From Saccharothrix ecbatanensis (lineage in GTDB: Bacteria > Actinomycetota > Actinomycetes > Mycobacteriales > Pseudonocardiaceae): a stretch of 64,000 nucleotides of DNA. Location: the NCBI RefSeq assembly GCF_014205015.1, contig NZ_JACHMO010000001.1, positions 8,122,001-8,186,000 on the forward strand, written 5' to 3'. The notes under the pieces are model-generated. The model made no database searches, was not told the DNA's origin, and was given only the letters and a program-made list of their open reading frames with translations. Positions 1 through 64,000 of the stretch are shown in pieces. Every line of letters starts with the position of its first letter. The first letter of the stretch is position 1. A program made the translations under genes and the position numbers.

Positions 1-268
1 CGACCGGCTGGACTTCGTCAAGGCCGACGTGGAAGGCGCGGAACTCCGCGTGCTGCAAGGCGGTTCCGCGACCATCGAGAGGTTTCGACCGAAACTTCTC
101 CTGGAGATCGAGGAACGGCACGTGCGGCGCTTCGGCTACCGCGCCAAGGACGTCCAGGACTGGCTCGCCGACTACGGCTACCGGATGCACGTCTGGCGCC
201 GGAACACCTGGCGCCGCACCGACCGGATCGACGACCGCGTGCGCAACTACCTGTTCCAGCCACGGTGA
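1..268 (+). CDS. FkbM family methyltransferase, C-terminal fragment
   Basis: This is the 3' end of a gene whose start lies before the window; the frame is open from base 2. The visible ~88 residues begin DFVKADVEGAELRVLQGG, the conserved Lys-Asp-x-Glu-Gly-x-Glu block of FkbM-type SAM-dependent methyltransferases. It continues as a helix-strand tail (LLLEIEERHVRRFGY) and ends NYLFQPR. Family members O-methylate sugars or small molecules and often sit in exopolysaccharide or natural-product loci. No substrate can be inferred from the fragment. A strong hairpin follows 36 bases after the stop. Confidence 0.75.
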   Translation, partial: DRLDFVKADVEGAELRVLQGGSATIERFRPKLLLEIEERHVRRFGYRAKDVQDWLADYGYRMHVWRRNTWRRTDRIDDRVRNYLFQPR

Positions 269-303
269 TCGAAGCCGAGGAAGGCAGAACACGGTGAAAG
301 CGG

Positions 304-337
304 AAGACCCCGGTCCCTGGGGGTGGACCGGGGTCTT
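304..337. terminator. Bidirectional hairpin terminator
   Basis: A perfect 13-bp stem (AAGACCCCGGTCC / GGACCGGGGTCTT) closes an 8-base loop. It lies between the converging FkbM gene and the minus-strand acylase gene, so it can serve both. There is no long T tract, which is usual for high-G+C actinobacteria. Confidence 0.8.
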
Positions 338-350
338 CCTGTGGGCCGGT

Positions 351-3300
351 CTACGTCACGTAGACCTCAAGTTCGTAAACTGAGTATCCGTAACCCGTCG
401 CCCGTTGGATACCCGTCATTCGTACGAATCGTGCCGCACCAGGGGCGAACGACGCAAGATCCCGGCCGCCATCACCCACGGATGTCGTATGAACCGTGCG
501 CCACGTGCTGCCGTCGGTCGACAGCTCTATGCGATATGCCCTGGCATACGCGGCTTCCCAGGACAGCGCGACCCGGCCGACGGTGCGCGTCGCGCCCAGG
601 TCCACCTGCAACCACTGCTGATCGGACCAGTCGCTGGCCCACCGCGTGTCCGGCTTGCCGTCGACCGCGTTGGACGGCGGCGACGGGTACCAGCCCCGCT
701 CGTGGCTGCTGGCGGTCGCGGTGGCGCCGGCCGCGAGGTTGGCCAGGTTCGTACCGCGGCGGGACGGGAACTGGACGACCTGCTGGTACGTGGGCCGGTT
801 CTGCCAGTTCACCTTGTCGTGCGTGATGCCGCCCATGGACCGGTGGATGATGGTGTCCGCGCACCACTGGTCGCCCGCCGCGCAGGACGCGTCACCGGGG
901 TACACCGAGGTCGCGGGCTTGGCTGCCGCCGCACGCAGGCTGTCCAGCAGCACCTGACGGCACGCGGTGAGCGAGCCGCCGCCGCAGTACTTGGCGCCGA
1001 GCGGACCGTCCACACGATCGCCGAGCACCGCCCGCAGGTCCTTGTCGACATAGCTCCACCAGCCGTACTGGAACGAGGAGCCCTTGTGCGGCGCGGCGCC
1101 GTGCGCGTCCGACGGCGGCTCGTCCACCTGGATGGCACGTGTCAGCTGACCGTGGAGGCCGTCACCCAGTCCGGGCTTGAACTGCGCCTCCACCAGCATC
1201 GGCCACCACGCGTCCAGCACCCGGATCGCCTCGGCGTGCCCGTACGCCTTGCTGCCGCGTGACGTCTCCTTGCGCAGCGAGCCGGACCGTTGCCAGTCAC
1301 GCAGCTTCGTCACCGCCGACGCCAACGCCGGATCGGTCACCGCGGCCGTGTCGATCACCCGCAGGAGGTCCGGCAGCACCTGTTCGGCCCGCAGGTCGGC
1401 CACGCCCGCCTCGGCCATCGCGCGCGTCAACGACGCCCGCGTGACGGGACCGCGTGCGATCAGCGCACGCACCCGGTCGTCCAGCAGGTCGCCGCGGTGC
1501 ACGGAGCCGTTGCCGTAGCCCGCCGCCGAGAAGTCCGCCGCCTGCTTGTTGTTCCAGCTGATGTAGTAGTCCTGGTTGATCGAGTTCGGGTGCTGCGCGA
1601 ACGGCGTGTAGGTCGCCGTGTTGCGGTCGGCGTTCCAGCCCTCCCACTCGTACGCGGGCTCGGCCTTCACCGGCAGGTGCGGGTCCACGGACGCCTTGCG
1701 CACGGGGTTCGCGCCGGAGTTGAAGTACGCGGTGTCGCGGGAGTCCACGTAGAACCAGTTGAACGCGTACCCGATGTGCTCGGCGGCACGCTGGAAGTCG
1801 GCCGCAGACCTGATCGCGTCGGGGTCGTTGAACTCCTGGAACCCGACGATCGAGTCCACCTCGTGCAGGTAGGTCGACCGCAGGGACGTGTACGCGACGA
1901 ACTTCCCGTCCACCTTCGCGCGGCTCTGCACCAGACCGTACTTCGTGCGGTACATGACGAGCGTGTACGAGCCGGCGGGCGTCGGATCGGCCACCGTGGG
2001 CTTCCAGGAGTTCTTGCGCTCCAACCGTTCCATCGGCAGGCACTGCCCGTGGTACCGGTAGTGCAGGGACGACGCGGTAGGCGCACCCGACGGCTCGCAC
2101 AGCTCCACGGCGTACGTGTCGGTGATGTCCTGACCGGCGGACGTCGCGCTCCACGAGTAGTCCATACCGCGCCCGAGCTGCACGTACATCGAAACGCCCG
2201 CGAACGACACGCCCCGCGCACGCAGGCCCGGACCGTGCAGCTCCTGCAACATCAGCAGCTGCGGCGCGAAGTACCCGGTCTGCGGGCCCCACACGGCGAT
2301 CGGGTTGCCGGTGTCGGTGTGCGCGCCGGACACCACCAGCGCGTTGGACATGCCCTGCTTCTTGCTCAGCAGGTCACGCGGCAGCACGCCGTCGGCGAAA
2401 AGTCCTTCCACCGCCTTGAGATCCGCCGGAACATCCACAGTGGACTGAAGAGCTGACGTCTGGTTGTGGACCATCGGCTCGGGCGTCACCACGCCACCGT
2501 CCGGCAGCGCCACGCCCTGGGGTGACGCGGGCGTCGTCCCGTACGGGAAGCGCTGGCCGTTGTGCAGGGTGAGGACCGCCTCGGGGTCGTTCTGCTCGCG
2601 GAACGACCGCCACACCTGCTCGCCCGCCGCCGCGCCGTACCGGTTCTGCGCGGCCAGCTTCACCAGCGCGTTCTGCACCTCGCCGCCACCGCCCGCGCCG
2701 AACAGCCCGCCCACCACGGCGGCGATCGCGACCAGGTCGGTCGGCTGGAACGGCTTGATGTCGTTCCAGTTGGTGATCGCGTCGGCGTGCCCGGTGAGCA
2801 CGTACTCGCCCGGGAACGTCCGGCTGCTCACCGACGCGGTGATGTACGCGTTGATGCCCGCGATGTAGTCCTTGACGTCCTGCAACGCCTGCGCGCCGCG
2901 CGGACCCTGGGACGCGACCTGGTCGATCTGCGCCTGGAGGTCGGCCTCGGTGTACGGGATCTGGTTGTAGAAGCTCTGCTCCAACGCGCGGTTGCCCTCG
3001 GCGCCGCCCGCGAACCCGGACAGCTGGCCGCGGCCGAGGTGGCGGAACAGGTCCATCAGCCACAGCCGGTCCTGCGCGGCGGCGTACCCCGCGCCGAACT
3101 CGGTCCCCGATCGGGTGGTTCCGTAGATGTGCGGCATGCCGATGGCCTTGTCACGCACGATCGTGACGTCCGAGCGGGGTTTGATCGTGCTCTCGACCTG
3201 GTCCGCGGGCACGCCGAACGAGGCGTCGTTGAAGAAGGTGCCCAGCTGCTCGTTGGTCAGGCCGCCGTACCCGGAGGCGAGCGAGTCGTAGCGGCCGAGC

Positions 3301-3530
3301 TGGTCGGCGGAGTGCGCCGGACGGGTGCCGAACGCCTGGTGGGCCAGGATCTCGGCGAGCGTCGCGTTCCCGTTCTGACCGGGCGGCAGCACGTCGTGGC
3401 ACTGGCCGAGGCAGTGGTCGTCCGGCGTGAACGCGGTGGTCTTGACCTGCGCCTGAGCGGCGGCGGGGACGGTGAGGACGGCCGCGGTGAGGAGGGTGAC
3501 CACGGCTAGCGATCGGGCGGCTCTCCGCAT
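351..3530 (-). CDS. Secreted penicillin acylase family protein with C-terminal F5/8 (discoidin) domain
   Basis: A 1059-residue precursor of the Ntn-hydrolase penicillin acylase family (penicillin, cephalosporin or acyl-homoserine-lactone acylases). The start at 3530 is chosen because GGAAGGAG precedes it and it opens a signal peptide (RRAARSL, a hydrophobic core, then an Ala-rich cleavage region near residue 28). The frame stays open further upstream, but that stretch overlaps the divergent amidase gene. The N-terminal chain carries the family block IGMPHIYG and AAQDRLW. The autocatalytic cleavage site reads QGM-SNALVVSG, giving Ser395 as the expected nucleophile and first residue of the beta chain. 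The last ~130 residues form an F5/8 type C domain (NLAAGATATASSHERGW to the C-terminus), which normally binds glycans or lipid surfaces. The natural amide substrate is unknown. Confidence 0.88.
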   Translation of the reverse strand: MRRAARSLAVVTLLTAAVLTVPAAAQAQVKTTAFTPDDHCLGQCHDVLPPGQNGNATLAEILAHQAFGTRPAHSADQLGRYDSLASGYGGLTNEQLGTFFNDASFGVPADQVESTIKPRSDVTIVRDKAIGMPHIYGTTRSGTEFGAGYAAAQDRLWLMDLFRHLGRGQLSGFAGGAEGNRALEQSFYNQIPYTEADLQAQIDQVASQGPRGAQALQDVKDYIAGINAYITASVSSRTFPGEYVLTGHADAITNWNDIKPFQPTDLVAIAAVVGGLFGAGGGGEVQNALVKLAAQNRYGAAAGEQVWRSFREQNDPEAVLTLHNGQRFPYGTTPASPQGVALPDGGVVTPEPMVHNQTSALQSTVDVPADLKAVEGLFADGVLPRDLLSKKQGMSNALVVSGAHTDTGNPIAVWGPQTGYFAPQLLMLQELHGPGLRARGVSFAGVSMYVQLGRGMDYSWSATSAGQDITDTYAVELCEPSGAPTASSLHYRYHGQCLPMERLERKNSWKPTVADPTPAGSYTLVMYRTKYGLVQSRAKVDGKFVAYTSLRSTYLHEVDSIVGFQEFNDPDAIRSAADFQRAAEHIGYAFNWFYVDSRDTAYFNSGANPVRKASVDPHLPVKAEPAYEWEGWNADRNTATYTPFAQHPNSINQDYYISWNNKQAADFSAAGYGNGSVHRGDLLDDRVRALIARGPVTRASLTRAMAEAGVADLRAEQVLPDLLRVIDTAAVTDPALASAVTKLRDWQRSGSLRKETSRGSKAYGHAEAIRVLDAWWPMLVEAQFKPGLGDGLHGQLTRAIQVDEPPSDAHGAAPHKGSSFQYGWWSYVDKDLRAVLGDRVDGPLGAKYCGGGSLTACRQVLLDSLRAAAAKPATSVYPGDASCAAGDQWCADTIIHRSMGGITHDKVNWQNRPTYQQVVQFPSRRGTNLANLAAGATATASSHERGWYPSPPSNAVDGKPDTRWASDWSDQQWLQVDLGATRTVGRVALSWEAAYARAYRIELSTDGSTWRTVHTTSVGDGGRDLASFAPGAARFVRMTGIQRATGYGYSVYELEVYVT

Positions 3531-3677
3531 CGCGCGAAGCTCCTTCCAGGCAGGGATCGTGTGACGCACGTTACTGTCAAGTACGGATTTGCGAAAGTCC
3601 TTCGCGTTTGAAATTCCTGGACGCCGTTCGGGTGTGAACTCTTGACCTATCGACCAGACATTGGGAAAAAGGTCAAC

Positions 3678-4313
3678 ATGATGCGACGTCGATCGCTGCT
3701 CACCGGCCTGGCCGGCGCGGGTGTGCTCGCGGGTCTTGGCGCGTCCCCCGCCTTCGCGGCCTCGCCCGTCCTGCCCATCCGGAGTTGCGCCGACTGGGGC
3801 GCACGGCCGCCGTCCTCGTCTCCGACCGTTGTGAACGAACGGCCGGTCCGGATCCTCATCCACCACACCGCGTCCGCGAACGTCGAGGACTACTCGCAGG
3901 CCGGGGCGTACGCCAACGCGCGGTGGATCCAGAACCTGCACATGGACACCAATGGCTGGATCGACTCCGGCCAGCACTTCACCAACAGCCGGGGCGGGTT
4001 CCTGATGGAGGGCAGGCACGGCAGCCTGAACGCTCTGCGCCGTGGCGACCGGGTCGTCGTCGGCGCGCACTGCCCCGGCCAGAACACCGCCGCCATCGGG
4101 ATCGAGAACGAAGGCCTCTACATGGACGTGGAGCCGCCGACGTTGCAGTGGGACACGCTGGTCTCGTTCTGCGTGTACACGTGTGAGCAGTACGGGATCT
4201 CGCCGTCGGCGATCCAGGGCCATAGGGACTACCGGGACACCCTCTGTCCGGGCGACAAGCTCTACGCCCTGTTGCCGCGCCTGCGCCAGGAAGTTGCGCG
4301 GGTGCTGGGCTGA
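3678..4313 (+). CDS. Tat-exported N-acetylmuramoyl-L-alanine amidase (PGRP/Amidase_2 family)
   Basis: A 211-residue protein predicted to cleave the amide bond between MurNAc and the stem peptide of peptidoglycan outside the membrane. The start at ATG 3678 (or the adjacent ATG 3681) gives a twin-arginine signal, MRRRSLLTGLAGAGVLAG, ending in Ala-x-Ala before residue 30. Zinc-ligand candidates of the fold are visible: His in ILIHHTAS, the His of GAHCPG, and the Cys of DTLCPGDK. The conserved GIENEG and GHRDY blocks are present. It is divergent from the acylase gene across 147 bases, so the two secreted enzymes may share a regulatory region. A cell-wall remodelling role is inferred from the family. 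Confidence 0.88.
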   Translation: MMRRRSLLTGLAGAGVLAGLGASPAFAASPVLPIRSCADWGARPPSSSPTVVNERPVRILIHHTASANVEDYSQAGAYANARWIQNLHMDTNGWIDSGQHFTNSRGGFLMEGRHGSLNALRRGDRVVVGAHCPGQNTAAIGIENEGLYMDVEPPTLQWDTLVSFCVYTCEQYGISPSAIQGHRDYRDTLCPGDKLYALLPRLRQEVARVLG

Positions 4314-4453
4314 CCTCGGTTATTTCCTGGCAACTGTGAACGGGCGGCGCCCGCGTCTTTCCGTGGTGAGATAACGGTGAATTAACATCAGCTTGCGTGT
4401 TCGTGCGCGATGCTGGGCAAGTACGAACACGAAACGCCAATGCGGGAGGCGTC

Positions 4454-5101
4454 GTGATCAAGGTGATGCTGGCCGATGACGAAGACCTCGTCCGGTCGGG
4501 CCTTCGCATGATCCTCAACAGCGCCGGCGACATCGAAGTCGTGGCCGAGTGCGACGACGGGCATCTGGTGGCCGACCTGGCCCGCCGGCACCGCCCGCAC
4601 GTCGTGCTGCTGGACATCCGGATGCGGTCGAACGACGGGTTGATGGCGTTGCGCAGGCTGCGCACCCTTCCCGACCCGCCGAAGATCGCCATGCTGACCA
4701 CGTTCGACGTCGACGAGTACGTGTCCGAGGCGCTGCGGCTGGGCGCGTCGGGGTTCCTGCTCAAGGACACCGAGCCGGAGCAGCTGGTGCGTGCGGTGCG
4801 CGATCTCGCCCTGGGCGGCGCGGTGCTCGACCCGGGTGTGGCGGCTCGGGTGCTGGCGGCGGTCGCGGACGGTGAGCGTGCCGCGGAGCCCGCGCGCCGG
4901 CTGCTGGCGTCGTTGTCCGAACGTGAGCGCGAGGTGCTCGTCCTGATCGGACAGGGCATGTCGAACGCCGAGATCGGCAACACGCTGCACCTGTCCGAGG
5001 CCACCGTGAAGGGTTACGTCTCGTCGGTGCTCGGCAAGATCGGCGCGGTGAACCGGGTGCAGGCCGCCCTGGTCGCCTTCCGCGGCGGCCTGATCGCCTA
5101 A
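4454..5101 (+). CDS. NarL/FixJ-type response regulator (orphan)
   Basis: A 215-residue two-domain regulator. The GTG at 4454 follows GGGAGG at good spacing and starts directly on the receiver domain. Receiver features: acidic pair ADDEDLVRSG, phosphoacceptor Asp in VVLLDIRM, Thr in MLTTFD and Lys in FLLKD. The C-terminal LuxR-type helix-turn-helix reads LSEREREVLVLIGQGMSNAEI and ATVKGYVSSVLGKI. No histidine kinase lies beside it, so the partner must be elsewhere. Short duplicated bases (two GCCTAAGCCC-like units) follow the stop. Confidence 0.88.
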   Translation: MIKVMLADDEDLVRSGLRMILNSAGDIEVVAECDDGHLVADLARRHRPHVVLLDIRMRSNDGLMALRRLRTLPDPPKIAMLTTFDVDEYVSEALRLGASGFLLKDTEPEQLVRAVRDLALGGAVLDPGVAARVLAAVADGERAAEPARRLLASLSEREREVLVLIGQGMSNAEIGNTLHLSEATVKGYVSSVLGKIGAVNRVQAALVAFRGGLIA

Positions 5102-5134
5102 GCCCTGCCTGATCGCCTAAGCCCTTAAGCCCCT

Positions 5135-6664
5135 CTAAGCGCCCGACACGGTTTCGGCGGGCACGTCGACGTAGGGCTCGACTTCGACGCGGTTGCGGCC
5201 ATGGCGTTTCGCGCGGTAAAGCGCCATGTCCGCGGCCGCGAACAGCTGGTCCAGCTTGGCCGGGCCGGCGGCCACGCCGATGCTCACCGTCGGCCGTCGG
5301 GTCGTGCCGAGGACGACGGTCCAGTCGTGACCGTCCACTGCCGCCCGGATGCGTTCGGCGACCGTCGGGCCGACCTCCGCCGAGTTGCCGCCGGGATCGC
5401 CGAGCAGCACCACGAACTCGTCACCGGCCCACCGCGCCACCAGGTCGGCGGACCGGCACTCGCGCCGCAGCAACTGGGCGATCTCGCGCAACGTCGCGTC
5501 ACCCGCCGCGTGTCCGGCGTCGTCGTTCACGCCCTTGAACCGGTCCACGTCCACCAGCACCAGCCACGGCACCCGGCCCCGCGCGGCCGTGCTCTCCAGC
5601 AGGCCGGCCGCCGCGCGCTCCAGCCCGAGCCGGTTCGCCAGGCCCGTCAACGGGTCGCGCGCCGCCGCCTCCTGCGCCGCGACCGCCATCCGCTGCGCCT
5701 GCACCGCCACCCGGCGCTGCTCCAACGCCTGCGCCAGACCTTCCTGGAGGGTTTCGGTCGCCGTCTTGCCGGCCGCGACCGAGCACCGCAGCGCCGTCGC
5801 CTCGCCGACGTGGTCGCCCATCTCCGCGCAGATGTCCGCAAGGTCGAGCGAGAACCGCAGCAGCAGCGAAGGGTCGTTGATGGACTCGGCCGCGGCGACC
5901 GCCCGGCTGGCCAGCGTGCGGGCCTCGATCAGCTCGCCCTGCTCGCGCCGGACCACCGCCAGCACCCAGCCGGCCACCGCCGTCGCCCACTTGTCCCCGG
6001 CGTCCCGACCCTGCCGCAACGTCTCGGCAGCGTTCTCCTCGGCCTGCTCCAACTCGCCGACACCCGCCAGCGAACGGCTGTACGCGGCGAGCAGCGCCCG
6101 CCGCATCTGCTCGTCCTTGGCCAGTTCCAGGCCCTCTTTGAGGTACTCGCGCGCCTCCGCGAAGATCGCCGGCGCGCGGTCGGGAGGTGACGAGATGGCG
6201 CGGAAGTTCAACGTGCCGCCGAGGCCTTGGAGGCAGTGGCCCAGCACCTCGACCCCGGCCTCCGACCGTTCCGCCGCCTTGCGCGCGACCTGCACCGAGA
6301 GCCGGAGCATGTCGACCGCGGCACGCCGGTTGCCGATGCCCTCCAGCAGGTAGGCCAGCGCGTGCATCGCCTGCGCGGCGGCCGGGTTGTCCGCGTGCTC
6401 GCCGTCGAGGTCCGTCCAGCCCTCCGCGGCCAGCTCCAGGGCCAGCGGGATGCGGCCGAGCCGCCACGCCAGCTTGGCCCGGTTCACCAGGACGGCCGAG
6501 CGCTGCCACCGGTCCGCGCCGGGCGGCACCCGGCTGACCACCTGGTCGAAGAGGGTGTTGGCCTCCGGTAGGCGGCCAGCGTTCAGCAACGCCTTGACCT
6601 CAAGGTCGAGTTGCGGCACCTGCCCCGCTACCAGCGGATCTCGCTGCTCCACTCGTGCTGACAC
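5135..6664 (-). CDS. Cytosolic TPR-GGDEF protein (putative diguanylate cyclase)
   Basis: A 509-residue protein: residues ~15-310 form TPR-like helical hairpins (for example ANTLFDQVVSRVPPGADRW and LALELAAEGW), followed by a short coiled linker and a C-terminal GGDEF domain from ~340. The signature is AGDEF (residues 413-417) rather than GGDEF. It is preceded at 404-407 by RSAD, the RxxD product-inhibition site five residues upstream. AGDEF variants in other bacteria can be active, so it may synthesise cyclic di-GMP under feedback control. No membrane segment or EAL domain is seen, so the TPR part probably receives a cytoplasmic protein signal. The start is a GTG; GGAATGGA precedes it. Confidence 0.85.
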   Translation of the reverse strand: MSARVEQRDPLVAGQVPQLDLEVKALLNAGRLPEANTLFDQVVSRVPPGADRWQRSAVLVNRAKLAWRLGRIPLALELAAEGWTDLDGEHADNPAAAQAMHALAYLLEGIGNRRAAVDMLRLSVQVARKAAERSEAGVEVLGHCLQGLGGTLNFRAISSPPDRAPAIFAEAREYLKEGLELAKDEQMRRALLAAYSRSLAGVGELEQAEENAAETLRQGRDAGDKWATAVAGWVLAVVRREQGELIEARTLASRAVAAAESINDPSLLLRFSLDLADICAEMGDHVGEATALRCSVAAGKTATETLQEGLAQALEQRRVAVQAQRMAVAAQEAAARDPLTGLANRLGLERAAAGLLESTAARGRVPWLVLVDVDRFKGVNDDAGHAAGDATLREIAQLLRRECRSADLVARWAGDEFVVLLGDPGGNSAEVGPTVAERIRAAVDGHDWTVVLGTTRRPTVSIGVAAGPAKLDQLFAAADMALYRAKRHGRNRVEVEPYVDVPAETVSGA

Positions 6665-6725
6665 TCCATTCCGACTCGGCGAGGCGGTACGCGGGCCCGC
6701 TCGCCGCCGGCACGGCTACCACAGG

Positions 6726-7358
6726 CTACCGGCCCGAACGCCGGGTGTACCGCTCCTCGTGCAGTACGTCCTCAAGGGGCAGACGGTTCCGCCAACCGTG
6801 GCGTTCCAGGTCGGGCGTCTCCGGGAGGGAGGCGACGGGTCCAAGGCACAGCCACGCCACCGGCCGCAGCCGCGACGGGATGTCCAGCAGCCGGCGCAGC
6901 ATGTCCTCGCGGTAGAAGCTCACCCAGCCGACGCCCAGGCCCTCGGCGGTCGCGGCGAGCCACAGGTTCTGGATGGCCAGGCACACCGAGTACAGGCCGG
7001 CGTCGGCGATCGCGTGCCGGCCGAGCACGGCGGGGGAGCCGCGGTCCGGGTCGTACGTGACGACCACGCCGACCGTCGACTCCAGGATGCCCTCCACCTT
7101 GATCTTGGCGAACAGCTCGGCCTGGCGCGGGTCCAGCTCGGCCGCGAAGACGCTGCGCTCGGCCTGGACGTGGTCGCGGAACGCGCGGCGGGTGTGCTCG
7201 TCGCGCACGACGACGAAGTCCCACGGCTGGGACAGGCCCACGCTGGGCGCGGCGTGCGCGGCGGTGAGCACCCGGCGCAGCACCTCGGGCGGGATCGGGG
7301 CGCCGGTGAACTCGCCCCTGGTGTCCCTCCGGCGGTGCAGGACGTCGTAGAAGCTCAT
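6726..7358 (-). CDS. bluB: BluB-like 5,6-dimethylbenzimidazole synthase / nitroreductase-family protein
   Basis: A 210-residue flavin reductase-fold protein. It matches BluB rather than general nitroreductases through the N-terminal RRRDTRGEF, the block AAHAAPSVGLSQPWDFVVV, and the C-terminal run PETPDLERHGWRNRLPLEDV. BluB breaks down reduced FMN with oxygen to form the lower ligand of vitamin B12. No other cobalamin gene lies nearby, so a different nitroreductase role cannot be excluded. No clear ribosome binding site precedes the ATG, and a leaderless transcript is possible. Confidence 0.75.
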   Translation of the reverse strand: MSFYDVLHRRRDTRGEFTGAPIPPEVLRRVLTAAHAAPSVGLSQPWDFVVVRDEHTRRAFRDHVQAERSVFAAELDPRQAELFAKIKVEGILESTVGVVVTYDPDRGSPAVLGRHAIADAGLYSVCLAIQNLWLAATAEGLGVGWVSFYREDMLRRLLDIPSRLRPVAWLCLGPVASLPETPDLERHGWRNRLPLEDVLHEERYTRRSGR

Positions 7359-7442
7359 TCGGAGGATCGTGCCTCACGCGATCCGGTGAACCTCACCGCC
7401 GAGGACGTGGCGTGTGTCTCAACTGGGCTTCAATGGCCGGTC

Positions 7443-7754
7443 ATGGTCGGAACTCTGCAAGGGTCCGCGCTCGGCTTCGCGGGCGGTGTCGGCGTGACCG
7501 TGCTGGCCGCGAACTGGCCGGTGTTCGCGCTGGTCCTGCTCGTGGTGGTGGTGACGGTCGTCTCGTGGTGGACGACCGTGCTCGGCGCGGTGCTGACCGC
7601 CGTGCAGTGCTGGGGCCTGTACGCGAGCTTCGTCGTCGGCCACGAGGGGAACCTGACGCCGGACTGGTCCGCGTTGGCGGTGCTGGTCGTCGCGAGCACG
7701 GTGTCGCTCAGCGGCCTGGCCCGGGACCCGGCGCCCTCACCCGCCCGTTCCTGA
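7443..7754 (+). CDS. Small multi-pass membrane protein of unknown function
   Basis: A 103-residue hydrophobic protein with about three predicted membrane helices (VGVTVLAANWPVFALVLLVV, then VVSWWTTVLGAVLTAVQCWG, then LAVLVVASTVSL) and a charged, proline-rich end. I do not recognise a family. The ATG at 7443 begins just before the first helix, but no convincing ribosome binding site is visible, so the start is uncertain. It stands alone between bluB and the MerR-PP2C gene. Confidence 0.55.
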   Translation: MVGTLQGSALGFAGGVGVTVLAANWPVFALVLLVVVVTVVSWWTTVLGAVLTAVQCWGLYASFVVGHEGNLTPDWSALAVLVVASTVSLSGLARDPAPSPARS

Positions 7755-7796
7755 CCGTCCTCTTCGGACCCCCGGCGCTCCTTGGCGGTTCGGCTG

Positions 7797-7827
7797 TTGA
7801 CCTTCACCCTGGGTGAAGCGTCACGGT
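7797..7827 (+). promoter_or_regulatory. MerR-type promoter/operator
   Basis: A perfect palindrome CTTCACCC-T-GGGTGAAG (7802-7818) lies directly after a -35-like TTGACC (7797-7802). The distance to a weak -10 (7822-7827) is 19 bases, the overlong spacer typical of MerR-activated promoters. It is 44 bases upstream of the MerR-PP2C gene, so autoregulation is the simplest reading. Confidence 0.65.
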
Positions 7828-7870
7828 GGGGTCGGCCGGGCCACGGACCCGGCCGAGGGAGGGGTGGGAC

Positions 7871-8935
7871 GTGGAGCTGATGACCATCGGGGCGTTCGCG
7901 CGGGCCTGCCGCCTGTCGCCCAAGGCGTTGCGGCTCTACGACGAGCTGGGCCTGCTGACACCCGCCCACGTCGACCCGTTGACGGGCTACCGGCGGTACG
8001 CGCCGGACCAGCTCGACCGGGCTCGGCTGGTGGCGTGGCTGCGCCGGCTCGGCATGCCGCTGGCCCGCATCCGGCAGGTGTGCTCGCTCGACCCGGCGGA
8101 CGCCGCCGACGAGGTGCGCGCCTACTGGGCACAGGTCGAGGCGGACACCGCGGCCCGGCGCAGCCTCGCCACCTCCCTCGTGGAGCGACTGTCCGGGAAG
8201 GACACGACCATGACCCTCGCACTCAGGTACGCCCTGCGCACCGACCGCGGACTCGTCCGGGACTCGAACCAGGATGTCGGCTACGCGGGTGAGCGGCTGC
8301 TCGCCGTGGCCGACGGGTTCGGCTCCCGAGGCGAACCGCTCAGCTCGATGGCCATCGACGCGCTCGCCCCGCTGGACACCGCGATCCCGGCGGGGGAGCT
8401 GCTGAACACGTTGGCGGACGCCGTGCACCGGGCCGGGACGGCGGTCGGCGACTACCTGTCCGCCCACCCCGGCGAGGAGTGCAGCGGGACCACGGTGACC
8501 GCGCTGGTGCTGTCCGGGTCGCGGCTCGGGCTGGTGCACGTCGGCGACGCGCGGGTGTACCTCCTGCGCGGCGGCGAGCTGTTCCGCATCACGCACGACC
8601 ACACGGCGGTGCAGTCGCTGATCGCCGAGGGCCGGCTGACCGAGGAGGAGGCGATGAGCCACCCGCAGCGGTCGATGCTGGTGCGCGCGCTGCACGGCAA
8701 GGCGGTGCAGCCGGACCTCGCGCTGCACGACGCCCTGCCGGGTGACCGGTACCTGCTGTGCTCGGACGGCCTGCACACCGTGGTGCCGCAGGCGGACGTG
8801 CTGGAGGTGCTGGTGTCCGCCGCCGAACCGGAGGAGGCGACGTGGCGGCTGGTCGACCTGGCCAACGCGAACGGCGGTCCGGACAACGTGGTCTGCGTGG
8901 TCGCCGACGTGGTGCCCGACGTGGCCGCCGCATAA
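7871..8935 (+). CDS. MerR family DNA-binding domain fused to PP2C-type Ser/Thr phosphatase
   Basis: A 354-residue fusion. The GTG at 7871 is chosen for the strong GGGAGGGG before it. Residues ~1-110 are a MerR winged helix (MTIGAFARACRLSPKALRLYDELGLL, GYRRYAPDQ, LGMPLARIRQV) with a dimerisation helix. From ~118 a complete PP2C domain follows: RGLVRDSNQD, VADGFG, SGTTVTAL, LVHVGDARVYLL, LCSDGL and GGPDNVVCV, so the metal-binding Asp residues are all there. MerR proteins normally carry a small ligand-binding domain in this position. Here phosphatase activity, or sensing by a phosphatase fold, may be tied to promoter control. A MerR-type operator lies upstream. No kinase is adjacent. Confidence 0.88.
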   Translation: MELMTIGAFARACRLSPKALRLYDELGLLTPAHVDPLTGYRRYAPDQLDRARLVAWLRRLGMPLARIRQVCSLDPADAADEVRAYWAQVEADTAARRSLATSLVERLSGKDTTMTLALRYALRTDRGLVRDSNQDVGYAGERLLAVADGFGSRGEPLSSMAIDALAPLDTAIPAGELLNTLADAVHRAGTAVGDYLSAHPGEECSGTTVTALVLSGSRLGLVHVGDARVYLLRGGELFRITHDHTAVQSLIAEGRLTEEEAMSHPQRSMLVRALHGKAVQPDLALHDALPGDRYLLCSDGLHTVVPQADVLEVLVSAAEPEEATWRLVDLANANGGPDNVVCVVADVVPDVAAA

Positions 8936-8946
8936 GCAGTCGTCGC

Positions 8947-9606
8947 TTAAAAGGTCGCGATCGGGCCCTGCGTCTCGCCGTCCGGCGAAGGTCGCCACTG
9001 GTCGAACGGCCGGTCCAGGTGCCAGGTCTTGCCGTCGTTGGTGAGGACCCGGTCTTCGCAGGTCTCCAGGTTCGACAGGGACTCGAACAGCTCGATGCTC
9101 CACCCGAACAGGCGACGGCACAGCAGGCGGATGGTCAGGCCGTGCGAGACCACCAGGGCCGTCGACGGGTGGGCCGGGTCGCGCATCCGGGTTTCCAGGT
9201 CGGTCAGGAACGCGGCGAGCCGGTCGTCCACGTCCGCGCCCGACTCGCCGTTCGGCAGCCGGAAGAAGAAGTGCCCGAACGCGTGCCGCTGGTGCTTGAG
9301 CACCTCCTGCTGCACCGGGTCCTGGAGGTTGCCCCAGTCCTGCTCGCGCAGCCTCGGCTCGGCCACCGTGCGTTCGGCCTGATCACCGAGGTCGAGGCCG
9401 CGGAGGGTGGCCCTGGTCCGCACGTACGGGCTCACGTAGACGGCCGCCGGGTCGCCGTTCAGCAGGTCCTTGATCCGCGGGCCGGCGGCCTTGGCCTCCT
9501 GTTCGCCCAGCTCCGTCAAGGGGAGGGCGTGGTCGGGGACGCGGCAGTACGCCAACTCGTCGACGTTGCCCAGGCTCTGGCCGTGCCGCAGCAGGATGAT
9601 CCGCAC
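8947..9606 (-). CDS. Histidine phosphatase (phosphoglycerate mutase-like) family protein
   Basis: A 219-residue branch-1 histidine phosphatase. The catalytic motif is at the N-terminus (ILLRHGQSLGNVDE), with the second core His in ALVVSHGLTIRLL and the supporting Arg in SPYVRTRATL. Such proteins dephosphorylate sugar phosphates, nucleotides or phosphoproteins, and the substrate cannot be told from sequence. The start is GTG at 9606, with no clear ribosome binding site. It runs opposite to the gene at 9661, 54 bases away, so the two share a promoter region. Confidence 0.82.
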   Translation of the reverse strand: MRIILLRHGQSLGNVDELAYCRVPDHALPLTELGEQEAKAAGPRIKDLLNGDPAAVYVSPYVRTRATLRGLDLGDQAERTVAEPRLREQDWGNLQDPVQQEVLKHQRHAFGHFFFRLPNGESGADVDDRLAAFLTDLETRMRDPAHPSTALVVSHGLTIRLLCRRLFGWSIELFESLSNLETCEDRVLTNDGKTWHLDRPFDQWRPSPDGETQGPIATF

Positions 9607-9660
9607 CGGCCCATGGTGCCGGTGTTACAGTCGCACGCGAAACCGGACGGAAGGTGTCAC

Positions 9661-9981
9661 ATGGTCAAGTATGTCGCCCTGTACCGGAAACCGGCCGACG
9701 TCGAGGCGTTCGACGAGGCCTACTTCACGTCCCACCTGCCGTTGGTGGAGCAGACGCCCGGACTGCTGCGGGCCGAGGTCGCGAAGGTCACGCGGGTCTT
9801 CGTCCCCGGCTTCTTCGGTGAGCACGAGCTGCACATGACGGCGGAGATGTACTTCGAGTCCACCCAGGCGATGAAGGACGCGTTCGGGTCGCCCGAGTGG
9901 CAGGCCGCCGGGGCGAACCTCTCCGAGATCGGTGGCATGGAGCTGGTGGCCATGTTCGCGGCGGAGGTCGTGGACCGATGA
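9661..9981 (+). CDS. EthD domain protein
   Basis: A 106-residue protein of the EthD dimeric ferredoxin-like fold: VKYVALYRKPADVEAFDEAYFTSHLPLVEQTPGL, then a second beta-alpha unit with EMYFESTQAMKDAFGSPEW. Members act as small oxygenase-like or accessory proteins in degradation pathways. GGAAGG precedes the ATG. The stop overlaps the next start (ATGA), so it is co-translated with the 3-hydroxyacyl-CoA dehydrogenase, suggesting a joint acyl-CoA or aromatic catabolic role. Confidence 0.8.
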   Translation: MVKYVALYRKPADVEAFDEAYFTSHLPLVEQTPGLLRAEVAKVTRVFVPGFFGEHELHMTAEMYFESTQAMKDAFGSPEWQAAGANLSEIGGMELVAMFAAEVVDR

Positions 9982-10808
9982 TCTCGGTGGTGATCGGCGG
10001 CGGCACGATGGGCGCCGGTGTGGCCCACCTGTTCCTCGCGGGCGGGCACGAGGTGGTGCTGGTCGAGGCCGGTGCGGATCGGGCGTTGGCCGCACGGCGG
10101 GCTGTCGAGGCGTCCTTGGCCAAGGCGGCGGACCGGGGCAAGCTCGACGCCGTCCCGCACGAGCTGCTGAAGCACCTGACCGTCGTGGAACGGCTGGACG
10201 ACGTGGGCGCGGGGGCGTCGCTCGTGGTCGAGGCCGTGCCCGAGGACATCGAGCTGAAGCGCCAGGTGCTCAAGGCCGCCGCAAACGCTTGCCCCGACGC
10301 GGTGCTGGCGTCCAACACGTCGTCGCTGTCGATCTCGGCGCTGGCCGAAGGGCTGCCCGGCGAACGCGTGCTGGGCATGCACTTCTTCAACCCCGTGCCG
10401 GTGCAGCAGTTGGTCGAGCTGGTGCGCCACGACGGGGTGTCCGCCGAGGTCGTGGCCCGCGTGCGCGGCTGGGCGGAAGAGCTCGGCAAGACCGTCATCG
10501 AGGTGCGGGACGCGCCGGGCTTCGCCACTTCACGGCTCGGGGTCGCGGTCGGCATGGAGGCGATCCGGATGCTCGAAGAGGGCGTGGCGAGCGCCGAGGA
10601 CATCGACACCGGCATGCGGCTCGGCTACGGCTGGCCGATGGGACCGCTGCGGCTGACGGACCTCGTCGGGCTGGACGTCCGGCTGGCCATCGCCGAACAC
10701 CTGGCCGCCGAACTCGGCCCCCGCTTCGAGCCGCCCGCGCTGCTGCGGGACAAGGTCGCCGCCGGTCACCTGGGGCGGAAGACCGGTCAGGGCTTCTTCA
10801 CCTGGTAG
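9978..10808 (+). CDS. 3-hydroxyacyl-CoA dehydrogenase
   Basis: A 276-residue NAD-dependent dehydrogenase that oxidises 3-hydroxyacyl-CoA (for example 3-hydroxybutyryl-CoA). Rossmann motif VVIGGGTMGAGVAHLF is at the N-terminus, ASNTSSLSISAL follows, and the catalytic His is in MHFFNPVPVQQLVEL. The C-terminal helical domain contains GYGWPMGPLRLTDLVGLD and ends GRKTGQGFFTW. Length and order match the single-function bacterial enzyme. It overlaps the EthD gene by four bases. A 10-base tandem duplication (ACCTGGTAGG twice) covers its stop codon. Confidence 0.9.
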   Translation: MISVVIGGGTMGAGVAHLFLAGGHEVVLVEAGADRALAARRAVEASLAKAADRGKLDAVPHELLKHLTVVERLDDVGAGASLVVEAVPEDIELKRQVLKAAANACPDAVLASNTSSLSISALAEGLPGERVLGMHFFNPVPVQQLVELVRHDGVSAEVVARVRGWAEELGKTVIEVRDAPGFATSRLGVAVGMEAIRMLEEGVASAEDIDTGMRLGYGWPMGPLRLTDLVGLDVRLAIAEHLAAELGPRFEPPALLRDKVAAGHLGRKTGQGFFTW

Positions 10809-10828
10809 GACCTGGTAGGCAGGACGAC

Positions 10829-11959
10829 GTGCTGATCCGCGAACTCACCGAAGCCGACGTCGAGGACGCCGACCGGTTGCGCCGGGTGGCGTTCGGCGCC
10901 GTCAGCGGGCCGTCGTTGCGGCCCGGACGGCGCGGGCTGGCCGCCGAGCTGGACGGGCGGACCGCGGGCGTCCTCACGATCAAGGAGTTCCACCAGTTCT
11001 ACGGCGGCTCCACCGTGCCCATGGGTGGTGTCGGCGGGGTGGCCGTCGACCCGTACGCACGAGGCCGTGGGGTGGGCGGTGCGCTGCTCGACGCGGCGTT
11101 GCGGGACATGCGGGAGCACGGCCAGCCGCTGTCCGCGCTCTACGCGACCGTGCCGGCCGTCTACCGATCGCGCGGGTGGGAACGGGCGGGGGTGCTGGAG
11201 TGGCTGGACTTCCCCCTCGACCGGATGCCGGCGGCCGACCGGATTCCCTCCCGGCCTCTGGTCGAAGGTGATCTCCAGGGCATGCACGCCTGCTACAACG
11301 ACGTCGCGTCCACGGTGAACGGGCTCATCGACCGCAGCGCGCCCACTTTCGACCTGGCCGACGTGCTCAAGCTGGACGTCGTGTCGGTGGTGCCCGGTCA
11401 CGACGGCGAGGTGCGCGGGTACCTCGCGGCCGAACGCGGCCCGGACGGGTTGAAGGTGTTCGACCTGGTCGGACGGGATGTCGTCACGCAACTCGGGCTG
11501 CTGCGCGAGCTGGGCAGCTGGGCCGGGGTGCTGGACCGGGCCTCGGTCCGGGTCACCGATCCCGCCGTCACGGGCCTGCTGACCAACCAGGCGATCTCGT
11601 TCACCGTCACCACGTCCGCGTGGCTGCTGCGGGTGGTGGACCTGCCGGCGGCGGTCGCGGCCCGGGGCTGGCCGGCGGCGGAGTGGGTGAAGCCCGCGGC
11701 GGTGGATCTCGACGTGGTCGACGAGCGCGCGCCGTGGCACGCGGGTCGGCAGCGGCTGGTCGTCGAGGACGGTCGGGTGTGGGTGGAGCCCGGTGGCAGC
11801 GGCGCCGTGCGGCTGCACGCGCGTGCGCTCGGGCCGTGGTTCAGCGGCATGCAGGACAGCCACGCGCTGCGCCGCGCCGGGTTGCTGGACGGTGACGCGG
11901 CGTTGCTGGACCGGCTGGTCGGCGCACCTGGCGTGCCGCGGCTGGCGGACTACTTCTAA
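10829..11959 (+). CDS. Eis-like GNAT family N-acetyltransferase
   Basis: A 376-residue protein with the three-part architecture of Eis: an N-terminal GNAT domain (GGVGGVAVDPYARGRGVGGALLDAAL holds the acetyl-CoA loop), a second GNAT-like domain, and a C-terminal sterol-carrier-like domain ending in RLADYF with a free C-terminus. Eis enzymes acetylate many lysines or amines, including aminoglycosides. Start at GTG 10829 after an AGGA site, 20 bases after the dehydrogenase stop, so it may be the third gene of that operon. Confidence 0.85.
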   Translation: MLIRELTEADVEDADRLRRVAFGAVSGPSLRPGRRGLAAELDGRTAGVLTIKEFHQFYGGSTVPMGGVGGVAVDPYARGRGVGGALLDAALRDMREHGQPLSALYATVPAVYRSRGWERAGVLEWLDFPLDRMPAADRIPSRPLVEGDLQGMHACYNDVASTVNGLIDRSAPTFDLADVLKLDVVSVVPGHDGEVRGYLAAERGPDGLKVFDLVGRDVVTQLGLLRELGSWAGVLDRASVRVTDPAVTGLLTNQAISFTVTTSAWLLRVVDLPAAVAARGWPAAEWVKPAAVDLDVVDERAPWHAGRQRLVVEDGRVWVEPGGSGAVRLHARALGPWFSGMQDSHALRRAGLLDGDAALLDRLVGAPGVPRLADYF

Positions 11960-11970
11960 CCTGACCAGCC

Positions 11971-12621
11971 GTGCTGCTCGCCGTGCTGGAACTGGTCGGG
12001 ATCGCCGCGTTCGCCGCCTCCGGGGCGGTGGCGGCGGTGCGGGCGCGGCTGGACGTGTTCGGGGTCATCGTGCTGGGCCTGACCACCGCGTTGGGCGGCG
12101 GGATCGTGCGGGACGTGCTGCTCGGCGTGCACCCGCCGGCGGCGCTGGTGAGCTGGCCCTACCTCGCCGTCGCCGGGGTCACCGGACTGGTGGTCTTCTG
12201 GTTTCACCCGACCGTGGCGAAGTTGTGGCGGGCGGTGCTGCTGCTGGACGCGATCGGGCTCGGCCTGTTCGTCACGGCGGGCACGACCACGGCTCTCAAG
12301 CTGGGCGTTCCGCCGTACGCGGCGTGCCTGATCGGGATGACGACGGGCATCGGCGGCGGGGCGCTGCGGGACGTGCTGCTGCGCGAGATCCCGCTGGTCC
12401 TGCGCCGGGAGATCTACGCGGTGGCGGCGTTGTGCGGGGCGGTCGTGGTGGCTCTGGGCGACTACCTCCGCCTGCCCCCGGTGCCCGTCGCGCTGGTCGG
12501 GTCGGCGTTGATCGTCGGGCTGCGGCTGGTGGCGATGTGGCGGCGTTGGAACGCCCCGGTGGCCCGTGATGTCAACGGCGATGTCAACGGCGATGTCAAC
12601 GGCGAAAAACTTGACGGGTAG
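11971..12621 (+). CDS. TRIC / UPF0126 family cation channel-like membrane protein
   Basis: A 216-residue, roughly seven-helix membrane protein with the internal duplication typical of prokaryotic TRIC channels: LTTALGGGIVRDVLLG in the first repeat and MTTGIGGGALRDVLLR in the second, each with the glycine kink. Family members form trimeric K+/cation channels. The GTG start is 11 bases after the Eis-like stop. The cytoplasmic tail contains three exact 12-bp repeats (12568-12603) encoding DVNG three times, an apparent slippage expansion. Confidence 0.85.
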   Translation: MLLAVLELVGIAAFAASGAVAAVRARLDVFGVIVLGLTTALGGGIVRDVLLGVHPPAALVSWPYLAVAGVTGLVVFWFHPTVAKLWRAVLLLDAIGLGLFVTAGTTTALKLGVPPYAACLIGMTTGIGGGALRDVLLREIPLVLRREIYAVAALCGAVVVALGDYLRLPPVPVALVGSALIVGLRLVAMWRRWNAPVARDVNGDVNGDVNGEKLDG

Positions 12622-12633
12622 CTCACACTCCCT

Positions 12634-12651
12634 TCTCAGGCGGCTCTCAGG
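12634..12651 (+). promoter_or_regulatory. Direct-repeat operator candidate before the MprA-like gene
   Basis: Two exact copies of TCTCAGG (12634-12640 and 12645-12651), 11 bases apart, lie 21 bases before the start. OmpR/MprA regulators bind two half-sites one helical turn apart. The same heptamer with a degenerate partner at the same spacing occurs before the HtrA gene at 22342. Confidence 0.65.
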
Positions 12652-12672
12652 ACCACGAGCAAGACTGGCCCC

Positions 12673-13362
12673 ATGCGCATCCTCGTTGTCGACGACGACA
12701 GGGCCGTGCGTGAGTCGCTTCGTCGCTCACTGCAATTCAACGGCTACCAGGTGGACCTGGCCGGCGACGGCCAGCAGGCTCTCGAGTCCGTCGTCTCCCA
12801 ACGTCCCGACGCGATGGTGCTGGACGTGATGATGCCCCGGCTCGACGGGTTGGAGGTGTGCCGCCGGCTGCGCAGCACCGGCGACGACCTGCCGATCCTC
12901 GTGCTGACGGCCCGTGACGCGGTGTCCGACCGGGTGTCCGGGCTGGACGCCGGCGCGGACGACTACCTGCCGAAGCCGTTCGCTTTGGAGGAGTTGCTGG
13001 CCCGGCTACGCGCGCTGCTGCGGCGGGCCGCCTCGGACGCGGAGGAGCCGGCGGGCATCACGTTGCGGTTCGCCGACCTGGAGCTCGACCCGAGCACCCG
13101 GGACGTGCGGCGCGGTGAACGTCCGATCAGCCTCACCCGGACCGAGTTCGCGTTGCTGGAGCTGTTCCTTGGGCATCCGAAGCAGGTGCTGACCAGGGGG
13201 CGGATCCTGGAGGACGTCTGGGGCTACGACTTCCCGACGTCGGGCAACGCGTTGGAGGTCTACGTCGGGTACCTGCGGCGGAAGACCGAGGCCGAGGGCG
13301 AGCCCCGGCTGCTGCACACCGTGCGTGGCGTGGGGTACGTGCTGCGGGAGACGCCTCCGTGA
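12673..13362 (+). CDS. mprA: OmpR-family response regulator, MprA-like
   Basis: A 229-residue regulator with receiver ([21 protein letters not shown], phosphoacceptor in [13 protein letters not shown], Lys in [15 protein letters not shown]) and C-terminal winged helix ([53 protein letters not shown]). The sequence and its pairing with the next gene closely resemble mycobacterial MprA, an envelope-stress regulator. It overlaps the kinase gene by four bases. A direct-repeat operator candidate upstream suggests autoregulation. Confidence 0.88.
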
Positions 13363-14756
13363 TCGGTGCCGCCAACGGGCGACTCCAACGGGTGTCGCTG
13401 CGGGCACGGGTGACCCTGCTCGCCGCGTTCTGCGTCGCCGGGGCGGTCGCGGTCGTGTCGCTCGGCGCGTACATGACGGTGAGCCGGAACCTGCACGACC
13501 AGATGGACGAGAACCTGCGGCAGCGGGCCGAGGCGGCGGTCAACGCGCCGAAGGTCAACAACGACGTCACCGAGATCCCCGGCGCGTTCCTGGCCGCCGG
13601 GGACGTGCGGATCGGCGTGCTGGACGTGAGCGGGCGGATCCTCTACCCGAAGGGCACGATCGCGCCGCCGACCCACCCGGCCGACCTGGACGTGGCGCGC
13701 GGGCAGCGGTCGGAGAACTTCTGGACCGACGAGCGCACCGACTTCCGGGTGATCGCGGTGCCGTACGGGGACGGTCAGGCGATGCTGATCGCCCAGTCCA
13801 CCAAGCCGTTGAACGTGTCGCTGGGCAAGCTGTCCGTGGTGTTGTTCGTGATCAGCGGGTTGGGGGTGCTGGTCGCGGCGGCGGCTGGAACGGCGGTCGC
13901 GCGGACCGGGCTGCGGCCCGTGCAGCGGCTGACGGAGGCCACCGAGCGGGTCGCGATGACGGGTGACCTGCGGCCGATCCCGGTGTCGGGTGACGACGAG
14001 CTGGCGCTGTTGTCGCAGCGGTTCAACGCGATGCTCGGCGCGGTGGCGGAGTCTCAGGAGCGACAACGGCGGCTGGTCGCGGACGCGGGTCATGAGCTGC
14101 GCACGCCGTTGACGTCGATGCGGACGAACCTGGAGCTGCTGCTGGCGTCGGAGAAGCCTGGCTCGCCGACGTTGTCCGACGAGGACAAGGCGGAGATCAA
14201 CGCCGACGTGCGGGCGCAGCTGGACGAGCTGACCACGTTGATCGGGGACCTGGTGGAGTTGGCGCGGGAGGACGCGCCTCAGGTCGTGCACGAGCCGGTG
14301 GACCTGGTCGAGGTGGTGGAGCGCGCGCTGGACCGGGCTAAGCGGCGTGCGACGGACGTGCGGTTCGTGGTGGAGTTGCAGCCGTGGTCGCTGCTGGGTG
14401 ATTCGAGCGCGCTGGAACGTGCCGTGCTGAACCTCCTCGACAACGCCGTGAAGTTCAGCCCTTCAAGCGGCGTGGTCCGCTTGAGCCTGAAGCAGCTCGG
14501 CGACGGAAGCGCGGTGGTCGAGGTCGCGGACTCCGGCCCCGGCATCGCCGACGCCGACCTGCCGCACGTCTTCGAACGCTTCTACCGCTCCTCCGAGGCC
14601 CGCACCCTCCCCGGCTCCGGCCTGGGCCTCGCGATCGTCAAGCAAGTAGCCGAACGCCACGGCGGCATGGCCTACGTCGGCCGAGCCCCCGAGGGCGGCG
14701 CCATGTTCACCCTCCGCCTCCCCGGCCGCCCCAGCCCCGTCCCCACCTCCCACTAA
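13359..14756 (+). CDS. mprB: Sensor histidine kinase, MprB-like
   Basis: A 465-residue membrane kinase: first helix near residues 15-40, an extracytoplasmic sensor of ~120 residues, second helix ([20 protein letters not shown]), HAMP ([20 protein letters not shown]), phosphoacceptor His in [16 protein letters not shown], and ATPase motifs [19 protein letters not shown] and [12 protein letters not shown] start inside the regulator stop (GTGA). In mycobacteria MprB senses envelope stress with the HtrA-like protease PepD; here the HtrA gene is 7.6 kb downstream rather than adjacent. Confidence 0.88.
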
Positions 14757-14760
14757 CCGC

Positions 14761-14966
14761 GCGAGTCGAACCCTCAGGTCCCGCGTGTCGAACCCCCAGA
14801 CCCCGTGAGTCCTACGTTCAGGACCCGTGAGTCCTACGTTCGGAACCCCCGAGTTCAACGCTCAGTACAAGATCGTTTGTTCTGAGCGTTGAACTCGGGG
14901 GTCCTGAACGTAGGACACGGTGGTCCTGAAGGTACGACTCACGCGTTCTGAACGTAGGACTCGCGC
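14761..14966. repeat. Convergent arrays of degenerate ~22-bp repeats around a large hairpin
   Basis: After the kinase stop come four head-to-tail 22-base units (14761-14782, 14783-14804, 14805-14826 and 14827-14848). The third and fourth share GTGAGTCCTACGTTC, and the first two are diverged (GCGAGTCGAACCC, GCGTGTCGAACCC). On the far side of the hairpin, three units run in the opposite orientation (containing GAACGTAGGAC or GAAGGTACGAC) up to the transporter stop codon. The whole block fills the convergent gap and resembles an intergenic REP-like element. No coding potential is seen. Confidence 0.75.
14846..14901. terminator. Long perfect hairpin, likely bidirectional terminator
   Basis: A perfect 20-bp stem (14846-14865 with 14882-14901; left arm starts CCCCCGAGTTCAACG) closes a 16-base loop. 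If the flanking repeat units are included, the arms extend to 14831-14916 with only two mismatches. It sits between the converging mprB-like and ABC permease genes. Confidence 0.8.
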
Positions 14967-14970
14967 GGGG

Positions 14971-15879
14971 TCAGCCTTTGGTGGAGCCGAGGGTCAGGCC
15001 GCCGATGAACTGGCGTTGCAGGACGAAGAAGACGACGAGGGTGGGTAGGGCGACTAGTAGGGAGCCCGCCGCGACCAGGTTGTTGTCCACGAAGAACGTG
15101 CCCTTGAGGTTCTGCAACGCGGACGTGATCGGCATCTTCTCGCCGGTCTGGATCAGCACCAACGCCCACAGGAAGTCGTTGTAGATCCAGGTGAACTCCA
15201 ACGTCGCCAACGCCGCCAGCGCGGGACGGCACAGCGGCAGGATCACCTGCCAGTACTGCCGGAACACCCCCGCGCCGTCCACCCGGGCCGCCTCGGTGAG
15301 CTCGTGCGGGATCGTCTTCATGTAGTTGCTCAGCACGAACACGCAGAACCCGGACTGGAACGCCACGTGGATCAGCACCAGACCCACCTGCGAGTCCAGC
15401 AGCGCACCGCTGTCGCTCAACCACTCCGGCAACGGCGTGAGCAGGTACAGCCGCCACAACGGCGTCACGATCACCTGCTGCGGCAACAGGTTGCCCGCCG
15501 TGAACAGCATCAGCAGCACCAGGTTGAACTTGAAGCTGAACCGCGACACCCCGAACGCCACCATCGAGCTGAACAACAGCACCACCACCAACGCGGGCAG
15601 CGTCACGATCAGCGTGTTCAGGTAGTAGTGCGGCAGGTCCGCCTGCGTCCACGCGTTGCTGAAGTTGTCCAGCGTCAGGCCCTCGGCGACCGAGAAGTAC
15701 CCGTTGCGGGCGGTGTCGTCGTACGTGCGCAGCGACGCGTACAGAGCCCAGATCAACGGGGTGAGAGTCACCAGGCACGTGACGATCAGGAACGCGTGCA
15801 AGGCGATGCGAGGCAAGGAAACACGGCGCGAAGAAGCGCGCGCCGAAGAAGCGCGGGGCACAGAAACGCGGGACTTCAC
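14971..15879 (-). CDS. Carbohydrate ABC transporter permease (MalG-like)
   Basis: A 302-residue inner-membrane permease with six predicted helices and the EAA loop EAARVDGAGVFRQYWQVILPL that contacts the ATPase. The C-terminus, RQFIGGLTLGSTKG, is typical of MalG-type partners. GTG 15879 is chosen because it follows GAGGAGG and overlaps the upstream permease stop by four bases. It forms an operon with the MalF-like permease and binding protein. No ATPase gene is present, so a shared MsiK-type ATPase elsewhere is the likely energiser. Confidence 0.92.
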   Translation of the reverse strand: MKSRVSVPRASSARASSRRVSLPRIALHAFLIVTCLVTLTPLIWALYASLRTYDDTARNGYFSVAEGLTLDNFSNAWTQADLPHYYLNTLIVTLPALVVVLLFSSMVAFGVSRFSFKFNLVLLMLFTAGNLLPQQVIVTPLWRLYLLTPLPEWLSDSGALLDSQVGLVLIHVAFQSGFCVFVLSNYMKTIPHELTEAARVDGAGVFRQYWQVILPLCRPALAALATLEFTWIYNDFLWALVLIQTGEKMPITSALQNLKGTFFVDNNLVAAGSLLVALPTLVVFFVLQRQFIGGLTLGSTKG

Positions 15880-16841
15880 GCCCGTTCCTCCTCGCGGAAC
15901 ACCTGGAACAGGTAGGTGATGATGAACCCGAGCGAGATCAGCAGCAGGACCACCGCCAGCGCGGAACCCCACCCGATCCGGCTCGACTCACCGATGATGT
16001 TGTCGGTCACCAGCACGGACAGCAGTTCCAGCCCGTTGCGCCCCTTGTTGATCACGTACACGATGTCGAACGCCCGCAGGCCCTCGATCACGGTGACCAC
16101 GAGCACCACCACGTTCACCGGCTTGAGCACCGGGAACGTCACCTGGAAGAACGTCTGCCGCGCGTTCGCGCCGTCCAGCGCGGCGGCCTCCTTCAACGCC
16201 GGGTCCACCGCCTTCAGCCCGGCCAGGTACAGCAGCATGATGTACCCGGTGTGCCGCCACCCGGCCGCCACCAGCACCGCGTACAGGTTGATGTCCGGAT
16301 CGCCCAGCCAGTTCACCGGATCGGACGTCGCGGTGCCGAGCACGTTGTTCAGCAGCCCTTGCTCGGGCTGGTAGATCAGCTGCCAGATGAACCCGACCAG
16401 AGCCAGCGACAGCACCATCGGCAGGTACAGCGCGCTCTGGTACAGCCGCCCGAACCGCAGTTGCCGGTCCAGCAGCACGGCCAGCAGCAGCCCGGCCACC
16501 GTCGGCACCACGATCAGGAACAGCAGCCAGATGAGGTTGTTCCGGACCGCGGGCCAGAACCGCGGGTACCGGGTGAAGATGTCGACGTAGTTCTGGAAGC
16601 CGACCCAGTCGATGTCCTCGAACCCGCCGATGCCGTCCCACGAGCTGAACGACAGCGCGATCGAGCCCATCGCGGGCACCCACACGAGCGCGAGGTGCAG
16701 CAGCGACGGGATGCCGAGCATCAGGCCGAGCACGAGCTTGTCACGGGGCGCGAGCGCGGTGGCGCGACGCCTGCCGCGCCGGGGCGACGGGGAGGGGTCC
16801 GTCGTCCCGGCGGGCTCCGGGGGAGACTGCAAGGCGGTCAC
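15876..16841 (-). CDS. Carbohydrate ABC transporter permease (MalF-like)
   Basis: A 321-residue permease with about six membrane helices. The first follows a basic stretch (RRGRRRATALAPRDK). The EAA motif is EAAALDGANARQTFFQVTFPVLKPV. It begins with GTG four bases after the binding-protein stop, with GGAG inside the preceding coding end, so translation is coupled. Paired with the MalG-like gene downstream to form the translocation channel of the importer. Confidence 0.92.
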   Translation of the reverse strand: MTALQSPPEPAGTTDPSPSPRRGRRRATALAPRDKLVLGLMLGIPSLLHLALVWVPAMGSIALSFSSWDGIGGFEDIDWVGFQNYVDIFTRYPRFWPAVRNNLIWLLFLIVVPTVAGLLLAVLLDRQLRFGRLYQSALYLPMVLSLALVGFIWQLIYQPEQGLLNNVLGTATSDPVNWLGDPDINLYAVLVAAGWRHTGYIMLLYLAGLKAVDPALKEAAALDGANARQTFFQVTFPVLKPVNVVVLVVTVIEGLRAFDIVYVINKGRNGLELLSVLVTDNIIGESSRIGWGSALAVVLLLISLGFIITYLFQVFREEERA

Positions 16842-16845
16842 GCGG

Positions 16846-18144
16846 TCACTCCGTGAAGATCGTCTTCGCCTGGTCGGCCATGCCCTTGAGGATCGTGTCG
16901 ATGTCGTCCGGGTTCTGGATGAACGCGTTGATCCCGTTGGTCGCCGCGTCGCTGGCGAACCGCGGGTCGGTGTCGCGGTCCAGGAACTGCGTGATGTGCG
17001 CGGCTTCCTTGATGACCTGCGCGGCCTTCTTCTGCAACGAGTTGTAGCCGGACGTGTCGGCCTTGTTCGACGCGGCGATCTGCGTCGGGTCGGCCTTGAG
17101 GTACGCCAGCTGCGCGGCGGGCGTGGACATGAACTCCAGCAGCTTGGCCGCGCCCTCGGGGTTGCCGGGCTTCTTGGACATCATGTAGCCGTCGATCGGG
17201 GCTTCCACGGTGTCCTGCCCGTGCTCCGGGTTGATCTCCGGGTACGGGAAGAAGTCGAGGTCTTCCTCCTTGCCCTTGAACTGCTGCGCGACGAACGTGC
17301 CGAGCAGGAACATGCCCGACTTGCCCTGCTGGAGCGACTGCGCGGCCTCCTGCCACTCCCGGCCGAGCGCGTTCTCCTGGTGGAACGGCAGCAGCCGCTT
17401 CCAGGTGTCGAACACCTCGCGCACCTTGGCGCCCTGCCAGTCCTCCTTGCCGGCCATCAGGTCGACGTGGAACTGGTAGCCGTTGATGCGGAAGTTCAGC
17501 TGGTCGAACGTGCCCATGCCGGGCCAGCCCTGCTTCTGCGCGAACGCGATCGGCGCCAGGCCGTCGGCCTTCATCTTCGTGGACAGCGCGACCATCTCGT
17601 CCAGCGTCTTCGGCACCGTGTACCCGCGCTGCTGCCACACGCTCTTCAGGTAGAACATGCCCCACGGGTACTGCACGAACGGGATCAGGTACTGCTTGCC
17701 GTCCGAGGCGGTGGACGCCTCCTTCAGCCCGGGCTCGTAGCCCGACGAGACCTTCGACCACACGTCGCTCAGGTCGCCGGTCAGGCCCTTCTCGGCGAAG
17801 AACCGCATCCGGTAGCCGGCGAACCAGGACAGCACGTCGTCCGGCTTGCCCTGGAGGTAGTTGTTGATCTGCTCCTGGTACTGCTCGTGCTGCTTGGTGT
17901 TGATCGAGACCTTCAGGCCCGACTCGCCCTCGAAGGACTTCAGCACCGCCGTGATCGCGTCCTTCGGCACCTGGTCGGACTGGTTGTTGCCGAACGACAC
18001 CGTGTCGGTGGCGCCGCCGCCGCCGTCACCGGAGCCGCAGGCGGCCAGTCCGGGGACCGCGGCGACGCCGGCGCCCGCCAGGACTGCCTTCAGCAGGGCG
18101 CGGCGGCCCATGAGCGGATGGGGACTGGCGGAGAACCTCGTCAT
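16846..18144 (-). CDS. Sugar ABC transporter substrate-binding lipoprotein
   Basis: A 432-residue family 1 solute-binding protein. ATG 18144 follows TAGGAG and opens MTRF, then a twin-arginine-like GRRALLKAVLAG and a lipobox PGLAAC with Cys36 as the lipid anchor. The mature protein has the usual two-lobe pattern (VLKSFEGESGLKVSIN, IPFVQYPWGMFYLKSVW, NALGREWQEAAQSLQQGKSGMFLLG). It is the first gene of the three-gene importer operon and is divergent from the GH42 beta-galactosidase, so the ligand is probably a galactoside or galactan fragment. Confidence 0.9.
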   Translation of the reverse strand: MTRFSASPHPLMGRRALLKAVLAGAGVAAVPGLAACGSGDGGGGATDTVSFGNNQSDQVPKDAITAVLKSFEGESGLKVSINTKQHEQYQEQINNYLQGKPDDVLSWFAGYRMRFFAEKGLTGDLSDVWSKVSSGYEPGLKEASTASDGKQYLIPFVQYPWGMFYLKSVWQQRGYTVPKTLDEMVALSTKMKADGLAPIAFAQKQGWPGMGTFDQLNFRINGYQFHVDLMAGKEDWQGAKVREVFDTWKRLLPFHQENALGREWQEAAQSLQQGKSGMFLLGTFVAQQFKGKEEDLDFFPYPEINPEHGQDTVEAPIDGYMMSKKPGNPEGAAKLLEFMSTPAAQLAYLKADPTQIAASNKADTSGYNSLQKKAAQVIKEAAHITQFLDRDTDPRFASDAATNGINAFIQNPDDIDTILKGMADQAKTIFTE

Positions 18145-18404
18145 CGTCGCTCCTACGGGTGACACTCGACCGAACTGACCGAACACCGAACACCAAGTCC
18201 AACAAGATTGCCCACAATGTGGTGTGCGGCACATCCCCTGTCAAGCCCTGTTACCTAGCCGTTAATGCCGCTGGACCTTGCTGAATCGAGCCGGACTGGT
18301 GTAGCACCAAGACGTTTCGATCTTGTACCGCCGAACAGAGGTAAACGAGCGATTTTGTTGGACTGTGTTGACGTTTGCCATGACGGTCAGTCACGCTTGC
18401 GCGC
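18145..18404. promoter_or_regulatory. Divergent control region of the galactoside importer and GH42 operon
   Basis: This 260-base gap separates the two operon starts. It holds a 10-base word in opposite orientations near each end: AGTCCAACAA at 18196-18205 and TTGTTGGACT at 18355-18364. Each lies 40-50 bases from a start codon. The DeoR-type regulator encoded in the GH42 operon is the natural candidate to bind them. No other structure was seen. Confidence 0.5.
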
Positions 18405-20396
18405 ATGACGACGTGGCCTGATGGCGTGCGCGGCCTGGCCTGGGGCGCCGACTACAACCCCGAGCAGTGGCCGGAGGAGGTCTGGGCGGAGGACATCGAG
18501 CTGATGCGCCGGGCGGGGGTGAACCTCGTCAGCGTCGGCATCTTCTCGTGGGCCCTGCTGGAGGTCGAGGAGGGCCGGTACGAGTTCGACTGGCTCGACC
18601 GGATCCTGGATCAGCTGCACGCGGGCGGTGTGCGGGTCGACCTGGCCACCGCGACCGCCGCGCCGCCGCCCTGGCTGACCACGGCGTACCCCGAGATGCT
18701 GCCGGAGACCGCCGACGGCGTCCGCCTCGCGCACGGCTCGCGCCAGTCCTACTGCCCGAGTTCGCCGGTCTACCGGACGAAGGCCGTCGCGCTGGCCCGC
18801 GCGCTGGCCGAGCGGTACCGCGACCACCCGGCGCTGTCCGCGTGGCACGTCGGCAACGAGTACGGCTGCCACGTCTCGCGCTGCTACTGCGACCGGTGCG
18901 CCGTGGCGTTCCGCGCCTGGTTGCAGGCCCGCCACGGGACCCTGGACGTGCTGAACGAGGCGTGGGGCACGGCGTTCTGGAGCCAGCGCTACACCGCGTG
19001 GGACCAGATCCTGCCGCCGCGCGCGACGCCGTCGTCCAACAACCCGGGCCAGCTGCTGGACTTCGACCGGTTCTCGTCCGACGCCCTGCTGGAGCTGTAC
19101 AAGGCCGAGCGGGACGTGCTGAACGAGGTCACGCCGGGCGTTCCGGTCACCACGAACTTCATGGCCGCCTCGTTCTCCCAGCTGGACTACTGGAAGTGGG
19201 CCGCCGAGGTCGACTTCGTGTCCAACGACCACTACACGTTCGGCGAGAACCCGGACCGGCACATCGACCTCGCCTACTCCGCGGACCTGGTGCGCGGCCT
19301 CGCGGGCGGCAAGCCGTGGCTGCTGATGGAGCACTCCACGTCGGCGGTGAACTGGCAGCCGCGCAACATCGCCAAGCAGCCCGGTGAGCTGCGGCGCAAC
19401 TCGTTCACGCACATGGCGCGCGGCGCGGACGGCACGCTGTTCTTCCAGTGGCGGCAGTCGCGGGCGGGCGCCGAGCGCTACCACTCGGCGATGGTGCCGC
19501 ACGCCGGTCCGGACACGAAGGTGTTCCGCGAGGTCGAGCAGGTCGGGGCGGAGTACCAGCGGATCGCCGAGATCGTCGGGTCCACTGTGGACGCTTCGGT
19601 GGCGGTGGTCTTCGACTGGGAGTCGTGGTGGGCGCTCAACCAGCCCGCGCACCCGACGGTCGACGTCTCGTACCAGGCAACGGTTTTCGCGCTGTACCGG
19701 GCGTTGTGGCGGGCCGGGGTGACGGTGGACTTCGTGCCGCCGGGCGCGGACCTGTCGAAGTACCGGCTGGTGCTGCTCCCGGCGCTGTACGCGGTCGACG
19801 ACGCGACGCCGTACGAGGAGTACGTCGCGGGCGGCGGGCACCTGTTCGTCACCTACCTGTCCGGCGTCACGGACACGCGCGGCCACGTGCACCTCGGCGG
19901 CTACCCCGGCGCGTTCCGCGACCTGCTCGGCGTGCGGACGGAGGAGTTCTTCCCGTTGCGCGCGGGCGAAGTGGTGGCGCTGGACGACGGCTCGTCGGCC
20001 ACGGTCTGGACCGAGCACGTGCACGCGAACGGCGCGAAGGTCGTCGCCTCCTACGTCGACGGCCAACTCCCCGGTGTGCCCGCCGTGACGCGGAACGACC
20101 ACGGCGACGGCGTGGCCTGGTACCTGGCGTGCGGCCTGACCGGTGACGGGCTGGACCGGCTGGTCCGCGGCGCGTTGGACCACGCGGGTGTCGCTACCGG
20201 GGCGCAAGACGTCGAGGTGGTGCGCCGCACCGGTGAGGTGGCCGGAGCCGCCGTATCGTGGCTGGTCGCGGTGAACCACGGGGACAGCGACGCCGAGCTG
20301 TCCGCGGTGGGCGTGGAGCTGCTGTCCGGCGCGCGTGCGTCGGGCCGCGTGGTCGTGCCCGCCGGTGGCGTGGTCGTGGTCAGGGAAGAGGTGTGA
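18405..20396 (+). CDS. GH42 beta-galactosidase
   Basis: A 663-residue cytoplasmic glycoside hydrolase with no signal peptide. It releases galactose from short galactosides. The GH42 start GADYNPEQWPEEVW is present, the acid/base Glu152 is in WHVGNEYGCH, and the nucleophile Glu309 is in LLMEHSTSAVNW. A zinc-binding Cys cluster (CHVSRCYCDRC) follows the acid/base, as in many GH42 enzymes. The rest is a GATase-like trimerisation domain and a small C-terminal beta domain. First gene of an operon with DeoR and galT, opposite the sugar importer. Confidence 0.93.
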   Translation: MTTWPDGVRGLAWGADYNPEQWPEEVWAEDIELMRRAGVNLVSVGIFSWALLEVEEGRYEFDWLDRILDQLHAGGVRVDLATATAAPPPWLTTAYPEMLPETADGVRLAHGSRQSYCPSSPVYRTKAVALARALAERYRDHPALSAWHVGNEYGCHVSRCYCDRCAVAFRAWLQARHGTLDVLNEAWGTAFWSQRYTAWDQILPPRATPSSNNPGQLLDFDRFSSDALLELYKAERDVLNEVTPGVPVTTNFMAASFSQLDYWKWAAEVDFVSNDHYTFGENPDRHIDLAYSADLVRGLAGGKPWLLMEHSTSAVNWQPRNIAKQPGELRRNSFTHMARGADGTLFFQWRQSRAGAERYHSAMVPHAGPDTKVFREVEQVGAEYQRIAEIVGSTVDASVAVVFDWESWWALNQPAHPTVDVSYQATVFALYRALWRAGVTVDFVPPGADLSKYRLVLLPALYAVDDATPYEEYVAGGGHLFVTYLSGVTDTRGHVHLGGYPGAFRDLLGVRTEEFFPLRAGEVVALDDGSSATVWTEHVHANGAKVVASYVDGQLPGVPAVTRNDHGDGVAWYLACGLTGDGLDRLVRGALDHAGVATGAQDVEVVRRTGEVAGAAVSWLVAVNHGDSDAELSAVGVELLSGARASGRVVVPAGGVVVVREEV

Positions 20397-20397
20397 C

Positions 20398-21195
20398 GTG
20401 CTGGCACGTCAGCGGCAAGCGGTGATCCTGGAAGAGGTCCGGCGCACCGGCGCGGTGCGGGTGAGCGACCTGGTCGTCCGGCTGGGCGTCTCGGACATGA
20501 CCGTGCGCCGCGACCTCGACGTGCTGGCCGCACGCGGTCTGGTGGAGAAGGTCTACGGCGGCGCCACCTCCGTGGTCGGCCGCAGCACCGACGAGCCGGG
20601 GTTCGAGGCCAAGTCGGTCCGGCAACTGCCGGAGAAGGAGGCCATCGCCGCGTTCGCCGCCGGTCTGGTGCGCCCCGGCACGGCCATCGGGCTGTCCGCG
20701 GGCACCACGACGTGGACGCTGGCCAGGTTCCTGGACGACATACCGGACCTGACCGTGGTGACCAACTCGATCCGGGTCGCCGACGTGCTCCAGCAGAGCG
20801 GGCGCACGGACCGCACGGTGGTGCTCACCGGCGGGGTGCGGACGCCGTCGGACGCTTTAGTCGGGCCGGTCGCCGTGCAGGCGCTGCGGTCGCTGCACCT
20901 GGACGTGGTGTTCCTGGGCGTGCACGGCATGGCCGAGCGCTCCGGCTTCACCACGCCCAACCTGAACGAGAGCGAGACGGACCGTGCGCTGGTGGACGCC
21001 GCCGGCCGGGTCGTCGTGGTCGCGGACCACACCAAGTGGGGCACCGTCGGCATCTCCACCATCGCCGCGCTGGACGAGGCGGACGTGCTGGTGACCGACG
21101 AGGGATTGCCCGAGGCCGCGCGGACGGTCCTCGGTGAGCAAGTCGTCGAATTGGTCCTGGCGCACGTGCCGGGACGCGGAGAGGAACTGGCGTGA
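20398..21195 (+). CDS. DeoR/GlpR-family transcriptional regulator
   Basis: A 265-residue repressor. N-terminal winged helix: RQRQAVILEEVRRTGAVRVSDL, then LGVSDMTVRRDLDVL, then KVYGGA. The DeoRC sensor domain has the sugar-phosphate loop GLSAGTTTWTLARFL and the conserved VVVADHTKWG. The GTG at 20398 lies one base after the GH42 stop and follows GGGAAGAGG. It sits between GH42 and galT, with which it overlaps. A galactose-derived phosphate is a plausible inducer. Confidence 0.9.
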   Translation: MLARQRQAVILEEVRRTGAVRVSDLVVRLGVSDMTVRRDLDVLAARGLVEKVYGGATSVVGRSTDEPGFEAKSVRQLPEKEAIAAFAAGLVRPGTAIGLSAGTTTWTLARFLDDIPDLTVVTNSIRVADVLQQSGRTDRTVVLTGGVRTPSDALVGPVAVQALRSLHLDVVFLGVHGMAERSGFTTPNLNESETDRALVDAAGRVVVVADHTKWGTVGISTIAALDEADVLVTDEGLPEAARTVLGEQVVELVLAHVPGRGEELA

Positions 21196-22283
21196 GGCGC
21201 ACCGCGGGGAAACTTGCGGATGGTCGGGAGATCATCTACTTCGACGACACCCCGGACCCGCCGCCGCGTGACGCGGTGGACACCCGTGACCTGCCGCGCA
21301 CGCAGGCGCTGTCGGAGGTGCGGCGGGACCCGTTGACCGGCGAGTGGGTGGCGATGGCCGCGCACCGGCAGACGCGCACGTACAAGCCGCCGGCCGACCT
21401 GTGCCCGCTGTGCCCGTCGACGCCGGGCAAGCCGACCGAGATCCCCGAGTCGTCGTACGACGTGGCGGTGTTCGAGAACCGGTTCCCGTCGTTCGCGCCC
21501 AACACGCCCGAGTTGCCGTCCACTGTGGACGGTATGCCGATGGTGGCGCGGGCTGCCGGTCGCGGTCGGTGCGAGGTCGTGTGCTTCACGTCGGACCACA
21601 ACATGTCGTTCGGCTCGTTGCCGGCTTCGCGGGTGCGGACGGTGGTGGACGCGTGGGCGGACCGCACGGAGGCGTTGAACGCGACGCCGGGGGTCGAGCA
21701 GGTCTTCCCGTTCGAGAACCGCGGTGAAGAGATCGGCGTGACGCTGCACCACCCGCACGGGCAGATCTACGGCTACCCCTTCGTGACGCCGAAGACCGAG
21801 CGGATGCTGGCCGCCGCGGCGGACTACCAGGCGTCACACGGCCGTCCACTGATGGGTGACATTCTGGCGGCCGAGCGGGCCGCCGGGACACGGGTCGTCG
21901 CGGAGAGCGAGCACTGGACGGCGTTCGTGCCCGCCGCCGCACGCTGGCCGGTCGAGGTGCACGTCGTGCCACACCGCCAGGTGCCCGACCTGCCCGCGTT
22001 GACGGACGCCGAACGGGACGACTTCGCCGCGTTCTACCTGACCGTGCTGCACCGGCTGGACGCCCTCTACCAGCGCCCATTGCCGTACATCGCGGCGTGG
22101 CACCAGGCTCCCGTGCGGGTCGGCCGTGACCTGTCGTGGCTGCACCTGCAGGTGTTCTCGGTGCTCCGGGCGCCCGACAAGCTCAAGTACCTGGCGGGCT
22201 CGGAGTCCGGCATGGGCGTCTGGATCAACGACGCTACGCCCGAACAGATCGCCGAACGGCTGCGCGCGGCGGTATCCGGGTGA
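21192..22283 (+). CDS. galT: Galactose-1-phosphate uridylyltransferase
   Basis: A 363-residue Leloir pathway enzyme that swaps UMP between UDP-glucose and galactose-1-phosphate. The catalytic histidine motif is HHPHGQIYGYP. Zinc ligands include CPLCPS. VFENRFPSF and WHQAPVR are also characteristic. Overlaps deoR by four bases (GTGA). galK and galE are not in the window, so the pathway is completed elsewhere. The last bases contain an imperfect tandem TCCGGGTGACGG. Confidence 0.93.
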   Translation: MRRTAGKLADGREIIYFDDTPDPPPRDAVDTRDLPRTQALSEVRRDPLTGEWVAMAAHRQTRTYKPPADLCPLCPSTPGKPTEIPESSYDVAVFENRFPSFAPNTPELPSTVDGMPMVARAAGRGRCEVVCFTSDHNMSFGSLPASRVRTVVDAWADRTEALNATPGVEQVFPFENRGEEIGVTLHHPHGQIYGYPFVTPKTERMLAAAADYQASHGRPLMGDILAAERAAGTRVVAESEHWTAFVPAAARWPVEVHVVPHRQVPDLPALTDAERDDFAAFYLTVLHRLDALYQRPLPYIAAWHQAPVRVGRDLSWLHLQVFSVLRAPDKLKYLAGSESGMGVWINDATPEQIAERLRAAVSG

Positions 22284-22341
22284 CGGTGTCCGGGTGACGG
22301 CTCCGAAATTCGCTCCGACTCACAACTGATGCCCAGTTTCG

Positions 22342-22359
22342 TTTAAGGCTGCTCTCAGG
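22342..22359 (+). promoter_or_regulatory. MprA-type direct-repeat operator candidate before htrA
   Basis: TTTAAGG (22342-22348) and TCTCAGG (22353-22359) are spaced 11 bases apart, 22 bases before the start codon. The second half-site is identical to both half-sites before the mprA-like gene. No ribosome binding site is visible after it, so transcription may start close to the ATG. Confidence 0.6.
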
Positions 22360-22381
22360 CGGGCACCGCACAGTTGTGGAC

Positions 22382-24355
22382 ATGACCGAGAACGAGCAGC
22401 CGAAGCAGCCACACCAGTCTCCGCCGGCCGAGCAGCAGAGCCCGTGGGCACGTGGGGGCGCCGGTTCCGGTCATGAGGACGCCGGCTTCCAGCAGCAGGG
22501 TGCTGGTCAGCCGGACACCGGTGGCGTCGGCGCCGTGCAGGGCGGCCCCGACGTGCCGGAGTCCACCGGAGCGCGGGGTGCCTGGCAGGGAGGCCCGGCG
22601 CGGTCGGAGGACGTGGCCGACGGATCGGCGGCAGGGGTCGATCGGTCGGCAGCCGGGTCGGCGGGTGCTCCGCAGGGGAGCACCGGCCGCCCGGCCGATC
22701 TTCAAGCGGGTGTCGAGTCCCAGGCAGGTGAGTCCCAGGCGGGTCTTGGGTCCCAGACCGGGAGCGTCGCCGACCAGGCCGCTTCGGGTGTGGTCGGCGC
22801 ACCCCCGGACCGGACCCTCTACCCGGACAGCGTCACCGCGACACCGGCCTCGGCCGGTCACTCCTCGAACTTCGGCTCGCCGGCTGCTCCTGCAATGGGC
22901 GCCGGCGTGCCTGGACCCGGGTCGTCGGCTGCCTCAGGCGCCGGCCACTCGGAGAACTTCGGCTCACCGGGCGCTCCTCAGTCGAGCGCGGGTCAGCCGG
23001 GAACCGGTCAGCAGGGTGCCGTGCAGGGCGGCGTCGGCTCGACCGGAGCAGGTGTGGCGGGCGGCGTGCAGGGCGCCGCCGGCCAGGCCGGGACCGGCGG
23101 GTTCGGCGCTGTGCAGGGCGGCGCCGGCCTGCCGGGTTCCGGGTCGGAGGCGTGGCACGCCGCCTACCAGCGCCCAGAACACGGACAGCAGGGCCAGCAG
23201 GGACAGGGACAGGGGCAGCAGGGCTACCCCGGCGCGTCCGGCCCGTACTACGCGCAGCCAGGACAGGTCCCGGAACAGCCGCGGCAACGGGGGCGCAGCA
23301 AGGTCGTCGCCGGTGTCGCCGCGCTCGTGCTCGCCGTCGGCGGTGTCGCGGGCGGGGTCGGCGGCTACGTCGGGTACCAGGCGGCCGAGTCGGCCGGGCC
23401 GGTGACCAACGCGCTCAACCAGGCCCCGCCCGCCCGGCACACGTCCGACGCGCCTGAGGGCTCCATCGAGCAGGTGGCCCTGAAGGTGCTGCCGACGGTG
23501 GTCCAGGTGCAGGTCACGGGCGGTGCGGGGTCGGGCTTCACGCTCAGTTCCGACGGCCTGGTGCTGACCAACAACCACGTGGTCGAGTCCGCCGCGGACG
23601 GCGGTCCCATCAAGGTGCAGCTCCAGGACGGCCGCTCGTTCGACGCGAAGATCGTCGGCCGGGACCCGTCGTCCGACCTGGCCGTGCTGAAGATGGAGGA
23701 CGTCTCCGGCCTGCCCACCGCCGAACTCGGCAACTCCGGTGACCTGAAGATCGGCCAGCAGGTGGTCGCCGTCGGCTCCCCGTTCGACCTCAACGGCACG
23801 GTCACGTCCGGGATCGTGAGCTCGCTGAACCGCCCGGTCCGCGCCGGCGGCCAGAAGGGCACCCCGGACACCGTGCTCAACGCCATCCAGACCGACGCCG
23901 CGATCAACCCCGGCAACTCGGGCGGCCCGCTGGTGAACATGCAGGGCCAGGTCGTCGGCATCAACTCGGCCATCTACAGCCCGAACTCCGGTGAGGCCAC
24001 GCAGGGCGGCTCGGTCGGCATCGGCTTCGCCATCCCGGTCGACCAGGCCCGCCGCACCGCCAAGGAGCTGTCCGAGACCGGCAAGGCCACCCAGACCGTG
24101 CTCGGTGTGCAGGTCGGCGACGCCCCGGAAGGCGGCGCGGTGGTCCGCGACGTGAGCGCGGGCGGCGCGGCCGAGGCGGCGGGCATCAAGAACGGCGACG
24201 TGATCACCAAGTTCGGCGACCGGCAGGTGGAGACCTCGGACACCCTCGTAGCCGCCGTCCGCTCCCGCGCGCCGGGCGAGAAGGTGCAGGTCACCATCGG
24301 CAAGGACCGCACGGTCGAGGTGACGCTCGGCAGCCAGACCGTCGAGCCCCGCTAG
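22382..24355 (+). CDS. Membrane-anchored HtrA/PepD-like serine protease with PDZ domain
   Basis: A 657-residue S1C protease. Residues 1-~305 are a very long disordered cytoplasmic part rich in Gln, Gly, Ala and Pro with recurring GAVQGG and NFGSP words. A single helix (~306-332, VVAGVAALVLAVGGVAGGVGG) follows. The extracytoplasmic trypsin-like domain has catalytic His399 (LTNNHVVE), Asp432 (SSDLAVL) and Ser513 (PGNSGGPLV). A C-terminal PDZ domain follows (GGAAEAAGIKNGDVI). It degrades or refolds damaged envelope proteins. GTG 22376 is an alternative start. The upstream operator links it to the MprAB-like system. Confidence 0.92.
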   Translation: MTENEQPKQPHQSPPAEQQSPWARGGAGSGHEDAGFQQQGAGQPDTGGVGAVQGGPDVPESTGARGAWQGGPARSEDVADGSAAGVDRSAAGSAGAPQGSTGRPADLQAGVESQAGESQAGLGSQTGSVADQAASGVVGAPPDRTLYPDSVTATPASAGHSSNFGSPAAPAMGAGVPGPGSSAASGAGHSENFGSPGAPQSSAGQPGTGQQGAVQGGVGSTGAGVAGGVQGAAGQAGTGGFGAVQGGAGLPGSGSEAWHAAYQRPEHGQQGQQGQGQGQQGYPGASGPYYAQPGQVPEQPRQRGRSKVVAGVAALVLAVGGVAGGVGGYVGYQAAESAGPVTNALNQAPPARHTSDAPEGSIEQVALKVLPTVVQVQVTGGAGSGFTLSSDGLVLTNNHVVESAADGGPIKVQLQDGRSFDAKIVGRDPSSDLAVLKMEDVSGLPTAELGNSGDLKIGQQVVAVGSPFDLNGTVTSGIVSSLNRPVRAGGQKGTPDTVLNAIQTDAAINPGNSGGPLVNMQGQVVGINSAIYSPNSGEATQGGSVGIGFAIPVDQARRTAKELSETGKATQTVLGVQVGDAPEGGAVVRDVSAGGAAEAAGIKNGDVITKFGDRQVETSDTLVAAVRSRAPGEKVQVTIGKDRTVEVTLGSQTVEPR

Positions 24356-24394
24356 ACCCCCAGACCCCGGCTCACGTGCCCCGAGCCGGTCGAC

Positions 24395-24442
24395 GAGGCC
24401 GCATACCGACAGGCAGCCCTTCACCTGTCGGCGTGCGGCCTC
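24395..24442. terminator. Hairpin terminator downstream of htrA
   Basis: A 19-bp stem with 17 good pairs (left arm starts GAGGCCGCATACCG, right arm ends GCGTGCGGCCTC) and a 10-base loop. The right arm is part of a sequence repeated at 27802-27836, where it forms the 3' end of a membrane protein gene. Confidence 0.75.
24408..24442. repeat. 35-bp direct repeat, left copy
   Basis: Thirty-four of 35 bases (GACAGGC at the start, GTGCGGCCTC at the end) recur in the same orientation at 27802-27836. This copy abuts the stop codon of the Imm1 gene. The two copies bracket the toxin-immunity and XRE segment. Confidence 0.85.
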
Positions 24443-24862
24443 CTACTTGCCGCCGTCGACGGGACGCAGGCGCGGGTCGTCGCCCGGGATGCGGCCACCG
24501 TGGTCGAGGTAGGCGACAAGCAAGGCGATCACGGTCTCGCGCGGCACGACCTGCCAGGCCGGGATCTCCTGGGTGTGGGCGATGTAGTCGAAGAGGACAT
24601 CTCCGGTGGCGTCCGGGTCTCCGACGGTCGCTCGTGGCGGGTCGGCCATCTCCTGGACGAAACCGGTGTCCGGACCGAGGCCGACGTACAGCATCGGCAG
24701 GCCGTACGGGTCCTCGGTGATGCTGATCTCGGCGATCGACGGGACCGGTCCGTCGGTCAGCTGCGTAAGCCGGTCGACCAGATCGGCCAGCTCGTCGTGC
24801 GTGGCGACCGTCAACGGCGCGCTGCCCGTCTCGTGGTCGAAGATCGCGCTCAACGTTGCCAC
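24443..24862 (-). CDS. Imm1-family immunity protein
   Basis: A 139-residue acidic protein immediately downstream of the deaminase toxin. It begins VATLSAIFDHETGSAPLTVATHD and ends with the Imm1-like block IPAWQVVPRETVIALLVAYLDHGGRIPG. Imm1 proteins commonly neutralise SCP1.201-type deaminases in actinobacteria. GTG 24862 overlaps the toxin end by 13 bases, with GGGAGGG upstream. The frame is also open all the way back through the toxin N-terminus, but the middle part of that frame looks non-coding (Arg-rich), so a separate start is preferred. Confidence 0.72.
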   Translation of the reverse strand: MATLSAIFDHETGSAPLTVATHDELADLVDRLTQLTDGPVPSIAEISITEDPYGLPMLYVGLGPDTGFVQEMADPPRATVGDPDATGDVLFDYIAHTQEIPAWQVVPRETVIALLVAYLDHGGRIPGDDPRLRPVDGGK

Positions 24863-25630
24863 GGTGGTCGCAGCCCTCCCTGGATCGTCCGCTCGTACCC
24901 ATCCGAACCGTAGATCGTCAGCGTCGATCCCTCGGGCAGGATTATGCCCACCAGGATCTCGCAGCCGAACCGGCCGGCGCAGGGCCGGTTGTTGATCGCG
25001 ACCGAGGCGTGCCGGATTCCGGTGTTGCGCATGTGCATCGCCAGCTTGGTCTCGACGTGCGACGCCGCCATCGGTATGCCCGGTTGTGGCAGCGGAATCG
25101 TCTGGAGGAACTGCCCTACGGCCGTCGCGTCCGGTCCCGCTCCGCTCTGAATCGGCTGGACCGCGCCGTCGGGTGCGACCCACCGGCCGTGAGTTTTCTG
25201 CCCGGTGCTTGCCACCACAGTCGATGGCAGGTCTCGACGCAATTCCTCGACACGTCCGGGCGGGAGTGGTGGCGGCGGTTCGGCGACAGGCGGCGTTGTC
25301 GGGGCCTGTCGGCGGCTGCGCAATGCGTGGTGAGGCCGGCGGCGCGGCCGGAGCCGGGGCAGCAGTCCCCACGACCGCGTCGAGGACGGCTTGGGCGTGG
25401 TCCATGCCTTTGGTCAAGGTTTTCCAGAGGTCTCGGACTCCGTCGACCACCTTTTGGAGGTGGGCTAGGACGGCGTCCTTGTCGCCCGTGGTGTCGCCCA
25501 TCAAGGCGTAGCCGAGGATCGCGTGGGCGTCCTCGGCCAGATCGCCGGCGGCACCCAAGGCGTCCTTGCACTCCGATGCCTTGTCACACGCGGCGGCCAC
25601 GCCGGCCGCCACCTCGCCCAGCGACGCCAC
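24850..25630 (-). pseudogene. DddA/SCP1.201-like cytidine deaminase toxin with apparent frameshift
   Basis: Two reading frames together encode one recognisable polymorphic toxin. The N-terminal frame starts at GTG 25630 (SLGEVAAGVAAACDKASECK and so on), a helical module followed by a Pro/Ala linker (TAAPAPAAPPASP). The C-terminal part is in the +1 frame (GRVEELRRDLPSTV, TGQKTHGRWVAPDG) and carries the deaminase: zinc motif SHVETK (25051-25059) with the catalytic Glu, then RPC and a second Cys five residues later (RPCAGRFGC), then LPEGSTLTIYG. The switch must fall between about 25300 and 25413, because the +1 frame has a stop at 25414-25416. It may be a broken gene, a sequencing indel or recoding. 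The catalytic motif itself is intact. Confidence 0.72.
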
Positions 25631-25701
25631 CCTGCCCCCCCGCGTTGCAAGTCTCGGCAATTCCACCCTGTCGCGGGCACGGTGCGTGAACCCGAGATGA
25701 C

Positions 25702-25739
25702 GAACGGCCCCGGCTGCACGTGGCTGGCCGGGGCCGTTC
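25702..25739 (-). terminator. Hairpin terminator after the DUF397 gene
   Basis: A perfect 13-bp stem (GAACGGCCCCGGC / GCCGGGGCCGTTC) with a 12-base loop, 13 bases downstream of the DUF397 stop and upstream of the toxin gene. It separates the regulator pair from the toxin-immunity pair. Confidence 0.75.
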
Positions 25740-25751
25740 TGTCGGTGGCTG

Positions 25752-25946
25752 TCAGGCGTCGAGCCGGTCCGCCTTGATCACGTTGAGGAACGCGGCGAAT
25801 GCCGGGCCTGATACCCGCAGGTGACCCGCCTGTGGGTTCTTCGAGTCCCGCAGTCCGACGATCGGCGCGCCGGGCCGGGCGATTTCGACGCACTCCCCGC
25901 TTCCGGCGGACCGGCTGGACTTTCGCCAGGCCCAAGTGTCGCTCAT
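25752..25946 (-). CDS. DUF397 domain protein
   Basis: A 64-residue protein with the family hallmarks WRKSSRSAGSGECVEIA, RDSKNP and FAAFLNVIK. DUF397 genes almost always follow a cognate XRE regulator in actinobacteria, where such pairs (WhiJ-like) influence development and antibiotic production; the small partner is thought to antagonise the regulator. Its ATG overlaps the stop of the XRE gene (ATGA). Confidence 0.9.
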   Translation of the reverse strand: MSDTWAWRKSSRSAGSGECVEIARPGAPIVGLRDSKNPQAGHLRVSGPAFAAFLNVIKADRLDA

Positions 25947-26815
25947 GTTGCTAGCTCCCTCCGGATGGTGTCGATCAGCGACAGCGACTCCTGTTCGGGC
26001 AGTGCCAGCTCCAATAGCCGTTCACCGACCGCCGTGTAACTGTCGATGACGTCAGTATCGTCGTGGTACCTGCCGCCGGACAGGTCTTCCAGGTAGACGA
26101 CGCCAGGATCACGATCGATCGGGAACCCGAGTTGAACGAATCCGCCGTGGAACCCGGGATGCGCGCCCACGCCAGGCGGTAGCACTCGGATCGTCACGTT
26201 GTCCCGTTCGGCGAGCGTGAGCAGGTAGGCGAGCTGTTCGGCCGCCACGTCCGGGCCGCCGACCTCCTTGCGCAGGACACCTTCGTCAACAACGGTGACG
26301 ACGTCCAGACGAGGGTCGACACGGTCCAGGGCTTCTTGTCGCCGCATCCGAAGATCGACGATCTCGCCTACCCGGTCGTCCGACAGTTCGCTGCCGTAGT
26401 GCCCTCGGACCGCCGCCGTGGCGTACCGGCGGCACTGGAGGATTCCGCGTACGACAACCGGGTCGTAGGTGAAGACGCGGCTCGCGCCCTGTTCCAGGCC
26501 GACGTACATGTCGAAGCCGCGCGGAAGCTTCATCGCGGCCACGTCCAGCTCCACGATCGGGCCGCCGGTCCGGATGCTGGCGACCAGGTCTTGCAGGTGC
26601 GGGACGAGTTCGGGCACGCCGTAGAACGGCAGCAGGATCTCGACGTCGATCAGCCTGGGCAGGTTGCGCCCGTTCTCCAAGTGCGTGATCCGCGTAGCCA
26701 CGCAGTCGAGCCGCTTCGCCGCATCGGACTGGTTCTTCTTGGCTGCCTCTCGCAGCCGCTTCAGCTCGAACGCGACGTAGCGGCGGACGACTGTCGGTGT
26801 GGTCGACAGAGCCAC
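25943..26815 (-). CDS. XRE-family regulator with DUF5753 domain
   Basis: A 290-residue regulator. GTG 26815 is preferred because AGGGAGGG precedes it; the frame is open a further nine codons. N-terminal helix-turn-helix: AFELKRLREAAKKNQSDAAKRLD and THLENGRN. The remaining ~200 residues are the ligand-unknown DUF5753 domain (YVGLEQGASRVFTYDPVVVRGILQ, PGVVYLEDLSGGRYHDD). It forms a classic two-gene unit with DUF397 and is divergent from the small gene at 26962. Confidence 0.9.
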   Translation of the reverse strand: MALSTTPTVVRRYVAFELKRLREAAKKNQSDAAKRLDCVATRITHLENGRNLPRLIDVEILLPFYGVPELVPHLQDLVASIRTGGPIVELDVAAMKLPRGFDMYVGLEQGASRVFTYDPVVVRGILQCRRYATAAVRGHYGSELSDDRVGEIVDLRMRRQEALDRVDPRLDVVTVVDEGVLRKEVGGPDVAAEQLAYLLTLAERDNVTIRVLPPGVGAHPGFHGGFVQLGFPIDRDPGVVYLEDLSGGRYHDDTDVIDSYTAVGERLLELALPEQESLSLIDTIRRELAT

Positions 26816-26961
26816 GTGACCCTCCCTGGCGGCAACGTTCACCCGGACGATGGACTAGCGCAGTAAGACCTTACTTCCTAAGCTTCAACCCAGTCGGGTC
26901 AAACCCCGTCAGTCGTGTCAAGTCTGCCGTATGGCCTAATCCATCGTGAAGCGGGGTGGTC

Positions 26962-27207
26962 ATGAGCTCGTCGCAGTGGTGGGACGACCACGACACCGGC
27001 ACGGGTGGGCGGCCCAGGCCGGGAGTTCGCGTGCTGCTGCGTGACAGCCGACGAGGCACGGTCCAGCCGTACGAGGGCTGCTGGAAGTCCGTGACCTTCC
27101 CGGTCCTCGTCGACTGGACAGGTCAGACGCTGATGCTCGCGGTCCGCGACGTCACGGTGTTGACCGCGGACGTGAAACACGCCTCCAGCGCGGCAGCCAC
27201 GGCGTGA
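26962..27207 (+). CDS. Small hypothetical protein divergent from the XRE regulator
   Basis: An 81-residue protein (SSSQWWDDHDTGTGGRPRPG, then VRVLLRDSRRGTVQPYEGCW, then VTFPVLVDWTGQTLMLAVRDVTVL). It appears beta-rich, with no known motif or membrane segment. ATG 26962 is preceded by GGGG; GTG 26956 is an alternative. Its position opposite an XRE-DUF397 pair, inside the repeat-bounded segment, suggests it belongs to the same unit. Confidence 0.55.
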   Translation: MSSSQWWDDHDTGTGGRPRPGVRVLLRDSRRGTVQPYEGCWKSVTFPVLVDWTGQTLMLAVRDVTVLTADVKHASSAAATA

Positions 27208-27255
27208 GCCGCCCGCACCTGAACGGAAAGCAGCCGACAGGAGAGGAATCGAAGG

Positions 27256-27300
27256 ATGCCGACGAAGGCGCACAGTGAGGGACAGGTGGGAACGTCGTGA
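27256..27300 (+). CDS. Possible 14-residue leader peptide
   Basis: An ATG after a GAAGG-type site begins a short frame encoding MPTKAHSEGQVGTS. Its TGA overlaps the GTG of the next gene by four bases. This is the geometry of translational coupling. It is too short to judge from coding statistics. Confidence 0.25.
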   Translation: MPTKAHSEGQVGTS

Positions 27301-27803
27301 GTTGGTCGGGCACGCAGATCGTCACGAGCGTGGGGATGCGGCTGCACGAGGGGACGTCGATCGACCTTCGCGGCAGCCTGGACACCCAGGCTTTCCTCAC
27401 GATCGGGGACAGCGTGGAGATCGTGCTGGGCGAGTCCCACGTGCGAATCCTGCGTGACCAGGCCGCGGCGGCGCTGGGGGACATGGCGAGGATCGAGGCG
27501 GCCGAGGACATCGTGGGCGACGCCTGCCACGCCGGGGCTCAGGCGCTCACCGCCGCCGCCCTGGCGCGGAAGAAGGCCGAATCCGCCAGGACGGCCGGCG
27601 CCGACGAACAGGCCGAGTTGGCGGAACAGGCCGCCGCACGTGCCGCCGAAGCTGCGGAGCGAGCCCAGGTCGCCGTCGACGCGGCGGCCGAGGCGATGGG
27701 CCTGGCCGACGAGGCCGCCGAAGCAGCCAGGGTCGCGGCGTCGGCGGCCGAGGCGGCGGGCCGGGAGCCCTCCGGCGGGAACGCCGAACGCACACCGCAA
27801 TGA
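27297..27803 (+). CDS. Alanine-rich coiled-coil hypothetical protein
   Basis: A 168-residue protein. The first ~60 residues could form a small beta domain (TQIVTSVGMRLHEGTSIDLRG, FLTIGDSVEIVLGESHVRI). The rest is a long Ala/Glu helix with heptad-like spacing. I do not recognise a family. The Ala-rich half could arise from composition bias, but the N-terminal half uses codons like a real gene. Its stop codon touches the right 35-bp repeat. Confidence 0.5.
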   Translation: MSWSGTQIVTSVGMRLHEGTSIDLRGSLDTQAFLTIGDSVEIVLGESHVRILRDQAAAALGDMARIEAAEDIVGDACHAGAQALTAAALARKKAESARTAGADEQAELAEQAAARAAEAAERAQVAVDAAAEAMGLADEAAEAARVAASAAEAAGREPSGGNAERTPQ

Positions 27804-27836
27804 CAGGCCGCCCTTCACCTGTCGGCGTGCGGCCTC
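27802..27836. repeat. 35-bp direct repeat, right copy
   Basis: The same orientation and 34/35 identity as 24408-24442. This copy contains the last codons of the minus-strand membrane protein gene (RPHADR and stop). Joining 24442 directly to 27837 would restore an intact hairpin terminator between htrA and that gene. Confidence 0.85.
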
Positions 27837-28201
27837 ATCAGCGTCACGACCAGGACGCCCAGCCAGGTCACGGCCACCGCCACCAGCAGCCCGACCAGGT
27901 AGTCCCGGTCGTTCAGCCCGGGGTTGGACGGGCCCGCGAACGGCCGCCACAGCAGGGGGACGGCCAGTGCGAGCAGCACGCCGGTGAGCAGTCCGCCGAC
28001 CTGGACGGGCGCGCGCCACCGTTTCGGCACCCGGCGGGCGATGAGAAGTCCGAGCCCGCCGAAGAGGGGCGCGAGCAGCAGGTCGTGCACGACCGGGCCG
28101 CCGATGAACCACAACGCCAGGTCCAGGTCGAGCAGCGGCAGGAGCAGGAACGCGCCCCACGCGCCCATGGCGACGCCGAGCGCACCGATCAACCACCTCA
28201 T
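27815..28201 (-). CDS. Four-helix membrane protein downstream of the molybdopterin oxidoreductase
   Basis: A 128-residue integral membrane protein with about four helices (WLIGALGVAMGAWGAFLLLP, HDLLLAPLFGGLGLLIA, VGGLLTGVLLALAVPLLW and DYLVGLLVAVAVTWLGVLVV). ATG overlaps the stop of the upstream gene. Function is unknown. As the last gene of the operon it may anchor or supply electrons to the oxidoreductase. Its C-terminal codons lie in the repeated 35-bp sequence. Confidence 0.75.
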   Translation of the reverse strand: MRWLIGALGVAMGAWGAFLLLPLLDLDLALWFIGGPVVHDLLLAPLFGGLGLLIARRVPKRWRAPVQVGGLLTGVLLALAVPLLWRPFAGPSNPGLNDRDYLVGLLVAVAVTWLGVLVVTLMRPHADR

Positions 28202-29259
28202 CGGACGACCTCCAGTCGGGTGACCCACTTCGTCTGCGTCACGCCCGGTCGGCTCGGCGCGATCAACCGGCACGGGTAGCCGTGGTCCAGCGGCAGGGTC
28301 TCGCCGTCGACCTTCAACGCCAGCAAGGTCAACGGGTCGCGGGCGTGGAGCGCCGGCAGCGTGCTGGACCGGTAGATCCCGTCACGCTCCAGTGACTCGA
28401 CCCGGACGTCACCCGGCTCGACCCCGGCCAACGCCAGCAGGTCGCGCACCGGCACCCCGGTCCACGTCGCCGCCGCGCTCCACCCCTCGACGCACGCGAT
28501 CGGCAGCTCCGCCGTGGTCTGCGGCAACGCTTCCAGTTCGGCCAGGGAGAACCGCCGGTCGCCGACGGCAAGCCGCCAAGACGAGTCCACAATGGACACA
28601 CCAGCGGCGGCAGCGGTGCGGTTGACGGGAAGCGCCGCTGAACGGCTGCTCAACACCGACACAGACCGCAGCCACGGCACCGTGCCACCCACCGTGGCGA
28701 GCACCGCGACCGCCGCCGCACCGCCCGTGGTGAGCAGGAACCCACGCCTGCTGAGCGTGCCCCTTCGCACCTCCTCGGCGGGCGTGCGCATGAGCGGCAG
28801 CTTGACCGCGATGTGCACGAGCAGCGCGCCGACCGCGATCCACGCCACCGCGTAGTGCGCGGGCGGGAAGAAGAACTGCCACGGGTAGTTCTGCGTGGCG
28901 TTGAACAGCCCGGTGACCAGCTCGAAGAACGACGCGCCGAGCAGCACCAGGATCGACCCGCGTTCCAGCGCGTGCGGCACGGACTTCACCAGCGGTCGCT
29001 CGAACAGCTTCGGGTACACCGTCCACAGCTTGGCCAGCAGCAACGGGATCGCGGCCACCCCGGAGGCGACGTGCACGCCCTGCGTGATCCGGTACAGGCC
29101 GACCGGGCGGGTCGGCCAGGCGAACCACCCCGGTGGGTGCTGGATGTAGTGGCTGAGCAGCCCCGTGACGAAGCACAGGCCGAAGGCGACGCCCAGCCAG
29201 ATGCCGATCCGGGTGGCCGTGTGCGGGCTCGACTCGCGCGTGGGCGTCGGGATCTTCAC
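28198..29259 (-). CDS. Membrane-bound molybdopterin-dependent (sulfite oxidase-type) oxidoreductase
   Basis: A 353-residue fusion. Residues ~15-180 form a cytochrome b561-like four-helix bundle (YRITQGVHVASGVAAIPLLLAKL, HYAVAWIAVGALLVHIAVKLPL) with His residues suited to heme. An internal RRGFLLTTGGAAAVAV stretch leads into a C-terminal oxidoreductase domain with the molybdenum-ligand Cys in LPIACVEGWSAAATWTG and LPLDHGYPCRLIAP. It is probably an extracytoplasmic reductase or oxidase coupled to the membrane. The substrate is unknown. Starts at GTG with a four-base overlap with the methyltransferase. Confidence 0.85.
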   Translation of the reverse strand: MKIPTPTRESSPHTATRIGIWLGVAFGLCFVTGLLSHYIQHPPGWFAWPTRPVGLYRITQGVHVASGVAAIPLLLAKLWTVYPKLFERPLVKSVPHALERGSILVLLGASFFELVTGLFNATQNYPWQFFFPPAHYAVAWIAVGALLVHIAVKLPLMRTPAEEVRRGTLSRRGFLLTTGGAAAVAVLATVGGTVPWLRSVSVLSSRSAALPVNRTAAAAGVSIVDSSWRLAVGDRRFSLAELEALPQTTAELPIACVEGWSAAATWTGVPVRDLLALAGVEPGDVRVESLERDGIYRSSTLPALHARDPLTLLALKVDGETLPLDHGYPCRLIAPSRPGVTQTKWVTRLEVVR

Positions 29260-29858
29260 GACCGCACCAACTCCGTGAACCAGCGGCCGTCACGCGCGGT
29301 CAGCCACCGCGGCTTGAGACCGGCACGCGCGGCGGTGGGCGTGACGGCCGTGGCGTCGACCCTGGCCCAGTCGAACCAGGCACCGCCGTCAACCCGCGCC
29401 CGCTCCCGGCGCAGCCCACAACCCGGCGGCTCGACCTCGACCAGCACGCTCCCACGCCCGTGCAGCAGCCCGCGGGCCCGGCGCAAAAGCACGACCGGGT
29501 CACCGCCGATGCCGATGTTGCCGTCCGCGAGCAGCACGTGCGCCCACCGACCCGCACCGGGTAACCGGCCGAACACGTCACGGTGCAGCGCCGCGCCGCC
29601 TCGGGTGCGGGTGAGCGCGACGGCCACCGGCGAGTTGTCCACACCCAGGGCGACGATCCCGCGCCGCGCCAGTGCCGCGACCATCCGGCCGGGGCCGCAG
29701 CCGAGGTCGATGGTCGGGCCGTGGCAGGCGTCGAGCAGCACGTGGTCGGCGGCGTTCGCGTCCTCGTGCCACCGGTCGACGGGGAGCGGCACGTCATCGC
29801 CTCCGTCCAGTTCGAGCCGGCACTCCGCGCCGCTCAGACCGACGTCGAACGCCGTCAC
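29256..29858 (-). CDS. Class I SAM-dependent methyltransferase
   Basis: A 200-residue methyltransferase. The SAM-binding motif is TIDLGCGPGRMVAAL, the acidic end of strand 2 is GVDNSPVAV, and post-motif DVFGRLPGAGRWAHVLLADG follows. GTG 29858 overlaps the preceding stop by four bases. It is embedded between the glycosyltransferase-like genes and the oxidoreductase, so it probably modifies the same product. No closer family assignment is possible. Confidence 0.85.
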   Translation of the reverse strand: MTAFDVGLSGAECRLELDGGDDVPLPVDRWHEDANAADHVLLDACHGPTIDLGCGPGRMVAALARRGIVALGVDNSPVAVALTRTRGGAALHRDVFGRLPGAGRWAHVLLADGNIGIGGDPVVLLRRARGLLHGRGSVLVEVEPPGCGLRRERARVDGGAWFDWARVDATAVTPTAARAGLKPRWLTARDGRWFTELVRS

Positions 29859-30529
29859 CGCAGCACACCGAGGTGGGCCAGGGCGGCGGCGAAGCGGGTG
29901 CGCGGCACGGCGGCGGCGACCTGGCGGGCGGTGGCCATGTCGTCCACATCGGACAAAACCGGCAGCACGCCGGTGTCGTGGCCGTCCAGCGCCAGCAGGG
30001 TGCGCGCGCCGGTGTCGGGCCGGGACATCGGCACGTCGCGCAGGCGCCGGGCGAGCGACGGGTCGTTGAGGCCGAGCGCCCACCAGCCGCCGTCGGCCGC
30101 CGGACCCAGCACCGCGTCGTGCCCGGCCAGCCGGTCGATCGACTCGGCGAGCAGCGGCGGGGTGACCTGAGGGGTGTCCATGCCGATCTGGAACACCGGC
30201 AGGCCGTGCGCGGCGTGGGTGTCGGCGTGCGCGTTGGCCAGGCGGTCGGCGAACGTCGCGCCGCGCTGCGCGATGACGGTGCAGTCCCGCAGCACGGCGG
30301 CGATCTCCGCCGAACGGCACGCCTCGTGCAGCGAGCCGGTCAGGGCCACGACCGGCCGCACCCGAGGTGTGCGGAGGACTGCGTCGAGGGTGTCCAGCAG
30401 CGCGGCGGCGGCGATGTCGGCCGCCTCACCGGGCGTCGCGGGCGGGCAGAGCCGGGTCTTGGCCAGGCCGGGCACGGGGGCCTTGGCGACCACCAGCAGG
30501 CTCGCCCGGATCGTCGAAAGCCCGCTCAC
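29855..30529 (-). CDS. DUF2064 / TIGR04282-type glycosyltransferase-like protein
   Basis: A 224-residue nucleotide-diphospho-sugar transferase-fold protein: LLVVAKAPVPGLAKTRLCPP at the N-terminus, QRGATFADRLANAH, IGMDTPQVTPPLL (the GxDxP motif) and GPAADGGWWALGL. Related proteins are annotated as arsenosugar or phosphonate-type glycosyltransferases and resemble CofC guanylyltransferases. GTG 30529 overlaps the GT2 stop by four bases. Confidence 0.82.
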   Translation of the reverse strand: MSGLSTIRASLLVVAKAPVPGLAKTRLCPPATPGEAADIAAAALLDTLDAVLRTPRVRPVVALTGSLHEACRSAEIAAVLRDCTVIAQRGATFADRLANAHADTHAAHGLPVFQIGMDTPQVTPPLLAESIDRLAGHDAVLGPAADGGWWALGLNDPSLARRLRDVPMSRPDTGARTLLALDGHDTGVLPVLSDVDDMATARQVAAAVPRTRFAAALAHLGVLR

Positions 30530-31170
30530 CGGAGCACCGCCGCCATGTCCCGCACGGCACGCACGGTGCCGCGAACGGAGCCGGACACCTTGGACTTCGT
30601 GCCCGCCGCACGCGGCCCGTAGTGCACGTCCCGCTCGACCACGCGCCACCCGGCCGCCGCCGCACGCAGCAGCAGTTCCAGCGGGTAGCCGAACGCGCGG
30701 TCCTCGACGGCCAGGTCAAGCAGGTCCTGCCGGCGGAACGCGCGCATCGGCGCGATGTCCCGCACCGGCAGCCCTTTGCGCCGCAACAACGCGGCCAGCA
30801 CCGCGTTCCCGGCCCGCGCGTGCCACGGCCAGCTGCCCGCGTCCGGCACCCGACGCCCTACGACCAGGTCGGCCCCCGCGAGCAACGCCACCAGGCCGGG
30901 GAGTTCACGCGGGTCCAGCGAGCCGTCGGCGTCGAGCACGCACACCACCTCGGAGCGCGCGTGCTCGATCCCGGTGTGCACGGCCGCGCCGTACCCCGGC
31001 CGGGGCTCGTGCACCACCTCCGCGCCGAGCGACCGGGCGACGTCCGGCGAGCCGTCCCGCGATCCGTTGTCCACCACCAGCGGCCGGTAGCCGGCGGGCA
31101 TGGCCCGCAGCACGCCCGGCAGGGCCGCCGCCTCGTCCAGGCAGGGGAGCACCACGTCGATTTCGTCCAC
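30526..31170 (-). CDS. Family 2 glycosyltransferase
   Basis: A 214-residue GT-A enzyme: VVLPCLDEAAALPGVL, VVDNGSRDGS, CVLDADGSLDP (metal-binding DxD), then ERDVHYGPRAAGTKSKVSGS near the end. It lacks C-terminal membrane helices, so it is a minimal dolichyl-phosphate-sugar-synthase-like enzyme. First gene of the five-gene minus-strand operon; start codon GTG. Divergent from the membrane protein at 31314. Confidence 0.85.
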   Translation of the reverse strand: MDEIDVVLPCLDEAAALPGVLRAMPAGYRPLVVDNGSRDGSPDVARSLGAEVVHEPRPGYGAAVHTGIEHARSEVVCVLDADGSLDPRELPGLVALLAGADLVVGRRVPDAGSWPWHARAGNAVLAALLRRKGLPVRDIAPMRAFRRQDLLDLAVEDRAFGYPLELLLRAAAAGWRVVERDVHYGPRAAGTKSKVSGSVRGTVRAVRDMAAVLR

Positions 31171-31313
31171 GAGTACCAGGGTGGTCCGTCTTGGACGGAA
31201 GGAAACCGTTGTGCCGCTTACCGAATCCTGACGTGTGAACGAGTTCTTACGGACCGCTGACGGATGACGCCGTGAACGCGCCGACCCGGTGCCGCGGGCC
31301 CTACGGTGGGTGT

Positions 31314-32522
31314 GTGCTCCGTGTCCTGGCCGCCGTGGCCCTGGTCGCCTCGGCCGCTGTGGTCGGTGTGCTCCTGGGCGGTGAGCGCACGTTCGCGGGC
31401 GCGCCGCCGCTGTTCGCCGGCTGGTTCCCGCACGTCGGCATCGGCACGCCGTTGGCCGTGCTGGTCGCGCTGCTGGTGGTGGTGTGGGGTCCGGGTCTGG
31501 CGGGACGGCTGCCGTGGCGGGCGGCGTTGGGCGCGGGGTACGCGACGGCGGTGGCGTGGATCTTCTCGCTGGCCCTGGTGGACGGGTGGGACCGCGGGTT
31601 CAGCGGGCGGCTGACCACGTCCGACGAGTACCTGCACGAGGTGCCGGGCGTGACGGACGTGGGCGTCATGCTGCGCGAGTTCTCGTCGCGGATCCTCGAC
31701 TTCCAGCCCGACTCTTGGACCGTGCACGTGTCGGGGCACCCGCCGGGCGCGCTGCTGGTGTTCGTGGGGCTGGACCGGGTCGGGTTGTCCGGTGGCGCGT
31801 GGGCTGCGGCTTTGGTGGTGCTGGTGGGCGCGTTGACGGCGGTCGCGGTGCCGGTGACGGTGCGTGCGCTGGTGTCCGAGGAGCACGCGCGGGCCGTGCT
31901 GCCGTTCGTGGCGCTGTTCCCCGGCGCGGTGTGGATCGGGGTGTCGGCGGACGGGCTGTTCGCCGGGGTGACGGCGTGCGGGATCGCGTTGTTGGCGACA
32001 CGGCGTGCGCTGGCGGGTGGTGTGGTGCTCGGCTTCTCCGTGTTCCTGTCGTACGGGCTGGTGCTGATCGGCGTGCTCGCGTTGGTCGTGTTGTGGCCCG
32101 ACTGGCGGCGGATCGGCGTGGCCGTGCTGGGCGCCGTGGGGGTGGTGGCGGTGTTCGCGGCGCTCGGGTTCTGGTGGCTGGACGGCTACCACCTCGTGGT
32201 CGAGCGGTACTACCAGGGCATCGCGTCGTCCCGTTCCTACGGGTACTGGGTCTGGGCGAACCTGGCCGCCGCCGTGTTCGCGTGCGGTTTCGCGCCATTT
32301 GCCGCCCGGTGGCGTGGGCCGGCCCTCACACTGGCTGCTGCCGCGGCGGTGGCCATCCTGGTGGCCGACGTGTCCGGTTTGAGCAAGGCCGAGGTGGAGC
32401 GGATCTGGCTGCCGTTCACCGTGTGGCTGGTGGTGCTCGTGCCGGACCGGCGACGGCCGTGGCTGGCGGCGCAAGCGGTGACCGCGTTGGCGGTCAACCA
32501 CCTCCTGTTGACCAACTGGTGA
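31314..32522 (+). CDS. Multi-pass membrane protein, GT-C-like candidate
   Basis: A 402-residue protein with about ten hydrophobic helices. Extracytoplasmic loop features include SGRLTTSDEYLHEVP and TVHVSGHPPGALLVFV, reminiscent of polyprenyl-phosphate-dependent GT-C glycosyltransferases, but no diagnostic catalytic motif can be named. GTG 31314 places the first helix at the N-terminus. GTG 31272 adds 14 residues and is possible. It precedes the response regulator by 8 bases and is divergent from the GT2-led operon, so it probably acts in the same pathway. Confidence 0.75.
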   Translation: MLRVLAAVALVASAAVVGVLLGGERTFAGAPPLFAGWFPHVGIGTPLAVLVALLVVVWGPGLAGRLPWRAALGAGYATAVAWIFSLALVDGWDRGFSGRLTTSDEYLHEVPGVTDVGVMLREFSSRILDFQPDSWTVHVSGHPPGALLVFVGLDRVGLSGGAWAAALVVLVGALTAVAVPVTVRALVSEEHARAVLPFVALFPGAVWIGVSADGLFAGVTACGIALLATRRALAGGVVLGFSVFLSYGLVLIGVLALVVLWPDWRRIGVAVLGAVGVVAVFAALGFWWLDGYHLVVERYYQGIASSRSYGYWVWANLAAAVFACGFAPFAARWRGPALTLAAAAAVAILVADVSGLSKAEVERIWLPFTVWLVVLVPDRRRPWLAAQAVTALAVNHLLLTNW

Positions 32523-32530
32523 GGCGCGAC

Positions 32531-33226
32531 ATGGATGTGACGACCGGGCGGGTCCTCGTCGTGGACGACGACGTGACCGTGCGCGATGTGGTGCGCCGGT
32601 ACCTGGAGCTGGCCGGGCATGAGGTGGAGCTGGTCGGTGACGGCGAGAGCGCGCTGCGCCGGTTCGCCGAGCGCGAGCCGGACGTGGTGGTGCTGGATCT
32701 GATGCTGCCCGGCGTGGACGGGCTGGAGGTGTGCCGCCGGCTGCGGGTGCGCAGCGCGGTGCCGGTCGTGATGCTGACCGCGCTGGGCGAGGAGGAGGAC
32801 CGGATCGCCGGGCTCCAGCTCGGCGCGGACGACTACGTGACCAAGCCGTTCAGCCCGCGTGAGCTGGCGTTGCGCGTCACGTCGGTGCTGCGCCGGTCGC
32901 GGGTGGCGGCGTCGCGGTCGGCGTCGGTGCTGGAGGACGCCGGGCTGCGGGTGGACGTCGGCGCGCGCTCGGCCTGGCTGGACGGGCGCGAGCTGTCGCT
33001 GACCACCCGCGAGTTCGACCTGCTGGTGTTCTTCCTGACCCACCGCGGCACGGCGTTCAGCCGGAGCGAGCTGCTGTCGCGGGTGTGGGGCTGGGAGTTC
33101 GGCGACCAGTCCACCGTGACCGTCCACGTGCGACGGTTGCGGGAGAAGGTGGAGGTCGACTCGGCCCGGCCGGTGCGGATCTCGACCGTGTGGGGCGTGG
33201 GCTACCGGTACGACGGCGGTGCGTGA
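32531..33226 (+). CDS. OmpR-family response regulator
   Basis: A 231-residue regulator: [19 protein letters not shown], phosphoacceptor in [30 protein letters not shown], and winged helix [17 protein letters not shown] with [19 protein letters not shown] and VWGVGYRY. It lies 8 bases after the GT-C-like gene and overlaps the kinase, so sensing and pathway genes are transcribed together. Confidence 0.9.
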
Positions 33227-34245
33227 TGCTGGTCGAGATCTACCACATCCTGCCGTTCGCGGTGCTGTTCTCGCTGCCGTTGGCGCTGCTCGGGGCGGTG
33301 GTGCTGCGGCGGTTGTCGAGCGGGTCGCTGGCCACCGCGCTGACCGTGCTGGCGATCGTGCCGGTGGTGGCGACCATCGGCGGGGTGCTCGCGGTGAGCG
33401 GGTTCATGTTCACCCCGATCCTCACCACGACCGTGCTGGTGTGCCTGCTGGTCGCGTTGGTGACGGTGCCTACGGCGGTGCTGCTCGGTCGGGCGTTGGC
33501 GCGGCGGAGCGTGTGGGAGAGCGAGGCGCGGGAGCGGGAACGTGCGGCGGAGGCGTCCCGGCGTGAGCTGGTCGCGTGGATCAGCCACGACCTGCGCACG
33601 CCGTTGGCCGGTATCCGGGCGATGGCCGAGGCGCTGGCGGACGGCGTGGTGGCGCGGCGGGACGAGGTGGCCGAGTACGCGGGGCGGATCTCCACCGAGG
33701 CCGAGGCGTTGTCCGGGATGGTGGACGACCTGTTCGAGCTGTCCCGGATCACCGCGGGCGCGTTGCGGCTGACGTTGTCCGAGGTGCCGTTGGCGGACGT
33801 GGTGAGCGAGGTCGTGGCGGCGGAGAGCCCGGTGGCGTCGCGCAAGGGCGTGCGGCTGCGGGCCGACGCGGCGACGTGGCCGGTGGTGCTGGGCAGCGAT
33901 CCGGAACTGGCGCGGGTGGTGCGCAACCTGCTGTCCAACGCGATCCGGCACACGCCGCCGGACGGGACGGTGGCCGTGCGGGTGGACGTGGACGGGTCGT
34001 CGGCGCTGCTGCGGGTGGACGACGGGTGCGGCGGCATCCCGGAGGCCGACCTGCCCCGGGTGTTCGACGTGGCGTTCCGCGGCACGCCGCACCGGCAGCC
34101 GGTCGGCGGCGGGCTGGGGTTGGCGATCGCGCGGGGCCTGGTGGAGGCGCACCAGGGCACGATCGACGCCCGCAACCACGGGCGCGGCTGCCGGTTCGAG
34201 GTGCGGCTGCCGCTCAGCGCAGGGGGTCCGCTGCGAACTGCTTGA
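33226..34245 (+). CDS. Sensor histidine kinase with short sensor region
   Basis: A 339-residue kinase. Two membrane helices near the N-terminus ([20 protein letters not shown] and a second at ~55-85) are joined by almost no loop, so it likely senses within the membrane. Phosphoacceptor His is in [16 protein letters not shown], followed by [22 protein letters not shown] and [14 protein letters not shown] 33226 overlaps the regulator stop by one base; GTG 33223 is an alternative. Its 3' end overlaps that of the convergent epimerase gene by 32 bases. Confidence 0.88.
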
Positions 34246-35233
34246 CGCCCGCCGCGAAGGACGTGGCGGCGTGGAAGCCGAGTCGTTCACGTGCCCTGGC
34301 CGGGTCCGCGACGACGTGCCGGACGTCGGCCGGTCGTGCGCCACCGACGATCCGTGGCTTGGGGCCGCCGTACGCGTCCGCGAGGTGGGTGGCGAGGTCG
34401 CCGACGGTGTGCGGCTCGCCGGAGCAGACGTTCAGTGCGGTGAGCGTGCCGGGTGTGCCGGGCTGGTGGACGGCCAGGACGTTGGCCCGCGCCACGTCGG
34501 TGACGTGCACGAAATCACGTCGCTGCCGGCCGTCTTCGAGGACGGTGGGCGCCTCACCGCGTTCGAGCGCGCTGCGGAACAGGCTCGCCACGCCCGCGTA
34601 CGGGGTGTTCTTGGGCATCCTCGGGCCGTACACGTTGTGGTACCTCAGCGCCCACACGTCGCCGCCCGTCTGGCGTGCCCACGCCGCCGCGTAGTGCTCC
34701 TGGGCGAGTTTGCTGGCCGCGTAGGTGCTCCGGGGGTCCAGTGGGGCGTCTTCGGGGACCAGGCGCGGTTCCAGGGGGTTGCCGCAGTGCGGGCAGGGCG
34801 GTTCGTAGCGGCCCTGGTCGAGGTCGGCCTGGCGGCGTGGCGCGGCCCGGACGACGCCGTGCTCGGCGCACTCGTAGCGGCCCTCGCCGTACACGACCAT
34901 CGACGACGCCATGACCAGGTGTTTCACGCCTTTCTCGTGCATCGCGGCGAGCAGCACGGCGGTGCCCAGGTCGTTGTTCAGCGCGTACAGCGGCGCGTCG
35001 GACGGGTCGAGCCCGTGGCCGACGACGGCCGCCTGGTGGCAGACCACGTCCACTCCGTCGAGGAGGTTTTTCACCGTGTCGAGGTCGGTGACGTCGCGGG
35101 CCTCGTCCGGTCGGGTCCGGTGGGCCTGGGGGAGGTAGGCGTCGAGCACGACGACGTCGTGGTCCTGGGCGGTCAGGTGGTCGGCGATGTGTGACCCGAT
35201 GAACCCGGCCCCGCCGGTGAGGAGAACGCGCAC
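34214..35233 (-). CDS. NAD-dependent epimerase/dehydratase with zinc-ribbon insert
   Basis: A 339-residue extended SDR acting on a nucleotide sugar: [20 protein letters not shown] at the N-terminus, SSMVVYGEG, and the catalytic YAASK ([16 protein letters not shown]). Between these lies an unusual ~45-residue insert containing YECAEHG and [14 protein letters not shown], three to four potential zinc ligands. GTG 35233 follows a TAACTT box by six bases, suggesting a leaderless mRNA. Its 3' end overlaps the histidine kinase gene on the other strand, and it likely supplies a sugar to the neighbouring glycosyltransferases. Confidence 0.87.
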
Positions 35234-35328
35234 GTCACCGAAGTTAGGGGTGGTTCGGCGGGATTGCCCGGCGCGGCAGCGTGACGTCACGGAACCGTCA
35301 GATCCGCCGATTGGCTACGGTGACGCTC

Positions 35329-35829
35329 ATGGAACGCAGCGCGCAGCGACTGGGACGCGCCCTTGTCGTGATCGTGGACGACCGGGTGGCGCACGGTGAG
35401 CACGACGACAGCACAGGACCGCTGGTCACCGAGTTGCTGGAGGAAGCAGGGTTCATCGTCGACGGGACCGTCGCGGTGGAGGGCGAGGTCGTGGGCATCC
35501 GCGCCGCGCTGAACACCGCGGTCATCGGTGGTGTCGACCTCGTCGTCACCGTCGGCGGCACGGGCGTGTCGCCACGCGACGTCACGCCGGACGCCACACA
35601 GGGCGTGCTCGACCGGCCGATCGCCGGGATCGCCGAGGCGCTCCGGGCCTCCGGGTTGGCGGCGGGCGCCGTCGACGCGGGCATCTCGCGGGGGCTGGTC
35701 GGCGTGTCCGGCAGCACCCTCGTGGTGAACCTGGCCGGCTCGCGTTCGGCCGTGCGTGACGGCATGGCGACGTTGTCGGCGCTGGTGCCCTACGTGATCG
35801 ACCAACTGTCGGGACTCGACGAAGCGTGA
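35329..35829 (+). CDS. moaB: MoaB/MogA-type molybdenum cofactor protein
   Basis: A 166-residue protein that adenylylates molybdopterin before molybdenum insertion, or a regulator of that step. Key motif TVGGTGVSPRDVTPDAT holds the Gly-rich binding loop; ISRGLVGVSGSTLVVNLAGS matches the second conserved block. ATG 35329 is chosen, since the frame upstream is not family-like. A perfect palindrome GTGACGTCAC (35281-35290) lies 38 bases upstream. It is 4-base coupled to the next small gene. It could serve the Moco enzyme at 28198. Confidence 0.87.
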   Translation: MERSAQRLGRALVVIVDDRVAHGEHDDSTGPLVTELLEEAGFIVDGTVAVEGEVVGIRAALNTAVIGGVDLVVTVGGTGVSPRDVTPDATQGVLDRPIAGIAEALRASGLAAGAVDAGISRGLVGVSGSTLVVNLAGSRSAVRDGMATLSALVPYVIDQLSGLDEA

Positions 35830-36038
35830 CCGATCCCGACGACGCCGACACCGCCTCCTCAGCTGCCGCGGCGGCATCCGACACGGCTGCTGCCGCGTCG
35901 GAGGAGGCGGCGCGGCGTCGCCGGCTGGCCGAGGTGTTCGGCGACGTGCTGCCCGAGGGTTCGTCGGACGAGCCGACCCCGACCGGGCGCGACGACCGCT
36001 GGTACGAGGAGAACCGCCCGCCGCACCACGGCGGTTAG
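35826..36038 (+). CDS. Conserved small acidic protein following moaB
   Basis: A 70-residue protein: a disordered Ala/Ser/Asp-rich half, a helix ARRRRLAEVFGDVLPE, and the conserved end WYEENRPPHHGG. Small proteins ending in this way are frequent next to moaB in actinobacteria. No function is known. GTG overlaps the moaB stop by four bases. Confidence 0.7.
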   Translation: MTDPDDADTASSAAAAASDTAAAASEEAARRRRLAEVFGDVLPEGSSDEPTPTGRDDRWYEENRPPHHGG

Positions 36039-36070
36039 CGAGGCGATCGCCCCGGCCCGAGCCGGTGTGG

Positions 36071-36463
36071 TCAGAGCTGCCGCTGGGAGGCGAGCAGGTC
36101 GCGGATCTCCTTGAGCAGTTCGACGTCGGTCGGCTCGGAGGGACCGGCCTCCTCGCCGCGCTTCCGGCGAGCCTTGAGCTTGTTCATCGGCAGCACGAAG
36201 ATGAAGTAGACGACCGCCGCGACGATCAGGAAGTTGATCGCCGCGGTGATGATCGCGCCGAAGTCGATGATCGTCTTGTCGCTCTTGCCGAGCTTCACGG
36301 CCAGGCCGTTGACGTTGCTGCCGCCGAACATCGCGATGATCGGGTTGATCAGGTGCGACGTGAGTGCGGTGACGATGCTGGTGAACGCCGCGCCGATGAC
36401 CACCGCCACCGCGAGGTCCACCACGTTGCCGCGCATCAGGAAGTCCTTGAAGCCCTTGATCAC
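36071..36463 (-). CDS. mscL: Large-conductance mechanosensitive channel
   Basis: A 130-residue channel that opens under membrane tension during hypo-osmotic shock. N-terminal amphipathic helix and TM1: IKGFKDFLMRGNVVDLAVAV and VIGAAFTSIVTAL. TM2: ITAAINFLIVAAVVYFIFVL. The C-terminal coiled bundle is SEPTDVELLKEIRDLLASQ. GTG 36463 follows GGAGGAG. Length is typical. Confidence 0.95.
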   Translation of the reverse strand: MIKGFKDFLMRGNVVDLAVAVVIGAAFTSIVTALTSHLINPIIAMFGGSNVNGLAVKLGKSDKTIIDFGAIITAAINFLIVAAVVYFIFVLPMNKLKARRKRGEEAGPSEPTDVELLKEIRDLLASQRQL

Positions 36464-36524
36464 TGTTGCTCCTCCGTTTGGGGGTATGGGGGCCAGCGGA
36501 GGGTAACGGGTAAGGGCACGCTGG

Positions 36525-37451
36525 TCACTCTCCGGGTATTTGTGTCGCGGGAAGCCCGAAGAGGTCGAACATCGCCGGGCCGAACGTGGTGATCTCCGCG
36601 ATCCGGTCGCCTTCGACGCGGAGCACGTCCAGCTTGAACGCGCGGAACACCGTGTCGCCGTGTCTGCGCAGGTAGCTGGCGGCGGAGGGCATCCGATTGG
36701 CGCTGGTCGGCACGAGCAGCCAGTCACCTTCCCGGTCCGGTCCGAAGCTGCGGGCGAGCAGTTGGGCGACCTGGTCGACGCCCTCGAAGCACAGCGGAGC
36801 CGGCGGCATGGTGATCCGCAGGTCCTCGGCGGCCACCGCGACGGCAGCCGCCGCGTCACAGCGCTGGTGGGCGTCGATGAACCGGCTCAGCAGTTCGCGT
36901 TCGCGCGGGCTGGGTTCGCGGGCGGTCCAGTCGTTGCGGTGGGACGGCAGGTGCTGTCGCATCGTGGCGCGGGCGCGCTGGAGCGCGCTGTTGGCCGCGG
37001 GCACGCTGATGTCCAGCAGGTCGGCCGTCTCCTGCGCGGTCATGCCCAGCACCTCACGTGCCAACAACGCCCCCCGCTGCCGCGCCGGGAGAACTTGGAG
37101 GGCCGCCAGGAAGGCGAGTTCCACGGTCTCCCGCGCGACCGCGATCACGTCCGGTTCGTCGTCGGTCGGTGCGACCTGGTCGAGCAGGCGGTCCGGGTAC
37201 GGGGTGAGCCAGCTGATCTCGGTCTGGGTCTTGGGCGCGCGGGCCTTGGCCCTGATCAGGTCCACGCAGGTGTTGGTGGCGATCTTGTAGAGCCAGGCGC
37301 GGACGTTCGTGCCGTCGAACTTGTCCCACGAGCGCCAAGCCCGAAGAAACACCTCCTGCACCGCGTCCTCGGCCTCTTCGTAGGAGGCGAGCATCCGGTA
37401 GCAGTGGACGTGCAGCTCGCGTCGGTGCTGCCGGGTGGCCTGCTCGAACAT
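36525..37451 (-). CDS. ECF sigma factor with C-terminal SnoaL-like domain
   Basis: A 308-residue sigma-70 family factor (SigG/TIGR02960-like). Region 2: HCYRMLASYEEAEDAVQEVFLRAWRS. Region 4: QVLPARQRGALLAREVLGMTAQETADLLDIS. It is followed by a ~120-residue SnoaL-type domain (LLSRFIDAHQRCDAAAAVAV, then DVLRVEGDRIAEITTF). In such sigma factors the C-terminal domain modulates activity in place of an anti-sigma factor. It overlaps the VOC gene stop by one base (TGATG), so the two are co-expressed. Confidence 0.88.
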   Translation of the reverse strand: MFEQATRQHRRELHVHCYRMLASYEEAEDAVQEVFLRAWRSWDKFDGTNVRAWLYKIATNTCVDLIRAKARAPKTQTEISWLTPYPDRLLDQVAPTDDEPDVIAVARETVELAFLAALQVLPARQRGALLAREVLGMTAQETADLLDISVPAANSALQRARATMRQHLPSHRNDWTAREPSPRERELLSRFIDAHQRCDAAAAVAVAAEDLRITMPPAPLCFEGVDQVAQLLARSFGPDREGDWLLVPTSANRMPSAASYLRRHGDTVFRAFKLDVLRVEGDRIAEITTFGPAMFDLFGLPATQIPGE

Positions 37452-37870
37452 CAGCGAGCGGACCGCTTGACCTGCTGGATGGCCCAGGTGTTGCCGTCCG
37501 GGTCGTCGAAGAAGATGAACGAGCCGTAGTCCTGGTCCTGAGGGTCCGGGCCGGGAGTCATCGTGCCGTTCTCGAAGTGCTGCGGACCGGAGTTGGCGAC
37601 GCCGTTCGCTTCGAGGTGGGCGTGGGCGGCCTGGATGTCGGAGACGACGAGCTGGCAGCCCTTGAGCGAGCCGGGGGTGTGGCTGAGGCCCATGCCGTGG
37701 CCGAAGACGATGGAGCAGGCCGAGCCGGGTGGGGTGACCTGGACGACGCGGAACGAGTCGCCCGCGCTGTGGTCGGTGTCGACGGTGAAGCCGAGCGTGT
37801 CGGCGTAGAAGGCCTTGGCGCGGTCAACGTCGGACACGGGGACGATGACGACTTCCAGCTTCCAGTCCAC
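37451..37870 (-). CDS. VOC (glyoxalase/bleomycin-resistance) family protein
   Basis: A 139-residue two-module VOC protein: LEVVIVPVSDVDRAKAFYADTLGF and the closing FIFFDDPDGNTWAIQQV. VOC proteins bind metals and small molecules; the substrate is unknown. GTG start with TAGGAGAG upstream. It is the first gene in a two-gene unit with the sigma factor, a pairing often seen in actinobacteria. Confidence 0.87.
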   Translation of the reverse strand: MDWKLEVVIVPVSDVDRAKAFYADTLGFTVDTDHSAGDSFRVVQVTPPGSACSIVFGHGMGLSHTPGSLKGCQLVVSDIQAAHAHLEANGVANSGPQHFENGTMTPGPDPQDQDYGSFIFFDDPDGNTWAIQQVKRSAR

Positions 37871-38600
37871 GGTGCTCTCCTAGGTCGGGGTCAGGGGCGG
37901 GCCTCGCGCCCACCCTGTAGTGCCTTGTACCCGGTGGAACGACAGGCGCGCCGAAAACTCATCGGTGAACCGATGACAAACCCGCCCGCCCAGCTCACAC
38001 CGCATCAACCCACCCTCAAACCCCCCTCGCCCCGCCCACCCCCCACCCCGCGCCCACCCCCCGCCCCACCGGCCACCGTTCGCTCGCACCGCCCGGCGAC
38101 TCGCCCGCACCGGCCGCCTTACAGGTGCTGGGCGGGTGCGGGTGCGAGAGCCGGGCAGCGGGTGAGGGCGGGGACGGGGTGCGGGCTGGGCCGGGTGCAC
38201 GCCGGGTCGGGCGGTCGGTGGCTCGGGGGTCGGCGGGCGGGGAGAGGTCGGACGGCGAGGGTGGAGGCGGCAGATGGCCGGGGTCACGTAACCGGGGCTG
38301 GCCGAGGGGCGGGCGTGGGCCGGCCTGAGCGGGCGGGACTGGAGGAGCCAGGCGTGGGCGAGGGTGGGCGATCGAGCGCGAAGGGCGGCTCTCGCCTGGC
38401 CCTGCTTGGCCCCGCTTGGACCCCGACCTGGCCCGCTTGACCCGGCTCCCGGCTCACTCCAGACCCTGGGCGCGGGCAGGGGGTGCCGGCGGTGGGCGCG
38501 GGCGGTGGGCGCGGGCGGTGGGTGGTGGTGTTGGGCGCGGGCGGTGGGCGCGGGCGGTGGGTGGTGGGTGGTGGGTGGTGGTGTTGGGTGGTGGTTGCTG
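37871..38600. other. Non-coding, low-complexity G-rich region
   Basis: I see no convincing gene in these 730 bases. Open frames exist in several phases but encode only Pro/Arg/Gly runs. 38010-38070 is a C-rich tract. 38480-38600 consists of tandem GGGCGCGGGCGGT and GGTGGTGGTGTT words arranged in two larger repeats, giving many G-runs on the plus strand that could form G-quadruplexes. The SAF gene ends at 38601. Confidence 0.6.
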
Positions 38601-39110
38601 TCAGCGCAAGGTCACCGCCACTGGGTTGGCCAAGGACTCGGCGGCGATTCGGTGGGCTGCCTCACGGTTCGCTGAGATCACCACCACCTCGCCCTCCCGC
38701 ACCGCGACCACCGAGGCGTCCGCTGCCAGGACATGCGACTCCGCGCCGACGACGTCCACCCGGCTCCCCGGCCGCAGCATCCCGATCACCCAGGCGTCGG
38801 CCAACCGCACGGCCACCGACGACATCTCCGGATCGACCGCAGTCAGACGGGCGTCGGTGAGGGGTTCGCCGGCTCTTGCCGCGCCTACCAGTCCGCGGCC
38901 TAAGGCGTCCGTCTCGGAGACCGTTCCGGCGGGTGACAGGGACGGTGGCATGGCGACCAACCGGACGTCGTCCGCGCCCAGCGGCACACCCGGCGCCAAG
39001 TCGTGGGCGGCTACGAGAACGTCGACCGTCGGGCTGCCCGGCAACAAGGCCAGACCCACGGCTACCAGGGCCAGCAGGCCCGCCAAGATCCTTCTGAGGT
39101 GGAGGAGCAT
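38601..39110 (-). CDS. SAF domain (CpaB-like) membrane-anchored protein
   Basis: A 169-residue protein with one N-terminal helix (ILAGLLALVAVGLALLPG), then a SAF domain: VLVAAHDLAPGVPLGADDVRL, GLVGAARAGEPLTDARL, and a second part MLRPGSRVDVVG. CpaB/RcpC-type proteins stabilise pilus secretin or assembly complexes, but no pilus genes are nearby and the protein is short. A TAACGT box seven bases before the ATG hints at a leaderless transcript. Confidence 0.8.
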   Translation of the reverse strand: MLLHLRRILAGLLALVAVGLALLPGSPTVDVLVAAHDLAPGVPLGADDVRLVAMPPSLSPAGTVSETDALGRGLVGAARAGEPLTDARLTAVDPEMSSVAVRLADAWVIGMLRPGSRVDVVGAESHVLAADASVVAVREGEVVVISANREAAHRIAAESLANPVAVTLR

Positions 39111-39153
39111 GGGGTCGACGTTAGGGACGGATCAAGGTTGGAGACAGCACGAA

Positions 39154-39179
39154 CCCCCGAGCTGTGGACAACTCGGGGG
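39154..39179. terminator. Short hairpin after the FmdB-like gene
   Basis: CCCCCGAG and CTCGGGGG form a perfect 8-bp stem with a 10-base loop, between the fmdB-like stop and the SAF start. The bases 39189-39240 next to it contain repeated CGAC(C)AACTA / AAGCGACT words. Confidence 0.5.
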
Positions 39180-39237
39180 CCTGTGGACAACTAAGCGACT
39201 AACTCAGCGACCAACTATCAGCGACCAACTAAGCGAC

Positions 39238-39552
39238 TCAGGACGCGGCGGCGGCCGGCGTGGAAGTCGAAGTAGAGGTCGAAGTGGAAGAAGAAGTAGA
39301 AGTAGAAGTAGAAGTCGACTCGGTCTTCGCGGGAGCCGACTCGGTCTTCGCGGCAGCCGGAGCGCCCGAGGACGACGAACGGCTGTCAGTCCGGTAGAAC
39401 CCGCTGCCCTTGAACACGACACCGACCGCGCCGTACAGCTTGCGCAGCCTGCCGGAGCACTCCGGGCACTCGGTCAACGCGGAGTCCGAGAAGGACTGCA
39501 CCGCGTCGAACCGGTGGTCGCACTCGGTGCAGGCGTACTGGTAGGTCGGCAC
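39238..39552 (-). CDS. FmdB-type zinc ribbon protein with Ser/Thr repeat tail
   Basis: A 104-residue protein. It begins VPTYQYACTECDHRFDAVQSF and continues LTECPECSGRLRKLYGAVGVVFKGSGFYRTD, a CxxC-CxxC zinc ribbon of the FmdB (regulatory) family. The last ~50 residues are a low-complexity tail with a long alternating Thr-Ser run, encoded by tandem hexamers (GAAGTA/GAAGTC types), so its length is likely variable between strains. GTG 39552 follows GGAGGG. Confidence 0.88.
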   Translation of the reverse strand: MPTYQYACTECDHRFDAVQSFSDSALTECPECSGRLRKLYGAVGVVFKGSGFYRTDSRSSSSGAPAAAKTESAPAKTESTSTSTSTSSSTSTSTSTSTPAAAAS

Positions 39553-39653
39553 GGTGGGCCCTCCACGAGTCCTGGTTGGCACTCCTCCGTCACGAGTGCC
39601 AACCACGATGATGCGCCACCTGGCATACGTGGCGCAAATATCACAGGTCAACG

Positions 39654-40217
39654 TCACAACGGCAGTCGAACCAGCCCCGATCCGGGCGTCAACACCGCAT
39701 CCATCCGGACGTCGTGCGGTTCGGCGGGCAGGGACGGCACGAACTCCTCGTCCCGCACAAGCGCCACCAGCGGACCTGTGGACAACGTCAAAGCACGGTC
39801 GTAGTAGCCGCCGCCCTTGCCCAGCCGCACCCCGGAGTGGTCCACGGCCAACGCCGGAACCAGCACCAACGCCGCCGACCCGACCGCCGCCGCACCCAGC
39901 AACGGCCCCACCGGCTCCCGCAACCCGTACGCCCCCGGACGCAACTCCCCGGTGTGCAGGGCCCAGTCCAACGACGACTCGACAACCACCGGCAGCAGCA
40001 CCCGCAACCCGTGCGACCGCAGCGCCTCCACCATCTCCAAAGACCCCGGCTCGTAAGCCGAAGCGACATAAGCACAAACGGTCTGACCGGGTGAAACGGC
40101 AAAAGCATCAACGGCCGTCAGCACTTCGGCCGCCATCGAAGGCACGACACCCCTACGCCGCGCGGCCCGCAGCCGTGTGCGCAGCGTGTTCTTCCGATCA
40201 CTTACATCGGACGTCAT
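39654..40217 (-). CDS. 5-formyltetrahydrofolate cyclo-ligase
   Basis: A 187-residue enzyme converting 5-formyl-THF to 5,10-methenyl-THF with ATP. N-terminal RKNTLRTRLRAARR and the ATP-binding loop VRLGKGGGYYDR are characteristic, and the length is normal. It is divergent from galU across 38 bases, a common actinobacterial arrangement. Confidence 0.9.
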   Translation of the reverse strand: MTSDVSDRKNTLRTRLRAARRRGVVPSMAAEVLTAVDAFAVSPGQTVCAYVASAYEPGSLEMVEALRSHGLRVLLPVVVESSLDWALHTGELRPGAYGLREPVGPLLGAAAVGSAALVLVPALAVDHSGVRLGKGGGYYDRALTLSTGPLVALVRDEEFVPSLPAEPHDVRMDAVLTPGSGLVRLPL

Positions 40218-40255
40218 GGCAGGTCACCCTAAGCGCGCCGTTACGCTCGCAGGTC

Positions 40256-41137
40256 ATGAGCGCCTTCCAGACAGCAATCGTGCCCGCGGCAGGCCTGGGC
40301 ACGCGCTTCCTCCCGACCACCAAAGCGGTGCCCAAGGAGCTGCTGCCGGTCGTCGACACCCCGGGCATCGAACTCGTCGCCGCCGAAGCCGCCGAAGCGG
40401 GCGCGACGAGGCTCGTGATCGTGACCTCACCCGGCAAGGACGCGGTCGCGGAGTACTTCCGCCCGCAGCCCGAGCTGGAGGCGACGCTCGAAGAACGCGG
40501 CAAGACGGACCTGGTCGCGAAGGTCCGCCGCGCGCAGAACCTGCTCACCGTGGAGACCGCCGTCCAGGACCAGGCCCTCGGCCTCGGTCACGCGGTCGGC
40601 TGCGCCGAGGGCAACCTGACCGGCGAGGACGAGGCAGTCGCCGTCCTCCTGCCGGACGACCTCGTGCTGCCCACGGGCGTGCTCAAGAAGATGGCCGCCG
40701 TCCGCGAGAAGCTCGGCGGCAGCGTGCTGTGCGCGTTCGACATCCCCAAGGACCAGATCTCCGCGTACGGCGTCTTCGACGTCCGGGACACCGCTGACGA
40801 CGACGTCAAGAAGGTCGTCGGCATGGTCGAGAAGCCGAAGCCCGAGGACGCGCCGTCCACGTTCGCCGCAGCCGGCCGCTACCTGCTGGACCGGGTGATC
40901 TTCGACGCGCTCAAGCGCATCACGCCGGGCGCGGGCGGCGAGCTCCAGCTCACCGACGCCATCGCGCTGCTGATCAACGAGGGCCACCCCGTGCACGTCG
41001 TCGTGCATCGCGGTGGGCGACACGACCTGGGCAATCCGGGTGGATTCCTGAAAGCTGCGGTTGACTTCGCACTTGAACACCCGGACTACGGGCCCGAGCT
41101 GGGGGTGTGGTTGCGGGAACGCCTCGGCAACTCCTGA
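40256..41137 (+). CDS. galU: UTP-glucose-1-phosphate uridylyltransferase
   Basis: A 293-residue enzyme making UDP-glucose. Nucleotide-binding start AIVPAAGLGTRFLPTTKAVPKELLPVVD, then QALGLGHAVGCAE, LPDDLVLP and GVFDV. The C-terminal HDLGNPGGFLKAAVDFAL is intact. A TTACGCT box close before the ATG suggests a leaderless mRNA. First gene of galU-glp-rimJ-glpR. Its product feeds the Leloir cycle that includes the GalT encoded at 21192. Confidence 0.95.
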   Translation: MSAFQTAIVPAAGLGTRFLPTTKAVPKELLPVVDTPGIELVAAEAAEAGATRLVIVTSPGKDAVAEYFRPQPELEATLEERGKTDLVAKVRRAQNLLTVETAVQDQALGLGHAVGCAEGNLTGEDEAVAVLLPDDLVLPTGVLKKMAAVREKLGGSVLCAFDIPKDQISAYGVFDVRDTADDDVKKVVGMVEKPKPEDAPSTFAAAGRYLLDRVIFDALKRITPGAGGELQLTDAIALLINEGHPVHVVVHRGGRHDLGNPGGFLKAAVDFALEHPDYGPELGVWLRERLGNS

Positions 41138-41151
41138 ACGAGGGTCGACAC

Positions 41152-42375
41152 ATGAGGTCAGTGGATGAGCAGCTCGCCAGGGTGGTAGCCGCCGCGGTGC
41201 GGCCCGCCCCCGTGCGCGTGGCGATCTCCGAGTCGCAGGGTCTGCTCTGCGCCGAGGAGGTCGTCGCCGAGCGCGCGTTGCCGGGGTTCGACCAGGCGGC
41301 GGTGGACGGCTACGCGGTGCGCAGCGTCGACGTGCAGGCGGCCAATGAAGAACCGGTGCAGCTCCCCGTCGTGGGTGAGATCCCGGCCGGATCGCGCCAG
41401 CCGAGGAGGTTGCAGCCGGGCCAGGCGGTTCGGGTCGCCACCGGAGCGCCGCTGCCCACGTTGGCCGACGCCGTGGTGCCGCTCGGCTACACCGACGGGC
41501 ACGCGGTGAAGGTCACCGTGCAGCGTTCGGTGCCGTCCGCGGCGTTCGTCCGGCGCACCGGCGAGGACGTGCAGACCGGTGACGTCGCGGTCCGCCGCGG
41601 CTCGGCCATCGGCGCCGCCCAGGTCGGCCTGCTCGCGGCGGTCGGCCGGAACAAGGTGCTGGTCCACCCGAGGCCGCGGGTGTCGGTGATCTCGCTCGGC
41701 GAGGAGCTGGTCGACGTCGACCGCACCCCGGGCCAGGGGCAGGTGTACGACGTCAACTCCTACGCGCTGGCCGCCGCCGCACGGGACGCGGGCGCCGAGG
41801 TGAGCCGGGTCGGCATCCAGTCCACTGACCCGCGCCGGATGCGCGAGGTCGTCGAAGGTCGGCTGCTGCTGTCCGAGATCGTGGTCGTCGCGGGTGGCGT
41901 CGGGGGCGTCATCGGCGACGAGGTGCGGGCGGCGCTGGCCGATCTCGGCGACGTCGACGTGACCCGGGTGGCCATGCACCCCGGCTCGGTGCAGGGCTTC
42001 GGCCGCCTCGGGCCGGACGCGGTGCCGACGTTCCTGCTGCCCGCGAACCCGATGAGCGCCTTGGTCGTTTTCGAAGTGCTGGTGCGTCCGCTGATCCGGG
42101 CCGCGCTGGGCAAGCGCAACCCGTACCGGCGGGCGGTCAGCGCGCGGCTGCTGTCGCCGTTGACGTCGACCAAGGGCCGGCGCGGCTACCTGCGCGGCCA
42201 GCTGCTGCGCGACGCGGACAACGGCGAGTACCTGGTGCAGCCGCTGGGTACCTCCGGGTCGCACCTGCTGGCGTCGTTGGCCGAGGCGAACTGCCTGATC
42301 ATGGTCGACGAGGACGTCACGGACGTGTCGGTCGGCGAAGAGGTCACGGTGTGCTTCCTGGCCCAAAGAGGATGA
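41152..42375 (+). CDS. glp: Gephyrin-like molybdotransferase Glp (MoeA family)
   Basis: A 407-residue MoeA/gephyrin E-domain protein. N-terminal LPGFDQAAVDGYAVRS and ATGAPLPTLADAVVPLGY are MoeA hallmarks. The central catalytic region reads VVVAGGVGGVIGDEVRAAL and the C-terminal ends in domain IV. In actinobacteria the copy between galU and rimJ, near glpR, is Glp, which in Corynebacterium works with membrane receptor GlpR in cell division and polar growth. Whether it also inserts molybdenum cannot be told. GAGGG precedes the ATG. Confidence 0.87.
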   Translation: MRSVDEQLARVVAAAVRPAPVRVAISESQGLLCAEEVVAERALPGFDQAAVDGYAVRSVDVQAANEEPVQLPVVGEIPAGSRQPRRLQPGQAVRVATGAPLPTLADAVVPLGYTDGHAVKVTVQRSVPSAAFVRRTGEDVQTGDVAVRRGSAIGAAQVGLLAAVGRNKVLVHPRPRVSVISLGEELVDVDRTPGQGQVYDVNSYALAAAARDAGAEVSRVGIQSTDPRRMREVVEGRLLLSEIVVVAGGVGGVIGDEVRAALADLGDVDVTRVAMHPGSVQGFGRLGPDAVPTFLLPANPMSALVVFEVLVRPLIRAALGKRNPYRRAVSARLLSPLTSTKGRRGYLRGQLLRDADNGEYLVQPLGTSGSHLLASLAEANCLIMVDEDVTDVSVGEEVTVCFLAQRG

Positions 42376-42392
42376 AGCAGGGTTGGGGATAG

Positions 42393-43049
42393 ATGAGTCA
42401 CGCGTGGGAAGGCGGTCGCCATCCCGGCTGGCCCGCGCGGCTCGGACCGCTCCGGGTGGCCGCCGGTCTGGTGGCGCTGCGCCCGCCGAAGCTGTTCGAC
42501 GCCACGGCGTGGTCCCGCACCAGGCTCCGCGACCAGGCGCACCTGGAGGCTTGGGAACCGACCGCGGTCGAGGGCTGGCAGGAGCGCAACGCGCCGCTGG
42601 CGTGGCCCGCGCAGTGGTCGTCGCTCAAGTCCATGGCCCGGCGAGGCCAGGCGCTGCCGTTCGTGATCACCGTGGACGGCGTGCTGGCCGGGCAGATCAC
42701 CGTGGGCAACGTCGTGCGCGGCTCGCTGCGCTCCGCGTGGGTCGGCTACTGGGTGGCGGCCGACCGGGCGCGCGGCGGCGTGGCCACGGCGGCGCTGGCG
42801 CTGGTCGTGGACCACTGCTTCGGTGACGCCGGCCTGCACCGGCTGGAGGCGACCGTCCGGCCGGAGAACCAGGCCAGCCTGCGGGTGCTCGCCAAGGCCG
42901 GTTTCCGCGAGGAGGGCCTGTTCCTGAGGTACCTGGACGTGGCCGGCGCCTGGCGGGACCACCTGTGCTTCGCGATGACCGCCGAAGAGGCCGCGCCAGA
43001 GGGACTGGTACGCCGGTTGGTCGCACGGGGATACGCCCGAACTGCCTGA
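42393..43049 (+). CDS. rimJ: RimJ-type GNAT N-acetyltransferase
   Basis: A 218-residue GNAT protein. Acceptor-side block LRPPKLFDATAWSRTRLRDQAHLEAWEP, then VGYWVAADRARGGVATAALAL (acetyl-CoA loop) and RLEATVRPENQASLRVLAKAGF. Closest in type to ribosomal-protein-alanine N-acetyltransferases. It follows glp by 17 bases in the conserved galU-glp-rimJ order. Confidence 0.88.
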   Translation: MSHAWEGGRHPGWPARLGPLRVAAGLVALRPPKLFDATAWSRTRLRDQAHLEAWEPTAVEGWQERNAPLAWPAQWSSLKSMARRGQALPFVITVDGVLAGQITVGNVVRGSLRSAWVGYWVAADRARGGVATAALALVVDHCFGDAGLHRLEATVRPENQASLRVLAKAGFREEGLFLRYLDVAGAWRDHLCFAMTAEEAAPEGLVRRLVARGYARTA

Positions 43050-43072
43050 TCAGGGGGCCATGCGGCTTATTC

Positions 43073-43096
43073 GTATCACCCAAAAGTGGGTGATAC
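43073..43096 (+). terminator. Hairpin after rimJ
   Basis: GTATCACCC and GGGTGATAC form a perfect 9-bp stem around AAAAGT, 23 bases after the rimJ stop. It may terminate the galU operon or act as an operator for glpR, which starts 112 bases later. Confidence 0.5.
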
Positions 43097-43207
43097 ACCA
43101 CACTTTGGTACGTACGCCGGTCGGCGTGCCTCCGAGACAGGTGTGACTGTTGTGACTAGCGTGGCACGTGCACCGAGCGCGTCGCGGGGTAGGGGGAGGT
43201 GACGGGG

Positions 43208-43918
43208 ATGCCCAGCTCGCTGATCGTCGTGGGACTGGTCGTGGCCTGGTTGGTCGTCCTCGTGCCGATGGTCGCGCGCAAGCGCGCCGACGCGACGCGC
43301 GGCAGCATGGAGGAGGAGTACGACGCCATGCCCGAGGTCGACACGGAGTTCGAAGCCGAGTTCGAGGACTACGACGAGTACGACGACGAGCCGGACGAGT
43401 ACGTCCCGCCCAGGGTGTTCCGCCCGGGTCGTGGCGGCTACGACCCGGAGACCGCGGCGATCGTGGCGCAGGCGAAGTACGCCTTCCGCCGCCGCGTCGT
43501 CGGCACGCTGCTGCTGACCGCGTTGGTCACCGGCGTGATCGCGGGCGTGCTCTACCCGCTGGCGTGGTGGGCCCACGCGGCGGTGGACGCGACGCTCGTC
43601 GCCTACCTCGGCTACCTGCGCCGCCAGGTGCGGATCGAGGAGGACATCCGCGCGCGCCGCCAGTCCCGGACGGCACAGGCCCGCCGCCGTTCCGCGCGCC
43701 AGTCCGGCGGGGCGCAGCCGCACCTCGTCACCGAGCAGTCCGCGCCCTCGGCCGAGGGCGAAACGTCCCGTGACCAGCCCCGCCTGGCCCCGCAGCCCCG
43801 GTTCCAGCACCAGGTCCGCCCCGGCACCGTCGTGGTTGACGTGGACGACGAGGACCCGGTGTTCGTGGAGCTCGACGGCCCCGAAGCGCTCCCGTACCGG
43901 CGGGCGTCCGGCGAGTAG
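43208..43918 (+). CDS. glpR: GlpR/SepX-like division-associated membrane protein
   Basis: A 236-residue protein with an N-terminal helix (SSLIVVGLVVAWLVVLVPMV), a very acidic region (EAEFEDYDEYDDEPDEY), two further helices (VVGTLLLTALVTGVIAGVLY and AAVDATLVAYLGYL), then a basic and disordered tail ending VFVELDGPEALPYRR. This architecture and the genomic position match the gephyrin-like molybdotransferase receptor GlpR of Corynebacterium and SepX of Streptomyces, which act at division sites. GGGGGAGG precedes ATG 43208. Confidence 0.85.
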   Translation: MPSSLIVVGLVVAWLVVLVPMVARKRADATRGSMEEEYDAMPEVDTEFEAEFEDYDEYDDEPDEYVPPRVFRPGRGGYDPETAAIVAQAKYAFRRRVVGTLLLTALVTGVIAGVLYPLAWWAHAAVDATLVAYLGYLRRQVRIEEDIRARRQSRTAQARRRSARQSGGAQPHLVTEQSAPSAEGETSRDQPRLAPQPRFQHQVRPGTVVVDVDDEDPVFVELDGPEALPYRRASGE

Positions 43919-43919
43919 C

Positions 43920-43942
43920 GGGGGGTGGCAAAACCACCCCCC
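43920..43942 (+). terminator. Hairpin terminator after glpR
   Basis: A perfect 9-bp stem (GGGGGGTGG / CCACCCCCC) around CAAAA, directly after the glpR stop and before the tRNA gene. Confidence 0.75.
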
Positions 43943-43989
43943 GGCTCCTGATATGCTTCCTCCCGCACGACGGCAAGACAACAGAACAC

Positions 43990-44062
43990 GGGGCTGTAGC
44001 GCAGTTGGTAGCGCGACTCGTTCGCATCGAGTAGGTCAGGGGTTCGATTCCCCTCAGCTCCA
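43990..44062 (+). tRNA. tRNA-Ala(CGC)
   Basis: A 73-base cloverleaf. Acceptor GGGGCTG pairs with CAGCTCC including the G3-U70 wobble that identifies alanine tRNAs. The anticodon stem ACTCG/CGAGT encloses loop TTCGCAT with anticodon CGC (44023-44025). T-arm CAGGG/CCCTC-like with GTTCGATTC. CCA is not encoded. It reads GCG codons, common in this genome. Confidence 0.95.
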
Positions 44063-44080
44063 CAACTGAACGTAGTACGA

Positions 44081-44117
44081 GGATCGCCCGCTACCTGCGG
44101 TAGGTAGCGGGCGATCC
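44081..44117 (+). terminator. Long hairpin terminator after tRNA-Ala
   Basis: A perfect 16-bp stem (left arm GGATCGCCCGCTACCT) with a 5-base loop, 19 bases after the tRNA. The following 245 bases up to the next start show no further feature I can name. Confidence 0.8.
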
Positions 44118-44362
44118 TGCGTTGAGGCGGCCGCATGGTCGCCTGGCCATTGGTCGCAGGCCCGTCCTTGAAGAAGTAATCAGCCGTGCAGGCTTATTAA
44201 CGGGGTTGTGCACAAGTGTGGGGATGACTACGGCTCAAACCCGTCGAGGTATTCACCGAACTCCTCGAAGCCGATGCTTCGACCGCCTCTAGGAGCGAAA
44301 AGGTCCTTGGCGGGCAGGGGTTCGGATAGTCTGCGAAGACGCTCACGGAGTCGTTGACGCGG

Positions 44363-45595
44363 ATGGTTGTACAGGATCGTTCGAATGGACGTGCGTTGAC
44401 GGACAACGAAGCCGGCGCGTTAGCCAGGGCCCTCGACCGGCACCAGGTCGACGCGACCGCCATGGCCAACGCGCTCGTCGAACTCGACGGGCACCCGGGG
44501 CACCGGCTCTTCAGCTCCACCTTGTCCTCGGGGATCACCGCCGAGAGGTGGGCCGTGGCCGAGGTGATCTTCGCTGGCTTGTGGCGGGACTTCGACACCT
44601 ACCGCGCGGTGCTCGACGCCGCCGAACGGGTTCGGGGGCGGCGCTCCAAGCTCGGGCCGGCGGAGGTCGCCGAACTGCGACAACTGCTCGTCGAACCGTC
44701 CGTCGAGGTGTCCCGGCGGGCCGTGCCGCTGCCTGAGCGCGGGTTGACCGGGGCCGCCGAGCAGATCGAGTCGATCACCCTCGCGGCGTTGGCGGCCCGG
44801 ATGAACGACGCGTACCGGCAGGTCAGCGAGCTGGCCGTGCGGTGCGACGAGCTGAACTCCACCACCCTCAAGACTCTCGCGCCGCTGCTGGAGCAGGCAC
44901 GACGACTCGCCGAAGACGACGCCGCGCTGGAACTGGAGCCGGCCCCGGTGGTGCTGCGAGTCCGCGAGATCGAACAGCTCGCGGGCAACGACCCGCTCGC
45001 GTTGGCCGACCGATCGCTCGACGACACCCTGGCCCGGCTCAGGGCCGAGCTCGCCGAGGAACGCGCGCGGGTCGACCGGATGCTCGTGCTGCGGGAACGC
45101 TGGGAGCAGGTGCGGGCCGAACTCGTCGATGCCACGGCAGCACTCGCCGACCTGAGGGTGGCCACCGCAGACGACTACGCGGCCGCCGCCGAGCGGGTCG
45201 TCGGCGACTTGCCCGCCCTGCCGGTCGACCGGGCACCGCGACTACAGGCCGCGGTAGCGCGGCTGGACGACCTGAGCTGGGCCAAGCGCGACGCCGGGGC
45301 CATCGACGTGCGGCGTGATCTCGCGGCCGCCGACGCGGAACTGCGCGCGGCACGTCAGCTGGCCACGGGGTTGTTGGAGCGGCGCGAGGAACTGCGCGGA
45401 CGATTCGGCGCTTACCAGGCCCGAGCTGTTCGGCTGGGGTTGGCCGAAGAGGGCGCGGTGATGGCCGTCGCCGAGCGGATCAAGGCGACGTTGTGGCGGC
45501 GGCCGTCCGATCTGGCCGCTGCCACCAGGGACTTGGCGGACTTTCGCCGGCTGCTCGTCGAGCCCGGCACGGACACCGGAGGCAGGTCGGCATGA
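44363..45595 (+). CDS. Helical coiled-coil protein, first gene of the pknG operon
   Basis: A 410-residue, almost entirely alpha-helical cytosolic protein. The N-terminal ~70 residues (NEAGALARALDRHQVDATAMANALVELDGHPGHRL) form a compact domain resembling effector-associated adaptor modules; this is tentative. The remainder has long heptad-rich helices (LARLRAELAEERARVDRMLVLRERWEQVRAELVDA). No catalytic motif. Its stop overlaps the pknG start (ATGA), so it is probably a scaffold or partner for the kinase. Confidence 0.75.
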   Translation: MVVQDRSNGRALTDNEAGALARALDRHQVDATAMANALVELDGHPGHRLFSSTLSSGITAERWAVAEVIFAGLWRDFDTYRAVLDAAERVRGRRSKLGPAEVAELRQLLVEPSVEVSRRAVPLPERGLTGAAEQIESITLAALAARMNDAYRQVSELAVRCDELNSTTLKTLAPLLEQARRLAEDDAALELEPAPVVLRVREIEQLAGNDPLALADRSLDDTLARLRAELAEERARVDRMLVLRERWEQVRAELVDATAALADLRVATADDYAAAAERVVGDLPALPVDRAPRLQAAVARLDDLSWAKRDAGAIDVRRDLAAADAELRAARQLATGLLERREELRGRFGAYQARAVRLGLAEEGAVMAVAERIKATLWRRPSDLAAATRDLADFRRLLVEPGTDTGGRSA

Positions 45596-47973
45596 GCCAG
45601 AAGGATCGTTGCGCGCAGCCGGGTTGTGGCGGTGCGATCGATGGCGGTTACTGCGATACGTGTGGGATGGCGGGTGCGGCGCCGGTGAGCGCGCCCACGC
45701 CGGTGCCGGTAAGCGTGCCTGCGCCGGTGTCACAACCGGTGTCGAGTGTGTGTTCGCAGCCGGGTTGTGGCGGTGCGATCGACGGCGGCTACTGCGACAC
45801 GTGCGGGATGGCCGGTGTGGCCTCCACCGGATCGGAGACCGCCGCCGAATCGGAGACCGCCGTCTCGTCCTCGGTCACCATCCCCAGCGGGCTCAGCGGC
45901 CGCGCGTCGCGCCGGACCGGCGCCACCTCCACCGCGCATGCCTCGTCCCGGCGTGGTGGCGGTCTCGGCGCGGGGCTCGTCGACGTCCCCTCGGTGCCCA
46001 TGGTCGACCCCGTCGCGGCCATCCTCAAAGACCCGCAGGTCGCCGAGAGCAAGCGGTACTGCGGCAAGTGCGACCAGCCCGTCGGCCGCGGCAAGGACGG
46101 GAAACCCGGACGGCTGCGTGGTTTCTGCCCCACCGACGGCACCCCGTTCAACTTCGTGCCGTCGCTCGCCGAGGGAACGCTCGTCGGCGGTCAGTACCTC
46201 GTCCAGGGCTGCCTCGCGCACGGCGGGCTCGGCTGGATCTACCTCGCCACCGACCGCAACGTCAACGACCGGTGGGTCGTGCTCAAGGGACTGCTCGACG
46301 TCGACGACCCGGCCGCGCGGGCGGCCGCCGAGGCCGAGCGGCGGTTCCTCGCCGAGGTGAACCACCCGAACATCGTCATGATCCACAATTTCGTGGAGCA
46401 CCCCGACGACGACGGCAAACCCATCGGCTACATCGTGATGGAGTACGTCGGCGGCTCGTCGCTGCGCAAGCTCGTGGAGGACCGCGGCAAGGCGGTCGGC
46501 CAGCGCCTCGCGCCGCTGCCGCTGCCCCAAGTCATCTCCTACGGCTTGGAGATCCTGCCCGCGCTCGGCTACCTGCACGGCCAGGGTTTGGCCTACTGCG
46601 ACCTCAAACCGGACAACGTGATCCAGTACGAACGCCGGCTCAAGCTGATCGACATGGGCGCGGTCGTGCCGTTCGGGAACGCCGACGGCTTCGACTGGTA
46701 CGGCACGCCCGGCTACCAGGCGCCGGACTTCGAGTCCGAGGGACCGTCGCCGGCCGCCGACATCCACACCGTCGGGCGCACGCTCATGGTGATGGCGCTG
46801 GGCACGTCGCCGTTGCGCGGCGGCAAGCCGGTGCCGTTGCCCGACCCGGCGGCCGAGCGGCTGCTCGCCGAGCACGAGTCGTTCCACCGGGTGTTGCTGC
46901 GCGCAACCGACCCCGATCCGAAGCGGCGCTTCGCCTCCGCCGAGGAGATGGCCGATCAGCTGACCGGCGTGCTGCGGGAGGTGCTCGCCGCCGAGGACGG
47001 CAAAGCGCGCCCCGGCGTGTCCACGGTGTTCGGTCCGTCGCCATCGGTGTTCGGCATCGGCCTGCTGGGCGACGTGGGCAGCCCCGGCCGCCCCGACCCG
47101 GTGGCGGTCGCCCCGACGCTGCCGGTTCCGCTCGTGGACACGACCGACTCGGCGGCCGGGCTGCTCGCCACGGCGTCGTCGGCGGCGCCTGAGGAGATCC
47201 TGCGTCTCGCGGCCGTCACCCCGACGCCCAGCGTCGAACTGCGGCTGCGGGTGGTTCGCGCGCACCTGGAAGTCGGCGACGTCGGTTCGGCGCAGAAAGC
47301 GTTGCAGCGTCTGCGAACCGACTTACCCGGTGACTGGCGCTGTGATTGGTTCACCGGGGTAGCGGCCTTGACCGCCGGTGACGCGCGGGCCGCGACCACC
47401 GCGTTCGACACCGTGCTCGCGACGCTGCCCGGCGAGTCCGCGCCGAAGCTGGCACTGGCCGCGGCGGCGGAGTGCGCCGGCGACGACGCTGTGGCCGGCC
47501 GCTACTACCTCCAGGTCAACCGGCCGAATCCGGACATCGCCGACGCGGCGTTCGGCCAGGCGCGGGTGGCGTTGCGCGCCGGTCGGCCCGAGGTGGCGCT
47601 GGCCGCGCTGGACACGATCGCGCCGACGTCGAGCCAGTACGTGACCGCGCAGACCGTCGCGGTGCGGGTGATGATCGGCGGTTCGGTCGACGAGGGCGTG
47701 CTGCGTGCGGCCGCCGACCGGGTCGGCAGGCTCACCCTGGACCAGGCCACGGGGCACGAGGTGCGCGCATCGGTGTTCAGGGCCGCGTTACCGCTGGTCA
47801 CGGCGACCAACGGGGCTCGCCCGCCGCTGCTCGGCAGTTCTTGGACCGAGCACGGCGTACGGGCCGCGTTGGAGACCGAGCTACGGGCGGGTGCCCGGCT
47901 GGCCACCGACGAGGCCACCAGGGTCGACCTGGTCGACCTGGCCAACGCCATCCGGCCGGTGTCATGGGTGTGA
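45592..47973 (+). CDS. pknG: PknG-like serine/threonine protein kinase with duplicated zinc ribbons
   Basis: A 793-residue soluble kinase. Residues ~7-27 and ~54-74 are two near-identical zinc-ribbon units (QPGCGGAIDGGYCDTCGMAG), encoded by a 63-base duplication 141 bases apart (from 45614 and 45755). A rubredoxin-like pair follows (YCGKCDQPVGRGK, GFCPTDGTPFN). Kinase domain ~195-460: GCLAHGGLGWIYLATD, Lys in VVLKGLL, catalytic YCDLKPDNVI, LIDMGAV. C-terminal TPR-like helices ~525-793. PknG phosphorylates FHA proteins such as GarA/OdhI to control glutamate metabolism. The N-terminal extra ribbons are not in mycobacterial PknG. Confidence 0.93.
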   Translation: MSQKDRCAQPGCGGAIDGGYCDTCGMAGAAPVSAPTPVPVSVPAPVSQPVSSVCSQPGCGGAIDGGYCDTCGMAGVASTGSETAAESETAVSSSVTIPSGLSGRASRRTGATSTAHASSRRGGGLGAGLVDVPSVPMVDPVAAILKDPQVAESKRYCGKCDQPVGRGKDGKPGRLRGFCPTDGTPFNFVPSLAEGTLVGGQYLVQGCLAHGGLGWIYLATDRNVNDRWVVLKGLLDVDDPAARAAAEAERRFLAEVNHPNIVMIHNFVEHPDDDGKPIGYIVMEYVGGSSLRKLVEDRGKAVGQRLAPLPLPQVISYGLEILPALGYLHGQGLAYCDLKPDNVIQYERRLKLIDMGAVVPFGNADGFDWYGTPGYQAPDFESEGPSPAADIHTVGRTLMVMALGTSPLRGGKPVPLPDPAAERLLAEHESFHRVLLRATDPDPKRRFASAEEMADQLTGVLREVLAAEDGKARPGVSTVFGPSPSVFGIGLLGDVGSPGRPDPVAVAPTLPVPLVDTTDSAAGLLATASSAAPEEILRLAAVTPTPSVELRLRVVRAHLEVGDVGSAQKALQRLRTDLPGDWRCDWFTGVAALTAGDARAATTAFDTVLATLPGESAPKLALAAAAECAGDDAVAGRYYLQVNRPNPDIADAAFGQARVALRAGRPEVALAALDTIAPTSSQYVTAQTVAVRVMIGGSVDEGVLRAAADRVGRLTLDQATGHEVRASVFRAALPLVTATNGARPPLLGSSWTEHGVRAALETELRAGARLATDEATRVDLVDLANAIRPVSWV

Positions 47974-48956
47974 ACGCACTGGCCGGCAGTTGCCCGGCGT
48001 GCGCCGAACCGGTCGGGCTGGGGGATCGGTTCTGCGAGGCGTGCGGCACTCCGTTGCTGCGCAAGGGCAGCACCTCCGCCGAGGCCGCCACGAAGGACGT
48101 CGTGCGTAAGTGCCCGGCGTGCGGCGCGGTGAGCGGGACCGCGACCGAGTACTGCGACGAGTGCGGGTTGCGCCTGCCGGACCCGGCCGATCGGACGACC
48201 ATCGACCTCGGCGCCTTGGCCGGGGTCAGCGACCGGGGCCTGGTGCACCACCGCAACGAGGACGCGATCGCGCTCGGCCGTCTGCTCGACGGCACCACCG
48301 CCGCTGTGGTGTGTGACGGTGTGTCCACCACGCGCCAACCCGAACGAGCCGCGCGAGCGGCGTCCGAGGCGGCGCTGGCGGTGCTGCTCGGTGTGGACGC
48401 GCCGGTGGAACCGGTCGCCCGCGTCCGCGCGGCGGTGGAGGCGGCAGGTACCGCTGTGGCCACTTTGGACGGTTCGAATCCCTCGCCGGACGGACCGTCC
48501 TGCACGCTCGTCGCCGCCTACGTCGCCGGCGGCGAGGTGACCGTCGGCTGGGTCGGTGACAGTCGGGCGTACTGGCTCGCCGGCCCGGACGGCCGCTTGC
48601 TCACCCGCGACCACTCGTGGGCCGCCGAGGTCGTCGCGGAAGGGCTCATGGACGAGGCGGCCGCGTTCGCCGACCGCCGCGCGCACACGATCACCCGCTG
48701 GCTGGGCCCGGACACGCGGCCTGATCCCGACGTCGTCTCCGTGCCCCACGACGGCGCGGGCACCCTGCTCGTCTGCTCGGACGGTCTGTGGAACGAGGTG
48801 CCGGAGGCCGGACGGATCGGCGAGTTCGCGGCGGGTGCGGGGGATGGGGCGACACCACTGGCCGTCGCCAACCGGCTCACCGAGGTCGCGCTGGCCGCCG
48901 GCGGCCGGGACAACATCAGCGTCGTCGTCATCCCTTTGGAAGGAGTACAGGTATGA
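47964..48956 (+). CDS. PP2C-type Ser/Thr phosphatase with zinc ribbons
   Basis: A 330-residue protein. Two CxxC zinc ribbons come first (SCPACAEPVGLGDRFCEACG; KCPACGAVSGTATEYCDECG), then a complete PP2C domain: RGLVHHRNEDAIALG, VVCDGVSTT, VTVGWVGDSRAYWL, LLVCSDGLWNEV and GGRDNISVVVIP. It likely removes phosphates placed by the adjacent PknG. ATG 47964 overlaps pknG by ten bases; GTG 47970 would give a four-base overlap. Confidence 0.9.
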   Translation: MGVNALAGSCPACAEPVGLGDRFCEACGTPLLRKGSTSAEAATKDVVRKCPACGAVSGTATEYCDECGLRLPDPADRTTIDLGALAGVSDRGLVHHRNEDAIALGRLLDGTTAAVVCDGVSTTRQPERAARAASEAALAVLLGVDAPVEPVARVRAAVEAAGTAVATLDGSNPSPDGPSCTLVAAYVAGGEVTVGWVGDSRAYWLAGPDGRLLTRDHSWAAEVVAEGLMDEAAAFADRRAHTITRWLGPDTRPDPDVVSVPHDGAGTLLVCSDGLWNEVPEAGRIGEFAAGAGDGATPLAVANRLTEVALAAGGRDNISVVVIPLEGVQV

Positions 48957-50230
48957 GTGCAGAAGCAGAGTTCGTCGTCACCGTCGACCAGAACGCCTAC
49001 CTTTCGGTGGGGGCGACCAGGGTGGACGCGGTCGTGGCGGTGACCGCCACCGGGGACGCGACCCCCGCGGTGCCCACCGCGGCGCTGGAGCTGCTGATCA
49101 TCGACACCTCCGGGTCGATGCAGGGCGACCGGATCGCCTCGGCGCGCGCGGCCACCGCGGTCGCGATCGAGCAGTTGCGCGACGGTGTGCTGTTCGCCGT
49201 GATCTCCGGCGCGACCAGCGCGCGGCAGGTCTACCCGAAGCGGGGCGCGGCGCGGGCCGACCCCCAGACCAGGGCCGAGGCCGTCACGGCGGTGCGCAAG
49301 CTCTCCGCGGGCGGGGGCACCGCGTTCTCCAACTGGCTGACTCTCGCGCGGCAGATCGCCGAGCAGCACCCGGGGGCGATCCGGCACGCGCTGCTGCTCA
49401 CCGACGGCCAGAACGGCGACGGTCGCGGTGTGCTGGAGCAGACCATCGAAGAGTGCATCGGCGTGTTCAGCTGTGACTGCCGCGGCGTCGGCACCGACTG
49501 GAACGTCGCGGAGGTGCGCAAGATCGCATCCGCGTTGCTGGGCACGGTGGACATCGTGGCGAAGCCGGAGAACCTGGCCGCCGACTTCCACGCGATCATG
49601 AACTCCGCGATGGGCAAACGGGTCGCGGACGTGTCGTTGCGGCTGTGGACGCCGAAGGGCGCGCAGGTCAAGTTCGTCAAGCAGGTCGCGCCGGAGGTCG
49701 AGGACCTGACCGCGAAGCGGGTGCAGACCGGGCCGCTGCACGGCGACTACCCGTTGGGCGCGTGGGGCGCGGAGAGCCGCGAGTACCACGTGTGCGTCGA
49801 GGTGCCCACGCAGGCGATCGGCGCGGAGATGCTCGCCTGCCGGGCGATGGTGGTCCGCGGCGGTTCCACGGAAACCCTTGCGCAGGGCCTGGTCCGGGCC
49901 GTGTGGACCGACGACGACGCGTTGTCGGCCAAGGTCAGCAGGAAGGTCGCGCACTACACCGGGCAGTCGGAGTACGCGGACGCGGTCGAGCACGGGCTCG
50001 CCGCCCGTCGCGACGGTGACGAGCGCACGGCCACGATGCGTCTCGGTCGCGCGGTCGCGCTGGCCACCGCGGCGGGCGACCGGGAGAAGCTCGAGATGTT
50101 GGCGAAGGTGGTCGACGTGGACGACGCCGCGACCGGGACCGTGCGGTTGAAGAGCAAGGTCTCCGACGAAGCCGAGATGGAGCTGGACATCCGATCGCGG
50201 CGGACCAGCCGGGTCCGCGGCGAGGGCTGA
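48953..50230 (+). CDS. VWA domain protein
   Basis: A 425-residue protein without signal peptide or membrane helix. The von Willebrand A domain has a complete MIDAS: LLIIDTSGSMQGDRI, Thr in GGGTAFSNW and Asp in LLLTDGQNGD. It is followed by a beta-rich middle and a helical C-terminus (AVEHGLAARRDGDERTATMRLGRAVALATAA). A metal-dependent protein-binding role is likely. GGAAGGAG precedes the ATG, which overlaps the phosphatase stop (ATGA). Confidence 0.88.
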   Translation: MSAEAEFVVTVDQNAYLSVGATRVDAVVAVTATGDATPAVPTAALELLIIDTSGSMQGDRIASARAATAVAIEQLRDGVLFAVISGATSARQVYPKRGAARADPQTRAEAVTAVRKLSAGGGTAFSNWLTLARQIAEQHPGAIRHALLLTDGQNGDGRGVLEQTIEECIGVFSCDCRGVGTDWNVAEVRKIASALLGTVDIVAKPENLAADFHAIMNSAMGKRVADVSLRLWTPKGAQVKFVKQVAPEVEDLTAKRVQTGPLHGDYPLGAWGAESREYHVCVEVPTQAIGAEMLACRAMVVRGGSTETLAQGLVRAVWTDDDALSAKVSRKVAHYTGQSEYADAVEHGLAARRDGDERTATMRLGRAVALATAAGDREKLEMLAKVVDVDDAATGTVRLKSKVSDEAEMELDIRSRRTSRVRGEG

Positions 50231-50233
50231 GCC

Positions 50234-50926
50234 GTGCCGGTATGCGCGGCCGGGCACGATTCGACGGCCACCGACTACTGCGACGTCTGCGGCCTCGTGC
50301 TCGGGGCCGCCCCGCCACCGCTTCCGGAATCGTCGGGACCTACGGCGTCCGGACCTGCGGCGTCGGCATCGGTGGTTCCGGTGGCTTCGGCGCCGGTGGC
50401 CGGGATGACCTGCGCCGGCTGCGGGGTGCCGAGGGAGGGCAGGTTCTGCGAGGAGTGCGGGTTCGACAACGACCTGCCCGCGCCTCCGCCACGGTCCGTC
50501 GCGGCCGAGCCGGCGCAGTCGTCGCTCTGGACGGCCGTGGTGCGGGCGGACCGCGCGTGGTTCGACGAGGTCCGCCGCCGTGAGGGTTCGGAGGCGGCGG
50601 ACATGGACTTCCCGCTCTACTGCCCGGAACGCCGGTTCGAGCTGGACCGCGAGCAGGTCGCGATCGGCAGGCGAAGCCGCTCGCGCGGCACCAACCCGGA
50701 GATCGACCTCGGCAGCCCGCCGCTGGATCCGGGGGTGTCCTCGCAGCACGCCGTGCTGGTGGCCCGATCCGACGGCGGCTGGGACGTCGTCGACCTCGGT
50801 TCGACCAACGGCACCTCGGTCGGTGACACGACGGACGTGATCGAGCCCAACACCCCGGTCGAGGTGCCGGCCGGGGTGCCGATCCGGCTCGGCGCGTGGA
50901 CCGTGATCACCCTGGAACGGCACTAG
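50234..50926 (+). CDS. FHA domain protein with zinc ribbons
   Basis: A 230-residue protein: zinc ribbon 1 (VCAAGHDSTATDYCDVCG), Pro/Ser/Ala linker, zinc ribbon 2 (TCAGCGVPREGRFCEECG), then an FHA domain with IGRRSRSRGTNPEIDLG, VSSQHAVLV and DLGSTNGTSV, the phosphothreonine-binding residues. As the last gene of the pknG operon it is a probable kinase substrate or reader. The GTG start is three bases after the VWA stop. Confidence 0.9.
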   Translation: MPVCAAGHDSTATDYCDVCGLVLGAAPPPLPESSGPTASGPAASASVVPVASAPVAGMTCAGCGVPREGRFCEECGFDNDLPAPPPRSVAAEPAQSSLWTAVVRADRAWFDEVRRREGSEAADMDFPLYCPERRFELDREQVAIGRRSRSRGTNPEIDLGSPPLDPGVSSQHAVLVARSDGGWDVVDLGSTNGTSVGDTTDVIEPNTPVEVPAGVPIRLGAWTVITLERH

Positions 50927-50927
50927 C

Positions 50928-50971
50928 TCGTGCGTGGCGATTCGGGTGAGCACCCGAATCGCCACGCACGA
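50928..50971. terminator. Bidirectional terminator between the pknG operon and glnH
   Basis: A perfect 21-bp inverted repeat (left arm starts TCGTGCGTGGCGATTCGG) separated by two bases, filling the gap between two convergent stop codons. Confidence 0.85.
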
Positions 50972-50974
50972 CCC

Positions 50975-51961
50975 TCAGTCGCGGTAGCGGGCCGACGGGA
51001 TCGGCGGCACCGGGTTCAGCTGGGCGCCCAGCCACTTCCGGGCGCTCGCGGCGAGACTGCCGTTGGCGCGGTCGCGTTCGAGCAGCCTGTTGACGAAGCG
51101 CACCAGGTCCGGCTGCTGGGGGTGCATCCCGACGCCGTAGTAGGCGTTGGCCAGTGGCCGGCCGACGACCCTGGTCTGCGGGTCCTGCGCGGCCATGCCG
51201 GCGAGGATGCCGTCGTCGCTGGACACCGCGTCGACCTTGCCCTGCTGCAACGCGACCATGCAGTGGGGGATGCCTGCCAGCGTCACCACGTCCAGTCCGA
51301 ACTCGGGCTTGCGCAGCACGACCTCGGTGGTGGAGCCGATCGACGTGCAGACCTTCTTGCCCGCCAGCTGCTCGATCCCGTCCACACCCGACTTCGCCGG
51401 GACCAGCAGTCGCTGCGTCGCCTCGTAGTAGCCGGTGGAGAACTCCACCGCGCGTTGCCGGTCGCAGGTCGCGCTGAACGTGTTGACCACGACGTCGACC
51501 TGGCCCTGCTCGATCAGGAGCGTCCGGTCGGCGACGTCGCGCACGACGTACTGGACCTTGTCCGGATCGCCGAGGATCGCCGCGGCGATCATGCGGACGA
51601 TGTCGATGTCGGCGCCTTCGAGCTGCCCGGTCTGCGGGTTGCGGTAGCCGAGCAGGTACTTGCCCTGGTCGACGCCCGCGATCAGCCGGCCGCGTTGCTG
51701 GATCTTCTCCATGGTCGAGCCGGACGGCATGGCGCCGGGCGACGGCAACGCCTCCAACGGGCGCAGGCTGTCCTTGATGGTGCCGCACTCCCCTTGCTTC
51801 GCCGCCGGCGCCTTGGTGTCCGCGCCGTCGGTGGTCACGGCCACGGAATCGGTGCCGTGCAACGAAGGCAGGGCAATACTGCCCACCGACAACACCGCCG
51901 CGACGGCGAGAACGACCACCGGCCGCCGGATGTCGATCTTGACTTTCGCCGGACCGGTCAT
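50975..51961 (-). CDS. glnH: GlnH-like glutamate/aspartate-binding protein
   Basis: A 328-residue family 3 solute-binding protein with an N-terminal signal or anchor (RRPVVVLAVAAVLSVGSIAL) and no lipobox Cys. Ligand-binding lobes: RLIAGVDQGKYLLGYRNPQTGQLEG, DVVVNTFSAT, AVEFSTGYYEATQRLLV and KVCTSIGSTTE. In mycobacteria GlnH senses aspartate and glutamate and signals through GlnX to PknG. It overlaps the glnX stop (ATGA) and converges on the pknG operon. Confidence 0.9.
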   Translation of the reverse strand: MTGPAKVKIDIRRPVVVLAVAAVLSVGSIALPSLHGTDSVAVTTDGADTKAPAAKQGECGTIKDSLRPLEALPSPGAMPSGSTMEKIQQRGRLIAGVDQGKYLLGYRNPQTGQLEGADIDIVRMIAAAILGDPDKVQYVVRDVADRTLLIEQGQVDVVVNTFSATCDRQRAVEFSTGYYEATQRLLVPAKSGVDGIEQLAGKKVCTSIGSTTEVVLRKPEFGLDVVTLAGIPHCMVALQQGKVDAVSSDDGILAGMAAQDPQTRVVGRPLANAYYGVGMHPQQPDLVRFVNRLLERDRANGSLAASARKWLGAQLNPVPPIPSARYRD

Positions 51962-53274
51962 CGGTACTCCTCCACTCGGCGTGCGATCCCGATCCCGAAT
52001 CCGACAGCCGCCAGCGCGAACAACACCGCGGGGCCGAACCCGAGCAACGTCGTCGCGTCGCTCGCGTCACCGGTCGCGGCGGACAGCCGGGCACGCGCGG
52101 TGTCACCCGCGTCGCCGACGGCCTTGTCCAGCGCGGTGAAAGCGGAACCCGAGCCGGACGGGTCCGTGCCGACGGCGGCCTGGACGGCGTCGGCGTAACG
52201 GCCCTCGTCGTCGGCCGCCCGCAGGTCCTTGTGCGCTTTGACCCAGTTGTCGGTCGCCGTTCGGATGGCGGCGACGTCCACCCCGTTGTCCCCGGCGACG
52301 GCCAGCGGTCCGCCATCGACCAGCAACCGGTCGATCCGGTCGGTGAAACCGGCGTCGGACGCGCTGCCGCCGCTGCGGGCGACCAGCACGAGGCTCTCGT
52401 TGCTGCGGGCCTGGAGGACGAGCGTGCCGGCCTCGTCCAGCGCGGTCGCGGCGTCGCTGGCCTCGTTGGCGTCGGCCAGGGCGGTGTTGGTGGACACCGT
52501 GGCCGCCACCCACCACATCAGCCCGGCCACGACCGCGAGGATCGCGGCGGCGACGCCGAGGTTCAGCCTGCGGCGGGTCCGCCGGAACTCCTTCCGGGAG
52601 AAGTCGAGTGCGATGAACAGCAGTGCCAGCCCGAACACGACGACCGCGATCGGCAGCGCACTGGCCCGCTGGTAATCGGCGTTCAGCGCGCTCACCTCGC
52701 TGTGGCGCAAGGACTCGGCCGCGGGCAGCAGCTCGGTGCGCATTTGCGCGGACGCCTGCGCCAGGTACGACTGGCCGAGTGGCAGCCCCTGCCGGTTGTA
52801 CGTGCGCGCCGTCTCGATCAGCCCGGTGTAGTTGGGCAGCCCGGTGATCATGGTGTCCAGCGGCTTCGCGGCCGGATCGTCCGGCGTGATCAGCCGGGAC
52901 GCCTCCGCGAGTCCCCGGCCGGCGCGGGCGATGTCGGCGTCGTAGCGGGTGCGGATCGCGGGCGGCTCCTGGCCGGACGAGACGTAGCCGCTGGTGGCCA
53001 TCGCGTCGGCGTCCGCGAGCGCCTGGTAGATCTCGCCCGCGGCTTGCGCCAACGACGCGTCGCGGTTGCCCGCTTCGTCGATCGCGCCGACCCGCGAGGT
53101 GCCGCCGACCAGGCTGATCACGGCGGTGATCAGGCTCGCGAGCGTCAACACCACGCCGATGCGGCGTAGCTGCGCGGGCGTGCGCGGCCCGGTCCACTGC
53201 GAAAGACGGGACCGCTGAGTCCCGGTCGCACCACCGGCCGACGGTAACGCGGCGGCCGGAATCTGCGTCGTCAT
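51958..53274 (-). CDS. glnX: GlnX-like transmembrane signalling protein
   Basis: A 438-residue protein with four membrane helices in two pairs (IGVVLTLASLITAVISLVGG; ALPIAVVVFGLALLFIALDF; LGVAAAILAVVAGLMWWVAA; FGPAVLFALAAVGFGIGIA), each pair flanking a helical extracytoplasmic domain. This matches GlnX, which relays GlnH occupancy to PknG. It is the first gene of a two-gene operon with glnH. Confidence 0.88.
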   Translation of the reverse strand: MTTQIPAAALPSAGGATGTQRSRLSQWTGPRTPAQLRRIGVVLTLASLITAVISLVGGTSRVGAIDEAGNRDASLAQAAGEIYQALADADAMATSGYVSSGQEPPAIRTRYDADIARAGRGLAEASRLITPDDPAAKPLDTMITGLPNYTGLIETARTYNRQGLPLGQSYLAQASAQMRTELLPAAESLRHSEVSALNADYQRASALPIAVVVFGLALLFIALDFSRKEFRRTRRRLNLGVAAAILAVVAGLMWWVAATVSTNTALADANEASDAATALDEAGTLVLQARSNESLVLVARSGGSASDAGFTDRIDRLLVDGGPLAVAGDNGVDVAAIRTATDNWVKAHKDLRAADDEGRYADAVQAAVGTDPSGSGSAFTALDKAVGDAGDTARARLSAATGDASDATTLLGFGPAVLFALAAVGFGIGIARRVEEYR

Positions 53275-53423
53275 GGGTACCCCCTTGGCAAGCTTCCGAT
53301 CTTAACCGGCCGAGGGTGACCACCACCCGAGCTCGGTGAAGCTCCCCGTGGTGTTTTGTGGGGTGTTCCGTCCGCGACGGGCCAGTGCGGGTGCGGTGTC
53401 GATCAATCACTACGATCCGGCCG

Positions 53424-56393
53424 GTGCGCTTCGTGGCGGATCTCCACATCCACTCCAAGTACTCCCGGGCCTGTAGCCGCGACTGCGATCTCGAACACCT
53501 GACCTGGTGGGCCCGGCGCAAGGGGATCTCGCTGGTCGGCACCGGCGACTTCACCCACCCCGCCTGGTACGACCACCTGACCGAGAACCTGGTCGAAGCC
53601 TCCCCGGGCCTGTTCCGGCTGCGCGCCGACCTGGACCGCGACATCGACCGCAGGCTCCCGCCGTCACTGGCGACGACACCGGTCCGCTTCATGCTGTCGG
53701 TGGAGATCTCCACCATCTACAAGCGGGGTGACCGGACCCGCAAGGTGCACCACCTCGTCTACATGCCGGACCTCCAGTCGGCGGCGCGCTTCAACGCCCG
53801 GCTGGCCAAGATCGGCAACATCGGGTCGGACGGGCGGCCGATCCTCGGGCTGGACTCGCGCGACCTGCTGGAGATCACGCTGGAGTGCGGCGGCTACCTC
53901 GTGCCCGCGCACGTCTGGACGCCGTGGTTCGCGGTGCTCGGGTCGAAGTCCGGGTTCGACGCCATCGACGACTGCTACGTCGACCTCGCGTCCCACATCT
54001 TCGCCGTGGAGACCGGCCTGTCGTCCGACCCCGCGATGAACTGGCGGGTGTCCGGCCTGGACAAGTACCGCCTGGTCAGCAACTCCGACGCGCACTCGCC
54101 GCCCGCTCTGGGCCGTGAGGCGACGGTGTTCGACACGGACCTGGACTACTACTCCGTGCGGCGCGCGCTGGAGACGGGCGACGGGTTCGCCGGGTCCCTC
54201 GAGTTCTTCCCCGAGGAGGGCAAGTACCACGTCGACGGGCACCGCAAGTGCGGCGTTCGGATGGAACCGCGGGAAACGCTGGCGCACAACGGGATCTGCC
54301 CCGAGTGCCGCAAGCCGTTGACGGTCGGGGTGCTCAGCCGGGTGGAGGAGCTGGCCGACCGGGAGTCCGGGTCGCCACCGGCCGCCGCCGCCGGGTTCAC
54401 CAGCCTGGTACCGCTGCCGGAGATCGTGGGCGAGATCGTCGGCACCGGGCCGAAGAGCAAGAAGGTGCAGACCGAGATCGACCGGCTGACGTCGGCGCTG
54501 GGGCCGGAACTCGTGATCCTCCAGGACGTTCCGGTGGACGACATCGCGGCGCACTCGACGTTGCTGGGCGAGGCGGTGGCCCGGCTCCGGCGCGGTGAGG
54601 TGGTGCGCGACTCGGGGTACGACGGCGAGTACGGCGTGATCCGGGTGTTCGAGCCGGGGGAGCTGGAACGGCGGCGGTCCGCGTTCTCGCTGTTCGACTA
54701 CGCCGCGCCGGTCAAGTCCACTGTGGAGCGTCCGCGGCCGGTGGCCGTCGAGCCCGTGACGCCGGCACCCGTGGCCCCGGTCGTGGTCACGGGATCGCTG
54801 TTGGACGGGCTGGACCCGGAGCAGCGGGCGGCGGCCGAGGTGGACGGCGGGCCGTTGCTGATCATCGCCGGGCCGGGCACGGGCAAGACGCGCACGTTGA
54901 CGCACCGGATCGCGGACCTCGTCACGTCGCGGGGCGTGCCGGCGAGCGAATGCCTGGCGATCACGTTCACCCGCCGTGCGGCGGAGGAGATGGCCGAACG
55001 CCTCGCCGTGCTCACGCCGGGGGTCCGCGACCTGACGATCGCCACGTTTCACTCGCTCGGTGTGCTGATCCTGCGTGAACACCACTCGTCCGTGGGATTG
55101 TCGGCATCGTTCGGCGTCGCGGATCCCGACCGGCAGGTGGAGGTGGCGCTGTCCGTCGTCGCGGACGCCAAGGAGGCACGGGCGCTGGTCGTCTCCGGTG
55201 ACGAGCGGTACAAGAAGGCGCTGCGGGCACTCGATCTGGTGGACTTCGAAGACCTGATCTCCTTGCCGCTGGCGTTGCTGGAGGACTCGCCCGACCTGGT
55301 CGCCGCCTACCGTTCGCGGTGGCGCTGGGTGTCCGTGGACGAGTACCAGGACGTCGACGAGCAGCAGTACCGACTGCTCAGGCTGCTCACCCCGCCGGAC
55401 GGCAACCTGACCGCGATCGGTGACCCCGACCAGGCGATCTACCGGTTCCGGGGCGCCGACGTCGGCTTCTTCCTGCGGTTCCGGGAGGACTTCCCCGCGG
55501 CCCGGACCGTGCACCTGACCAGGAACTACCGGTCGTCGGCGGCCGTCGTCACGGGTGCGCTGGAGGTGATCGCGCCGTCGTCCCTCGTCCCGGGTCGGGA
55601 GCTGCGTCCCATGGTGGACCACGGTTCCGCGCCGATCGGCGTGCACCACGCGTCGTCGGAGGCGGCCGAGGCGGCGTTCGTGGCGCGGACCATCGAGCAG
55701 GTGCTGGGCGGCGCGTCGTTCCACGCGTTCGACAGCGGGCGGGTGGCGTCCGACGGCACGCAGGGCCTGGGGTTCTCCGACTTCGCGGTGCTGTGCCGGA
55801 CGGACCGGCAGTCACGGGCGCTGGTCGACGCGCTGACCCAGTCCGGCCTCCCGTTCCAGAAGCGCTCGCACGACCGCCTGGCCGACCGTCCCGGCGTGGC
55901 GCGGATCGCGAACGACCTCAAGTACGCCTCCGGCGACACGGTCCTGGAACGCGTGCGTGCCGTCGCCGGCGACGACCACACCGCCTACGAACTGCTGAAA
56001 CCCTTGGCCGCCACCTGCGACACCGACTTCGAACGCTTCCACACCGCGCTCGCGCTGGGCGTCGAGGTCGACACCTGGGACCCGCGGGCGGACCGGATCT
56101 CCCTGCTCACCCTCCACGCGTCGAAGGGCTTGGAGTTCCCGGTCGTGTTCATCGTCGGGTGTGCGGACGGTCTGCTGCCGATGCGCTGGCCGGGCACCGA
56201 CGACGAGGAGGCCGTGGACGAGGAACGCCGCCTTCTCTTCGTGGGCATGACAAGGGCGCAACGACACCTGTACCTCAGTCACACCACCGGGCGACCCCGA
56301 TCCCCGTTCCTCAACGCGCTCAAGGCCTACGACCAGATCGGTGACGCGCAGCCGCGCCGCAAGCGCAAGGGCACCCAGCTGAGCCTGCTGTAG
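53424..56393 (+). CDS. EndoQ-like PHP nuclease fused to UvrD/Rep-type helicase
   Basis: A 989-residue fusion. Residues 1-~400 are a PHP-type nuclease like endonuclease Q, which nicks DNA beside deaminated bases: VADLHIHSKYSR, GTGDFTHPAW, LVYMP, PAHVWTPWF, NSDAHSP, a zinc region (KCGVRM, CPECRKPL), and KKVQTEIDRL. From ~465 a superfamily 1 helicase follows: Walker A PGTGKTRTL (~483), VDEYQDVDEQQ, GDPDQAIYRFRGAD, TLHASKGLEFPVVF and VGMTRAQRHLYLS. GTG 53424 follows TACGAT closely, suggesting a leaderless transcript. It probably nicks and unwinds damaged DNA in one polypeptide. Confidence 0.9.
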   Translation: MRFVADLHIHSKYSRACSRDCDLEHLTWWARRKGISLVGTGDFTHPAWYDHLTENLVEASPGLFRLRADLDRDIDRRLPPSLATTPVRFMLSVEISTIYKRGDRTRKVHHLVYMPDLQSAARFNARLAKIGNIGSDGRPILGLDSRDLLEITLECGGYLVPAHVWTPWFAVLGSKSGFDAIDDCYVDLASHIFAVETGLSSDPAMNWRVSGLDKYRLVSNSDAHSPPALGREATVFDTDLDYYSVRRALETGDGFAGSLEFFPEEGKYHVDGHRKCGVRMEPRETLAHNGICPECRKPLTVGVLSRVEELADRESGSPPAAAAGFTSLVPLPEIVGEIVGTGPKSKKVQTEIDRLTSALGPELVILQDVPVDDIAAHSTLLGEAVARLRRGEVVRDSGYDGEYGVIRVFEPGELERRRSAFSLFDYAAPVKSTVERPRPVAVEPVTPAPVAPVVVTGSLLDGLDPEQRAAAEVDGGPLLIIAGPGTGKTRTLTHRIADLVTSRGVPASECLAITFTRRAAEEMAERLAVLTPGVRDLTIATFHSLGVLILREHHSSVGLSASFGVADPDRQVEVALSVVADAKEARALVVSGDERYKKALRALDLVDFEDLISLPLALLEDSPDLVAAYRSRWRWVSVDEYQDVDEQQYRLLRLLTPPDGNLTAIGDPDQAIYRFRGADVGFFLRFREDFPAARTVHLTRNYRSSAAVVTGALEVIAPSSLVPGRELRPMVDHGSAPIGVHHASSEAAEAAFVARTIEQVLGGASFHAFDSGRVASDGTQGLGFSDFAVLCRTDRQSRALVDALTQSGLPFQKRSHDRLADRPGVARIANDLKYASGDTVLERVRAVAGDDHTAYELLKPLAATCDTDFERFHTALALGVEVDTWDPRADRISLLTLHASKGLEFPVVFIVGCADGLLPMRWPGTDDEEAVDEERRLLFVGMTRAQRHLYLSHTTGRPRSPFLNALKAYDQIGDAQPRRKRKGTQLSLL

Positions 56394-56440
56394 CAGTCTG
56401 AGACCCGGAACTGTCGGACCCCTTGGCTACGGTCGACCCC

Positions 56441-56860
56441 ATGGCACACACCATCGGCTTGTCCCTCGACTGCCACCACCCGACCCGGCTCGCCGAGTTC
56501 TGGAAGCTCGCCCTCGGCTACGAGGACGAACCGCCGCCCCTGCCGTTCAAGACGAGGCAGGAGTGGGCGGCGCAGTTCGACGACCCCGACGACGACCAGG
56601 ACGACGGGGCCTGGCTCCACGACCCGGCAGGCGTCGGTCCGAAGATGTTCCTGCAACAGGTGAAGGAGCCGAAGACCGAGAAGATCCGGCTCCACCTGGA
56701 CGTCCGGGTGAGTCTGGAAGCGTCCAAAGCGGACCGCTGGCCGACGATCCAGGGCAAGGTCGCCCAGCTGGTGGAGGCAGGCGGTCGCGTGGTGGGGGAG
56801 CACCCGGAGCACCACGTCGTCATGGCCGACCCGGAAGGCAACGAGTTCTGCGTCTGCTGA
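56441..56860 (+). CDS. VOC superfamily protein (glyoxalase-like)
   Basis: A 139-residue protein with the Glyoxalase_6-type pattern: IGLSLDCHHPTRLAEFWKLALGYE, KMFLQQVKEPKTEKIRLHLDV and HHVVMADPEGNEFCVC. Function unknown. TACGGT lies ten bases before the ATG, so the message may be leaderless. Confidence 0.82.
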   Translation: MAHTIGLSLDCHHPTRLAEFWKLALGYEDEPPPLPFKTRQEWAAQFDDPDDDQDDGAWLHDPAGVGPKMFLQQVKEPKTEKIRLHLDVRVSLEASKADRWPTIQGKVAQLVEAGGRVVGEHPEHHVVMADPEGNEFCVC

Positions 56861-56903
56861 AGGCGCCCGCGAACGCGATCACAAGATCACGAGTGGACTG
56901 GAC

Positions 56904-56920
56904 CATAACGTGACGTTATG
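56904..56920. promoter_or_regulatory. 17-bp perfect palindrome upstream of the secreted protease
   Basis: CATAACGT-G-ACGTTATG, unusually A/T-rich for this genome, lies 93 bases before the protease start. It is a strong candidate operator for a dimeric repressor or activator. Confidence 0.55.
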
Positions 56921-57013
56921 ACTCGACTGGCATATCCGCCCGGCTCTCCCGCCGCATAGCGTCGGTGTCACGGCCCCGCATCCCGTGTCACCACCCTGCA
57001 AGGAGACCAGCGG

Positions 57014-58327
57014 ATGACTCGACGCACCGTCGCCGCTGTCGCCGTGGCGCTGCTGGGCGCTGCCGGTCTGGCAGCAGCCCTCACCACCACCGCGACCGCT
57101 GACCCACCACCGACCACGACCGCCGACAGCGGCATGGTCGCCGCCATGGCGCGCGACCTGCGCCTGACCCCTGAGCAGGCCCGTGCCCGCATCGACCGGG
57201 AGGCCACCGCGGCCCGCACCGAGAACACCCTCAAGGCACGCCTCGGCCCGGACTTCGCGGGCGCCTGGCTGAACGCCGACGCCACCGAACTGGTCGTCGG
57301 CGTCACCACCGCGTCGCAGATCCAGGCCGTCGAGGCGGCGGGCGCGCGGCCGGCGGTGGTCGGGCGTTCCCTTGCCGACCTGGACGCGCTCAAGGTCGAG
57401 CTCGACCGGAACGCCCGCAACGCGCCCGGGTCGGTGCCCGGCTGGTACGTCGACACGCCCACCAACACCGTCGTCGTCCTGGCCAGGGACGTCGTCGACG
57501 CGAAGGCGTTTGTGCTGGCCAGCGGCCTCCACGAGGCGGACGTGCGGATCGAGCGGTCCGCCGAGCGCCCCCGCCCGCTGATCGACGTGATCGGCGGCAA
57601 CGCCTACTACATCGGCAGCGGCTCCCGGTGCTCGGTCGGGTTCGCGGTCAACGGCGGGTTCGTGACCGCCGGGCACTGCGGCCGGACGGGCGCGTCCACC
57701 ACCCAGCCCAGCGGCACGTTCGCCGGGTCCAGCTTCCCCGGCAACGACTACGCCTGGGTCCGCACGGCCGCCGGCAACACGGGCCGTCCGCTGGTCAACC
57801 GCTACCCCGGCACGGTGCCGGTGGCGGGCTCCACCGAGGCCCCGGTGGGCGCCTCGGTCTGCCGCTCCGGCTCCACGACGGGCTGGCGCTGCGGCACCAT
57901 CCAGCAGAAGAACGCCTCGGTGACCTACCCCGAGGGCACGATCACCGGCCTGACCCGCACGAACGCCTGCGCCGAACCCGGCGACTCCGGCGGCTCGTGG
58001 CTGACCGGTGACCAGGCGCAGGGCGTCACCTCCGGCGGCTCCGGGAACTGCACGTCCGGCGGGACGATCTACTTCCAGCCGGTCAACGAGATCCTCCAGG
58101 TCTACGGCCTCCAGTTGGTCGTCAGCGGCGGCACGCCCCCGACCAGCACCACGTCGCCGACCACGACCACGACGGACCCCGGCCAGACGACCTGGCAGCC
58201 AGGCGTCGCGTACGCGACCGGCTCCCTCGTGACGTACGGCGGCGTCGGGTACAGGTGCTTGCAGGGGCACACGTCCCAACCAGGCTGGGATCCGCCGACG
58301 GTGCCGGCCCTGTGGCAGCGCGTGTGA
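57014..58327 (+). CDS. Secreted S1 (streptogrisin/alpha-lytic-type) protease with carbohydrate-binding domain
   Basis: A 437-residue pre-pro-protease. Signal peptide (TRRTVAAVAVALLGAAGLAAAL), a pro-region of ~150 residues with the alpha-lytic type motif, then the mature domain: His in FVTAGHCG, Asp in GNDYAWV, Ser in EPGDSGGSW, and paired Cys residues. A Thr/Pro linker leads to a C-terminal CBM5/12 chitin-binding-type domain (TWQPGVAYATGSLVTYGGVGYRCLQGHTS). It is probably a broad secreted protease held on chitin or cell walls. AAGGAG precedes the ATG. Confidence 0.93.
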   Translation: MTRRTVAAVAVALLGAAGLAAALTTTATADPPPTTTADSGMVAAMARDLRLTPEQARARIDREATAARTENTLKARLGPDFAGAWLNADATELVVGVTTASQIQAVEAAGARPAVVGRSLADLDALKVELDRNARNAPGSVPGWYVDTPTNTVVVLARDVVDAKAFVLASGLHEADVRIERSAERPRPLIDVIGGNAYYIGSGSRCSVGFAVNGGFVTAGHCGRTGASTTQPSGTFAGSSFPGNDYAWVRTAAGNTGRPLVNRYPGTVPVAGSTEAPVGASVCRSGSTTGWRCGTIQQKNASVTYPEGTITGLTRTNACAEPGDSGGSWLTGDQAQGVTSGGSGNCTSGGTIYFQPVNEILQVYGLQLVVSGGTPPTSTTSPTTTTTDPGQTTWQPGVAYATGSLVTYGGVGYRCLQGHTSQPGWDPPTVPALWQRV

Positions 58328-58354
58328 GTGGCTAGCGGCGGGCGCACACGCGCG

Positions 58355-58388
58355 GAGGTCCGGCTCGGGCAACGGCGAGCCGGACCTC
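58355..58388. terminator. Bidirectional hairpin terminator
   Basis: A perfect 13-bp stem (GAGGTCCGGCTCG / CGAGCCGGACCTC) with an 8-base loop, between the convergent protease and SDR genes. Confidence 0.8.
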
Positions 58389-58394
58389 GTCGCG

Positions 58395-59102
58395 TCACAA
58401 GTGGGCGCCGCCGGTCGCGTCGAGCCACGCGCCCGTCATCCAGCGCGCGTTGTCGGACGCCACGAACGAGACCACGTCGGCGATGTCGTCGGCGAAGCCG
58501 ATCCGCCCCAACGCCGAGCGCGCCGCCATCGCCGCCTCCGCGTCCGGGTTCCCTCGCAGCCACGACGCGTTCTGGTCGGTGTCCACCACTCCCGGCGCGA
58601 CGGTGTTCACCGTGATCCCGCGCGGCCCGAGGTGTAGCGCCAGCGTGCGCGTGAACGTGTCCAGCGCCCCCTTCGTCATCGAGTACGCGATCCCCGTCGG
58701 CATCGCGATCCGCGTCGCGCCGGACGAGATGTTCACGATCCGCCCACCGTCCCGGAGCAACGGCAGCGCGCGCTGCACCAGGAAGAACGGGGCCCGCACG
58801 TTCACCGCGAACACCTCGTCGAACGCCTCGGGCGTCACGTCCTCGATGGGCGCCGGAAGGCCGATCGCGGCGTTGTTCACCAGCACGTCCAACGGCGGCA
58901 GCGCCGCTACCAGCGCGTCGAGTTCATCGGGCAACGACGCCCGCACCGCGAACGCCCTGCCTCCGGCCTCCTCCACCACCGAGGCCGCCGCCGCGTCGTC
59001 CCTCGCGTAGTGGACGACAACCCGCATCCCGTCCGCCGCCAACCTCAGGGCGATCGCCCGGCCGATCCCGCGGCTCGCTCCGGTCACCAATGCCGTCTTC
59101 AC
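58395..59102 (-). CDS. Short-chain dehydrogenase/reductase
   Basis: A 235-residue classical SDR: VTGASRGIGRAIAL, VNNAA in DVLVNNAAIG, catalytic Ser in NISSGA, YSMTK (Tyr-x-x-x-Lys), and VAPGVVDTD. NAD(P)H-dependent reduction of an unknown carbonyl. GTG 59102 follows TTGGAG; GTG 59108 is an alternative. It is divergent from a TetR gene that probably controls it. Confidence 0.9.
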   Translation of the reverse strand: MKTALVTGASRGIGRAIALRLAADGMRVVVHYARDDAAAASVVEEAGGRAFAVRASLPDELDALVAALPPLDVLVNNAAIGLPAPIEDVTPEAFDEVFAVNVRAPFFLVQRALPLLRDGGRIVNISSGATRIAMPTGIAYSMTKGALDTFTRTLALHLGPRGITVNTVAPGVVDTDQNASWLRGNPDAEAAMAARSALGRIGFADDIADVVSFVASDNARWMTGAWLDATGGAHL

Positions 59103-59114
59103 CAGCACTCCAAT

Positions 59115-59146
59115 CTGTAACAACCACTACAGAAGGCGAACTGTAG
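59115..59146. promoter_or_regulatory. TetR operator candidate
   Basis: Overlapping inverted repeats: CTGTA (59115-59119) with TACAG (59128-59132), and CTACAG (59127-59132) with CTGTAG (59141-59146). They lie between the divergent SDR and TetR starts. The arrangement would let one regulator block both promoters. Confidence 0.6.
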
Positions 59147-59159
59147 CGGACGCTATAAA

Positions 59160-59729
59160 ATGAGCCGCATGGTGGGGCGCAAGCGTGGGTTCGACCGGGA
59201 CGACGTGCTGGACCAGGTCACGCGAGCCTTCTGGCGGAACGGCTTCCAGGCGACCTCGGTCGCCGACCTCACCGGGACCACCGGCGTGAACCCACCGAGC
59301 CTCTACGCGGCGTTCGGCGACAAACGCACCCTCTTCGCCGAGGCCGTGTCCCGCTACCAGGCGACCTACGGCGCGTTCACCAAGCGCGCCCTCGAAGAGG
59401 AGCCCACCGCACGCCATGCCGTGGAGCGGATCCTGAACGAGGCCGCGATCGAGTACACGACGCCGGAGCGGCCCAAGGGCTGCCTGATCCTCAGCTCCCC
59501 CGAGCTGCACGACCTGCGTGACCAGGCCAGGCAGGCGTTCGAGGCCAAGATCCGGCACGACGTCGCCACCGGCGCGCTGCCCGCCGGCGCCGACGCGCAC
59601 CGCCTCGCCCTGTTCGTCGCGGCCACCGTCCGGGGGATGTCGTCGCTGGCCCGGGACGGCGCCACGCGGGAAGAACTGCGCGACGTTGCCCGGACGGCGC
59701 TGTCGGCGTGGCCCGCACCCGTACCCTGA
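59160..59729 (+). CDS. TetR-family transcriptional regulator
   Basis: A 189-residue repressor. Helix-turn-helix: DVLDQVTRAFWRNGFQATSVADLT followed by GVNPPSLYAAFGDKRTLFAEAV. The C-terminal ligand domain has PERPKGCLILSSPEL with one Cys, as in regulators of SDR-type redox enzymes. ATG 59160 directly follows an AT-rich CGCTATAAA, so the transcript may be nearly leaderless. Confidence 0.88.
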   Translation: MSRMVGRKRGFDRDDVLDQVTRAFWRNGFQATSVADLTGTTGVNPPSLYAAFGDKRTLFAEAVSRYQATYGAFTKRALEEEPTARHAVERILNEAAIEYTTPERPKGCLILSSPELHDLRDQARQAFEAKIRHDVATGALPAGADAHRLALFVAATVRGMSSLARDGATREELRDVARTALSAWPAPVP

Positions 59730-59757
59730 GAGTCGACGAGAAGGGGTGGTGCGGGTC

Positions 59758-61716
59758 GTGGAGCTGGCCGAGTCGCTGCTGGCGTGGCTGCACGACTTGT
59801 TCGGTGTGCCCCTCTGCCCCGGCGACTGGGCCTGGACGGCGACCGCGTTCGGCGCCCTGATCGGCGTGCTGCCGACGGTCGCCGCGCTGCTGGCGATCAC
59901 CGTCCGGCGGGTGGTCGGCAACTCCTACGGCCCGGTCACCGGCGCGATCTTCGCCGTGCTCGGCGTGGTGAGCACGCTGGTGGTGCCGTGGATGGCGTTC
60001 TCGGCCACGTTCAAGCTGCTCCGAGGCCGCGGCCTGCCGGGCACGGGCTCGCTGGACTCCGCGCCGTGCCTGGCGTTCACCCAGTTCGACTACCTGGTCA
60101 AGGCGCCGCCGTTCGTGGAGGCGATTACCGGTCGGGACCTGGAGTACGTGATCGCGGCCGGTGCGACGGCGGCCCTGGCGCTGCTGTGCCTGCTGTTCGT
60201 GATGCTCCAGGCGGGTTCGGCGTTCCGGCTGGGCCCGAGCTGGCCGCGCCGGGTGTTCTGGCCGCCGTTCGTGGTGCTGCTGGTGTCCACGTCGGCACTG
60301 CCGGTCACGCTGGTGGGCCACCTGCTGCTCGGGTTCTTTCCGATCTCGTTGCTGGGCTCCCTCGTGGTGCGGGTTTTCGGGTTGACTACCGCCATGCTGA
60401 ACCGCCCCGGTCGCGATCGCGGGAACCAGAGCCCGCAACCCGCGGTGTCGAGAACGCCGCCGCCGCAGCAGCCGTCCCCCCAGTCGAAGCCGCAGTCCCA
60501 CCAGCCGCAGTCCCACCAGCACCAGTCCCAGCCCCATCAGCAGCAGCCGCACCAGCCTTCGCAGGGGCAGCCACCCCCGTACAAGGTGGAGAAGCCGCCG
60601 CCCTACCAGCCCGCGCACATCCCCCCGTACCAGCCGATCCCGCCCTACCGGCCGACCCCGCCGCAGCGGCACTACCCGCCGACGCGGGTCGCCGACGTGC
60701 CGGTGGAAGCGCCCAAGCCGACCCGCGTGGAACAGCCCGCGCCGCTCGCCGACACCCCCGGCCCGCTGCCGTTCGGGCCGGGCGGCACAGGGGGCAGCGG
60801 CACCGGCGGGGCGACGAGCGCGCAGAAGGCCGCGTCGGACTCCGGCACGGTGTGGAACCCGGCCGGTGGACGGTTCCGGCGGATCCGTCAGCTCGGACGC
60901 GGTGGGTTCGGCACGGTGTGGCTGGCGGTGGACGAGCAGCTGGCCCGCACGGTCGCGGTGAAGCTCGCGCACGCCCCGGACAACGAGACCGAGCAGCGCA
61001 TGGTGCGTGAAGCGCGCGCTCTGGCCGCCGTGCGGCACCCGAACTGCGTGCGGGTGTTCGACATCGTCCAAGACCCGGACGGCCTGGCGATCATCATGGA
61101 GTACATCGACGGCCAGCCGCTGTCCGACGTGGTGCTCAAGAACGGCATGCTCGCCGACACGCTCGCCGCCAGGCTCTGGGTGAACATGGCCGACGCGCTG
61201 GCCGCCGCGCACGAGCAGGGCGTCCTGCACCGGGACGTGAAGCCGTCCAACGTCATCGTCGACACCCAGGGCACCGCGCACCTGATCGACTTCGGCATCG
61301 CCCGGTCGAAGGGCGACAGCACGCTCACGGCCACCGGGATGATGGTCGGCACGCCGGACTTCCTCGCCCCGGAAACCGCGCGCGGCGAGGCGGCGAGCCC
61401 GGCGTCGGACGCCTGGCAGTTGGCCGCCACGGTCAGCTACGCCCTCACCGGCCACCCGCCGCGCGGGTCGCGGGAGAACCCGATCTCGTCGCTGATGGCC
61501 GCCGCGCAGGGCGAGCCGTGCGTGAAGCTGCCCCAGCACAGCGCCCACTCCCGGCTGCTCACCACCGCGTTGGACCCCGACCCGGCCAAGCGGCCGACGT
61601 TGGCCGCGATCCGGAACGAGCTGAGCGGTTGGCTGTCGCAGGCCGGGTTGAGCAAGGAAGGCCCGGTCACGAGGATGATCGACCGACCGGAACCGCCGAC
61701 GCGCCCCGTGCGCTGA
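59758..61716 (+). CDS. Ser/Thr protein kinase with N-terminal membrane domain
   Basis: A 652-residue kinase with an inverted layout. Four membrane helices fill residues ~20-215 (WTATAFGALIGVLPTVAALLA; GAIFAVLGVVSTLVVPWMAF; VIAAGATAALALLCLLFVML; FVVLLVSTSALPVTLVGHLL). A disordered Pro/Gln/His linker rich in PPPY-like motifs spans ~220-360. The kinase domain comes last: LGRGGFGTVWLAVD, VAVKLA, LHRDVKPSNVIV, LIDFGIA and GTPDFLAPE. Common actinobacterial kinases have the kinase first. GTG 59758 is chosen for spacing to AAGGGG; GTG 59746 and 59749 are possible. Confidence 0.87.
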   Translation: MELAESLLAWLHDLFGVPLCPGDWAWTATAFGALIGVLPTVAALLAITVRRVVGNSYGPVTGAIFAVLGVVSTLVVPWMAFSATFKLLRGRGLPGTGSLDSAPCLAFTQFDYLVKAPPFVEAITGRDLEYVIAAGATAALALLCLLFVMLQAGSAFRLGPSWPRRVFWPPFVVLLVSTSALPVTLVGHLLLGFFPISLLGSLVVRVFGLTTAMLNRPGRDRGNQSPQPAVSRTPPPQQPSPQSKPQSHQPQSHQHQSQPHQQQPHQPSQGQPPPYKVEKPPPYQPAHIPPYQPIPPYRPTPPQRHYPPTRVADVPVEAPKPTRVEQPAPLADTPGPLPFGPGGTGGSGTGGATSAQKAASDSGTVWNPAGGRFRRIRQLGRGGFGTVWLAVDEQLARTVAVKLAHAPDNETEQRMVREARALAAVRHPNCVRVFDIVQDPDGLAIIMEYIDGQPLSDVVLKNGMLADTLAARLWVNMADALAAAHEQGVLHRDVKPSNVIVDTQGTAHLIDFGIARSKGDSTLTATGMMVGTPDFLAPETARGEAASPASDAWQLAATVSYALTGHPPRGSRENPISSLMAAAQGEPCVKLPQHSAHSRLLTTALDPDPAKRPTLAAIRNELSGWLSQAGLSKEGPVTRMIDRPEPPTRPVR

Positions 61717-61755
61717 GTTCTGCGGCGCTGAGTTCTGCGGCGCTGAGTTCTGCGG
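61711..61755. repeat. Three tandem 15-bp repeats over the kinase stop codon
   Basis: CGCTGAGTTCTGCGG occurs three times in a row. The stop codon lies in the first unit. This is probably a recent slippage expansion; later bases repeat TGCGGCG words. Confidence 0.75.
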
Positions 61756-61810
61756 CGACGGGTCCGAAGGCGGCGGGTTTTGCGGCGGCGGGCCGGTCCG
61801 CCGCCGTTCG

Positions 61811-62215
61811 TCACCCCATCAGGGGCAGCTTGCGGGTCAGCCTGCTCACCTCGGCACGCGGGCCGTAGAGGGCGACGGCGACGAACTCCGGGTCCTCGGT
61901 CCGCGACAGGGCTTCGAGGTATTCGGGGTAGGTGCGGGACCGGCGGGCGACCTCGGTGAACCCGATCTTCAGCACGCCGTCCGCGCGGTGCAGGGCTTTG
62001 AGCGTGTCGGCGGACGCGGTCAGCACCGGCACCGGGTGGGTGTTCAGGCCGAGGTGGACGGCGCCGTCGGCGTCCTTGGCGTCATCGCCGAGCAGGTCGG
62101 GCAGGCGGGCGCCGAGGGTGAGGCCGAGGACGACGGCGGCGTTGGCGGCGAGGTTGGGCGGCAGGTCGTCGCGCAGGATCAGGGCCAGTTTGGTGGGCAG
62201 CACGATCGGATCCAT
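61811..62215 (-). CDS. DUF2000 family protein
   Basis: A 134-residue protein starting MDPIVLPTKLALILRDDLPPNLAANAAVVLG, with HPVPVLTASADTLKALHRA and FVAVALYGPRAEVSRLTRKLPL, the pattern of DUF2000 (a small alpha/beta fold of unknown function). The frame is open further upstream (ATG 62248, ATG 62299), but the family start fits ATG 62215. It is divergent from an Lrp-type regulator. The intervening GTGGA-5-TCCAC repeat could be its site. Confidence 0.75.
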   Translation of the reverse strand: MDPIVLPTKLALILRDDLPPNLAANAAVVLGLTLGARLPDLLGDDAKDADGAVHLGLNTHPVPVLTASADTLKALHRADGVLKIGFTEVARRSRTYPEYLEALSRTEDPEFVAVALYGPRAEVSRLTRKLPLMG

Positions 62216-62308
62216 TTCGTTCGGTGGAATAGGTCCACACTTATCCATCTGAACGATGTGGTCCAGCATCTCCGAACTTCGTTCGGCGTGGTCTGCCATG
62301 ATCGAGAG

Positions 62309-62767
62309 GTGGACGAACTTGATTCGGCGATCGTCGGGAATCTGCAACTGGATGCGCGGCTGACCAACCGCGAGCTGGCCAGGCGTCTGGGCGTGGCGCC
62401 GTCGACGTGCCTGGAACGCGTGCGCGCCCTACGCGAGCGAGGCGTGATCAAGGGCTACCACGCGAACGTGGACCTGGCCGCCCTGAACCGCCCGGTCCAG
62501 GCCTTCGTAGCCGCCCGCCTGCGCCCGATGAGCCGCGTGGTGATCGACAACTTCAAGGCGGCCATCGGCGCCCTCCCCGAAGTGACCGCGATGTACGTGG
62601 TGGCGGGCGACGACGACTTCCTCATCCACTTGGCCGTGCAGGACCTGGAACACCTGCACGCCTTCCTCATCGACCGCCTGAGCGAACGCCGTGAGGTCAT
62701 CAGCTTCCGCAGCTCGGTGATCTACGAGAGCATCCGAAATCCCGTGCTCACCGAGCTGCCGGGCTGA
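62309..62767 (+). CDS. Lrp/AsnC-family transcriptional regulator
   Basis: A 152-residue regulator: LDSAIVGNLQLDARLTNRELA, HTH recognition part LGVAPSTCLERVRALRERGVI, then a RAM ligand domain (VTAMYVVAGDDDFLIHLAV). GTG 62309 is chosen by family alignment; a CATGAT box six bases upstream suggests a leaderless transcript. Amino-acid-responsive control of the divergent DUF2000 gene is likely. Confidence 0.88.
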   Translation: MDELDSAIVGNLQLDARLTNRELARRLGVAPSTCLERVRALRERGVIKGYHANVDLAALNRPVQAFVAARLRPMSRVVIDNFKAAIGALPEVTAMYVVAGDDDFLIHLAVQDLEHLHAFLIDRLSERREVISFRSSVIYESIRNPVLTELPG

Positions 62768-62890
62768 ACTCGTGGAACTACACCCGGCTGCGCCGAACGG
62801 GTGGATGAGGGCTGCGCAGGTAACAAGTCCTCCCTCGTTGCCGAACTACGGCTTGATTCGTTTTAACAGAACCGTCAGCGAGGTGGCTTG

Positions 62891-64000
62891 GTGTCGTCCG
62901 AGGAAAGCTGGCACGCGGCGCGGTTGATTCCCACGTCGGGCATCAACGGCGCGGATGAACAAGAACGTCGGGCGACCTCCGCATTGCTGGCGGTGATGTC
63001 CGCCGTGCGCGAATTCGGCCGAGCTCTGACGCAGCCGCTGGGCGCGCCCGCCGCATCGGTGCAGACGTTCATCGAGGTGCCGTTCGAACTTGACGGCCGC
63101 AAGCTCATCCCCGACGGATTGATCCGGGTGGTGCGCGGGCAGCGTTCGTGGACCGCGTTGGTCGAAGTGAAGACCGGTGCGAACGAATTGCAGGCCGAAC
63201 AGCTCGACAACTACCTGGACGTCGCCCGGGACCGCGGTTTCGACGCGGTGATCACCATCTCGAACGAGATCCCGGCGCTCCCGGGCCAGCACCCGACGGC
63301 GGTCGACCGGCGGAAGCTGAAGAAGGTCGCCCTGCACCACTGGTCGTGGACCGAGGTGCTGTGCGAAGCCGTGATGCAGAAGGAGCACCGGGGCGTGGCG
63401 GACGCCGACCAGGCCTGGATCCTCGGCGAGCTGATCCGGTACCTGGAACACCCGCGATCAGGCGCGATGGCGTTCGAGGACATGGGTGCGGCGTGGGTTC
63501 CGCTGCGGGAGTCCATCCAGGCCGGGACGCTGCGCGCGACCGACAAGACCGCCCCTGAAGTCGCGTTGCGCTTCGACGCGCTGGTGCGGTTCGCGTGCCT
63601 CCAGCTCGGTCGCAGGCTGGGCGCGGAGGTGATGCCGGCGCTGACCCGGAAGGAGCTCGCCGAGCCGCAGACGCGGGTCGCCAAGCAGGTCGGCCAGCTC
63701 GTCGCCGAGGGGCGGTTGACCGCGGGCATCCACATTCCCGGCACGGTCGGTGTGCTCCAGGTGACGGCGGACCTGCGCGCCGGACAGGTCGCGTGCCACG
63801 TCGACCTGGACGGGCCACGGGAAGGCAGGCCCACGACCCGCGTCAACTGGCTGGTGCGGCAGTTGAAGGACGCGCCGGACACCGTTCGCCTGGAGGCTTT
63901 CGCATTGCACGGCCGAGGCGCGGGCGCATCGGAACTGATGCGCACCGTCAAGGAGAACCCGATGGTTCTGGTGGTGGACCCCGCGAAGGAGATCCGCGGA
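62891..64000 (+). CDS. Predicted PD-(D/E)XK nuclease-fold protein, 3'-truncated by window end
   Basis: An open frame of 370 codons without a stop. GTG 62891 follows GAGGTGG. N-terminal region SSEESWHAARLIPTSGING leads to a nuclease-like core: LIPDGLIRVV, then LVEVKTGANELQAEQLDNYL and FDAVITISNE, fitting Pro-Asp...Glu-x-Lys with a following helix. The later part (VALRFDALVRFACLQLGRRLG, then GIHIPGTVGVLQVTADLRAGQVACHVDLDGPREGRP) is alpha/beta and unrecognised. Restriction, repair or stress roles are possible. The preceding 120 bases hold no other feature. Confidence 0.7.
   Translation, partial: MSSEESWHAARLIPTSGINGADEQERRATSALLAVMSAVREFGRALTQPLGAPAASVQTFIEVPFELDGRKLIPDGLIRVVRGQRSWTALVEVKTGANELQAEQLDNYLDVARDRGFDAVITISNEIPALPGQHPTAVDRRKLKKVALHHWSWTEVLCEAVMQKEHRGVADADQAWILGELIRYLEHPRSGAMAFEDMGAAWVPLRESIQAGTLRATDKTAPEVALRFDALVRFACLQLGRRLGAEVMPALTRKELAEPQTRVAKQVGQLVAEGRLTAGIHIPGTVGVLQVTADLRAGQVACHVDLDGPREGRPTTRVNWLVRQLKDAPDTVRLEAFALHGRGAGASELMRTVKENPMVLVVDPAKEIRG

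Follow-up and report, generated by a model that had tools for sequence, protein, structure and literature searches.

A PknG locus of Saccharothrix ecbatanensis as a candidate amino-acid-gated, Arn-type phospho-switch

Two described systems come closest to the locus analysed here. The first is the PknG-GlnX-GlnH pathway of Mycobacterium and Corynebacterium, whose output is GarA or OdhI (excerpts of PMC6069109 and PMC9769921), and it is through GarA/OdhI that PknG has been treated in the literature examined. The second is the ArnA-ArnB archaellum module of Sulfolobus, with the kinases ArnC and ArnD and the phosphatase PP2A. In that complex the ArnA zinc ribbon contacts ArnB, and the phosphorylated C-terminal bundle is bound by the FHA domain; in the view of the same authors, most ArnB-like proteins elsewhere are not multi-phosphorylated switches (excerpts of PMC12852372, 2026).

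The window, a 64,000-nucleotide stretch of the Saccharothrix ecbatanensis genome, contains a CC (coiled-coil) gene, pknG, and genes for a PP2C phosphatase, a VWA protein and an FHA protein head to tail on the forward strand, facing a convergent glnH-glnX pair on the reverse strand (Table 1). The convergence was as originally predicted, as was the presence of CxxC zinc ribbons on the kinase, phosphatase and FHA protein (two each by reading, with one Cys only in the first knuckle of the first FHA ribbon), but the predicted overlap of all five forward-strand genes holds for four only, because the FHA start codon lies 3 bases beyond the VWA stop. The CC/pknG, pknG/PP2C and PP2C/VWA junctions overlap by 4 bases, as do glnX and glnH. 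Pfam and NCBIfam domain calls comprised PknG, PP2C with a double zinc ribbon, VWA_3 and VWA_3_C, FHA, SBP_bac_3 and GlnX; PF16919, PF00069 and PF16918 were all above cut-off in the window PknG, giving the rubredoxin-kinase-TPR architecture, and its genetic linkage to glnX and glnH is that expected of PknG kinases. Judged from its sequence, the hairpin between the convergent units is a probable two-way terminator; it has no T tract and was not picked up by the terminator scan, and promoter and terminator scans of the window gave no signal above shuffles.

Table 1. Features of the PknG locus, in window coordinates.
Feature	Position	Strand	Details
CC protein	44363..45595	+	410 aa, nearly all helical; no Pfam match
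pknG	45592..47973	+	793 aa; two N-terminal zinc ribbons, rubredoxin domain, kinase, TPR; PknG_TPR 264 bits, PknG_rubred 83, Pkinase 88; PDB 2pzi E 6.5e-162
PknG N-terminal zinc ribbon 1	45610..45666	+	CAQPGCGGAIDGGYCDTCG; 51/57 bases identical to ribbon 2
PknG N-terminal zinc ribbon 2	45751..45807	+	CSQPGCGGAIDGGYCDTCG
PknG rubredoxin domain	45964..46167	+	Asp in place of fourth Cys
PP2C phosphatase	47970..48956	+	N-terminal double zinc ribbon, GTG start; PP2C_2 39.5 bits, DZR 36.7
ArnB-like VWA protein	48953..50230	+	VWA, beta-sandwich, C-terminal helices; VWA_3_C/PF18571 55 bits
VWA C-terminal peptide RSRRTSRV	50192..50215	+	candidate phospho-Thr site Thr418; conserved S..T
FHA protein	50234..50926	+	two N-terminal zinc ribbons, GTG start; FHA 42 bits
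FHA domain within FHA protein	about 50663-50893	+	
20-bp hairpin between convergent units	50928..50971	.	-41.2 kcal/mol, z -9.86
glnH	50975..51961	-	solute-binding protein family 3; SBP_bac_3 79 bits; 6h1u E 5.7e-57
glnX	51958..53274	-	membrane signal transducer; NF058618 364 bits, cut-off 250

The locus is read here, on balance and with modest confidence, as a complete amino-acid-gated Ser/Thr phospho-switch of Arn type, driven by PknG, with the VWA protein as hub, the FHA protein as reader and the CC protein as output. Among 80 named loci retrieved for their VWA similarity (Streptomyces, Actinoplanes, Actinomadura and others), 59 had all seven genes together, and the order CC-PknG-PP2C-VWA-FHA was constant in those 59, with glnX-glnH placed before the block (50), after it (6) or convergent to it (3). 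Across 99 related genomes, 22 of 91 PknG loci held all seven. Among the 40 PknG loci with a PP2C gene, CC, VWA and FHA were all present in 22 and all absent in 12, and the remaining six had VWA with or without one of CC and FHA, such that none of the 40 had CC or FHA without VWA. In a sample of 79 genomes from the class, with positions matched up by eye, 17 of 19 VWA matches lay no more than 3 kb from a PknG_TPR match (14 of 16 with the S. ecbatanensis genome removed). The five-gene block with its movable glnX-glnH pair is therefore a widespread arrangement instead of the expanded locus of the original prediction, and a local or recent expansion is ruled out by its spread across genera. Because the survey of PknG neighbourhoods found the five genes co-conserved as a unit, the separate inheritance that would speak against the prediction was not seen, and given this co-conservation a phospho-relay larger than kinase and sensor is likely. 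At the level of the genes the original observation is confirmed, and its overall interpretation is partly supported. PknG is here tied to a conserved four-partner block, from Streptomyces to Pseudonocardia.

The S. ecbatanensis genome has four PknG loci, which differ in both sensors and outputs, and the window locus is not the canonical one among them. The canonical locus is without CC, VWA and FHA, which it has probably lost, and the window gene set would represent a second PknG lineage in the genome, probably tuned to a different ligand. Recent copying from the local canonical locus is ruled out by the distance of the window clade on the PknG tree, where the path to the nearest PknG outside the clade was 1.72 in a quick tree that carried long-branch warnings. 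The fourth Cys of the PknG rubredoxin domain is Asp in 3/3 window-type and 3/3 caspase-type kinases and Cys in 80 others, with five unread, and in a comparison of pocket columns the window GlnH has Ile in place of the ligand-pocket Trp.

The VWA and CC proteins, previously considered to be without an assigned role, can both be placed, the former being ArnB-like and the latter having a tail in common with peptidase-bearing proteins. The window CC protein gave no Pfam match at E<=1, and its AlphaFold model (pLDDT 88), composed of helices and two short strands, gave no match to the PDB at E<=0.001. On the Pfam results its identification with a known effector-associated domain is rejected; across 12 members five Pfam families appeared, each in a single member (lowest E 0.027). 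The C-terminal tail domain, at about residues 318-402 and with an RRxELRGR core, had 45 matches among 1237 genes, all at position -1 of pknG; 24 of these proteins had no detected peptidase domain, 18 had a trypsin domain and three a caspase domain. At sister loci the tail is fused to a domain resembling trypsin or caspase, in some cases with Trypco1 or EACC1 alongside: by Pfam, L070 has Trypsin_2 and Trypco1 (97 bits), L073 has caspase C14 and EACC1 (98 bits), and L069 has Trypsin_2 alone. A nutrient sensor is joined, within the same genomes, to caspase-like and trypsin-like proteins. These loci, found in the same and related genomes, speak for an alternative in which the window locus is a conflict-type effector system, i.e. 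a nutrient-gated relative of the actinobacterial vWA/trypsin/caspase/EACC1/Trypco1 systems in which CC, as a modified effector or adaptor, triggers arrest, and kinase, PP2C and vWA genes are reported from GAP1-N2 neighbourhoods (Kaur et al. 2020; excerpts of PMC7159879). Such a system is nevertheless unlikely, as neither peptidase nor EACC1 nor Trypco1 was found by Pfam in the window locus, its CC protein lacks a Pfam match, and the seven-gene form recurs with the same make-up in many genera, a constancy not expected of a fast-changing conflict system.

The case for the Arn-type phospho-switch starts from the VWA protein. PDB 4FX5, a VWA protein of Catenulispora acidiphila, is a full-length homologue (E 4e-112 over residues 2-422), and a Foldseek search with the VWA protein placed 4fx5 first (TM 0.91), followed at ranks 2-4 by ArnB (8s05; E 1e-19, TM 0.67/0.73) and then vWA2 (5a8j). 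In our reading PF18571 (VWA_3_C) corresponds to ArnB_C (IPR040929), and the MIDAS strings DxSxS, GGT and TDG are intact in 56/56 VWA proteins of the census. Near the C-terminus, S-x-x-T was present in 104/104 proteins examined (67 distinct tails), using a pattern loosened after three FHA-containing loci missed by the first pattern proved to have S..T; as the pattern was anchored on S..T, the zero entropy at both columns is by construction, which does not apply to the 104/104 match. An upstream D...GTVRL stretch is equally conserved, S..T thus not being the sole conserved C-terminal part. The S..T tail was found in 3/3 caspase-type loci and in 0/25 VWA proteins of trypsin/SBP1 type, of which 24 carry a zinc ribbon at the C-terminal end, and it was present with no FHA gene called nearby in the same three caspase-type loci and in two PP2C- and VWA-containing loci (L261 and L264). 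The context of Thr418 is basic, in contrast to the acidic ETTS site of GarA. We consider phosphorylation more likely to fall on the VWA tail, with the FHA protein serving as reader.

The FHA gene was present in 25 of 91 PknG loci, every one of them with VWA, a pattern that favours VWA over PknG alone as the FHA partner. The Arg, Ser and Asn of the phospho-Thr-site signature were readable in the 25 FHA family members listed. Under classical PknG logic, the window FHA protein, which bears this signature and is encoded in the PknG unit, would be a GarA/OdhI-type substrate that folds on itself once phosphorylated, with VWA and CC as scaffolds, and the phosphorylated PknG N-terminus is described as docking FHA substrates (excerpts of PMC8546545). 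This explanation is about as unlikely as the conflict-type one: the restriction of FHA to VWA-containing loci speaks against it, as does the absence, on reading the sequence, of an ETTS-like site ahead of the window FHA domain, where zinc ribbons are found instead, and an FHA family search located a separate GarA homologue in the genome at 5255243. That homologue reads ERTSVFR, with Arg at the first Thr of ETTS, which we take to be the PknG phosphorylation site in GarA/OdhI, and the genome had no match to the exact VETTSVFR-type pattern. For the GarA homologue, 50 loci were retrieved, of which 44 were readable and 40 had ERTS instead of ETTS; a tie between this loss and the VWA block is ruled out, as ERTS is likewise found in genomes of the same family that lack VWA.

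Ter loci contain a triad of TerY-type vWA, PP2C and zinc-ribbon kinase. A separate metabolic or envelope switch, in which PknG-PP2C-VWA forms a TerY-P-like triad with no Arn-type mechanism, is very improbable despite kinase, PP2C and vWA neighbours being known in actinobacteria (excerpts of PMC7159879), given the ArnB fold and zinc-ribbon FHA partner of the VWA protein and the amino-acid type of the GlnH-GlnX input.

The Arn-type phospho-switch also offers an explanation for the extra zinc ribbons on PknG. With the same wide search range applied to all 91 PknG loci, 53 of the 56 that have VWA carried N-terminal ribbons, against 12 of the 35 that do not, leaving three VWA-associated kinases with no N-terminal ribbon. 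On the PknG tree there were eight independent pairs, with ribbon and VWA changing in the same direction in 4.9 on average and in the opposite direction in none; the tree-aware sign test was not significant (median p 0.0625, range 0.016-0.5). The PknG ribbons do accompany the extra genes, which supports the original prediction on this point, with the reservation of the tree-aware result. The ribbons appear to serve more than VWA, since among the 12 PP2C-only loci a PknG ribbon is kept in eight and the PP2C has at least one CxxC knuckle in all 12. Fresh duplication of the window ribbon pair, as had been suggested, is ruled out by the same pair in a sister-species locus (L071) and three copies in Labedaea (L072).

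In the mycobacterial and corynebacterial model of others, which is assumed here, GlnH is the extracellular amino-acid-binding component and GlnX relays its signal to PknG, probably via the TPR domain. PknG would then phosphorylate the C-terminal region of the VWA protein, most likely at Thr418; once phosphorylated, the VWA protein would be bound by the zinc-ribbon FHA protein, as ArnB is by ArnA in Sulfolobus, and PP2C would reverse the phosphorylation. The PknG ribbons at the N-terminus may dock on the VWA hub in the manner of the ArnA zinc finger on ArnB, with the FHA ribbons perhaps doing likewise, and the CC protein would act as the output adaptor, the tails at sister loci bearing a trypsin-like or caspase-like domain instead. 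This phospho-reader model for the PknG block is borrowed from a solved archaeal complex and predicts the phosphosite to one residue.

More tentatively, and with less than even expectation, multicellular actinobacteria may have a modular family of receptors that use PknG as their kinase, with exchangeable GlnX cassettes, a VWA hub and CC-tail outputs. A floating cassette of GlnX and a binding protein, i.e. GlnH with retuned pockets, tandem pairs or an SBP_bac_1 protein, would provide the input to a ribbon-tagged PknG, which would act on the ArnB-like VWA hub, with output via the CC tail as a helical adaptor, a trypsin-like protein (some with Trypco1) or a caspase-like protein (some with EACC1). 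If so, some PknG loci would act as peptidase switches gated by nutrients, possibly with control over cell fate, and four PknG loci would run in parallel in one genome.

In the open-licence PMC literature nothing was found joining PknG to ArnA/ArnB or GlnX to EACC1, and the word PknG is absent from the main text of Kaur et al. 2020 (PMC7159879). Some sister PknG loci match the EACC1-caspase and Trypco-trypsin systems of that study, beside a VWA gene, whereas the window locus has neither. For 4FX5, the portion of published text examined gives no function or gene context, and a candidate role is proposed here. Relative to the PknG-GlnX-GlnH pathway, the window locus has the same kinase architecture, sensor pair and linkage, but adds PP2C, VWA, FHA and CC in one block together with the N-terminal ribbons of PknG, and differs in a rubredoxin domain without the fourth Cys, a GlnH without the pocket Trp and a GarA homologue with ERTS. 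The likeness to ArnA-ArnB extends to the kinase, phosphatase and nutrient input, and to a VWA protein with beta-sandwich and C-terminal helices that adjoins a zinc-ribbon FHA protein. In contrast to the archaeal module, the window locus is bacterial, its kinase is PknG with a GlnX-GlnH receptor, its phosphatase is PP2C rather than PP2A, its genes lie in one operon, and it has one conserved tail motif where ArnB has several Thr sites.

The original prediction that five plus-strand genes converge on a glnX-glnH pair was borne out by the gene calls within this 64-kb part of the 9.69-Mb single-contig genome. Four-base overlaps join three of the plus-strand junctions and also glnX/glnH, and a 20-bp hairpin separates the plus-strand unit from the convergent glnH-glnX unit.

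Genes of the extended PknG block in the window (CC, coiled-coil protein gene)
Gene	Positions	Strand	Basis
CC	44363-45595	+	gene call
pknG	45592-47973	+	gene call
PP2C	47970-48956	+	gene call
VWA	48953-50230	+	gene call
FHA	50234-50926	+	gene call
glnH	50975-51961	-	gene call
glnX	51958-53274	-	gene call

Of 99 related genomes, 57 contained PknG_TPR (93 rows representing 91 loci). All 91 loci, including the window, were fetched, and their genes and neighbours were assigned with our own simple gene finder and HMMs. GlnX, GlnH, CC, PP2C, VWA and FHA were all present in 22 of these loci, GlnX and GlnH only in 19, and GlnX, GlnH and PP2C in 12 (PP2C-only), while each of the others was peptidase-type, partial or incomplete; VWA adjoined PknG in 56. 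Among the 40 loci with PP2C, 22 carried CC, VWA and FHA and 12 none of the three, with VWA and FHA in three, VWA only in two, CC and VWA in one, and no instance of CC or FHA without VWA. The PP2C-only label requires eight changes on the PknG tree, and CC, VWA and FHA therefore tend to go together, repeatedly. VWA, PP2C, FHA and CC were absent from all five census PknG loci of one family, f8, taken to be mycobacteria-like because its GarA reads ETTS.

A GTDB genome search with the VWA alignment returned at least 582 relatives. All seven genes were present in 59 of the best 80 loci, which were picked by VWA likeness and give no measure of frequency; the order was GlnX-GlnH-CC-PknG-PP2C-VWA-FHA in 50 of the 59, GlnX-GlnH came last in six, and the pair was convergent as in the window in three (Labedaea and two Pseudonocardia). 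Judged by lengths, at least 16 of the 21 loci without the full set were cut near a contig end; L111, L113, L129 and L171 were not. To gauge frequency, 79 genomes of the class were sampled, the own genome among them: PknG_TPR occurred in 19 (29 places) and the VWA family (E<=1e-60) in 12 (19 places), all 12 also carrying PknG. Compared by eye, 17 of the 19 VWA places, or 14 of 16 when the own genome is set aside, had a PknG_TPR place no more than 3 kb away; the exceptions were G166:C119 and G134:C1:7093681.

A profile search found PknG_TPR four times in the own genome. The 2.50-Mb locus, ordered glnX-glnH-pknG-PP2C, has the canonical GlnX (450 bits vs 363 for the window GlnX). The remaining two, trypsin-type loci L069 and L070, lie at 2.146 and 2.163 Mb, about 16 kb apart (C1:2136000-2172000); both begin with a trypsin-CC tail gene, pknG and VWA, followed by a GlnX-like gene and SBP_bac_1 at L069 and by Trypco1 and convergent glnH-glnX at L070. 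In all three census genomes with the window-type set, the canonical locus (L068, L267, L249) lacks CC, VWA and FHA, as if one replaced the other, L068 and L267 being sisters on the PknG tree.

The window VWA matched PDB 4fx5 over residues 2-422 (E 4e-112), and its AlphaFold model (pLDDT 89) gave as structural matches first 4fx5 (TM 0.91), second ArnB of the ArnAB complex 8s05 (E 1e-19, TM 0.67/0.73) and next the ArnB paralog vWA2 (5a8j), so that on the predicted fold the protein is ArnB-like. 4FX5 was likewise a structural match found for vWA2 (PMC6509490), and phosphorylation of ArnB is reported within the C-terminal bundle and also, in vitro, close to the very C-terminus (PMC6509490).

Near the C-terminus, 104/104 VWA proteins carried an S..T with R or Q at Thr+2; these proteins came from 25 census loci with FHA and 79 named loci (some without a called FHA; Labedaea counted in both). 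Among the 67 distinct tails, Thr+2 was R in 64, and Thr+3 was V, I or L in 59 and T in eight; a hydrophobic residue at Thr+3 is favourable for FHA domain binding. A D...GTVRL stretch about 20 residues upstream was equally conserved, and the tail is therefore not unique in its conservation. The S..T tail was also present in 3/3 caspase-type loci and, with Met at Thr+3, in two loci with PP2C and VWA and no called FHA; the pattern was absent from all 25 VWA proteins of trypsin/SBP1-type loci, 24 of which end in a zinc ribbon.

Counted with one wide window applied to all 91 loci, the extra N-terminal PknG ribbon was found in 53/56 loci with VWA vs 12/35 without (8/12 PP2C-only and 4/23 others), and in 61/68 vs 4/23 by presence of VWA or PP2C, both counts being inflated by related rows. 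The PknG tree gave eight independent pairs for VWA, the ribbon going with VWA in 4.9 on average and against it in 0 (tree-aware test, median p 0.0625, range 0.016-0.5). These counts and tree pairs place the ribbon with the extended block. PP2C kept at least one CxxC knuckle in 12/12 VWA-less PP2C loci. The zinc ribbon of ArnA (C21, C24, C35, C38) contacts the beta-sandwich and helical domain of ArnB (PMC12852372), and by analogy with that structure the PknG ribbon could serve VWA docking in particular. The fourth Cys of the PknG rubredoxin domain (window 45964-46167) was missing in 3/3 window-type and 3/3 caspase-type kinases, with Asp there in the latter (L073-L075), and the redox control reported for this domain may therefore be lost in both.

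The CC HMM, built from a seed restricted to 12 window-type and collinear loci, matched 45 of 1237 census genes, all directly upstream of pknG on the same strand: 24 without a detected peptidase domain, 18 with a trypsin and three with a caspase domain. Classes were assigned by resemblance to the Pfam-checked sequences of L070, L084 and L073. In an independent search of 5.8 billion proteins, the C-terminal 96 residues of the trypsin protein at L084 had 152 matches; the 120 listed were mostly proteins of about 400 aa without a Pfam domain, with two carrying PF13365 and one source-named caspase-domain protein. The window CC tail had at least 40 protein matches, none with a Pfam domain among those listed. 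In L073, L074 and L075 a caspase-like protein with the CC tail lies upstream of pknG, with one or two glnX-glnH pairs and, in L073 and L074, EACC1, which adjoins the caspase protein in L073 (98 bits, Pfam). Trypco1 at L070 scored 97 bits (Pfam). Both families stem from Kaur et al. 2020 (PMC7159879), the main text of which does not mention PknG.

In GlnH of M. tuberculosis, Arg147, Thr162 and Trp232 are among the residues that contact Asp, and PknG-linked GlnH of Actinomycetales are expected to bind Asp/Glu (PMC6069109). The pocket columns read RRTTRWD in 12/12 PP2C-only, 15/19 collinear seven-gene, 3/3 no-CC and 8/19 bare loci, most other pockets of these types being one residue off; three collinear seven-gene GlnH had RRTTRTN, without Trp. 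Pockets were RNTSRID or RNSTRID in window-type GlnH (3/3), mostly RADTRSD in trypsin-type (7/10), and RAGTRTG or RAATRTG, and NDSTRFT, in caspase-type. Given these diverged columns, the Asp/Glu expectation may not be valid for the paralogues. By a simple pattern, a lipobox was found in 0/3 window-type vs 17/19 collinear seven-gene GlnH, with bare-type GlnH split 9 to 10.

The GarA/OdhI homologue of the own genome lies outside the PknG loci (L188, C1:5255192-5255653) and carries ERTSVFRADFL instead of ETTSVFRADFL; PknG presumably phosphorylates ETTS at its first Thr. Of 50 GarA loci fetched, 40 read ERTS, one EQTS and three ETTS, six being unreadable; ERTS or EQTS occurred in 41/41 read loci of the window's family and ETTS in 3/3 read in f8. 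ERTS was also present in genomes without VWA at PknG, and the extended block therefore does not account for it.

The data show that the genes are co-conserved, that VWA resembles ArnB in fold, that motifs are conserved, that the CC tail is shared among loci and that ribbons are associated with the block; we infer the binding, phosphorylation and output steps alike. The simplest account of this is a switch of the ArnA/ArnB type that PknG would control, with the CC protein as its putative output adaptor. The parts are known, and our searches of open-licence PMC papers found no description of the combination. The tight ArnAB state is driven by phosphorylation and uses the FHA domain, and ArnB-like proteins elsewhere are mostly outside such multi-phosphorylation processes (PMC12852372); the gene context argues that actinobacterial ArnB-like proteins may take part in them.
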